Positions 1 to 31,516 of a stretch of DNA of 31,516 nucleotides are shown piece by piece; positions within the stretch are counted from its first letter, which is position 1; each line of letters opens with the position of its first letter. Below the pieces are notes generated by a model, which saw only the letters and a program-made list of their open reading frames with translations, did not search any database and had not been told where the DNA came from. The stretch is from assembly GCA_017418765.1 (NCBI GenBank), contig JAFOMV010000174.1, positions 1 to 31,516 of the forward strand, given 5' to 3'. The DNA comes from Ruminococcus sp. GTDB lineage: Bacteria; Bacillota_A; Clostridia; Oscillospirales; Ruminococcaceae. The position numbers and the translations under genes are program-made.

Positions 1-81
1 ATCGGTATTTCGCTTCTTGTAATATACACGATAGTTTACGATAAAAACAAACATCAGGATGTTAAACCTACCGAACTTTGA
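1..81 (+). CDS. C-terminal tail of a membrane protein (partial)
   Basis: Only the last 26 codons and the TGA at 79-81 are inside the window. The open frame 1-81 starts with a hydrophobic stretch rich in Ile, Leu and Val that looks like the end of a membrane helix, followed by a short polar, lysine-containing tail of about 13 residues. A rho-independent terminator begins two bases after the stop, which supports this being a true gene end. Too little is visible to name a family. Confidence 0.55.
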   Translation: MGISLLVIYTIVYDKNKHQDVKPTEL

Positions 82-82
82 T

Positions 83-130
83 AACAGCCGTACAAGGAAT
101 GTTAATGTTTCTTGTACGGTTTTGCTGTTA
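83..130 (+). terminator. Terminator of the gene entering from the left edge
   Basis: A 9-bp perfect stem CCGTACAAG (88-96) pairs with CTTGTACGG (111-119). Flanking AACAG (83-87) and CTGTT (125-129) extend it across a small TTTTG bulge. The stem starts just after the upstream stop codon. Confidence 0.7.
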
Positions 131-184
131 TATAAGAATAAACACATATTTTTCTTGAAATTATAGTACGAATCTTATTTTTAC

Positions 185-213
185 TGGACAGTTTTGCTGT
201 TTTGTGGTATAAT
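185..213 (+). promoter_or_regulatory. Sigma-A promoter for dnaD-dnaC
   Basis: The -35 TGGACA (185-190) and -10 TATAAT (208-213) are separated by 17 bp, with an extended -10 TGG directly before the hexamer. It lies 45 bases upstream of the dnaD start and after the preceding terminator. Confidence 0.8.
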
Positions 214-258
214 ATCATAAGACAACACCACTAAGATTAGCGTTACGGAGGGATGATC

Positions 259-1251
259 TTGGATTTTAAAGTAAACAGCGGAATATGGGGAAGTATGTTC
301 GGAGTTCCCGATGTTGTTGCTGATAATTTTCTTAAACTTGCCACAGGAGGGCAGATAAAGGTATTATTATACATCCTGAGATGTTCAGGCAGAGCTTGCT
401 CTGATGAGGAGATATCCATGAATACAGGTGTAACTCCACAGGAAGCAGCTGATGCCGTACTTTTCTGGCAGCAGGCTAATGTTCTCACTGCTCAGACAGT
501 AACACCTGCACAAACACAGACGATCATGGCGCCTCCTCCAAAGCAGCCGCAAAATATCATGACACCTCCGCCGCAGCCGACGCAGACGGAACCATTAGCA
601 GAAAAAGCTCAGCGTCCGGGCAAAAAAATGAAGTCGCCATCAGAAATTGCAGCTATAATCAAAGACTCGGTTGATATCGCCGAACTTTTCAAAATTACCG
701 AAACTATACTCGGTCCTATCAATCACACTTTTCAGAATCTTATTATATGGATGTATGATTATCTCGGAATGAAGAAAGAAGTAATAATCGTACTCATAAG
801 CTACTGTAAAAGCATTGAAAAGACAAATCCGTCATACATAGAAAGAGTTGCAGCTGACTGGGCTGAAAATGATATTGATGATCTGGAAAAAGCCCAGGGT
901 GAAGTTCAGCGAATATCAGTTTCAAACGATTTCACAGGCAAGATAATGAAGAAGTTCGAGATGACAAGACGGCCAACAGCAAAGCAGGCAGAGTTTATAG
1001 AACAGTGGAGAGCTGCTAATTTTGATGCCGAACTTATACACTATGCATATGAAAAAACCATAGAGCAGATAAATAAGCTAAGCTTTGATTATATCAATAA
1101 GATACTGATATCATGGCATGACAGCGGCTTTAAAACAGTACAGCAGGTGCGTGATGCTGAAAGTGATTTCAGAAACAAAAAGAAAAAAGGTCAGAAAAAC
1201 ACGTCAGACCCCGATGTTGAAAAATATGAGGTCGTAATAAATCAATTCTGA
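259..1251 (+). CDS. DnaD-domain replication initiation protein
   Basis: This is a primosomal protein of the DnaD/DnaB (DnaB_2) family, which acts in loading the replicative helicase at origins and restart sites. An N-terminal winged-helix-like part begins MDFKVNSGIWGS. A Pro/Gln-rich linker follows at about residues 85-120. Two DnaD-like helical repeats lie at roughly 130-215 and 235-315; the second carries the characteristic Y-x3-I-x3-W signature (YINKILISW). The TTG at 259 is chosen as start because GGAGG (247-251) sits 7 bases before it, while the in-frame ATG at 253 is only one base from that site. Product is 330 aa. The helicase-loader gene follows after 12 bases, so the two are expected to work together and be co-transcribed. 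Family call is firm; exact start less so. Confidence 0.9.
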   Translation: MDFKVNSGIWGSMFGVPDVVADNFLKLATGGQIKVLLYILRCSGRACSDEEISMNTGVTPQEAADAVLFWQQANVLTAQTVTPAQTQTIMAPPPKQPQNIMTPPPQPTQTEPLAEKAQRPGKKMKSPSEIAAIIKDSVDIAELFKITETILGPINHTFQNLIIWMYDYLGMKKEVIIVLISYCKSIEKTNPSYIERVAADWAENDIDDLEKAQGEVQRISVSNDFTGKIMKKFEMTRRPTAKQAEFIEQWRAANFDAELIHYAYEKTIEQINKLSFDYINKILISWHDSGFKTVQQVRDAESDFRNKKKKGQKNTSDPDVEKYEVVINQF

Positions 1252-1263
1252 AAGGCAGATTAA

Positions 1264-2241
1264 ATGGAAAACGAGATATTTGACAAGGCTCAGTCTATTA
1301 TGACTAACAGACGTATGCGTGCAATAAGCGAAAACGAAACACGTATACGTGAAATAAATGAAAAGCTGCCGCAGATAAAAGAAATAAATGAGGTCCTGTA
1401 CAACACAGGAAAAGAACTGATAAGAATAATCTCTGAAAAAGGCAAAGAAGATGTCTCTGTTAAGATAGAGCAGCTCAGGCAGTATAACATGGGTGCCCAG
1501 GCAATGTCAAGAAAAATCCTTGCTGATAACGGTTATCCCGAAGATTATCTCGATATACACTACACTTGTCCTGTTTGCAGCGACACAGGATATAACGGTT
1601 CACGCTTCTGCAGCTGTTTCAAACGTCTTTGCGGCAAGCTTTCGGCTGACGAGCTTAATAAAAATGCACAGTTAAAGCTTTCAGGCTTTGATTCATTCAG
1701 TCTTTCCTATTATAAGGGCGACGACTACTTTACTATGAAAAACATATTTGAATACGCACACCAGTACGCCATGACTTTTTCATCCGATTCAGGAAGCATC
1801 TTCATGTTCGGCAAAACAGGTCTTGGAAAAACTCATCTTTCTCTTGCTATAGCTAATGTAGTCCTCGAAAAGGGTTATAGCGTAATTTATGATTCAGCTA
1901 TAAATATACTGAGAAATATCGAAAAGGAACATTTCAGCCGTGAGCATACTTCTGAAATGATAGACCTTGTCATGGAAACTGAACTGCTCATACTTGACGA
2001 TCTCGGCACAGAGTATGAAACTCAATTTTACAATGCCACCATATACAACATCCTAAACACACGCCTAAACAGCGGAAAGCCTACTATAATAAGCACAAAC
2101 CTTGATTTTTCGGGTATCTCCAGAAGATATGACGAAAGAGTGGTTTCAAGGATAGTGTCTGCATACAAATGTCTTGAGTTTCATGGAGAAGATATACGCT
2201 TGCAGATCGCCCGCAGCAAAAAAAACGGGAAGGAGACATGA
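1264..2241 (+). CDS. DnaC/DnaI-like helicase-loader ATPase
   Basis: AAA+ ATPase of the DnaC/DnaI/IstB type that loads the replicative helicase DnaB/DnaC onto DNA. The N-terminal part (about residues 1-100) is charged and helical. A zinc-binding-like cysteine set follows at C102, C105, C116 and C118, as in DnaI-type loaders. Walker A is GKTGLGKT (183-190) and Walker B is LLILDDLG ending around 248. The C-terminal part shows IISTNLDF sensor-1-like and RYDERVVSRI motifs typical of this family. Product is 325 aa, a normal length. AAAGGCAG precedes the ATG. It shares an operon with the DnaD-domain gene and ends inside the left arm of the downstream terminator. An IstB transposon helper is unlikely, since no transposase is present. 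Confidence 0.9.
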   Translation: MENEIFDKAQSIMTNRRMRAISENETRIREINEKLPQIKEINEVLYNTGKELIRIISEKGKEDVSVKIEQLRQYNMGAQAMSRKILADNGYPEDYLDIHYTCPVCSDTGYNGSRFCSCFKRLCGKLSADELNKNAQLKLSGFDSFSLSYYKGDDYFTMKNIFEYAHQYAMTFSSDSGSIFMFGKTGLGKTHLSLAIANVVLEKGYSVIYDSAINILRNIEKEHFSREHTSEMIDLVMETELLILDDLGTEYETQFYNATIYNILNTRLNSGKPTIISTNLDFSGISRRYDERVVSRIVSAYKCLEFHGEDIRLQIARSKKNGKET

Positions 2242-2259
2242 TGTTTCCTTCCCGTTTTT
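2221..2259. terminator. Bidirectional terminator between convergent genes
   Basis: A 14-bp perfect stem: AAAAACGGGAAGGA (2221-2234) against TCCTTCCCGTTTTT (2246-2259), with an 11-base loop. T-runs flank it on both strands, so it can terminate both the helicase-loader operon and the convergent lipoprotein gene. Its left arm lies within the last codons of the loader gene. Confidence 0.9.
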
Positions 2260-2270
2260 ATTATTTATCG

Positions 2271-3542
2271 TCAAGCCTGATCAAGTGAAAGCTTGAATGG
2301 TGAGAATCTTCTGAAAGCAGATGTATTCTTAGAAGGCGTCATGCCCTCAGCTATCTTTTTCATTCTGTCAGTAAAGTCACTGTAGTAACGTTCTGAAAGA
2401 AGTGAATCTATGCTTTCTTCTGTCCACATATCATCATCGGTCATACGCTCCTTGATATCGCCCTTTATGATAACATAAATGGTATTCTCATCATACTGAT
2501 ACTTTTCAGCGGTATATTCTTTAAGATCATTGAATACATAATCATTGTATTTTTTCAGTGTCTTCTGATGATCGTCAGTATCATCTGATGCAGTAGTAGT
2601 TGTTGTTGTATCGTCATCGCTCTCATCAGCGGTAGTTGTAGTCATCTTTGTGAGAGTAACTTCATTTGCATATGGATCAGCTGTGGTAGTAGTTACAGAA
2701 GTATCAGAAGTTGTTGTGGTTGTTGTAGTGGTAGTTGTTGCATCCTCACCGTTTGCCTCAGCTTCTTTAGCAGCAGCCTCAGCAGCTTTTTTCTCTGTAT
2801 ATTCGTCAAACTTCGCCTTACATTCGTCAAACTTTGCCATTTTCTTCTCGTTGGTCTTGGCTGAGTTTATTTCCTTGATATAGCCGTCAACAAGCTTAGT
2901 GAGTTCGTGTTTTTCGTCTGCGCCTACAGGTTCGCCTGCATCATCTGTAAGACTTACAGAGAAATACTTGATCCTTGCAGTTCTGTCGATAAAGTATTCC
3001 TTAAGTTCTTCTTCGGTGCAGCCATCCTCGGTATCCAGACCGTAATAGTGCTTGAAAACCGCATTCTGCTTATAGGAATTTGTAAGTACGGCTCTGAGGG
3101 AATCCTCACCTACGCCGTTATCAGCAAATAGAGAATTTGTAAGCTGCTGTGAGACACCTTCCTTGATATCGAGAAGGTCTTCAGCTGAAAGCTCGCCGCC
3201 TATCTTCTCAAATTCCTTTTCAGTAGCAACAAAGTCCTTGCAGAAATCAACGGCCTTATCCTGTATCCAGTCAGAAGCATCCATCGATTCTATGTTAGCT
3301 TTTTTAACATCATCGACGGTAGGATACTCACCGTTCTTGGCGTAAAGTGTGTAAGCTGCATTATTATATGCATATATCTCGTTATATATAAATACACCAG
3401 CAGGCACTTCATAGCCGTCGATAGTCATAGCAGTCTTTGTACCGTTTCCGAATGTGATAGCCTTTGGTGAACTGCAGCTTGCAGATGCAGCGGCAAGTGC
3501 TATAGCAGCAGCAGCGGCAGTAAACCTGTAAAATTTATTCAT
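2271..3542 (-). CDS. Threonine-rich lipoprotein, possibly SurA/PrsA-N-like
   Basis: Exported lipoprotein of 423 aa. The N-terminus MNKFYRF is followed by an Ala-rich hydrophobic segment ending SASC, with Cys23 as the likely lipidated residue. Residues from about 30 to 240 have the helical, charged character of a SurA/PrsA N-terminal chaperone domain, including an opening segment like that of foldase precursors. No parvulin-type isomerase core is evident. A low-complexity region then carries a run of ten Thr and further Thr4-Thr6 blocks mixed with Asp, before a short charged C-terminal domain. The start at 3542 is chosen over upstream codons because GGAGG lies 8 bases before it. A promoter is visible upstream. 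Role in folding of exported proteins is inference; the lipoprotein call is firmer. Confidence 0.75.
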   Translation of the reverse strand: MNKFYRFTAAAAAIALAAASASCSSPKAITFGNGTKTAMTIDGYEVPAGVFIYNEIYAYNNAAYTLYAKNGEYPTVDDVKKANIESMDASDWIQDKAVDFCKDFVATEKEFEKIGGELSAEDLLDIKEGVSQQLTNSLFADNGVGEDSLRAVLTNSYKQNAVFKHYYGLDTEDGCTEEELKEYFIDRTARIKYFSVSLTDDAGEPVGADEKHELTKLVDGYIKEINSAKTNEKKMAKFDECKAKFDEYTEKKAAEAAAKEAEANGEDATTTTTTTTTTSDTSVTTTTADPYANEVTLTKMTTTTADESDDDTTTTTTASDDTDDHQKTLKKYNDYVFNDLKEYTAEKYQYDENTIYVIIKGDIKERMTDDDMWTEESIDSLLSERYYSDFTDRMKKIAEGMTPSKNTSAFRRFSPFKLSLDQA

Positions 3543-3614
3543 TTGTTTATTCCTCCGATTTTTCTGCCACACGCAAATAATACGGTGCAGTTATTTGTTT
3601 TCAGATACTGTTAT

Positions 3615-3643
3615 ATTATACTATATTTTTTTTAGTTTGTCTA
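3615..3643 (-). promoter_or_regulatory. Promoter of the lipoprotein gene
   Basis: On the minus strand, TAGACA (3643-3638) is followed after 17 bp by TATAAT (3620-3615). It lies about 75 bases upstream of the lipoprotein start, in the region shared with the divergent thyX operon. Confidence 0.65.
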
Positions 3644-3712
3644 TACTAAATCGAAAATTTTTATCATTCTGTCACTTTTTAAATATTTTTCGCCCTAAAT
3701 GCTTATTTTTCC

Positions 3713-3741
3713 TTGACTTTATCTCTTAGAAATGATAAAAT
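3713..3741 (+). promoter_or_regulatory. Promoter of the thyX operon
   Basis: TTGACT (3713-3718), 17 bp spacer, TAAAAT (3736-3741). It is followed by AGAGGTG (3761-3767) as ribosome binding site for thyX at 3775. Confidence 0.8.
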
Positions 3742-3774
3742 AATTGTATATGTTTATTTCAGAGGTGTATTTTT

Positions 3775-4548
3775 ATGAAAGTCGAACTTATATCACATAC
3801 TCCCGAACCCGAAAAACTTGCTGCAACTGCTGCAAAGCTTTGCTATTCAAGCAGTGATATCGGAACTCTCAGAGACGGGCTGACTGAGGATAAAGTCGAT
3901 AGTTTCATTGACATGATAGTGTCTATCGGCCATGAAAGTGTGCTTGAACACGTCAGCTTCACCTTTGGGATAGAGGGTATATCACGTGCGTGTTCTCATC
4001 AGCTCGTCCGCCACAGGATAGCTTCCTATTCTCAGAAAAGCCAGAGGTATGTAAACGAAAACGGCTTTGAATTCATTACTCCGCCTGAGATCGCTGCTCT
4101 CCCCGAGGCAAAAGCTGAATACGAGAGAACTATGGATGAGATCTCCAGAAGCTATGAAAAAATAGCCGATATACTCACTGCTAAACATATAACAGAACTC
4201 ACAGCCCAGGGAATGAATGAAAAAGAAGCTGCTTCAAAAGCAAGAAAGCTTGCCAACGAAGATGCAAGATTCATACTGCCTAATGCGTGTGAGACAAAGA
4301 TCGTTGTTACGATGAATGTACGTTCACTTTTCAATTTTTTCCGTCACCGCTGCTGCAGACGTGCTCAATGGGAAATACGTGAAGTCGCAAATGAAATGCT
4401 CAGACTTTGTATCAAAGCTGCCCCGCATATATTTGCTCATGCAGGTCCTTCATGTGTGGCAGAGGGAAAATGTCCCGAAGGCAAGATGAGCTGCGGAAAA
4501 ATGCTTGAAGTAAAGGAACAGTTCAGGTCATTAAAAAACAGTATTTGA
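3775..4548 (+). CDS. thyX: Flavin-dependent thymidylate synthase
   Basis: ThyX converts dUMP to dTMP using methylene-tetrahydrofolate as carbon donor and FAD/NADPH for reduction, yielding tetrahydrofolate rather than dihydrofolate. The diagnostic RHR-x7-S motif is intact: R79, H80, R81 and S89. The neighbouring RHRCCRRAQWEIR segment in the C-terminal half also fits the family. Length (257 aa) is typical. The C-terminus has several cysteines (CVAEGKCPEGKMSC), as in many clostridial ThyX proteins. It is first in an operon that also contains 5-formyl-THF cyclo-ligase, another one-carbon folate enzyme. No thyA is seen in the window. Confidence 0.97.
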   Translation: MKVELISHTPEPEKLAATAAKLCYSSSDIGTLRDGLTEDKVDSFIDMIVSIGHESVLEHVSFTFGIEGISRACSHQLVRHRIASYSQKSQRYVNENGFEFITPPEIAALPEAKAEYERTMDEISRSYEKIADILTAKHITELTAQGMNEKEAASKARKLANEDARFILPNACETKIVVTMNVRSLFNFFRHRCCRRAQWEIREVANEMLRLCIKAAPHIFAHAGPSCVAEGKCPEGKMSCGKMLEVKEQFRSLKNSI

Positions 4549-4560
4549 CACGGTGGATGT

Positions 4561-5445
4561 ATGCTTGAATTCCGTGAGATCAACATTAATGACAGAGACA
4601 GAGTAAATAAAGCATTGGCTTTATCCCATAATCGCGGCTGTGAATACAGCTTCGCCAATAATCTTGCATGGAGAAGACTTGCCGACTCAAAGATCGCTTT
4701 TTATAAGGACTTCTACATATGCGGTGCTTTCAGCGGCGGTGTCCCACGTTTCGTACTGCCGGCAGGTCAGGGTGACTATCGTGATGTTTTGAGTGAACTA
4801 AAACAGTATTCCCGATCGTTGGGATACCCGCTCACATTGTACGGCGTTACCGACACAGGGTTAGCTATGCTTCATGAACTTTACGGTGATTCATTTACAG
4901 CAGTGCCTGACCGTGATGATTCTGACTATATATATAACTCGGAAGATCTTATATATCTCAGAGGTAAAAAATATCACGGAAAACGAAACCATCTCGCAAG
5001 ATATGCTGAACTTGGTGCAGATTTTTCCATGATGACGGAAAAAGATTTTGATGACTGTATTACATTTGGTGCTGTTACATATAATAAAAATAATTCTGAT
5101 AACGATCGATCCATGATAACAGAACAGTTTGCTATCGATACCTATTTCAAATACTTCGGTGAACTGGGTCTGAAAGGGGCAGTTATCCGTATAAACGGCA
5201 GTCTTGCTGCTTTTACTATAGGTGAAGGTATCTGCTCTGACACATTCTGCGTACACATCGAAAAAGCGGACACACAATACAATGGTATATACGCCGGCAT
5301 CAACAACCTGTTTGCGGCTGCTGCTGCGGCGGACTATAAATATATCAACCGTGAGGAGGATCTCGGACTGGAAGGTCTCAGGCGATCAAAGCTTTCCTAC
5401 CACCCTGCATTTCTCCTTGAAAAATATGAAGTTACATTTAAATGA
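4561..5445 (+). CDS. DUF2156 (phosphatidylglycerol lysyltransferase C-terminal-like) protein
   Basis: Soluble 294-aa protein resembling the DUF2156/COG4866 family, whose tandem GNAT fold is shared with the catalytic domain of MprF lysyl-phosphatidylglycerol synthases and with FemX-like aminoacyltransferases. Visible family features are the opening pattern with SFANNLAWR, the GKKYHGKRNHLARY segment in the middle, and the closing NREEDLGLEGLRRSK motif. There are no membrane helices, so it lacks the flippase half of MprF and acts in the cytoplasm. Its substrate is not known. It starts 12 bases after thyX, with GGTGG before the ATG, and its stop overlaps an ATG of the next reading frame, so it is part of the operon. 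Confidence 0.85.
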   Translation: MLEFREININDRDRVNKALALSHNRGCEYSFANNLAWRRLADSKIAFYKDFYICGAFSGGVPRFVLPAGQGDYRDVLSELKQYSRSLGYPLTLYGVTDTGLAMLHELYGDSFTAVPDRDDSDYIYNSEDLIYLRGKKYHGKRNHLARYAELGADFSMMTEKDFDDCITFGAVTYNKNNSDNDRSMITEQFAIDTYFKYFGELGLKGAVIRINGSLAAFTIGEGICSDTFCVHIEKADTQYNGIYAGINNLFAAAAAADYKYINREEDLGLEGLRRSKLSYHPAFLLEKYEVTFK

Positions 5446-5459
5446 AAGGATACATTATC

Positions 5460-6002
5460 ATGATCTATGTATTTTTAGCAAACGGATTTGAAGAAACAGA
5501 AGCTGTCGCTCCTATAGACCTTCTCAGAAGAAGCGGCAGACAGGTAATTACTGTAGGTGTAGGCGACAGTATAATAACAGGTTCTCACAGCGTTCCGATA
5601 GCAACAGATACTATTGCACAGGAAGCACCTCTCTCTGATGAACTTGAAATGATCGTTCTTCCGGGAGGTATGCCGGGAACACTTAACCTTGAACAAAGCA
5701 GATACGTTCAGGAAGCTATCGATTTCTGCATGGAAAACAATAAATACATAGGTGCTATCTGTGCTGCACCTTCTATACTCGGTCATAAGGGACTTCTTAA
5801 AGGCAAAAAGGCTGTCTGCTACGAAGGATTTGAAACACAGCTTGAAGGTGCAGAAGTACTTGACGCTCCTGTAGCTGTTGACGGAAACATAATCACAGCA
5901 AGAGGCGCAGGCGCTGCAATAGAGTTTGCTCTGAAGCTTGTTGAGTGTGCAGTTTCAAAGGAAGAAAGTGACCGTCAGAGAAAGGCGATCCTCTGTGACT
6001 GA
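5460..6002 (+). CDS. DJ-1/PfpI family protein (YajL-like)
   Basis: 180-aa protein of the DJ-1/ThiJ/YajL branch, with a flavodoxin-like fold. The nucleophile-elbow motif GAICAAP places the reactive cysteine at C101. The N-terminal NGFEETEA carries the conserved acidic residue that lowers the cysteine's pKa. Members are reported to act in carbonyl-stress protection, chaperone-like protection or oxidative-stress sensing; no specific substrate can be read here. The ATG at 5460 is preferred because GAAAGGA (5444-5450) lies about 9 bases upstream. An ATG at 5442 overlaps the previous stop (ATGA) and would add six residues not seen in the family. Confidence 0.9.
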   Translation: MIYVFLANGFEETEAVAPIDLLRRSGRQVITVGVGDSIITGSHSVPIATDTIAQEAPLSDELEMIVLPGGMPGTLNLEQSRYVQEAIDFCMENNKYIGAICAAPSILGHKGLLKGKKAVCYEGFETQLEGAEVLDAPVAVDGNIITARGAGAAIEFALKLVECAVSKEESDRQRKAILCD

Positions 6003-6003
6003 T

Positions 6004-6564
6004 ATGGACAGTAAGAAAGAATTAAGGAAGAAATACTCAGAGATAAGAGCTAATATAACCGATAAGACCGCTAAGGACGCTGAAATCACCGAAAGGCTCC
6101 TTGAGCTTGACAAGGTTAAGGAGGCAGATTGTCTGATGGTCTATGCATCGTTCGGTTCTGAGGTCGAAACATACGGTATTATAGATGCATTGCTTGGAAG
6201 CGATACAAAAATAGCTTTCCCGCGCTGCGAAGATGACGGTACTATGACTTTCCATATTATAGAATCATTTGCCGATCTGCATGAAGGAATGTACCGTATC
6301 AGTGAACCAGATATATCTCTCCCTTGTGCCGAAGTTACAGACAGGACAGTTTGTCTTATCCCCGGACTTGCCTTTACAGAAAAAGGCGGACGTCTCGGAT
6401 ACGGCGGAGGCTATTACGACAGGTTCCTTTCGGATAATCCGCATATATATACTATCGCTCTATCCTATGAGGAGCTTATCGCAGAGGAACTTCCGCTTAT
6501 GAAGCACGATCTTCTTGTAAATTCAATCGTAACCGAAGAAAGGACGGTGCTCTGTAATGAGTGA
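6004..6564 (+). CDS. 5-formyltetrahydrofolate cyclo-ligase
   Basis: MTHFS/YgfA family enzyme that converts 5-formyl-THF plus ATP to 5,10-methenyl-THF, rescuing stored folate. The hallmark PGLAFTEKGGRLGYGGGYYD block, covering the nucleotide- and folate-binding loops, is present near the C-terminus. The N-terminal basic helix (KKELRKKYSEIR) is also typical. The ATG at 6004 follows the previous stop by one base, suggesting translational coupling. A GTG at 5995 has better spacing to AAAGG (5981-5985) and would add three residues, so the start is uncertain. It is 186 aa from the ATG. Its operon partner ThyX also uses folate. Confidence 0.93.
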   Translation: MDSKKELRKKYSEIRANITDKTAKDAEITERLLELDKVKEADCLMVYASFGSEVETYGIIDALLGSDTKIAFPRCEDDGTMTFHIIESFADLHEGMYRISEPDISLPCAEVTDRTVCLIPGLAFTEKGGRLGYGGGYYDRFLSDNPHIYTIALSYEELIAEELPLMKHDLLVNSIVTEERTVLCNE

Positions 6565-7954
6565 CAACAAAAACGACGAGGTTCTTGACGATATCCTCAA
6601 CGATAATACCGATGACGGAAATCAGCCTCTTGAGGAAGCTGCAAAACTGCTTGCTGAAGCTGCTGAAAGGGATCATCATGTGAACGATGAGGATGACACA
6701 GACCCCGATGCTCCGAAAGAATTCGACCTCTACGCTGAGGATGAATACCCGGATGAGCAATTTTTAAGACGCAGTTCATACAATGTGCCAAGAAGGAGAA
6801 AAAGAAAAAAGAAAAAGCAGAGGAGCCGTTTACCGGGCATACTCATACTTGTTACACTGATACTTTCAGTATCTATTTGTTTATCTCTCGTCATTATCGC
6901 TTTCGGTAAGGATGTTATGGGCATAGGCAAGGATGATTCCACACATCTTATGGTAATCCCAGAGGGCTCATCTACCGATGAGATCGCATCTATGCTCCAG
7001 GATGAAGGTATCATCCGTTCACCTGAATGCTTCAAGCTGTTCTCACGTCTGAGAAAGTCCGATGAGCAGTACATCGCAGGTGAACACTTCGTACGCCCGA
7101 ATATGGCTTATGAAGCTATCATCGACGAACTTACATCTATCCATCTCGAAGAACAGGAAACTGTAGAGATCACCTTCCCTGAGGGTATCAATATCTACGA
7201 GGCTGCTGACATCCTTCAACAGAATAATGTTTGTTCTGCAAGTGAGTTTATCTTCTACTTCAACTCAGGCGGATTCGGATTTAAGTTTGAGGACAAGCTC
7301 CCAAGCGATTCAAAACTCAAACTCAACCGTATGGAAGGTTATGTATTCCCTGATACCTACTTCTTCAACACAAATATGGAGCCTGAACAGGTATGCCAGA
7401 AGATATACCTTAACTTCGATAACAAAATGACTGATGAAAGATACAAGAGAATGGAAGAACTTGGTCTTTCACTTGATCAGCTCATTACTCTTTCTTCCAT
7501 CGTTCAGAAGGAGGCTGCAACCACCGGTACTATGAAGATGGTAGCTTCTGTATTCTGGAATCGTCTGGATAATCCTGAGGTGTTCCCGCTTCTTCAGTCT
7601 GACCCTACAACAAACTATGCTAATGATGTGGTAAGACCTCACATGGACGTTTACGATGCTTCGATAATAGAGGCTTATGATACCTATCAAAGCGCAGGTC
7701 TCCCTCCCGGAGCGATCTGCAATCCGGGTATTGAGGCTATCGATGCTGTTCTCGAAAAGTTCCCGAGCAATTACTTCTACTTTATCGCCAATATCTTCAC
7801 AGGCCATACAGAATTCTCTGAAACTCTTGAAGAACACGAGCAGCATCAGGTCGAGATAGCAAGCGAAGAAGACGAGTATATCGCTTCTTCAAAGGCTGCT
7901 GAAGCTGAAGCAGAAGCTGCTGCTGAGGAGGCTAAGAATGCTGACTTATCTTGA
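6557..7954 (+). CDS. mltG: Endolytic murein transglycosylase MltG
   Basis: YceG-like lytic transglycosylase that cleaves nascent glycan strands at the membrane surface and helps set glycan length. Layout: a long acidic cytoplasmic N-terminus (residues 1-75), a very basic stretch RRRKRKKKKQR, one membrane helix (about 93-116), a LysM-like portion, and the YceG catalytic domain. The family catalytic glutamate is E319 in SSIVQKEA, and LLQSDPTTNYA matches the conserved substrate-cleft motif. A 30-residue Ala/Glu coiled tail ends the protein. It overlaps the upstream gene by 8 bases and the downstream U32 gene by 17. The mltG-U32 order matches Bacillus yrrL to yrrO, where other genes lie between. 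Confidence 0.93.
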   Translation: MSDNKNDEVLDDILNDNTDDGNQPLEEAAKLLAEAAERDHHVNDEDDTDPDAPKEFDLYAEDEYPDEQFLRRSSYNVPRRRKRKKKKQRSRLPGILILVTLILSVSICLSLVIIAFGKDVMGIGKDDSTHLMVIPEGSSTDEIASMLQDEGIIRSPECFKLFSRLRKSDEQYIAGEHFVRPNMAYEAIIDELTSIHLEEQETVEITFPEGINIYEAADILQQNNVCSASEFIFYFNSGGFGFKFEDKLPSDSKLKLNRMEGYVFPDTYFFNTNMEPEQVCQKIYLNFDNKMTDERYKRMEELGLSLDQLITLSSIVQKEAATTGTMKMVASVFWNRLDNPEVFPLLQSDPTTNYANDVVRPHMDVYDASIIEAYDTYQSAGLPPGAICNPGIEAIDAVLEKFPSNYFYFIANIFTGHTEFSETLEEHEQHQVEIASEEDEYIASSKAAEAEAEAAAEEAKNADLS

Positions 7955-9158
7955 AGTGCTTGCACCTGCCGGTGACGAAGAACGCTTTAACGCAGCTATA
8001 AACTACGGAGCTGATGCGGTCTATTTAGGCCGCAAGCAGTTCGGTATGAGAGCATCGCCGCTTAATTTCGACTTTGAACAGCTCTGCAATGCGGTCCAGA
8101 AAGCTCACAAAAAAGGAGTAAAAGTATACCTTACCTGCAATACTCTGCCACGTAACAACGAGATACCGTTCTTTGAGCAGTTCGTCCGTGAGGCTGTGGA
8201 AGCCAATGTCGATGCAATGATAGTTGCTGATATCGGACTTCTCATGCTGATAAAGAAGTACGCTCCCGATATGGAGATACATATTTCAACTCAGACAGGT
8301 ATAGTCAATTACGTAACTGCCCGTGAGCTTTACAATATGGGCGCAAAGCGTGTAGTCCTTGCACGAGAGCTCTCACTTGATGAGATAGCGGAGATACGTG
8401 CTAAATGTCCTGATGATATGGACATTGAATGTTTTGTTCACGGCGCTATGTGTGTGTCTTTTTCAGGAAGATGTCTGCTTTCTCAATATCTTGTGAACCG
8501 TGATGCCAATCGTGGAGAATGTGCTCAGCCATGCAGATGGGGCTATCACCTCATGGAGGAAAAACGCCCCGGTGAATACTTCCCGATTTTTGAGGACGAA
8601 AAGGGGACATATATCCTCAACGCAAAAGATATGTGCATGATAGAACATATCGACAAGCTGGCTGAAGTGGGCGTTACAAGTCTGAAGATCGAAGGCAGAG
8701 CAAAGTCCGCTTACTATGTAGCAGTTGTAACAAATGCCTATCGAATGGCTGTTGATGAATACCGTAAAGACCCATATAACTTCAGACTTCCCGACTGGAT
8801 ACGTGATGAAGTTTATAAGGTCAGCCACAGGAAATACTCCAAGGGATTCTTCTTCGGTACCCCAGAGGAATCACAGTACTATGAAAACAGCGGCTACATC
8901 CGCAATTATGATGTTGTAGCAGTTGTTGAGGAATGTAAGGACGGTATCGTTTACTGTACGCAGAGAAACCGCTTCTTTGCAGGTGATACAGTTGAACTGC
9001 TTGCTCCGTCATGTAAGCCTGTGAAAATGGTGCTTGAAACTCTCTACGATGAGAACGGTGAACAGATCGAAACTGCAAACCACGCTATGATGAATTTTTC
9101 ATTCAAGTGTGATAAGGAATTCCCAAGCGGCACTGTTATACGAAAAGAAACTGATTAA
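7938..9158 (+). CDS. U32-family protein, likely tRNA hydroxylation (TrhP-like)
   Basis: 406-aa member of peptidase family U32. The N-terminus VLAPAGDEERFNAAINYG and the FVHGAMCVSFSGRC-type core are family hallmarks. Cysteines C172, C179, C195 and C199 in this core are candidate iron-sulfur ligands. Characterised relatives (E. coli YegQ/TrhP, B. subtilis YrrN and YrrO) take part in prephenate-dependent 5-hydroxyuridine formation at tRNA wobble position 34; RlhA hydroxylates 23S rRNA. Collagenase activity, the origin of the family name, is not needed to explain it. It starts inside the end of mltG and is followed by a terminator, so it is last in the operon. The position after mltG, as in Bacillus, favours a YrrO/TrhP2-like role, but a single U32 gene is present here. 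Confidence 0.88.
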   Translation: MLTYLEVLAPAGDEERFNAAINYGADAVYLGRKQFGMRASPLNFDFEQLCNAVQKAHKKGVKVYLTCNTLPRNNEIPFFEQFVREAVEANVDAMIVADIGLLMLIKKYAPDMEIHISTQTGIVNYVTARELYNMGAKRVVLARELSLDEIAEIRAKCPDDMDIECFVHGAMCVSFSGRCLLSQYLVNRDANRGECAQPCRWGYHLMEEKRPGEYFPIFEDEKGTYILNAKDMCMIEHIDKLAEVGVTSLKIEGRAKSAYYVAVVTNAYRMAVDEYRKDPYNFRLPDWIRDEVYKVSHRKYSKGFFFGTPEESQYYENSGYIRNYDVVAVVEECKDGIVYCTQRNRFFAGDTVELLAPSCKPVKMVLETLYDENGEQIETANHAMMNFSFKCDKEFPSGTVIRKETD

Positions 9159-9159
9159 T

Positions 9160-9192
9160 ACAAAAGCCATAGTTTGATACTATGGCTTTTGT
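9160..9192 (+). terminator. Terminator of the thyX-U32 operon
   Basis: ACAAAAGCCATAGT (9160-9173) pairs perfectly with ACTATGGCTTTTGT (9179-9192) around a 5-base loop. The T-run is part of the right arm. It starts right after the U32 stop codon. Confidence 0.85.
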
Positions 9193-9204
9193 TATAAATG
9201 AAAT

Positions 9205-9230
9205 GACCGCAGAGGCACATTCCTGCGGTC
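9205..9230 (-). terminator. Probable terminator of the aquaporin gene
   Basis: GACCGCAG (9205-9212) and CTGCGGTC (9223-9230) form an 8-bp stem. On the minus strand it follows the aquaporin stop by 12 bases and is followed by a T-rich stretch (ATTTCATTTAT). Confidence 0.6.
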
Positions 9231-9241
9231 TTTCCATAAAA

Positions 9242-9994
9242 TTACTTTTTCTTTGCTTTGTTCTGTGCAGGAGCCTTTGCAACTACAGGCTTTTCAGCCA
9301 CTACGGATTCTTCCATCCACTTGTAAACGAATGCTGCAATTGCAGCACCGATGAATGGTCCGACGATGAATACCCAAAGGTCAGATACTGCTGAACCGCC
9401 TGCAAAAATTGCAGGGCCGAGGCTTCTTGCAGGATTTACGGATGTGCCTGTAAGGCCGATTCCGAAAATGTGTACAAGAGTAAGTGTAAGACCGATGATG
9501 AGTCCGCCGAATGAACCGTGCTTTGCCTTCTTGGATGTAACACCGAGAATTGTCATAACGAAGATACAAGTGAGAAGGATCTCCACAAGAAGTCCTGCGC
9601 CGGCACTTCCGCTGACGCCTGCAAGTCCGTTTGAACCGAGACCACCTGTCTTATCCTCGATATTTCCGAGATCAAAGATAAGCTTTAACATTCCTGCACC
9701 TGCAAATGCGCCGATACACTGAGAGATAACATAACCAATAAAATCGGTGAATGTCATTCCTCCGCTGATAAGAACGCCGAGAGAAACAGCAGGATTGATG
9801 TGGCAGCCTGAGATGTTTCCGATACAGTAAGCCATGCCAACGATCACGAGACCGAAAGCGAGAGCTGTGAGGATGTAACCTCCGCCGTTTACTGCATCAC
9901 ATCCGACAAGCATTGCTGTGCCGCAGCCGAGAAGAACGAGTACAAATGTACCAATACACTCAGCTACATACTTTTTAATGGTGAGTGGTGTCAT
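9242..9994 (-). CDS. aqpZ: Aquaporin Z-like water channel
   Basis: MIP-family channel of 250 aa with six predicted membrane helices and two re-entrant loops. Both NPA boxes are intact: GCHINPAVSLG in the first half and TSVNPARSLGP in the second. The Arg after the second NPA forms the selectivity filter. The His in LTLVHIFGIG sits where E. coli AqpZ has its filter histidine, pointing to water rather than glycerol passage. A lysine-rich cytoplasmic tail ends the protein. AAGGAGG lies before the ATG at 9994, and a strong promoter is seen upstream. It is monocistronic. GlpF-type function is less likely given the His. Confidence 0.93.
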   Translation of the reverse strand: MTPLTIKKYVAECIGTFVLVLLGCGTAMLVGCDAVNGGGYILTALAFGLVIVGMAYCIGNISGCHINPAVSLGVLISGGMTFTDFIGYVISQCIGAFAGAGMLKLIFDLGNIEDKTGGLGSNGLAGVSGSAGAGLLVEILLTCIFVMTILGVTSKKAKHGSFGGLIIGLTLTLVHIFGIGLTGTSVNPARSLGPAIFAGGSAVSDLWVFIVGPFIGAAIAAFVYKWMEESVVAEKPVVAKAPAQNKAKKK

Positions 9995-10039
9995 AAATAC
10001 GCCTCCTTATGTAATTTTTTCGATCTAACGACCAATTTT

Positions 10040-10068
10040 ATTATAACATTTTTTCTAAGATTAGTCAA
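10040..10068 (-). promoter_or_regulatory. Promoter of the aquaporin gene
   Basis: Minus strand TTGACT (10068-10063), 17 bp spacer, TATAAT (10045-10040). It is close to the full sigma-A consensus and 46 bases upstream of the start codon. Confidence 0.85.
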
Positions 10069-10110
10069 TGTGTTCAAGAAAATTTTATATTTTATTTATA
10101 GTTTGTATTA

Positions 10111-10548
10111 TCATTTTTCCATGAGTATATGTTTTGCTATTGCGTATTTTTCCAATCGTTTCCTGAGTCTTGATGATTCCTCGGCTATAAGGGCAGAACG
10201 TTCAGGGTCGCTGTTATGTTCAAGGTCAGCAAGTTTGACAGCTCTTGCTACAGGATCTTTTTTGATCGCTCTGATGTAGTCGTAATATTCCGTATTTTTG
10301 TCATGCGTAAGGAGAACTACAGCATTTACGATTTCTTCGGGAAATAGAGCATACAGCTGATCTGCGGTGATATCTGTATCTTCAAGAACGTCATGCAGCA
10401 AAGCAGCACAAGTTTCGTATTCTGTCATCATCTGTTCTGCTAAGTGATAAGGGTGAAAAATATATGGGACACCGCATTTATCGGTCTGACCCATATGAGC
10501 ATTATAGGCAGTTTTCATTGCTTTGACTGTAAGTTCAGTATATATCAT
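10111..10548 (-). CDS. Single-domain HD hydrolase, SpoT/MESH1-like
   Basis: 145-aa protein containing only an HD metal-dependent phosphohydrolase domain of the RelA/SpoT type. Motifs in order are YIFHPYHLAE, the HD pair in AALLHDVLEDT, and VKLADLEHN. These match the metal ligands and substrate-binding residues of ppGpp hydrolases such as the SpoT N-domain and small alarmone hydrolases. No synthetase, TGS or ACT domain follows, so it is a free-standing small hydrolase candidate. The start at 10548 is chosen because AAAGGAG lies 8 bases upstream. It has its own promoter in the 70 bases after sigK. Activity on (p)ppGpp is inferred from the domain; other HD substrates are possible. Confidence 0.82.
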   Translation of the reverse strand: MIYTELTVKAMKTAYNAHMGQTDKCGVPYIFHPYHLAEQMMTEYETCAALLHDVLEDTDITADQLYALFPEEIVNAVVLLTHDKNTEYYDYIRAIKKDPVARAVKLADLEHNSDPERSALIAEESSRLRKRLEKYAIAKHILMEK

Positions 10549-10567
10549 GATATCACTCCTTTGATAT

Positions 10568-10596
10568 ATTATAGCACGATTTGAGCGATAAGACAA
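10568..10596 (-). promoter_or_regulatory. Promoter of the HD hydrolase gene
   Basis: Minus strand TTGTCT (10596-10591), 17 bp spacer, TATAAT (10573-10568), located between the sigK stop and the HD gene start. Confidence 0.75.
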
Positions 10597-10618
10597 GAAC
10601 TCACTTATCAGTTTTGAT

Positions 10619-11302
10619 TCAGAAAGGTTTTGAGTCGTATTCTCTTTTCAGTTTCTCAACAGCTTTCTTTTCTATTCTTGATACATATGAACGGGATATT
10701 CCCATTTTTTTTGCTGTTTCATTCTGAGTATGGGATTCAGTACCGTACAGACCGTATCTGTATATCAGGATCTCCATTTCTCTCTTATCGAGGCAATTTC
10801 CGAGGAATGAATAAAGCTGCTTTGAACGTATCAGAAGATCGACTTGTTCATTTATATCTCTGCCGTCATCAAGAAGGTCCATTATAGTAAGTGTGTTTCC
10901 GTCCTTATCAACTTCAACGGGTTCGTTCATATGTATATCAGAAGCAGAACGTTTTGCTGCACGAAAATGCATTAGAATTTCATTTTCTATACATCTGCTG
11001 GCATAAGTAGCAAATTTGGAACCTTTTTTGTAATCAAATGTTGAGACTGCTTTTATAAGTCCGATAGTACCTATAGATATAAGTTCATCCTGTTCGTCGA
11101 AGTTTGAAGCATACTTTTTAACGATATGAGCAACAAGCCTGAGGTTGTGCTCGATAAGTTTTTTTCTTGCCTCATTGCTTCCGTCAGACATTTGTTCAAA
11201 ACATTCCATTTCCTCTTTTTTAGAAAGAGGCTTAGGGAATATCGTTGAATTATCAACGTGCAGGGCAAAAAAGAAAAGGTTTCTCAGTATCTGTAATAAC
11301 AT
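10619..11302 (-). CDS. sigK: Sporulation sigma factor SigK
   Basis: Sigma-70 family factor of 227 aa resembling sigma-K, the late mother-cell factor. The first 20 residues (MLLQILRNLFFFALHVDNST) are hydrophobic like the pro-sequence that keeps pro-sigma-K membrane-bound. Region 2 follows with PLSKKEE, then LIEHNLRLVAHIVKKY, DELISIGTIGLIKAVSTF and YASRCIENEILMHFRAAKR. Region 4 ends with the helix-turn-helix KMGISRSYVSRIEKKAVEKL. The reading frame is continuous, with no skin-type interruption. The ATG at 11302 is preferred over a GTG at 11311 because AGGAG ends about 8 bases before it. A CATATAAC element upstream recalls sigma-E/K -10 sites, but this is weak. Confidence 0.92.
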   Translation of the reverse strand: MLLQILRNLFFFALHVDNSTIFPKPLSKKEEMECFEQMSDGSNEARKKLIEHNLRLVAHIVKKYASNFDEQDELISIGTIGLIKAVSTFDYKKGSKFATYASRCIENEILMHFRAAKRSASDIHMNEPVEVDKDGNTLTIMDLLDDGRDINEQVDLLIRSKQLYSFLGNCLDKREMEILIYRYGLYGTESHTQNETAKKMGISRSYVSRIEKKAVEKLKREYDSKPF

Positions 11303-11405
11303 TATCCGCACTCCTTTTTCAGATGATAATTATATAATATGCTGTCGAAAAATGTTATATGACGGGATATATATTTAGATAAAAGAAAAAAACAAATGAA
11401 TCGTA

Positions 11406-11434
11406 TTGACGTAATGAAATAAATATTATATAAT
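11406..11434 (+). promoter_or_regulatory. Promoter of the rpe-rnf-like operon
   Basis: TTGACG (11406-11411), 17 bp spacer, TATAAT (11429-11434). It is followed by GGAG (11462-11465) before the rpe start at 11477. Confidence 0.85.
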
Positions 11435-11476
11435 TATAGTATATAAAAATTTGACACGTTTGGAGAAAGTGATAAA

Positions 11477-12130
11477 ATGAATTATTCTGTATCAGCTTCT
11501 GTTCTCAGTGCAGATATGCTCAACCTTGAAAAAGAGATCAGGAAGATGGAAACAAGCGGTATAGATATGCTGCATTTCGATGTTATGGACGGCGTATTCG
11601 TAAATAATATTACATATGGTCTTTCCATTCTTGATGCTGTCAACAAGTGTACAGATATGCCCCTGGATGTTCATCTTATGATCATTGATCCGCTCAGATA
11701 TGCAGAAAGATTCGCCAATTCCGGTGCGGATATCATCACATTTCATATTGAAAGTCAGAGCGATACTCTTGAAACCATTAATGCGATCAAAAAAGCGGGA
11801 GCTAAGGTATCACTCTCAGTAAAGCCGGGCACACCCGTTGAGAAACTATACCCATATCTGCCTTATCTTGATATGGTCCTTATCATGACTGTTGAGCCTG
11901 GGTTCGGAGGTCAGAGCTTTATCCCGGAAACTCTTGATAAAGTAAGAAAGATACGTGAAAAGATTACCGAACTCGGACTTGATACAGATGTAGAGGTCGA
12001 TGGAGGGATAAATGCTGAAACTGCTGATCATGTCATAGAAGCTGGAGCAAACGTACTGGTATCGGGCAGCTATCTTTTCAATGCTCCTGATATGGCTCAG
12101 GCAGCAAGCCTCATCAAGAAAGGAAATTGA
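11477..12130 (+). CDS. rpe: Ribulose-phosphate 3-epimerase
   Basis: TIM-barrel enzyme of the pentose phosphate pathway that interconverts ribulose 5-phosphate and xylulose 5-phosphate. Family landmarks are SASVLSADMLNLEKEI at the N-terminus, the metal-binding DVMDGVFV, DVHLM, and the phosphate-binding VDGGI and GANVLVSGSYLF near the C-terminus. Length (217 aa) is standard. It has a consensus promoter upstream and is first in an operon with three Rnf-like membrane genes; its stop overlaps an alternative TTG start of the next gene. No functional link between rpe and the membrane genes is obvious. Confidence 0.96.
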   Translation: MNYSVSASVLSADMLNLEKEIRKMETSGIDMLHFDVMDGVFVNNITYGLSILDAVNKCTDMPLDVHLMIIDPLRYAERFANSGADIITFHIESQSDTLETINAIKKAGAKVSLSVKPGTPVEKLYPYLPYLDMVLIMTVEPGFGGQSFIPETLDKVRKIREKITELGLDTDVEVDGGINAETADHVIEAGANVLVSGSYLFNAPDMAQAASLIKKGN

Positions 12131-12135
12131 TCCTT

Positions 12136-13080
12136 ATGGCTCAGAGAACAGAACGTTATATATGGCTGGATAAAATGATAACTCTGGCTACACTTTCACT
12201 TATGGCATTTTTCTACTATGGCACTCATTTTCTTGCATCAGCTGTACTATCAGTCGTTACTGCTCTTGCAGCCGAATTCATATCATTGAGACTGCTTCAC
12301 AAAAAGCTGACTCCTGATGACCTTTCATGCACATCGGATGCATTGATAATAGCGCTTATGATGCCTGCTTCTATAGACTATACTATATTAGGTCTGGCTG
12401 TCATATTCGGGATCGTGATAGCCAAAAACGTTTTTGGCGGCAGAGAGAATATGATATTCTCACCTGCGGCAGCTTCATACATTTTTGTGCTCACTTCATG
12501 GGGGAGGGAACTGCTTACCTATCCAGAACCGCATGTCCATACAAGTATAACCGGTAAGGCTGAGACACTTGTGAATTCTGCATCTCATGTTTTCAATATG
12601 ACAGGCAAGATGGACTATACTGATTTTGAGATACTAATGGGAAACTTCAGCGGTCCGTGCGGCGCAGTAAGTATCCTTCTTCTTGCTATAGCGGCAGTGA
12701 TGCTGTGCTTGAGAAAGGATATATCAGCAGGTGCACTTGTCGGTACTCTTTTCGGTACATCAATGTTTGCATTTGTAACGCCTATGATATCGAACAGAGC
12801 AGATTCAGTAAAGTATTCACTCGTTACTAATATGGTGCTTTTTGCTGCGATATATATAATATCAGATATCAGGACAGCACCGAAAAAATGGTATTTCGCT
12901 TTCTTTTACGGCCTTTTCATAGGTATATTTGCTTATATCGTCGTTCTTACGACCGGTAAGGAAAATGCGGTAGTTATCATATCTGTTGTGTTTACTCCTG
13001 CTGCACTCGGACTGCGTATGCTCGAAAGAAAAATAGAGCGTGCTGAAAGCGAGCAGTTATCATCTGAGAAGGAGGCCTAA
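12136..13080 (+). CDS. RnfD/NqrB-like membrane protein (divergent)
   Basis: 314-aa polytopic membrane protein with the RnfD/NqrB fold. Recognisable landmarks are SDALIIALMMPAS and VIAKNVFGGRENMIFSPAAA, matching the paired helices of RnfD, and YIISDIRTAP, matching the conserved (A/S)TDxxTSP loop. The loop that normally carries the covalent FMN motif ([ST]xAT) has no intact copy; the nearest string is TGKAET. The GETSAL landmark of typical RnfD reads CGAVSI. The ATG at 12136 is chosen because AAAGGA (12119-12124) is about 11 bases upstream; a TTG at 12127 is too close. Genes of E and A type follow directly, but no rnfB, rnfC or rnfG is adjacent. A role in ion or electron transport is inferred only from ancestry. 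Confidence 0.82.
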   Translation: MAQRTERYIWLDKMITLATLSLMAFFYYGTHFLASAVLSVVTALAAEFISLRLLHKKLTPDDLSCTSDALIIALMMPASIDYTILGLAVIFGIVIAKNVFGGRENMIFSPAAASYIFVLTSWGRELLTYPEPHVHTSITGKAETLVNSASHVFNMTGKMDYTDFEILMGNFSGPCGAVSILLLAIAAVMLCLRKDISAGALVGTLFGTSMFAFVTPMISNRADSVKYSLVTNMVLFAAIYIISDIRTAPKKWYFAFFYGLFIGIFAYIVVLTTGKENAVVIISVVFTPAALGLRMLERKIERAESEQLSSEKEA

Positions 13081-13082
13081 GT

Positions 13083-13697
13083 ATGATCAGAAGAAAAAGA
13101 ACGATATTCAGCGGTTTGCTTGAAGATAATATGATCCTATCATCGCTTATGCTCATATCTCCTGTTATAATATGCGGTGATACAGTGAAAAATGCGCTTT
13201 CGCTCATATATGCTTTCAATACTATAACCTTTACCTCGCTGATACTCGGTTCATTTATCCCGAGAAAGCTTCCTTATACCATAAGGATCATTATTTACGC
13301 TTTGATATCTTCGCTGGTATATATCCCTGTCAGATGGTTTGCAGTAGAATTTTATCCTGATTCGATACAGCGTATCGGCATATACTATCCGCTGATAGCA
13401 GTTAATTCGCTTATAATCCTGCAAAGCGAAGCTATATTCTATCGCATGAAAAAAGGAAGGATGATTCTTTCTCTGATATTCTATATTATCGGTTTTGATC
13501 TTGTCATGCTTATAACAGGAGTTATTCGTGAGTTTTTTGCATATGGCACCTTCTTCAGCAGAGTAGCAGATATCGACACTACTATAAAAGGTCTTGGATG
13601 CCCCTTTGGCGGCTTCATATTCCTCGGACTGATGTGCGGAATTTACCGCTGGATAAGATCGGCGGTATCATCAGCAGGTGAAAGTGAGGATGACTGA
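13083..13697 (+). CDS. RnfE/NqrD-like membrane protein lacking cluster cysteines
   Basis: 204-aa membrane protein with about six helices, related to RnfE/NqrD. The order of landmarks fits: a short basic N-terminus, a first helix around SSLMLISPVII, YYPLIAVNSLII in the middle, REFFAYGTFF, and a final helix after GGFIFLGL. In typical RnfE the first helix has LCP and the middle helix has VNC; these cysteines hold half of an intramembrane [2Fe-2S] cluster. Here both positions read serine (LISP and AVNS). It starts 2 bases after the RnfD-like gene behind AAGGAGG. Electron transfer by the known route therefore looks impaired; another membrane function is possible. Confidence 0.8.
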   Translation: MIRRKRTIFSGLLEDNMILSSLMLISPVIICGDTVKNALSLIYAFNTITFTSLILGSFIPRKLPYTIRIIIYALISSLVYIPVRWFAVEFYPDSIQRIGIYYPLIAVNSLIILQSEAIFYRMKKGRMILSLIFYIIGFDLVMLITGVIREFFAYGTFFSRVADIDTTIKGLGCPFGGFIFLGLMCGIYRWIRSAVSSAGESEDD

Positions 13698-13699
13698 AT

Positions 13700-14275
13700 A
13701 TGTTTATAATAAATGATCTGATCGCACTACTTGCTGCTAACCTGATATTTTCGCAGGCTTTGGGTACAAGTACTCTTTTTATAGCAGCAAGCGGAAGAAA
13801 AAATCTCATCAGAACAGCCTGCGTTATAACACTGTTTACAACGGTTGCTTCTGCTTTCACATACTTTGTGGATGAGTTTATGCCTGAAAGTATCCGTGTG
13901 TATGCAACACTTATCTGCTATACCTTTATAATAGGCGTACTGTATGCACTGTTCCTTATGATACTTTATTATTTCGGCAGAAAAAAATTCGATGAATACA
14001 AAAAGTACATACATATATCGGCTTTTAACTGTGCTGTAATGGGCACTCTTTTTACGATAAGTGAAAAAGCTGCGGAAGATCCTGAATTGATGGACACCGC
14101 ACATTACTTTATGAAAGGACTTGAAGCAGGTTTTGGTTTTATAATTGCTTCACTGTTCCTTGCTGCTGCATATAAGAAACTTAATTCAGAAAAGGTCCCA
14201 TCCTCGTTCAGAGGTTATCCTGCAATGTTAATATATCTCGGGATAATCTCAATGGCGATATACGCACTAAAGTAA
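13700..14275 (+). CDS. RnfA/NqrE-like membrane protein, partly lacking cluster cysteines
   Basis: 191-aa membrane protein related to RnfA/NqrE. Landmarks are the first helix LLAANLIFSQALGTS, the central ISAFNCAVMGTLF, LEAGFGFIIASLFLAA, and the C-terminal FRGYPAMLIYLGIISM, which matches FKGLPIxLI in RnfA. Of the two cysteines that hold the other half of the intramembrane [2Fe-2S] cluster, the one in NC is kept, while the first (usually LGICP) is replaced by LGTST. It follows the RnfE-like gene after 2 bases. RnfA and RnfE are homologous with inverted topology and normally pair in the membrane, so these two probably form a heterodimer together with the RnfD-like protein. Confidence 0.8.
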   Translation: MFIINDLIALLAANLIFSQALGTSTLFIAASGRKNLIRTACVITLFTTVASAFTYFVDEFMPESIRVYATLICYTFIIGVLYALFLMILYYFGRKKFDEYKKYIHISAFNCAVMGTLFTISEKAAEDPELMDTAHYFMKGLEAGFGFIIASLFLAAAYKKLNSEKVPSSFRGYPAMLIYLGIISMAIYALK

Positions 14276-14298
14276 TCTAATAGCATAGGAGAGATATA

Positions 14299-15510
14299 AT
14301 GAGATTCAAGAACAAAGGAAGGAAGATATACAAAACAAAAGAAAAGAATTATTACGGTAAAAGTCCCGTCGGAAAGGCTTTTTCGGTTGTGCTGACCGTT
14401 CTCCTTCTCGGAGGAATAGGCTTTATCGGTTACAGTGTAGCCGAGCCGATCATAAACTATTCAAAAAAAGCAGGAGACAGCGAACTGCCGCAGCCCGCAA
14501 CTGTACCTACTGAAGCTGCCGCAGATGATATCGGTGATGCGATAGGATCAGAGACAGCGGATACTGTTGAGACAAATAAAAACGAGACTGAATCACTGGC
14601 TGGATATTCACTGACAGTCAATGATCTTGTCAATCGTGACTTTCTTGCTTCTGCACTTAAAAGGATACCTGAAGAACAAGGGATAGAATATGTGGAAGTG
14701 CCTCTGAAAGCGGCAGGCGGAAAAATATACTATGCAAGCAATATCCGGACTGCACAGCAGTCTGGAGCTGTGCAGGGACAAATGCCTCTTGGTGAGATCG
14801 TTTCTGTTATCGTACAGGAAGGATACAAACCTATTGCACATATAAGCACATTCAATGATAATATTACCCCTGCTACATTTCCTGAGATGGGTTATCTTAC
14901 GCTTGATGACTGGTCACAGTGGATAGATGATGACTATGAGGACGGCGGAAAGCCCTGGACTTCACCCTTTTCTCCGTCAGCAGTCGATTATAATATCAGT
15001 GTTATCGATGAGGTATCGGGCTCAGGTTTCAGCAAGGTCATATGCAGCGATTTTACATTTCCGGAATTTCGTGATTCTGACATCGAATATCTTGGTGAGA
15101 GCGTGGTCTCAGATGATCGTTATAAGGCTATGACATCCGCTGCCAATACCATATATGAACATATTACCAATAAAGGCTCAACGATGCTGCTCGAGGTATC
15201 GGCAGCAGACATACTGCGTGGCAGCAGTGATATACTTCAGCCGCTGCTGCTTAAAGTGAATACTCTCGTTGTTGATATCGATCTTGACGAGATAAGGTAC
15301 GGAGTTTTTACAGGCGATACAGTTTATGATTTCAGCGGAAGTGCCGCCGAGAATACAGATAAAATGCTCGATCTTATCGAGGAGGAGATAAGCAGTTTCA
15401 AGACTGTGGTCAAAATAAGAGGCAATAATTTTAACCCGTCAGATATTGTAAAAGCTGCCGAAGCAGTAAAGGAGCATGGGATAAACTCATGCATCATAGG
15501 TTCAGTTTAA
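14299..15510 (+). CDS. Membrane-anchored DUF4015-like (putative glycosyl hydrolase fold) protein
   Basis: 403-aa protein with a basic cytoplasmic N-terminus, one membrane helix at about residues 28-50, an acidic linker rich in Glu, Asp, Ala and Thr to about 100, and an extracytoplasmic domain. The domain resembles DUF4015 (PF13200), a TIM-barrel glycoside-hydrolase-like family: an IAHISTFND strand early, PWTSPFSPSAVDYNISVI in the position of the usual W-x-(D/S)P-x-S-x-x-V-x-DYN motif, and FSKVICSDFTFPEF where relatives have a Y-I-R-F-P-like strand. The family is found in sporulating and Gram-positive bacteria, with substrates mostly unproven. It lies 23 bases after the RnfA-like gene behind TAGGAGAG and is last in that operon. 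Confidence 0.7.
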   Translation: MRFKNKGRKIYKTKEKNYYGKSPVGKAFSVVLTVLLLGGIGFIGYSVAEPIINYSKKAGDSELPQPATVPTEAAADDIGDAIGSETADTVETNKNETESLAGYSLTVNDLVNRDFLASALKRIPEEQGIEYVEVPLKAAGGKIYYASNIRTAQQSGAVQGQMPLGEIVSVIVQEGYKPIAHISTFNDNITPATFPEMGYLTLDDWSQWIDDDYEDGGKPWTSPFSPSAVDYNISVIDEVSGSGFSKVICSDFTFPEFRDSDIEYLGESVVSDDRYKAMTSAANTIYEHITNKGSTMLLEVSAADILRGSSDILQPLLLKVNTLVVDIDLDEIRYGVFTGDTVYDFSGSAAENTDKMLDLIEEEISSFKTVVKIRGNNFNPSDIVKAAEAVKEHGINSCIIGSV

Positions 15511-15517
15511 GGTGAGG

Positions 15518-15536
15518 CGCACATCCGGTGTGTGCG
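15518..15536 (+). terminator. Weak hairpin between the rnf-like operon and hprK
   Basis: CGCACA (15518-15523) pairs with TGTGCG (15531-15536) around a 7-base loop, followed by only three T. It may slow or partly terminate transcription after the DUF4015-like gene. No promoter for hprK is visible downstream of it, so readthrough is likely. Confidence 0.35.
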
Positions 15537-15576
15537 TTTCCCGATACCGATAATATCGGAGATAGGAGGATCAATT

Positions 15577-16536
15577 ATGTCAGACAATTTTATGGTTTCA
15601 CTTCAGCGTCTTATCGACGAATTCAAGCTTGAGGTGATATATATTCACAAAGATGCAAACGATATCATGATCGATGAAAACGATGTAAACCGTCCCGGAC
15701 TTCAGCTTATGGGATTCTATGAATATTTCAATCCTGAGCGTATACAGATCATAGGAAAGATGGAGTTCGCATATCTTTCTACTATAGATGAGAAAACAAG
15801 ACGTGAACGCTTACAGCTTCTTTTTTCTCAGAGGATACCAGCACTGATAATAACAAGAGAGCTTCCGTATTTTGCAGAAATGCTTGAACTGGCAAAGGAG
15901 TTTGAAGTTCCGCTTCTCAGAAGCAAGGAGAGTACATCCAACTTTATGTCGGGGCTTATCGCATTCCTTAATCTTACACTTGCGCCAAGAATTACACGTC
16001 ACGGCGTACTCATTGAGATATACGGTGAAGGCGTATTCATAACGGGTGAAAGCGGTGTGGGCAAGAGCGAAACTGCTATAGAGCTTGTTAAGCGTGGACA
16101 CAGACTTGTTGCCGATGATGCGGTAGAGATACGAAAGGTATCAAATATCAGCCTTGTAGGAAGCTCGCCTGACAATATCCGTCACTTCCTTGAGCTTCGT
16201 GGTATCGGTATCATCAATGCAAGAAGACTTTTCGGTATCGGTGCTGTTAAGACAACTGAAAAGCTTGACCTTGTAGTCGAACTGGAACAGTGGAATTCTG
16301 AAAAAATGTATGACCGTATGGGCGTTGATACAGAATTTGTATCGATCCTCGGCGTAAAAGTACCTTCTCTGACTATTCCTGTAAAACCGGGACGTAACCT
16401 TGCGGTAATTCTCGAAGTAGCCGCAATGAACAACAGACAGAAGAAGATGGGCTATAATGCAGCAAGAGAACTTCTTAATCGTCTTGGTATGGAATCAGAT
16501 GCTAAAGAGATCGTAAGAGATTATGAGTCTTTCTGA
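15577..16536 (+). CDS. hprK: HPr kinase/phosphorylase
   Basis: Bifunctional enzyme that phosphorylates and dephosphorylates HPr at Ser46 and so sets carbon catabolite control in Firmicutes. The N-terminal domain (about 1-130) precedes TRHGVLIEIYGEG, with the conserved His. Walker A GESGVGKS is at residues 157-164, and the signature LELRGIGIINARRLFG follows. Length is 319 aa, typical. The start at 15577 is set by AGGAGGA (15564-15570); a longer frame from 15532 lacks such a site and is not conserved. It leads a string with murB, rapZ, whiA and dnaE. Its own promoter is not visible. Confidence 0.97.
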   Translation: MSDNFMVSLQRLIDEFKLEVIYIHKDANDIMIDENDVNRPGLQLMGFYEYFNPERIQIIGKMEFAYLSTIDEKTRRERLQLLFSQRIPALIITRELPYFAEMLELAKEFEVPLLRSKESTSNFMSGLIAFLNLTLAPRITRHGVLIEIYGEGVFITGESGVGKSETAIELVKRGHRLVADDAVEIRKVSNISLVGSSPDNIRHFLELRGIGIINARRLFGIGAVKTTEKLDLVVELEQWNSEKMYDRMGVDTEFVSILGVKVPSLTIPVKPGRNLAVILEVAAMNNRQKKMGYNAARELLNRLGMESDAKEIVRDYESF

Positions 16537-16566
16537 TAATATCAATCACTATTTTTGGGGGTAACT

Positions 16567-17472
16567 ATGTTAAATTTGACAGAACTTACACAGCTTTGTG
16601 TTGAACTTGGATGTAAGATCACACCAGAATGTCCGCTAAGCGAATACATAACATTCAGATTCGGCGGCCCTTGCAGAGCTTTGATCAGTATCAATTCAGC
16701 ATCTTCTGCTGCCAGTTTGCTAAGGTATCTGAAGGATAATTCCATAAAATATGGTATACTCGGACGAGGAAGCAATGTAATAGTCTCTGATGATGGATTT
16801 GATGGAGTCATACTTCTTTTCGGAAGTGATTTTGCATCTATTGAACTGGATGGAAATACAATGCGCTGTGATGCCGGTGCATTGCTTGCATCAGCATGTG
16901 TCCACGCTCAGCAGCAGGGGCTTTCAGGAATGGAGAATCTTTTTGGTATACCCGGAACAGTAGGCGGTGCTCTTTACATGAATGCAGGCGCATACGGCAG
17001 CGAAATGAAGGATGTAGTTGTCAGTGCGGAATATATTGATGATGACTGTTTGATAAAGAATATAGATGCCGAAGACATGGATCTTTCGTACAGACATAGT
17101 TTTTTCTCAGGCAGCGGTAAGATAATCACATCAGTCACTATGAAACTGGACAGTGGTGAGCCGTCTGCGATCAAAGCTGCTATGAATGAATGTATGAATA
17201 AGAGAAGTTCAAAGCAGCCTCTTGAATATCCAAGTGCAGGCAGTACATTCAAGCGCCCTGAAGGAAGCTACGCATCACTGCTTATCGATCAGTGCGGACT
17301 TAAAGGACTTTCATGCGGCGGTGCAATGGTAAGCGAAAAACACAGCGGATTCGTAATAAATAAGGGGTATGCGACTTGTGCAGATGTACTTGAACTCTGC
17401 GAAAAAGTCAAGGATATTGTAAAGGAAAAGACAGGTTATGTTCTCGAACTGGAACCTGTTATCCTTAAATAA
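16567..17472 (+). CDS. murB: UDP-N-acetylenolpyruvoylglucosamine reductase
   Basis: FAD- and NADPH-dependent enzyme that reduces enolpyruvyl-UDP-GlcNAc to UDP-MurNAc in peptidoglycan precursor synthesis. FAD-binding motifs are GRGSNVIVSDDGFDG and the long GIPGTVGGALYMNAGAYG. SYRHSFFSG follows. The catalytic serine lies in SAGSTFKRP and the catalytic glutamate in LELEPVIL at the C-terminus. It lacks the extra loop of E. coli type I MurB, so it is the shorter type II form (301 aa). The ATG at 16567 is used, with GGGGG (16557-16561) upstream; a TTG at 16555 is in frame but less likely. It lies between hprK and rapZ, as in many clostridia. Confidence 0.96.
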   Translation: MLNLTELTQLCVELGCKITPECPLSEYITFRFGGPCRALISINSASSAASLLRYLKDNSIKYGILGRGSNVIVSDDGFDGVILLFGSDFASIELDGNTMRCDAGALLASACVHAQQQGLSGMENLFGIPGTVGGALYMNAGAYGSEMKDVVVSAEYIDDDCLIKNIDAEDMDLSYRHSFFSGSGKIITSVTMKLDSGEPSAIKAAMNECMNKRSSKQPLEYPSAGSTFKRPEGSYASLLIDQCGLKGLSCGGAMVSEKHSGFVINKGYATCADVLELCEKVKDIVKEKTGYVLELEPVILK

Positions 17473-17501
17473 TCATAAGGAATAAACATAAGGAGTTTTT
17501 T

Positions 17502-18377
17502 ATGGAGCTTTTAATTGTAACGGGAATGTCAGGATCAGGTAAATCCAGCGTTATGGATGTAATGGAGGATATAGGTTATTATTGTATAGATAATATCCCC
17601 CCAATGCTGATATCGCAGTTTGTTGATCTGTGCAGGCAGTCTGAAACAGGTATTGACAAGATAGCTGCTGCGGTAGATATACGTTCAGGAGATATGTTTG
17701 CTGAGATATTCCGTTCATGGCAAAAGCTTAGGGCAAACAGCGATATATCTGTAAAAGTTTTGTTTATCGAAGCAAAAGATGAGGTTCTTATAAAGAGGTA
17801 TAAAGAGACAAGAAGAAAACATCCACTGGATGAAAAATTCAACGGCAATATGCATGAGGCCATAAGATATGAATGGCAGCAGCTTTCACAGCTGAGAGAA
17901 ATAGCTGATTACTATATTGAAACATCTGAGCTTAGTGCTTCTCAGCTTAAAGAGCAGATAAAAAAACTATTCCTTGAAAGGGATTCTGATTCACTTGCTA
18001 TTAAGGTCATGTCATTTGGTTTCAAATACGGAGTTTCGACGGAATCAGATCTTGTTTTTGATGTAAGATGTCTGCCTAATCCGTTTTATATCCCTGAATT
18101 AAGAAATCATACAGGTCTTGATCAGTGTGTGAGAGATTATGTTATGAAGCATGAAACTTCACAGAAACTGTTCTCTAAGTTGTGTGACCTCGTCGATTTT
18201 CTCATACCTATGTATGTTCAGGAGGGAAAAAGTCAGCTCGTTATAGCTTTTGGATGTACAGGCGGAAAACACCGTTCTATCACTTTTGCCGAGCTGATGG
18301 CTGAACATCTTATCAGTGAAAATTTCAAGGTGCAGAAATACCACCGTGATATAACAAAAGATAGAAAATTCGTTTAA
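17502..18377 (+). CDS. rapZ: RapZ/YvcJ nucleotide-binding protein
   Basis: P-loop protein of the YvcJ/RapZ family, 291 aa. Walker A GMSGSGKS is at residues 8-15, near the start as expected. The C-terminal part has FGFKYG, DVRCLPNPFY and GCTGGKHRSI, the conserved motifs of the domain that in E. coli RapZ binds the GlmY/GlmZ small RNAs and senses glucosamine-6-phosphate. In Firmicutes, YvcJ binds and hydrolyses nucleotides and affects competence in B. subtilis; RNA binding is not established there. AAGGAG precedes the ATG. It is followed directly by whiA; the YvcK gene usually found between them is missing. Confidence 0.95.
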   Translation: MELLIVTGMSGSGKSSVMDVMEDIGYYCIDNIPPMLISQFVDLCRQSETGIDKIAAAVDIRSGDMFAEIFRSWQKLRANSDISVKVLFIEAKDEVLIKRYKETRRKHPLDEKFNGNMHEAIRYEWQQLSQLREIADYYIETSELSASQLKEQIKKLFLERDSDSLAIKVMSFGFKYGVSTESDLVFDVRCLPNPFYIPELRNHTGLDQCVRDYVMKHETSQKLFSKLCDLVDFLIPMYVQEGKSQLVIAFGCTGGKHRSITFAELMAEHLISENFKVQKYHRDITKDRKFV

Positions 18378-18389
18378 GGAGTGTAGCTG

Positions 18390-19310
18390 ATGTCTTTCTC
18401 AAATGATGTAAGACAGGAGATATGTACGGCTGTCAGTGACAAGGATAAACGCTTTGCCTGTTTGTACGGAATGATCCTTTTCGGGCGCACACTTTCAAAT
18501 GAACTCATATGTTTTCAGACAGAGAGCCTGACGTCATCCGAGCAGTTCGCTTCGCTTTTCCATGCGGTGTTCAAACGTGAGATACAGTGCAGGGAACATA
18601 TAAGACGCAGCGGCACGGTGCTCTATATCTATGAGATCACCGATCCTGAACTGATAGGTGAGATATTCAATAAATACAAGCTCTCTGAAAATGAGAGGAT
18701 GATAGATTCCGAGATTATTGCAACCAGTAGTCTCGGAGTTTTTACAGCAGGAGTGTTTCTCGCCTGCGGAAGTGTGAATGATCCGTCAAAGGAGTATCAT
18801 ATGGAGTTCACTGTTCCTGAGGAGGGATTAGCTGAACAGCTTTCAACTCTGCTCGGAGATATCGGAGTTACAGCCAAGACTGTTCTCCGCAGAGGACAGC
18901 ATATCGTATATATTAAAGGAAGCGAATCGATAGAAGATACACTTACATTCATAGGTGCACAGCAGTGTACCCTTGAGCTTATGAATGTTAAGATATACAA
19001 AGATGTAAGAAATAAAGCGAACCGCATTGCCAACTGTGATGCGGCTAATATCGATAAGGTCGTAGATGCGGCGATGAAGCAGATCGAAGATATCACCTAT
19101 ATTGAAAAGACCAAAGGACTTGACTATCTTTCTGACGAACTTCGAGAGCTTGCCGAGCTCAGACTTGATAACGTAGATATGAGCCTGAAGGAGATAGGTG
19201 ACAACCTGACTGTGCCTATAAGCCGTTCGGGAGTGAATCACCGTTTCCGCAAAATAGCAAAGATAGCCGAAGATCTGAGAAACGGAGGAGTAAAAGATGA
19301 ACAGCAGTGA
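18390..19310 (+). CDS. whiA: WhiA DNA-binding protein
   Basis: WhiA/YvcL family protein, 306 aa. The N-terminal two-thirds resembles a degenerate LAGLIDADG homing-endonuclease fold, with the family opening MSFSNDVRQEIC. The C-terminal helix-turn-helix contains SLKEIGDNLTVPISRSGVNH followed by RFRKIAKIAEDLR, as in other WhiA proteins. In Streptomyces it activates sporulation-linked cell division genes; in Bacillus it influences cell division and chromosome segregation. It starts 12 bases after rapZ and its last 14 bases overlap the dnaE start. Confidence 0.95.
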   Translation: MSFSNDVRQEICTAVSDKDKRFACLYGMILFGRTLSNELICFQTESLTSSEQFASLFHAVFKREIQCREHIRRSGTVLYIYEITDPELIGEIFNKYKLSENERMIDSEIIATSSLGVFTAGVFLACGSVNDPSKEYHMEFTVPEEGLAEQLSTLLGDIGVTAKTVLRRGQHIVYIKGSESIEDTLTFIGAQQCTLELMNVKIYKDVRNKANRIANCDAANIDKVVDAAMKQIEDITYIEKTKGLDYLSDELRELAELRLDNVDMSLKEIGDNLTVPISRSGVNHRFRKIAKIAEDLRNGGVKDEQQ

Positions 19311-22300
19311 TTTCGTTCACCTCCACCTCCATACTGAATACAGCCTTCTTGACGGCGCTTGCAGACTGAAGCCGCTTATGGAACATATAAAGTCTCTGGG
19401 GCAAACAGCTGTTGCAATAACCGATCACGGAAATATGTATGGTGCTGTTGAATTCTGGAATGAGGCAAAAAAAGCAGGTATCAAACCAATAATCGGCTGC
19501 GAAGTGTATGTGGCAAGACGTACAAGACATGACCGTGAACCTAAACTGGACAGTTCACCCTATCATCTGATACTTCTATGCAAAAACAATGAAGGCTATA
19601 AGAATCTTGTCAAGCTTGTCTCGATAGCAAGCATTGAGGGCTTTTACAATAAACCGAGAGTTGACCTTGAACTGCTGAAAAAGTACCACGATGGACTTAT
19701 ATGCCTTTCTGCCTGCCTTGCAGGAGAGATACCACGTCTGCTGAATAACGGCACTTACGAGGAAGCCAAAGCTGTGGCTATACTTTATCTTGAAATTTTC
19801 GGTGAGGGCAATTATTTCATCGAAGTTCAGGATCACGGTATTGCGGCTGAGAGAAAGATACTTCCTCATTTGTACAGATTGTCTGAGGAAACAGGCATCC
19901 CCCTTGCGGCTACTAATGACTGCCACTATATCAGCAAGGAGGACGCAGAAATGCAGAATGTCCTCATCTGCATACAGACAGGCAAAATACTCGGTGAGCC
20001 AAATGGCATGAGTTTCGAGACTGATGAATTTTATGTGAAGTCTACTGAGGAAATGGCTCAGCTTTTTGCAGGCCATGAGGAGGCTTTGAAGAATACTGCA
20101 CGTATCGCTGAGATGTGCAATGTGGAATTTGAATTCGGCAATATCAAGCTCCCGAAATTCACAGTTGAGGGAGTGTCTGACAATGAAGCTTACTTCCGTG
20201 ACCTTTGCCGAAAGGGAATGTATGAGCGTTACGGCGATTCACCTGATCCTAAGGTTGAGGAAAGGCTTGAATACGAATTGTCTGTCATCACAAGAATGGG
20301 CTATACAGACTACTTTTTAATTGTCTGGGATTTTATCAGATACGCACGCAGTCACAATGTCCCTGTAGGCCCCGGCAGAGGCTCTGGTGCAGGAAGTCTA
20401 TGTGCTTACTGCATCGGCATTACAGGTATTGACCCTATGAAGTTCAATCTTCTTTTTGAGCGCTTCCTTAATCCTGAGCGAGTAAGTATGCCCGATTTCG
20501 ATATAGATTTCTGTATAGAGGGAAGACAAAGCGTCAAGGACTACGTTGTACGCAAATACGGCAAGGACTATGTCTCGGAAATAATTGCATTCGATACGCT
20601 GAAAGCCCGTGCTGCCGTAAGAGATACAGGGCGTGTCATGAGCCTGCCTTATGCGTTGTGCGATAAGGTAGCAAAGCAGATAGACATGAGGAATACTCTT
20701 GATGATGCTTTGAGGGAATCCGAAGAACTTGCACAGCTTTACAAGAGCGACAGAAGTGTTAAGAAGCTTATCGATACTGCAAAAAAGCTGGAAGGTATGC
20801 CTCGTCATGCTTCTACTCATGCGGCAGGTGTTGTTATCTCAGCAGTACCGCTCAGCGACCTTGTACCGCTTCAGAAGAACGATGACACTGTAGTAACGCA
20901 GTACACAATGACTATTCTCGAATCTCTTGGACTGCTGAAAATGGACTTTCTCGGTCTTCGCAACCTTACGATCATTCGTGACACTGTAAATGAGATCCGC
21001 AGAAGTGAGCCTGAATTTGACATAGATAAAATAGATTTTGCAGATCAGAACGTCTACAAAATGCTGTCGGACGGCGACACCTGCGGTGTTTTTCAGTTTG
21101 AGAGTGCAGGCATGACAGCGAGACTGATGGAGCTTTGTCCCGAAAGACTGGAGGATCTGATAGTTATTCTGTCTCTGTATCGTCCGGGACCTATGAAGTC
21201 TATTCCCGTTTATATCGAGAATAAAAAGCATCCTGAGAGTATAAAGTACAAGCATCCCATACTGAAAGATATTCTTGCGGACACATACGGCTGTATGGTC
21301 TATCAGGAGCAGGTAATGGAGATATGCCGTAAAATGGCGGGATATTCCTATGGACACGCTGATATCGTCCGCAGGGCGATGGCTAAGAAAAAGCATGACG
21401 TTATGCTCGAAGAACGTGAGAAGTTCGTAGCAGGTTCCGTTGAAAAAGGAGTTTCCGAAACTGTGGCAAATGAAGTTTTTGACGAAATGGTCAGCTTTGC
21501 GTCCTATGCTTTCAATAAATCCCATGCGGCGGCTTATGCATATCTTGCATATCAGACCGCCTATCTGAAATATCACTATCGTGGTATCTACATGGCGGCG
21601 CTGATGTCAAGCGTTATGGGCAGCAGCGACAAGCTTGCGGAGTATATCAATTCCTGCCGTGACAATGGGATAAAAGTCTGCTGTCCTGATGTCAACAAGA
21701 GTTTCAAGGGATTCACTTTCAAGGACGGTGTAATGTATTTCGGTCTGCTTGCTATAAAAAATGCAGGCAGTGGTCTTGCTGACAAGCTTATCCTTGACAG
21801 GCAGCAGCATGGCGATTTCAAAGGATTACAGGATTTCTGCGAGCGTATCGAAGGACGTGAACTAAACAAGAAGGCTCTTGAAAATATGATAAAAGCCGGA
21901 GCCTTTGACGGCCTCGGACTTAACAGGAGACAAATGCTCGAACATTATGAGGAGCTGATCAATGCGGCACAAGAAGGCAAGAGGGGAGTAATGGACGGTC
22001 AGCTTGGACTTTTCGGAGCTGAAGAAAACCATCAGATGAGTATAAGGATATCTTCTCGCCCTGAATTTGAAAATAAAATGCTGTTTGCGATGGAGAAAGA
22101 AGCAGTGGGAATGTTCCTGAGCGGTAGTCCGCTTGATTCTTATGAATGGATAAGTGAACTGTTACACACTTCTGATATTGGCAGTATCGTCTCGGAATCA
22201 GATCATAAAGACGGCGATAATGTCAGAATTCTTGCTGTGGTTGAAAACAGTAAAGCACATATCACCAAGAAAGGTGATAAAATGTGCTTTGTTGAATTAT

Positions 22301-22704
22301 CTGATGGTACAGGAAGCATAGAATGTGTTGCGTTCCCTGATCTATACGCTTTGAATTCATCTAAATTCAATGATGGAGAAGTTTTGCTCATAGGCGGCAG
22401 GATATCGGTGAAGGATGACAAGGTAACGCTGATATGTACAAGTGCTGCTTCTGAAAGAGAATTTGAACTGCTTGTTTCAAATATGAAGCTGTGTATAAAA
22501 ACTGTTTCAAGCAAAGCGGCTGTTACTGCGGAACTTGCAGAATTATGCAGAGCTTTTAAGGGGAATACAGAGATCTGTTTTTACCTTACAGATATTAAAA
22601 AGATCGTTATGCCAAAAAACAGGCTTTCCATGACTGTAGATCGTAATTCATTTGAAAAACTGAAGGATCTGTTCGATATTTCGCAGATAGGTCTTATACA
22701 TTGA
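19297..22704 (+). CDS. dnaE: DNA polymerase III alpha subunit (DnaE)
   Basis: C-family replicative DNA polymerase of 1135 aa. The PHP domain opens with FVHLHLHTEYSLLDGA and carries TDHGN. The polymerase core has GPGRGSGAGS and the catalytic aspartates D402 and D404 in PDFDIDF, with the third at D550 in MDFLGLRN. A tandem helix-hairpin-helix region and an OB fold (about residues 970-1050) follow. There is no 3'-5' exonuclease domain, which separates it from PolC. Firmicutes generally carry both enzymes; DnaE extends primers before handing over to PolC. The gene overlaps whiA by 14 bases, so it is coupled to that operon. Confidence 0.97.
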   Translation: MNSSDFVHLHLHTEYSLLDGACRLKPLMEHIKSLGQTAVAITDHGNMYGAVEFWNEAKKAGIKPIIGCEVYVARRTRHDREPKLDSSPYHLILLCKNNEGYKNLVKLVSIASIEGFYNKPRVDLELLKKYHDGLICLSACLAGEIPRLLNNGTYEEAKAVAILYLEIFGEGNYFIEVQDHGIAAERKILPHLYRLSEETGIPLAATNDCHYISKEDAEMQNVLICIQTGKILGEPNGMSFETDEFYVKSTEEMAQLFAGHEEALKNTARIAEMCNVEFEFGNIKLPKFTVEGVSDNEAYFRDLCRKGMYERYGDSPDPKVEERLEYELSVITRMGYTDYFLIVWDFIRYARSHNVPVGPGRGSGAGSLCAYCIGITGIDPMKFNLLFERFLNPERVSMPDFDIDFCIEGRQSVKDYVVRKYGKDYVSEIIAFDTLKARAAVRDTGRVMSLPYALCDKVAKQIDMRNTLDDALRESEELAQLYKSDRSVKKLIDTAKKLEGMPRHASTHAAGVVISAVPLSDLVPLQKNDDTVVTQYTMTILESLGLLKMDFLGLRNLTIIRDTVNEIRRSEPEFDIDKIDFADQNVYKMLSDGDTCGVFQFESAGMTARLMELCPERLEDLIVILSLYRPGPMKSIPVYIENKKHPESIKYKHPILKDILADTYGCMVYQEQVMEICRKMAGYSYGHADIVRRAMAKKKHDVMLEEREKFVAGSVEKGVSETVANEVFDEMVSFASYAFNKSHAAAYAYLAYQTAYLKYHYRGIYMAALMSSVMGSSDKLAEYINSCRDNGIKVCCPDVNKSFKGFTFKDGVMYFGLLAIKNAGSGLADKLILDRQQHGDFKGLQDFCERIEGRELNKKALENMIKAGAFDGLGLNRRQMLEHYEELINAAQEGKRGVMDGQLGLFGAEENHQMSIRISSRPEFENKMLFAMEKEAVGMFLSGSPLDSYEWISELLHTSDIGSIVSESDHKDGDNVRILAVVENSKAHITKKGDKMCFVELSDGTGSIECVAFPDLYALNSSKFNDGEVLLIGGRISVKDDKVTLICTSAASEREFELLVSNMKLCIKTVSSKAAVTAELAELCRAFKGNTEICFYLTDIKKIVMPKNRLSMTVDRNSFEKLKDLFDISQIGLIH

Positions 22705-22741
22705 TGACTGAAATAAATTTGAAATATTACGGAAAAAATAC

Positions 22742-22770
22742 TTGACATTTTTTCTACAAAGTAGTAAAAT
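22742..22770 (+). promoter_or_regulatory. Promoter of pfkA
   Basis: TTGACA (22742-22747), 17 bp spacer, TAAAAT (22765-22770). The -35 matches the consensus fully. It lies in the 138-base gap after dnaE and leaves a leader of roughly 65 bases. Confidence 0.85.
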
Positions 22771-22842
22771 ATAAGAGTATGGAATTTTGTTGCGGTTTTA
22801 CCGTGAATTATAATATTGCCTTGTGCAGAATGGAGAATTAGT

Positions 22843-23805
22843 ATGATCAAGAAAATCGGTGTTTTAACAAGCGGCGGAGATGCCCCTGGAATGAACGCTG
22901 CTGTAAGAGCTGTTGTCAGAACTGCTCTTAGTAAAGGTATGGAGGTATACGGTGTCCGCAGAGGATATGTAGGTCTCATCAACGGCGATATCTTTCAGAT
23001 GGATGAAAGAAGTGTTTCTGATATTATTCATACGGGCGGTACAGTACTCTACACAGCAAGATGCCCTGAGTTCAGAACTCAGGAAGGCGTTGCTAAGGCT
23101 AAGGCTCAGTGTGATGAACTCGGTATCGAAGGTCTTGTTGTTATCGGCGGTGATGGTTCATTCAGAGGTGCAGCTGATCTTTCTGCTATGGGTGTTCTTT
23201 GTATCGGTATCCCCGGTACAATTGACAACGATATTTCCTGCACTGATTATACTATCGGCTTTGATACAGCTATGAACACAGCAATGGAGCTTATCGACAA
23301 GCTTCGTGATACATCACAGTCACATGACAGAATCTCTGTTGTTGAAGTAATGGGCAGAGGTGCTGGACATATTGCTGTAAATACAGGTATTGCCTGCGGT
23401 GCTACAGATATCATTACTAAGGAAGTTCCTTATGATCTTGATTCCATCGCCAACACTATGCTTGCTAAAAAGGCAAAGGGTAAGCAGAACTTCGTTGTTA
23501 TCGTTGCAGAGAGCATCGGTCATTCACAGGAGATCGCTACTATACTTCAGGAAAAGACAGGCATCGAGGCAAGAGCTACTATCCTCGGTCATGTTCAGAG
23601 AGGCGGTTCACCTACAGTAAGAGACAGAGTGGAAGCTACAAGAATGGGCTATTATGCTGTTGAATTGCTTGAACAGGGTATCGGCAATCGTGTTGTTGGT
23701 ATCAAGGACAGTGAGATCGTGGATTATGATATCCAGGAGGCACTCGCAATGTCTAAGGCTTATGATGAAAAGCTCCATCATATCGCTGAGCAGATCGCAT
23801 TCTGA
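22843..23805 (+). CDS. pfkA: ATP-dependent 6-phosphofructokinase
   Basis: Glycolytic enzyme that phosphorylates fructose 6-phosphate. Length is 320 aa, like bacterial PfkA. Motifs: TSGGDAPGMNAAVRAVVR, GGDGSFRGA with Gly at the position that selects ATP over pyrophosphate, the catalytic PGTIDND, and EVMGRGAGHIA. GGAG before ATTAGT and the ATG at 22843 sets the start; a longer frame from 22816 is not conserved. It has its own promoter and a strong terminator, so it is expressed as a single gene, although clostridia often have it next to dnaE as here. Codon use looks strongly biased, as expected for an abundant enzyme. Confidence 0.97.
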   Translation: MIKKIGVLTSGGDAPGMNAAVRAVVRTALSKGMEVYGVRRGYVGLINGDIFQMDERSVSDIIHTGGTVLYTARCPEFRTQEGVAKAKAQCDELGIEGLVVIGGDGSFRGAADLSAMGVLCIGIPGTIDNDISCTDYTIGFDTAMNTAMELIDKLRDTSQSHDRISVVEVMGRGAGHIAVNTGIACGATDIITKEVPYDLDSIANTMLAKKAKGKQNFVVIVAESIGHSQEIATILQEKTGIEARATILGHVQRGGSPTVRDRVEATRMGYYAVELLEQGIGNRVVGIKDSEIVDYDIQEALAMSKAYDEKLHHIAEQIAF

Positions 23806-23823
23806 TAATAAAGGATAACGTAC

Positions 23824-23884
23824 ATATCCGCTTGCAATAACAAATGCTTTAAGTATTATCTGTTATTGCAGGCGGATATTTTTT
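23824..23884 (+). terminator. Terminator of pfkA
   Basis: A 19-bp stem (23824-23842 with 23861-23879) with one G-T pair, an 18-base loop and a following T-run (ATTTTTTATTT). It lies between convergent pfkA and the S1-domain gene; the minus side is less T-rich, so it mainly serves pfkA. Confidence 0.85.
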
Positions 23885-24806
23885 ATTTGAATTCAGTTAT
23901 TATCTTTTTGTTTGAACCATCAGGCGAATATCTCCATGTGGTAAGCTTTCCGGCAGATATGAAGTAATTGATCGCATGATGATTATCAGTAAGTTCACTG
24001 AATGAATCTACAATTATTAGTTTTACTTTCATTTTTTCGAGGATGATCGCTTTTATGTAGACACTGACTTTCTCCCCCGGAGCAATACCTTCCTTTGACT
24101 CTGCAAGACCCGCAAGATTAGGAGCAAGCTCAACGAATATACCGTAATCCTCAACTGAACGTACGATTCCTGACACAGTTTCACCTACAGCATACTTATC
24201 TGCATTTTCTTCCCATGTACCGAGCAGTTCCTTATGTGAGAGAAATACTCTGCCGTCTGTGACATTCTTCACGACCGCTTTTATATCCTGTCCTATATAA
24301 AAGCGGTCAGAGGGATGTGATATTCTTGAAACTGATATAGAGTCGATCGGTATAAGTGAGGGTATGCCGCAGCCTATATCTACAAAGGCGCCAAAATGCT
24401 CGATGTGAGTTACCCTTGCATCTATGATATCTCCTGAGGTAAGCTCTGAGATGTAATTACTGATACAATCAAGCTGTGAGGCTTTGCGTGATAGTATAGC
24501 TATGGTATGTCCATCACCATTCTTTTTTAAAGCTAATATTTTGAAGCGTACGATCCTGTTTACACGTGAGATAAGAGCAATATCTCTTGTTATGCCTTCA
24601 GCTATACCGACTGCTCCTTCTTCACGAGGGATGATACCTTTGCCGAATGGCAGATCAACAACAAGATCATGTGAACTTGTACACATTACCGCCTTAGCCT
24701 CAACGTCAGTTTTATTCTGAATTGCTTCTATAATACCTTTCTCTGATGAGATGTGATACTGATTCTCTTTTGTATCAAAAATACATCCTTCGGGTCTGAA
24801 ATCCAT
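23883..24806 (-). CDS. S1 RNA-binding domain protein
   Basis: 307-aa protein built from S1-type OB folds. Two clear S1 repeats are at about residues 125-200 (GDIIDARVTHIEHFGAFVDI and later VFLSHKEL) and 208-265 (VSGIVRSVEDYGIFVEL). A more divergent repeat at about 35-115 contains VVDLPFGKGIIPREE. It is much shorter than the six-domain E. coli ribosomal protein S1 and matches the short S1-like proteins of clostridia. It probably binds RNA, possibly on the ribosome. GGAGG lies 6 bases before the ATG at 24806. Its upstream neighbour on the same strand is the small unknown gene at 24888. A ribosomal protein S1 label would be an over-call. Confidence 0.85.
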   Translation of the reverse strand: MDFRPEGCIFDTKENQYHISSEKGIIEAIQNKTDVEAKAVMCTSSHDLVVDLPFGKGIIPREEGAVGIAEGITRDIALISRVNRIVRFKILALKKNGDGHTIAILSRKASQLDCISNYISELTSGDIIDARVTHIEHFGAFVDIGCGIPSLIPIDSISVSRISHPSDRFYIGQDIKAVVKNVTDGRVFLSHKELLGTWEENADKYAVGETVSGIVRSVEDYGIFVELAPNLAGLAESKEGIAPGEKVSVYIKAIILEKMKVKLIIVDSFSELTDNHHAINYFISAGKLTTWRYSPDGSNKKIITEFK

Positions 24807-24887
24807 GTTTTTACCTCCGCTTAGAAAATTTTAGAGATGCTGCTGACGTTTATCAGCACACTACATACTATGCCGAGGAAAGAGAGA

Positions 24888-25223
24888 TTATACCGCTGAC
24901 CGTATGTTTTCTGCTCCCATTGCATGAAGCATGGATACTACATTTTCAACAGCCCCGCTTCCGCATATTATGCAAGCACTGACTTTCTGCTGCTTTCTTG
25001 CTGACAGAGTTTCTTCACCGTATATCTGACCATTTACTGCTGATATAAGGCTTGCGTGTGTATTCAGCATATCAGGAACAGCCATATGGTTTATTGAGTG
25101 ATCTGTATTCCCGTGTACTGTCACATGTCCCGAATAAACATAGCTTATCCCTTGTTTGGCACGCTGGACTGCTGTGTTGGCTGTTTCGGCTGAGTCAAAG
25201 TCAGCAATTACTCTTGATATCAT
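24888..25223 (-). CDS. Hypothetical protein with two beta-alpha-beta-like halves
   Basis: I do not recognise this 111-aa protein. Both ends look like beta-alpha units: SRVIADFDSAETANTAVQRA at the start and VSACIICGSGAVENVVSMLH at the end, each a short strand followed by an amphipathic helix. The middle is rich in His, Asn and Thr. This layout recalls ferredoxin-like small stress proteins, such as the YflT or DUF1269 types, but no diagnostic motif supports a name. The ATG at 25223 is chosen because AAAGGA lies 8 bases upstream; an ATG at 25232 touches that site. No signal peptide or membrane helix is seen. It is divergent from the DUF951 gene and upstream of the S1 gene. Confidence 0.65.
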   Translation of the reverse strand: MISRVIADFDSAETANTAVQRAKQGISYVYSGHVTVHGNTDHSINHMAVPDMLNTHASLISAVNGQIYGEETLSARKQQKVSACIICGSGAVENVVSMLHAMGAENIRSAV

Positions 25224-25302
25224 ATATATCATCCTTTCACTTTTTGTTTGACTTCAATATGTTTTTTTATTGGTTTTTATTATTTTTACACAAATATAAA
25301 AA

Positions 25303-25330
25303 AATATACCGCTTATATATTGATTTGCAA
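25303..25330 (-). promoter_or_regulatory. Possible promoter of the small hypothetical gene
   Basis: Minus strand TTGCAA (25330-25325), 16 bp spacer, TATATT (25308-25303). Its -35 overlaps by one base the -35 of the opposing DUF951 promoter. Confidence 0.4.
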
Positions 25331-25348
25331 ATGTTTTTAGGGTATAAT
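25320..25348 (+). promoter_or_regulatory. Promoter of the DUF951-prfA operon
   Basis: TTGATT (25320-25325), 17 bp spacer, TATAAT (25343-25348), with a leader of about 50 bases to the DUF951 start. Confidence 0.75.
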
Positions 25349-25405
25349 TAATAGTGCGGCAATTTATTAATAATTATTCCACATATTATTAAAGGAGGGA
25401 ACATG

Positions 25406-25600
25406 ATGGACGTCAGAGTCGGTGATATTCTTTTAATGAAAAAGATACACCCCTGCGGCAGTAAGGAAATGTACGTTCTGAGATCAGGTATGGATTTCAA
25501 ATTAAGATGCAGCGGCTGCGGCAGAGAATTTATGATCCCTCGCAGTAAAATAGAGAAAAGTATTAAAAGCATACAGCACAGTGAGAATAGTCAGCCATAG
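25406..25600 (+). CDS. DUF951 family protein
   Basis: Small 64-aa protein of the DUF951 family found across Firmicutes. Conserved features are the opening MDVRVGDILLMKK, the HPCGS motif, and LRCSGCGREFMIPR. The cysteines in HPCG and CSGC suggest a small zinc-binding fold. Function is unknown. The ATG at 25406 is chosen over 25403 because GGAGG (25394-25398) is 7 bases upstream and relatives begin MDVRVGD. It is the first gene after a good promoter, with prfA 61 bases downstream and no terminator between them. Confidence 0.88.
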   Translation: MDVRVGDILLMKKIHPCGSKEMYVLRSGMDFKLRCSGCGREFMIPRSKIEKSIKSIQHSENSQP

Positions 25601-25661
25601 CTTTGAAGTAATATAATATGTTTTTTATAGATAGATTAACATCGTTCCCAAGGAGATAAAT

Positions 25662-26735
25662 ATGTTTGAAAAGCTTTCAGCTATGGAAAAAAAATATGAT
25701 GAGATAAGCGAAAAGTTATCTCAGCCTGACATCGTAAATGATAACAAACTCTACACTCAGCTGATGAGAGAGTATAAGAATATGACTCCGATCATCGAAA
25801 AGTATCGTGAATATAAAAAGTACCTCGAATCCTGCAATGAAGCTAAGGAGCTTCTCGATGCAGGCGGTCTGGACAAAGACTTTAAGGAAATGGTACAGTC
25901 AGAGTTTGAATCATCAAAAGCTGCTATAGAGAATATAACTCAGGAACTGAAGATACTTCTTCTTCCCAAAGATCCGAATGATGATAAAAATGTTATCATC
26001 GAGATAAGAGGCGGTGCAGGCGGCGAAGAAGCTTCGCTCTTTGCAAATTCACTTTATCGTATGTATACTATGTATGCAGAGGCAAGAGGCTGGAAACAGG
26101 AAGTGCTCAGCGCTAACCCAACTGAACTTGGCGGCTTCAAGGAGATAAGCTTCTCTATTGAAGGCGAAGGTGCTTATTCCAGACTTAAATATGAAAGCGG
26201 AGTCCACAGAGTACAGCGTGTTCCCGAAACTGAGTCACAGGGACGCATCCATACTTCTACTGTTACAGTAGCTGTACTGGTGGAGGCTGATGATGTTGAA
26301 CTTGAAATAAATCCTACCGATCTGAAGATAGATTACTTTCGTGCCAGCGGCGCAGGCGGACAGCATATCAACAAGACTGAATCCGCTGTTCGTATCACTT
26401 ATCTTCCTACAAATGTGGTTGTTGAGTGTCAGGACGAGCGCAGCCAGCATAAGAATAAAGACAAGGCAATGAAGATACTGCGTTCCCGTATTTATGAGGC
26501 TATGCAGCAGGAACAGAATGACAAGATCGCTTCTGAGAGAAGGTCACAGGTAGGTACAGGTGACCGCTCAGAACGAATCAGAACATACAATTATCCGCAG
26601 GGACGTCTTACTGACCACAGGATAGGTCTTACCATCTACAGGCTGGAAGATATCCTTAACGGAAATCTCGACGAAGTATTTGATTCGCTGGCTACAGCCG
26701 ATCAGGCTGCTAAGCTGGCAAGTCAGGAAGAGTAA
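25662..26735 (+). CDS. prfA: Peptide chain release factor 1
   Basis: RF1 recognises UAA and UAG stop codons and triggers peptide release on the ribosome. The GGQ motif is at residues 232-234 ([13 protein letters not shown]). The stop-recognition P-x-T tripeptide of RF1 is seen in RVPETES; RF2 would have SPF. The C-terminal [17 protein letters not shown] and [14 protein letters not shown] are also conserved. Length (357 aa) is standard. AAGGAG lies 8 bases before the ATG. tsaC follows after 4 bases. An rmf/prmC methyltransferase gene, often next to prfA, is not present here. Confidence 0.97.
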
Positions 26736-26739
26736 TGTT

Positions 26740-27753
26740 ATGGAGACAGTTTTACTAAGTGATAGTGAAGCCGATCTTTTAAAGGCGGCAAAGCTTTTGG
26801 CAGAGGGCGAAATAGTGGGTATACCTACTGAAACTGTATATGGTCTTGGGGCTGATGCATCCAATGAAGCTGCTGTAAGGAACATCTTCGCAGCTAAAGG
26901 AAGACCTGCTGATAATCCGCTGATAGTTCATTTGTCGGATTTTTCAAATGCAGTAAGGTATACATCATTTATACCGGAACTGGCATACAGACTGGCAGAG
27001 CGATTCTGCCCAGGTCCGCTTACAATGGTATTGCCTAAAAACGAAAGCATACCTATGGTAACATCCGGCGGACTGGATACGGTCGGGATACGTGTGCCTT
27101 CTCATCCGGTCATGCACAGGCTGATAGAACTGAGCGGCTGCCCTATAGCTGCACCTTCTGCTAATACTTCCGGTTATCCCAGCCCTACATCAGCAGCACA
27201 TGTCATGAATGATATGCACGGTAAGATAGCTGCTGTTGTAGACGGCGGTGAATCTGAATTCGGCGTTGAGTCAACTGTCATCGCCATAGAGTCAGATGAT
27301 TCGGTAAGAATATTGCGTCCGGGATGTATCACAGCGGAAATGCTCAGAGAGATATGCGGAGATGTAATAATCGACCATGCAATTCTCCATGAGCTTGAAG
27401 CAGGACAAAAAGCGTCTTCTCCCGGTATGAAATATAAGCATTATTCACCTAAAGCAGACATAACCATGATAGAAGGCGGGCTTGATGAGTTTACTGATTA
27501 TGTATCCAAGCACGATCCTGATATTACATATTCCCTTATTTATGACGGAGACGAGGGAAGCTTTCCGTTCAAGCATCTTACTTATGGAAGCAACAGTGTT
27601 GAACAGGCTCATCAGCTTTTTGCAAAACTGCGTGAATTGGATGAGATAGGTGCGAAAAAAGTATTTGTCAGAGCTCCATCAAAGGACGGAGTTGGTCTGG
27701 CAGTGTACAACCGCCTTATCAGGGCGGCAGGATTCGAGGTGATAAGGATATGA
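26740..27753 (+). CDS. Threonylcarbamoyl-AMP synthase (Sua5/YwlC type)
   Basis: Makes threonylcarbamoyl-AMP from threonine, bicarbonate and ATP, the first step of the t6A37 modification of ANN-decoding tRNAs. YrdC-domain motifs are GIPTETVYGLGADA, KGRPADNPLIVH, PGPLTMVLPK, IRVPSH and PSANTSGYPSPTS. The C-terminal third (about 230-337), joined through SPGMKYKHYSPKA, is the Sua5 domain, so it is the longer Sua5 type rather than the short TsaC type. The start at 26740 is set by AGGAAG (26725-26730); a longer frame from 26680 overlaps prfA. 337 aa. Its stop overlaps the coaE start (ATGA). Confidence 0.95.
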   Translation: METVLLSDSEADLLKAAKLLAEGEIVGIPTETVYGLGADASNEAAVRNIFAAKGRPADNPLIVHLSDFSNAVRYTSFIPELAYRLAERFCPGPLTMVLPKNESIPMVTSGGLDTVGIRVPSHPVMHRLIELSGCPIAAPSANTSGYPSPTSAAHVMNDMHGKIAAVVDGGESEFGVESTVIAIESDDSVRILRPGCITAEMLREICGDVIIDHAILHELEAGQKASSPGMKYKHYSPKADITMIEGGLDEFTDYVSKHDPDITYSLIYDGDEGSFPFKHLTYGSNSVEQAHQLFAKLRELDEIGAKKVFVRAPSKDGVGLAVYNRLIRAAGFEVIRI

Positions 27754-28397
27754 ATACACTCAGCGAAGTCATGGTAGTCGGACTTACGGGTCAGACAGGT
27801 GCAGGTAAAAGTACTGTATCAAAGGTATTCTCTGCAAATGGCTTCTCAGTCATAAACGCTGATATGGTGGCAAGAAAAGTCGTTGAGAAGGGGTCTATGT
27901 GCCTTGATGAGATCGCTGATTTTTTCGGTGACAATGTGATCAACGATGACGGCTCACTTGACAGGAAGGCGCTTGCCGCTATTGTTTTCTCAGATAAAGC
28001 AAAGCTGGAAACTCTCAATACTATTATATATCCTTACATTACAGGCGAGATACTAAGACAGATAAGAACTCTGGCAAAGAACGGAAACAAGCTGATACTG
28101 CTTGATGCTCCTACACTTTTTGAAAGCCGTGCTGATGATTTCTGTGAGATCATAATATCAGTTATAGCAGATGCAGATATAAGGGAAAAACGTATTATTT
28201 CCCGTGATGGCCTTACACATGAACAGGCAATAAAAAGAATGAATTCACAGCTGGATGAGAGCTTTTTCGTATCACATTCCGATTACATCATACACAATGA
28301 CGGTGGATTAGAAGCTGTTAACGAGATATCAAAAGAGGTATCCGACAGAATAAAGGACTTGTTTTTTTCAAAACAGTCTCCTGTGGCCACAGTATGA
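27750..28397 (+). CDS. coaE: Dephospho-CoA kinase
   Basis: Last enzyme of coenzyme A synthesis, phosphorylating the 3'-hydroxyl of dephospho-CoA. The P-loop GQTGAGKS is at residues 14-21. INADMVARKVVEKGS carries the conserved Asp in the CoA-binding region, and LLDAPTLFE matches the L-L-D-x-P-L-L-F-E motif. REKRIISRDGLTHEQAIKRM is the lid region. 215 aa, typical length. It overlaps the tsaC stop by 4 bases and uses GAGGTG (27736-27741). The M18 aminopeptidase gene follows after 35 bases. Confidence 0.95.
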   Translation: MNTLSEVMVVGLTGQTGAGKSTVSKVFSANGFSVINADMVARKVVEKGSMCLDEIADFFGDNVINDDGSLDRKALAAIVFSDKAKLETLNTIIYPYITGEILRQIRTLAKNGNKLILLDAPTLFESRADDFCEIIISVIADADIREKRIISRDGLTHEQAIKRMNSQLDESFFVSHSDYIIHNDGGLEAVNEISKEVSDRIKDLFFSKQSPVATV

Positions 28398-28432
28398 CCA
28401 CATAGCAAATAACCCAAAGGAGAGTTGATAAT

Positions 28433-29836
28433 ATGTCAGAAAAGAAAAGTGCAGCAAAAAAACTCGAGGAAAAGCTTTTTTTGAACAGAAAAAATGCAGT
28501 TGAAACTTTGAGTGTCGAGCAGATAAAGGAATGCGATGACTTCTGTGAAGGATATAAAGACTTCATGAATACAGCCAAAATCGAACGTGAAGTTGTTATC
28601 TATTCTGAGGAACTTCTGAAAAAAAGTGGATTCAAAGAGTACACTAAAGGCATGAAGCTCAAAGCAGGTGATAAGATTTACAGGAATAACAGAGGTAAAT
28701 CCATCCTTATAGCTACAATAGGAACTGCCCCTGTCTCTGACGGGGTGAGACTGTGTGCAGCTCATATCGATTCCCCAAGACTTGACCTTAAACAGAATCC
28801 TCTTTATGAAGATACGGATATGGCATATTTCAAGACTCACTACTATGGCGGTATCAAGAAATATCAGTGGACTACCATACCGCTTTCACTTCATGGTGTT
28901 GTTATCAAAGCTGATGGCACATCTGTTACTGTTAATATAGGCGAGGATGACAAAGATCCTGTTTTCTGCGTTACTGACCTTCTTCCGCATCTTGCAGCAA
29001 ATCAAATGACCAAGCCTATGTCTAAAGGTATAACAGGCGAACAACTCAATCTTGTCATAGGTTCACGTCCTTTCAAGGATGACGAGGAAAGCGGTTCTGT
29101 TAAGCTTAACATAATGAATATTCTTTACGAAAAATACGGGATCACTGAAGCTGATTTTATTTCGGCAGAGCTTGAAGCTGTTCCTGCTTTCAAGGCTAAG
29201 GATATTGGTTTTGACAGAAGCATGATAGGTGCATATGGTCATGATGATAAGGTTTGCGCTTATCCTGCACTTATTGCAGCAGCAGAGTGCGATTCACCTT
29301 TGCATACAGTAGTAACCGTTCTTACCGATAAGGAAGAAATAGGCAGTGACGGAAATACAGGCCTCCATTCAGCTTACCTTGAATACTTTATACATGATCT
29401 TGCTGAGGCTCTCGGTTCAGACGGAAGAACTGTTCTTTCAGCTTCTGAGTGCCTGTCAGCTGATGTTAATGCTGCATTTGATCCGAACTATCCGGAAGTT
29501 AATGAAAAAAACAACGCAGCTTACATTAACAAAGGTGTTTGCATTACAAAATATACCGGTGCAAGGGGAAAAAGCGGCACATCAGATGCTTCTGCCGAGT
29601 TTACCGGAAGAATAAGACGCCTTATGGATGCTAATGAAGTAATATGGCAGACAGGCGAGCTTGGAAAAGTTGATGAAGGCGGCGGAGGAACTGTCGCAGC
29701 ATATGTTGCCGATCTTAATGTCGATACTATAGATATGGGTGTGCCTGTGCTTTCAATGCACGCACCTTATGAGATAGTTTCAAAGATCGATACCTATATG
29801 GCATACAAGGCATTTAAAGTATTTATTAATGATTAA
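28433..29836 (+). CDS. M18 family aminopeptidase
   Basis: Metallo-aminopeptidase of family M18 (aspartyl aminopeptidase and yeast aminopeptidase I relatives), 467 aa, cytoplasmic. The first metal-ligand motif is AAHIDSPRLDL. The catalytic and bridging acidic residues lie in YGHDDKVCAYP and DKEEIGSDGNTG. A C-terminal SMHAPYEIVSKID supplies the last His ligand. These place it in the M18 group rather than M20 or M42. AAAGGAG lies 9 bases before the ATG. It is last in the operon and is followed by a terminator. Substrate preference for acidic N-terminal residues is known for some members and cannot be read here. Confidence 0.93.
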   Translation: MSEKKSAAKKLEEKLFLNRKNAVETLSVEQIKECDDFCEGYKDFMNTAKIEREVVIYSEELLKKSGFKEYTKGMKLKAGDKIYRNNRGKSILIATIGTAPVSDGVRLCAAHIDSPRLDLKQNPLYEDTDMAYFKTHYYGGIKKYQWTTIPLSLHGVVIKADGTSVTVNIGEDDKDPVFCVTDLLPHLAANQMTKPMSKGITGEQLNLVIGSRPFKDDEESGSVKLNIMNILYEKYGITEADFISAELEAVPAFKAKDIGFDRSMIGAYGHDDKVCAYPALIAAAECDSPLHTVVTVLTDKEEIGSDGNTGLHSAYLEYFIHDLAEALGSDGRTVLSASECLSADVNAAFDPNYPEVNEKNNAAYINKGVCITKYTGARGKSGTSDASAEFTGRIRRLMDANEVIWQTGELGKVDEGGGGTVAAYVADLNVDTIDMGVPVLSMHAPYEIVSKIDTYMAYKAFKVFIND

Positions 29837-29840
29837 AATA

Positions 29841-29884
29841 AAACAGGCAGATAACTTCATAAGAAGGTACCTGCCTGTTTTTTT
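29841..29884 (+). terminator. Terminator of the DUF951-prfA-M18 operon
   Basis: AAACAGGCAG (29841-29850) pairs with CTGCCTGTTT (29871-29880), with an inner CTTC-GAAG mini-stem, followed by a T-run to 29884. Confidence 0.88.
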
Positions 29885-29951
29885 GTTGCTGAAATAATAT
29901 ACTATAAGTAAACTAATATAATATTTTTATGTTCTGTTTAAAATAATATAT

Positions 29952-29980
29952 TTGAAAAATAATCATTATAATGTTATAAT
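29952..29980 (+). promoter_or_regulatory. Orphan promoter in the gap before the LysR gene
   Basis: TTGAAA (29952-29957), 17 bp spacer, TATAAT (29975-29980), just downstream of the M18 terminator. No plus-strand gene follows it. Confidence 0.65.
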
Positions 29981-29986
29981 ATATAC

Positions 29987-30088
29987 ATAGAAGGAAAACA
30001 TTTCTATTAACAAGCCAATTCCTATTCCATCCCCTTTTAAAAAGAATGAGAGACCTTTTAAAAAAAGGTTTACTCATTCTTTTTATTT
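29987..30088 (+). ncRNA. Candidate small RNA (about 100 nt)
   Basis: A promoter ending at 29980 and a strong hairpin with T-run at 30039-30090 bracket a stretch of about 50 bases plus the hairpin. The sequence between them contains no ATG, GTG or TTG-started frame of useful length; AAGGA at 29991-29995 has no normal start codon at the right distance. The simplest reading is a short untranslated RNA. Its 3' end runs into the stop codon of the convergent LysR gene. Start and end are estimates, and no known RNA family was recognised. Confidence 0.4.
30039..30084. terminator. Bidirectional terminator at the LysR gene end
   Basis: AAAAAGAATGAG (30039-30050) pairs with CTCATTCTTTTT (30073-30084). 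An inner ACCTTTT (30053-30059) pairs with AAAAGGT (30063-30069). T-runs exist on both strands, so it can end both the candidate small RNA and the LysR transcript. Confidence 0.8.
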
Positions 30089-31024
30089 TATTATCTCGCT
30101 CTTGATCTTGTCACCAAATGCTATAAGGGTATTGACACAATCCATAACTAATGGATTGGATTCACTTGAGCGTCTGTAAACTATTATATCTTTGTTTATT
30201 TGCTGAGCATAGGAACATTTTTTGATGATAATACCTGCTGTTTCCATGAAGGGATTTTTTATCGGAGGTACCCACATATATGCGTCTTTTACAGTTGCCA
30301 TTATACTTACCTGTGAACCTCTATCAAGTACATTTATCCTCTTATTGGGCGATATATCTTCATAATTAGCATTAACTGAAGCACGGCGAAGCATATCCGG
30401 CTCATTTATCCCGTTATATATCTCAGGGTAATTTCTGAGTTCCTCATAAGGAATATCATCAAATTTTGCCAAAGGATGTGATCTGTGTAATGCTATTGCA
30501 AATCTATATTCGAGAAGTACTTTACAAATTAGATTTTTAGAAGCTATGAGTTTTTCTGTCATATCTAAGTAATTCTCTGGTATACGTAATACGCCAATGT
30601 CATATTTACCAATACAAGTTTCGTTCATTACTCGATTAGTATCACTTTCAGTCAGATTTATCTCCATTTTTTCAAATTTACCCTCGTGTTTGGAAATAAA
30701 TGTTCCGATAGCAGCAGTAATGTAAGAAGAACGTGAAATGCCAATATTCATAGAAATTTCGGATGAATTACGATTAAGATAATCACGCTCAAGGCTGTGT
30801 ATATCATTTACGATGGAAGTTGCCCTGCCAAGGAATTCTTCACCTTCCGGAGTGAGTACCATACCGTTTGGTGTACGGTTGAATATCTGGATCCCTAACT
30901 CATTTTCCAGTTCTTTAAGGGCGATACTTATATTAGGCTGAGCCTGAAAAAGCTGTTTGGCAGCTCTGGTTATACTTCCTTCCTGAGCAATGGCAATAAC
31001 ATATTCTAACTGCTGTATTTTCAT
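30083..31024 (-). CDS. LysR family transcriptional regulator
   Basis: 313-aa LysR-type regulator. The N-terminal winged helix-turn-helix spans about residues 1-60, with MKIQQLEYVIAIAQEGSITR, AAKQLFQAQPNISIALKELE and LGIQIFNRTPNGMVLTPEGE. The effector-binding periplasmic-binding-protein fold covers about 90-300. The ATG at 31024 is set by AGGAGGTGA 5-6 bases upstream; a longer frame to 31096 has no site. A promoter is visible at 31152-31180. No divergent target gene lies next to it, so its regulon and ligand cannot be guessed. It may bind its own promoter region. Confidence 0.92.
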   Translation of the reverse strand: MKIQQLEYVIAIAQEGSITRAAKQLFQAQPNISIALKELENELGIQIFNRTPNGMVLTPEGEEFLGRATSIVNDIHSLERDYLNRNSSEISMNIGISRSSYITAAIGTFISKHEGKFEKMEINLTESDTNRVMNETCIGKYDIGVLRIPENYLDMTEKLIASKNLICKVLLEYRFAIALHRSHPLAKFDDIPYEELRNYPEIYNGINEPDMLRRASVNANYEDISPNKRINVLDRGSQVSIMATVKDAYMWVPPIKNPFMETAGIIIKKCSYAQQINKDIIVYRRSSESNPLVMDCVNTLIAFGDKIKSEIIK

Positions 31025-31151
31025 TGTCTCACCTCCTTTAAACGATGAGAGAAAACAGGCAATGTCTGGCTTGTTAAAACATTTCTGATATCTCACATCA
31101 ATTTGCGAATAATAGTAAAAGAAAGCTATCTGTTAATAGACAATCTGATTT

Positions 31152-31180
31152 ATTATAGCATAAATAAAACAAAAATGCAA
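31152..31180 (-). promoter_or_regulatory. Promoter of the LysR gene
   Basis: Minus strand TTGCAT (31180-31175), 17 bp spacer, TATAAT (31157-31152), about 130 bases upstream of the start codon. The long leader could hold regulator binding sites. Confidence 0.65.
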
Positions 31181-31230
31181 GCATTACAAAATGAAAATAA
31201 TTGGATTTAATTATTTATCATATGATAGTG

Positions 31231-31516
31231 TTATAGTGATCTTATCCACGATCTCATCTCATCGATACCGAGAATACCGTATGCAAAGCCTTTCTTAACA
31301 AGTTCCTCAGGAAGATATTCATCGTATTTTTCAAATACCGGTACTTCTCCCTGATAAACAAGATCCATTGGGCTGAATTCAACTTCTGCTTCTTCTTTGA
31401 TGATGCGGATGAATTCATCAGGGGAGACTTTCATGGTAAACTGTATATAGTAAGGGCGGTAGGAGTCAAGTCCTTTCAGTCCCAGTCGGTCGGCGCATCT
31501 CAGCTTCAGGAATCGC
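31231..31516 (-). CDS. C-terminal part of a protein cut by the window edge
   Basis: The frame is open from the right edge of the window to a stop at 31231, giving at least 94 residues. An ATG at 31434 has no ribosome binding site before it, and the coding-like sequence continues upstream (RFLKLRCADRLG, then YRPYYIQF), so the gene starts outside the window. Residues near the end, VFEKYDEYLPEELVKKGFAYG, faintly recall the C-terminal tail of large Lhr-like DEAD/DEAH helicases of Firmicutes, but this is a weak impression. No terminator is clear after its stop. Confidence 0.5.
   Translation of the reverse strand, partial: RFLKLRCADRLGLKGLDSYRPYYIQFTMKVSPDEFIRIIKEEAEVEFSPMDLVYQGEVPVFEKYDEYLPEELVKKGFAYGILGIDEMRSWIRSL

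Follow-up and report, generated by a model that had tools for sequence, protein, structure and literature searches.

The closest described relatives of the locus reported here are the Rnf complex (RnfABCDGE) of C. tetanomorphum and A. woodii and the Na+-NQR (NqrABCDEF). In the accessible part of the C. tetanomorphum study, RnfE Cys26 and Cys109 together with RnfA Cys25 and Cys113 are given as metal ligands (PMC9588780), and the equivalent four cysteines of A. woodii are described, in the available portion of that paper, as holding a [2Fe-2S] cluster, their mutation abolishing growth and activity (PMC11889175). The coupling of electrons to ions in Rnf is a matter of debate in the accessible sections of both papers. 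One places the ion path through RnfD (PMC9588780); the other, in which R67, E115, L103, V106 and N107 of E were mutated, argues that ions pass through RnfA/E by a rocker switch, and against Na+ being carried by RnfD (PMC11889175). Asn124 of RnfD is a riboflavin contact in Rnf according to the same sections (PMC9588780, PMC11889175). Nqr has been proposed, in the accessible part of the source, to stem from a duplicated rnf in which RnfB and the cofactor sites of RnfC were lost (PMC4014512); this history is a precedent for part of the path of the module described below. In the open-access literature, with subscription papers and preprints outside its scope, no account of Rnf modules without the cluster was found.

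The window, i.e., the whole stretch of 31,516 nucleotides that was analysed (Ruminococcus sp., a gut bacterium with Ruminococcus flavefaciens as a relative; contig JAFOMV010000174.1), carries on its plus strand a run of genes in the order rpe, D, E, A, X, hprK, murB, rapZ, whiA and dnaE, where the names of the flanking genes rpe, hprK, murB, rapZ, whiA and dnaE are our own reading. D (12136..13080, 314 aa) was matched by PF03116 with 134.5 bits, and E (13083..13697, 204 aa) and A (13700..14275, 191 aa) were matched by PF02508 with 85.0 and 75.4 bits, respectively. All three scores were above cut-off and the open reading frames were present, in agreement with a preliminary description of this DNA, in which landmarks of RnfD, RnfE and RnfA had been recognised in the trio; D is a homologue of RnfD/NqrB, E of RnfE and A of RnfA. 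For E and A, the assignment also draws on alignment with RnfE of 7zc6 and with RnfA, respectively, and on conservation. The NCBIfam models stayed far under cut-off (rnfD 85.1 versus 207.05 for D, rnfE 62.4 versus 213.4 for E, rnfA 52.5 versus 229.3 for A), and the NqrBDE models were under cut-off too (nqrB 41.2 versus 349.9, nqrD 39.0 versus 244.85, nqrE 29.4 versus 247.55). X (14299..15510, plus strand) was matched by PF13200 (DUF4015) with 47.4 bits against a gathering score of 27 and was further characterised by a structural model and Foldseek. The upstream neighbour rpe (ribulose-phosphate 3-epimerase, 11477..12130) and hprK (15577..16536), which is the downstream neighbour in the Ruminococcus branch, both on the plus strand, serve as context only. 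The rpe stop is separated from the D start by 5 bases, and D from E and E from A by 2 bases each. A gene fusion of E and A, as reported for G018 and G020 with single open frames of 414 and 398 aa, was discarded; in the DNA of loci L066 and L070, E and A are separated by a stop codon.

The module resembles Rnf in its homologous D, E and A subunits, in the fold of D, in the gene order D-(G)-E-A, in the half-helix motif N-[C/S] and in keeping several of the ion-path residues. It departs from Rnf in lacking B and G, and in the window's branch also C, in the loss of the FMN pocket and of three out of four [2Fe-2S] ligands, and in the gain of X. The homologous B, D and E subunits of Na+-NQR provide a further likeness; however, Nqr kept the cluster and the flavins and gained NqrF, whereas in the module the cluster ligands are lost, as is the FMN pocket, and X is present. 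As described before, none of rnfB, rnfC and rnfG is adjacent to the trio in the window. In the searched part of the window and in 77 loci from a genome scan, no match was obtained with the G model, and those of the C and B models were limited to a single distant ORF in L066 and L072, with at most 16 and 26 bits. Judged from sequence, D-E-A-X is very probably a conserved module that arose from a copy of the rnf operon through the loss of rnfB, rnfG, the [2Fe-2S] ligands of A/E and the FMN pocket in D, and additionally of rnfC in the window's branch. The duplicated core probably now has a new job.

Alignment with the C. tetanomorphum Rnf chains placed E Ser26 (13158-13160) and E Ser109 (13407-13409) on RnfE Cys26 and Cys109, and A Ser24 (13769-13771) on RnfA Cys25, while A Cys111 (14030-14032) corresponds to the kept Cys113. 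The serines suspected at both cluster positions of the RnfE-like protein were thereby confirmed. The proposed loss of the redox centre in E/A stands for the three replaced ligands (E S26, E S109, A S24) and has to be restricted for the fourth, A C111, which is still present, i.e., one of four cluster cysteines is retained in the window. E S26 and S109 were found in 121/121 E sequences (the window and 120 among the matches listed of 402), and A C111 in 121/121 A sequences, with position 24 of A being Ser in 120 and Ile in one (the window and 120 among the matches listed of 331). When all module loci were considered (154 for E and 152 for A, comprising 76 Ruminococcus-type rows, L076, L077, L112, L113, three type-2 loci and the family loci), no Cys occurred at E26, E109 or A25, one E row being gapped at position 26, and A C113 was Cys in 127/152. 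The 71 family loci, in which no E is identical to any E of the other module loci, had Cys at E26 in 0/71, at E109 in 0/71 and at A25 in 0/69, and retained A C113 in 45/69. Cys was present at all four positions in 29/29 canonical rows, a set that excludes L117 and the type-2 rows. Cysteines that are shifted but retained had been named as an outcome contrary to the loss; the alignments revealed no substitute cysteine across the module. E C31 and C185, which occur in 119/121 and 121/121 of the listed homologues, were considered as a substitute cluster site, yet they are absent from L076/L077 and, hence, do not constitute a module-wide site.

In the D pocket of the window, Arg130 is changed to Tyr115, Glu185 to Ala177 (12664-12666), Asn124 to Ser109 and Asn90 to Met75, and Asp248 is retained as Asp244 (12865-12867). 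The earlier reading of GETSAL as CGAVSI was borne out by the change of Glu185 to Ala. None of the 153 module D rows has Arg at position 130 (two gapped) or Glu at position 185 (one gapped). The flavin-attachment motif had been reported as missing, and D..[ST].A[ST] indeed occurs nowhere in the window's D. An alignment-free scan found this pattern in 2/153 module D versus 16/19 canonical D, and the bare [ST].AT anywhere in the protein in 17/153 and 16/19, respectively; an earlier, narrower pattern was ill-suited as a reference, having matched only 3/7 canonical rows. The attachment loop of the window reads LVNSASH, with one alignment putting the attachment Thr on Ser150 (12583-12585), and the loop aligns unsurely. 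Calling the attachment Thr from one column was abandoned; it gave Ser in 73/75 Ruminococcus rows, and a second alignment gave Thr in 56/153 module rows. Since this variable loop is not safely alignable, the alignment-free scan was relied on. As the residue depends on the loop alignment and ApbE, according to the accessible part of the source, is able to use Ser too (PMC12052999), the loss of the attachment motif in D is less certain than the cysteine losses.

Concerning the riboflavin site of D, position 248 was Asp in 75/75 and position 124 was Ser in 72/75 Ruminococcus rows, the window showing the same state (Asp kept, Asn changed to Ser); in the family loci (n = 71), position 248 was Asp in 50 and Glu in 10. 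The D model retained the RnfD fold, with ammonium and urea channels as the next fold matches. Identity of D with these channels (UT, AmtB, Rh) was only 8-13%, and the common fold shows no function. Riboflavin may still be bound in D.

The predicted model of X comprises a basic N-terminal tail, a TM helix (residues 23-46), a low-confidence linker (~43-97) and a DUF4015 TIM-barrel-like domain (~98-403); in its topology of TM helix plus DUF4015 domain, X is like RnfG of Rnf. From the basic tail, the domain is predicted to be extracellular, and X probably faces the cell wall. Identity to the window in 74 sequences was 88% for residues 1-24, 78% for residues 25-56, 18% for residues 57-104 and 47% for the domain, the tail and the TM helix being the best-conserved part. 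Foldseek gave PDB 4s1a (Cthe_0052, DUF4015) as the best fold match with a TMt of 0.82, followed by Cwp19, GH20 and others, and the profile match of X with 4s1a had an E value of 8.4e-13. X differs from Cthe_0052 in that the FDYIRFP stretch of 4s1a, whose Asp we take to be catalytic, reads CSDFTFP. The glycoside hydrolase activity of PF13200 is 'putative' according to Pfam itself. X adjoins D-E-A in 76/77 loci and in 64/71 family loci, being absent in 7/71 (L122, L129, L134, L149, L165, L177, L190), of which L122, L149, L165 and L190 are at contig ends. In a class sample of 291 genomes, X matches above 120 bits were confined to G022, G288 and G269 (469.5, 208.9 and 123.4 bits; next 69.7), and these are also the sole genomes with E matches above 150 bits. 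X belongs to the module as its fourth gene. A covalent flavin on X was considered and dismissed, with the narrow motif occurring in just 3/75 X.

Among the 77 loci of the genome scan, rpe was found in 75, D in 76, E in 77, A in 77, X in 76 and hprK in 71. The misses of rpe, D and X are contig ends (L004, L050, L046), and hprK is missing in L001, L015, L030 and L046 (contig ends) and in L076 and L077, which have other genes in place. In addition, rpe is located upstream in 66/71 family loci and in L112-L116. The search of relatives for the trio and its neighbours, as suggested in the preliminary description, recovered a conserved rpe-D-E-A-X arrangement and added X to the module. In the family of R. 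flavefaciens FD-1, 77/197 genomes matched the module E profile at E <= 1e-28 (71 fetched, 5 already known, and G376, a fragment that was left out), and at least six genomes of the class sample, from the best 30 matches, have the module (G022, G269, G288, G251, G188, G305). In the E+A tree, all module rows were on one side with an SH-aLRT of 100 and a long-branch warning for L112, L113 and L114. The D-E-A tree, a quick search under a simpler model with several deep forks below 50, placed 13 canonical rows (L117 included) on one side with a support of 100.

Relatives of the window's genome were checked for a complete Rnf elsewhere, and canonical Rnf was found to co-occur in 138/153 module host genomes. 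This comprised 74/79 type-1 genomes (21/23; 22/22 further loci plus G269 and G288; 29/32, where the canonical copy of G336 and G342 was judged partly or wholly from fragments), 3/3 type-2 genomes and 61/71 further family genomes; G245 is not a module genome. The canonical operons from module-bearing genomes had C, D, G, E, A and B in order in 12/12 cases and, likewise in 12/12, all four cysteines, Arg130, Glu185, Asn124 and the RnfC FMN loop. The C, G and B models detected their genes in each of the 12, with stray second B or C matches in five. The possibility raised earlier that rnfB, rnfC and rnfG serve the module from elsewhere in the genome was not borne out; those encountered are parts of full canonical operons, which have D, E and A genes of their own.

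Basal relatives have the arrangement rpe-C'-D-E-A-X, where C' is RnfC-like with both [4Fe-4S] motifs and without the FMN loop, and neither rnfG nor rnfB is present. The three type-2 loci, from the class genomes G251, G188 and G305, read rpe-C'-D-E-A and are not followed by X. In the family loci, C' was found between rpe (where rpe was in reach) and D in 17/71, with X downstream in 15/17, the others being L177 and L190 (the latter at a contig end). Together with L114-L116, this makes 20 C', with two CxxCxxCxxxC motifs in 20/20 and the FMN loop in 0/20. The G model matched 0/71 family loci and the B model 0/71 as an ORF of its own, with one 18-bit B match on the C' ORF of L175. In the D-E-A tree, 61 D-E-A-X rows form a clade (support 100) outside of which the C' carriers are placed, and three C' changes are needed. 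By this sequence-based tree, C' is likely ancestral and was lost about three times, a claim graded as likely in view of the several deep forks below 50.

Asn124 of D was present in 20/20 C' carriers; without C', it was retained in 36/133 and changed or gapped in 97/133. Position 248 of D in C' carriers was Asp in 13 and Glu in 7. Since Asn124 and Asp/Glu248 are retained in C' carriers, these may still have a cytosolic-side pair of riboflavin and [4Fe-4S], and residual redox activity in C' carriers is plausible. The pattern, which is based on one or few events, agrees with the riboflavin path having been lost along with C'. As a formal test, the link between Asn124 and C' was set aside, the single starred pair (three pairs in all) putting significance out of reach. 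The preliminary description of the module as having lost its redox centres holds best for the window's branch, because basal relatives retain an RnfC-like gene; parts of the redox chain remain in sister branches, and D may bind riboflavin. A TM-DUF4015 gene was found behind a complete canonical rnfCDGEAB in at least five class genomes, directly in L218 and L220 and one gene on in L217, L219 and L221, the five having been chosen by eye, which makes this a lower bound. We infer that X descends from this DUF4015 neighbour of canonical rnf. The simplest history would be a copy of rnfCDGEAB plus DUF4015 from which G, B and the cofactor sites within the membrane disappeared first, and C' thereafter.

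In the 76 Ruminococcus-type rows, the E-side ion-path residues were kept at L104 in 76, V107 in 75, N108 in 76, E116 in 73 and R/K68 in 76. This branch keeps 5/5 equivalent E path positions (R/K counted), and 25/42 canonical-invariant E columns are not kept. Comparing 4/4 path residues with 17/42 invariant E columns kept gave a hypergeometric value of ~0.02, which is uncorrected and refers to residues picked after the alignment had been seen. The E side was kept less in the wider family (n = 71), with R68 in 64, L104 in 59, V107 in 22, N108 in 60 and E116 in 51. On the A side of the Ruminococcus rows, Y105 is retained and Q85, T110 and T111 are lost; the module-specific aromatics Y82 (95%) and F109 (87%) of A are nearby in sequence.

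Without a transmembrane electron route, neither the RnfA/E half-helix dimer nor the RnfD core would still be electron-driven. The retained scaffold (R/K68, L104, N108 and E116 of E, N110 of A, Asp244 of D) would form a membrane complex that switches conformation and conducts ions or small solutes; the TM helix of X would couple this complex to the extracellular TIM-barrel domain at the cell wall, and an ion gradient or a wall ligand on one side could gate the other side. Because the E path residues are kept in the Ruminococcus branch and D keeps the RnfD fold, we tentatively favour, at somewhat less than an even chance, this reading of a conformational module that conducts ions or a solute and is linked to X at the envelope. 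Points against it are the losses on the A side, the weaker retention of E-side residues and of Asp248 in the wider family, the A. woodii findings on the A/E cysteines and on RnfD (PMC11889175), and the type-2 loci, which are without X. The conserved core without cluster ligands provides a built-in control, so that any ion or solute moved must use the non-redox part. A more specific version, which we regard as rather improbable, is that the Rnf core passes ions downhill via the A/E rocker switch, the motion being transmitted through the X helix to the wall-facing TIM barrel, or that a wall ligand gates ion flow. This would follow a Tol/Mot-like principle, starting from a different protein family. 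If true, the series from rnfCDGEAB(+DUF4015) via C'-D-E-A-X to D-E-A-X would show the stepwise turn of a respiratory pump to a non-redox one.

A residual redox module appears somewhat unlikely. In it, D would bind riboflavin or a flavin at a degenerate site and exchange electrons with a partner in the cytosol, which would be C' in the basal loci and, in Ruminococcus, another protein or canonical RnfC; the loss would be limited to the arm across and outside the membrane. It would agree with the two CxxCxxCxxxC motifs of all C', with the riboflavin-contacting Asn124 (as given in the accessible Rnf papers) varying only where C' is missing, with the strict Asp248 and the near-invariant SAS[HY] (Ser in 73/75) of Ruminococcus D, and with two canonical D having a motif that ends in Ser, which ApbE can take according to the accessible text (PMC12052999). 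However, the FMN loop found in 12/12 canonical RnfC is seen in none of the 20 C', the window's branch is without C' and has Ser for Asn124, the ApbE motif is nearly confined to canonical D, and the link between Asn124 and C' is based on few independent events.

A swap of D, E or A into canonical Rnf, either to brake it, to give an uncoupled form or to assist in assembly, is judged to be quite unlikely. The frequent canonical copies in type-1, type-2 and further family genomes would allow it; yet this co-occurrence is just mildly over background, since 196/291 class genomes match the E profile anyway. Furthermore, the full D-E-A set stays together rather than occurring as lone subunits, and 15 module genomes, most of them small or draft and including the sisters G529/G441, show no canonical copy. 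That the module is a decaying duplicate staying in frame by chance is extremely improbable, even if cofactor residues are lost in all three subunits and internal stops were flagged in the E match of 4/77 family genomes. The dN/dS was 0.02-0.12 in 24 of the 27 pair-by-gene values (7 locus pairs; dS saturated in the other three), which argues against decay, as do the stable gene order and the many invariant residues. Along with the separate E/A/D lineage and the canonical rnf in the same genomes, these data support the initial view of a repurposed rather than a decaying module.

In the sources, these proteins are annotated as 'electron transport complex subunit E' or 'RnfE', and, owing to this annotation, a complex without its cofactor sites can be counted when the energy metabolism of bacteria from rumen and gut is reconstructed.

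Five genomes of the class (L217–L221; G105, G044, G202, G156 and G078), selected by eye from the profile-search lists, were found to carry a complete canonical rnfCDGEAB operon followed by a TM-anchored DUF4015 gene, either directly or one gene on. In three of the five, the gene intervening between the operon and the DUF4015 gene shows an NPDSDSI(C) motif at its start, and we take it to be a DHH-type phosphatase.

For the sister genomes G529 and G441, in which the module is present (loci L141 and L142), the genome search revealed no PF02508 match at 1e-40, and these are possible hosts with the module standing alone. The genome of locus L003 contains, beyond the module and canonical pairs, a third, divergent PF02508 pair (G314, contig C147, 15936–17061; 67.8 and 40 bits), which may represent another module or contamination of the bin. 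The genome search with the module E profile flagged internal stops in the module E match of four genomes, namely one TGA in G435 (contig C86), one TAA each in G556 (C189) and G481 (C20), and two TGA in G539 (C95); these may reflect a frameshift, decay or an alignment running past the gene end.

Altered cluster motifs were evident in the complete C-D-G-E-A-B operon of locus L117 (G115, contig C9, 68000–78000), where E has N-G at the position of the expected N-C and A has GCGSFF in place of GICPFL, one cysteine having moved by one position. Judged from these motifs, L117 is possibly another altered cluster lineage.

Upstream of D, a minus-strand ORF in loci L066 (1516–3417) and L072 (1721–3622) gave weak matches to the RnfC (≤16 bits) and RnfB (≤26 bits) models; it lies several kb from D and probably encodes a different Fe-S flavoprotein. 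The interval between rpe and D holds an antisense gene in four type-1 loci outside Ruminococcus, and none in the window. The L112 gene (3197–3778, minus strand) is MecA-like (PF05389, 34.4 bits), and those of L113 (1821–2414), L076 (8279–8854) and L077 (2150–2725), all on the minus strand, were compared by eye only.
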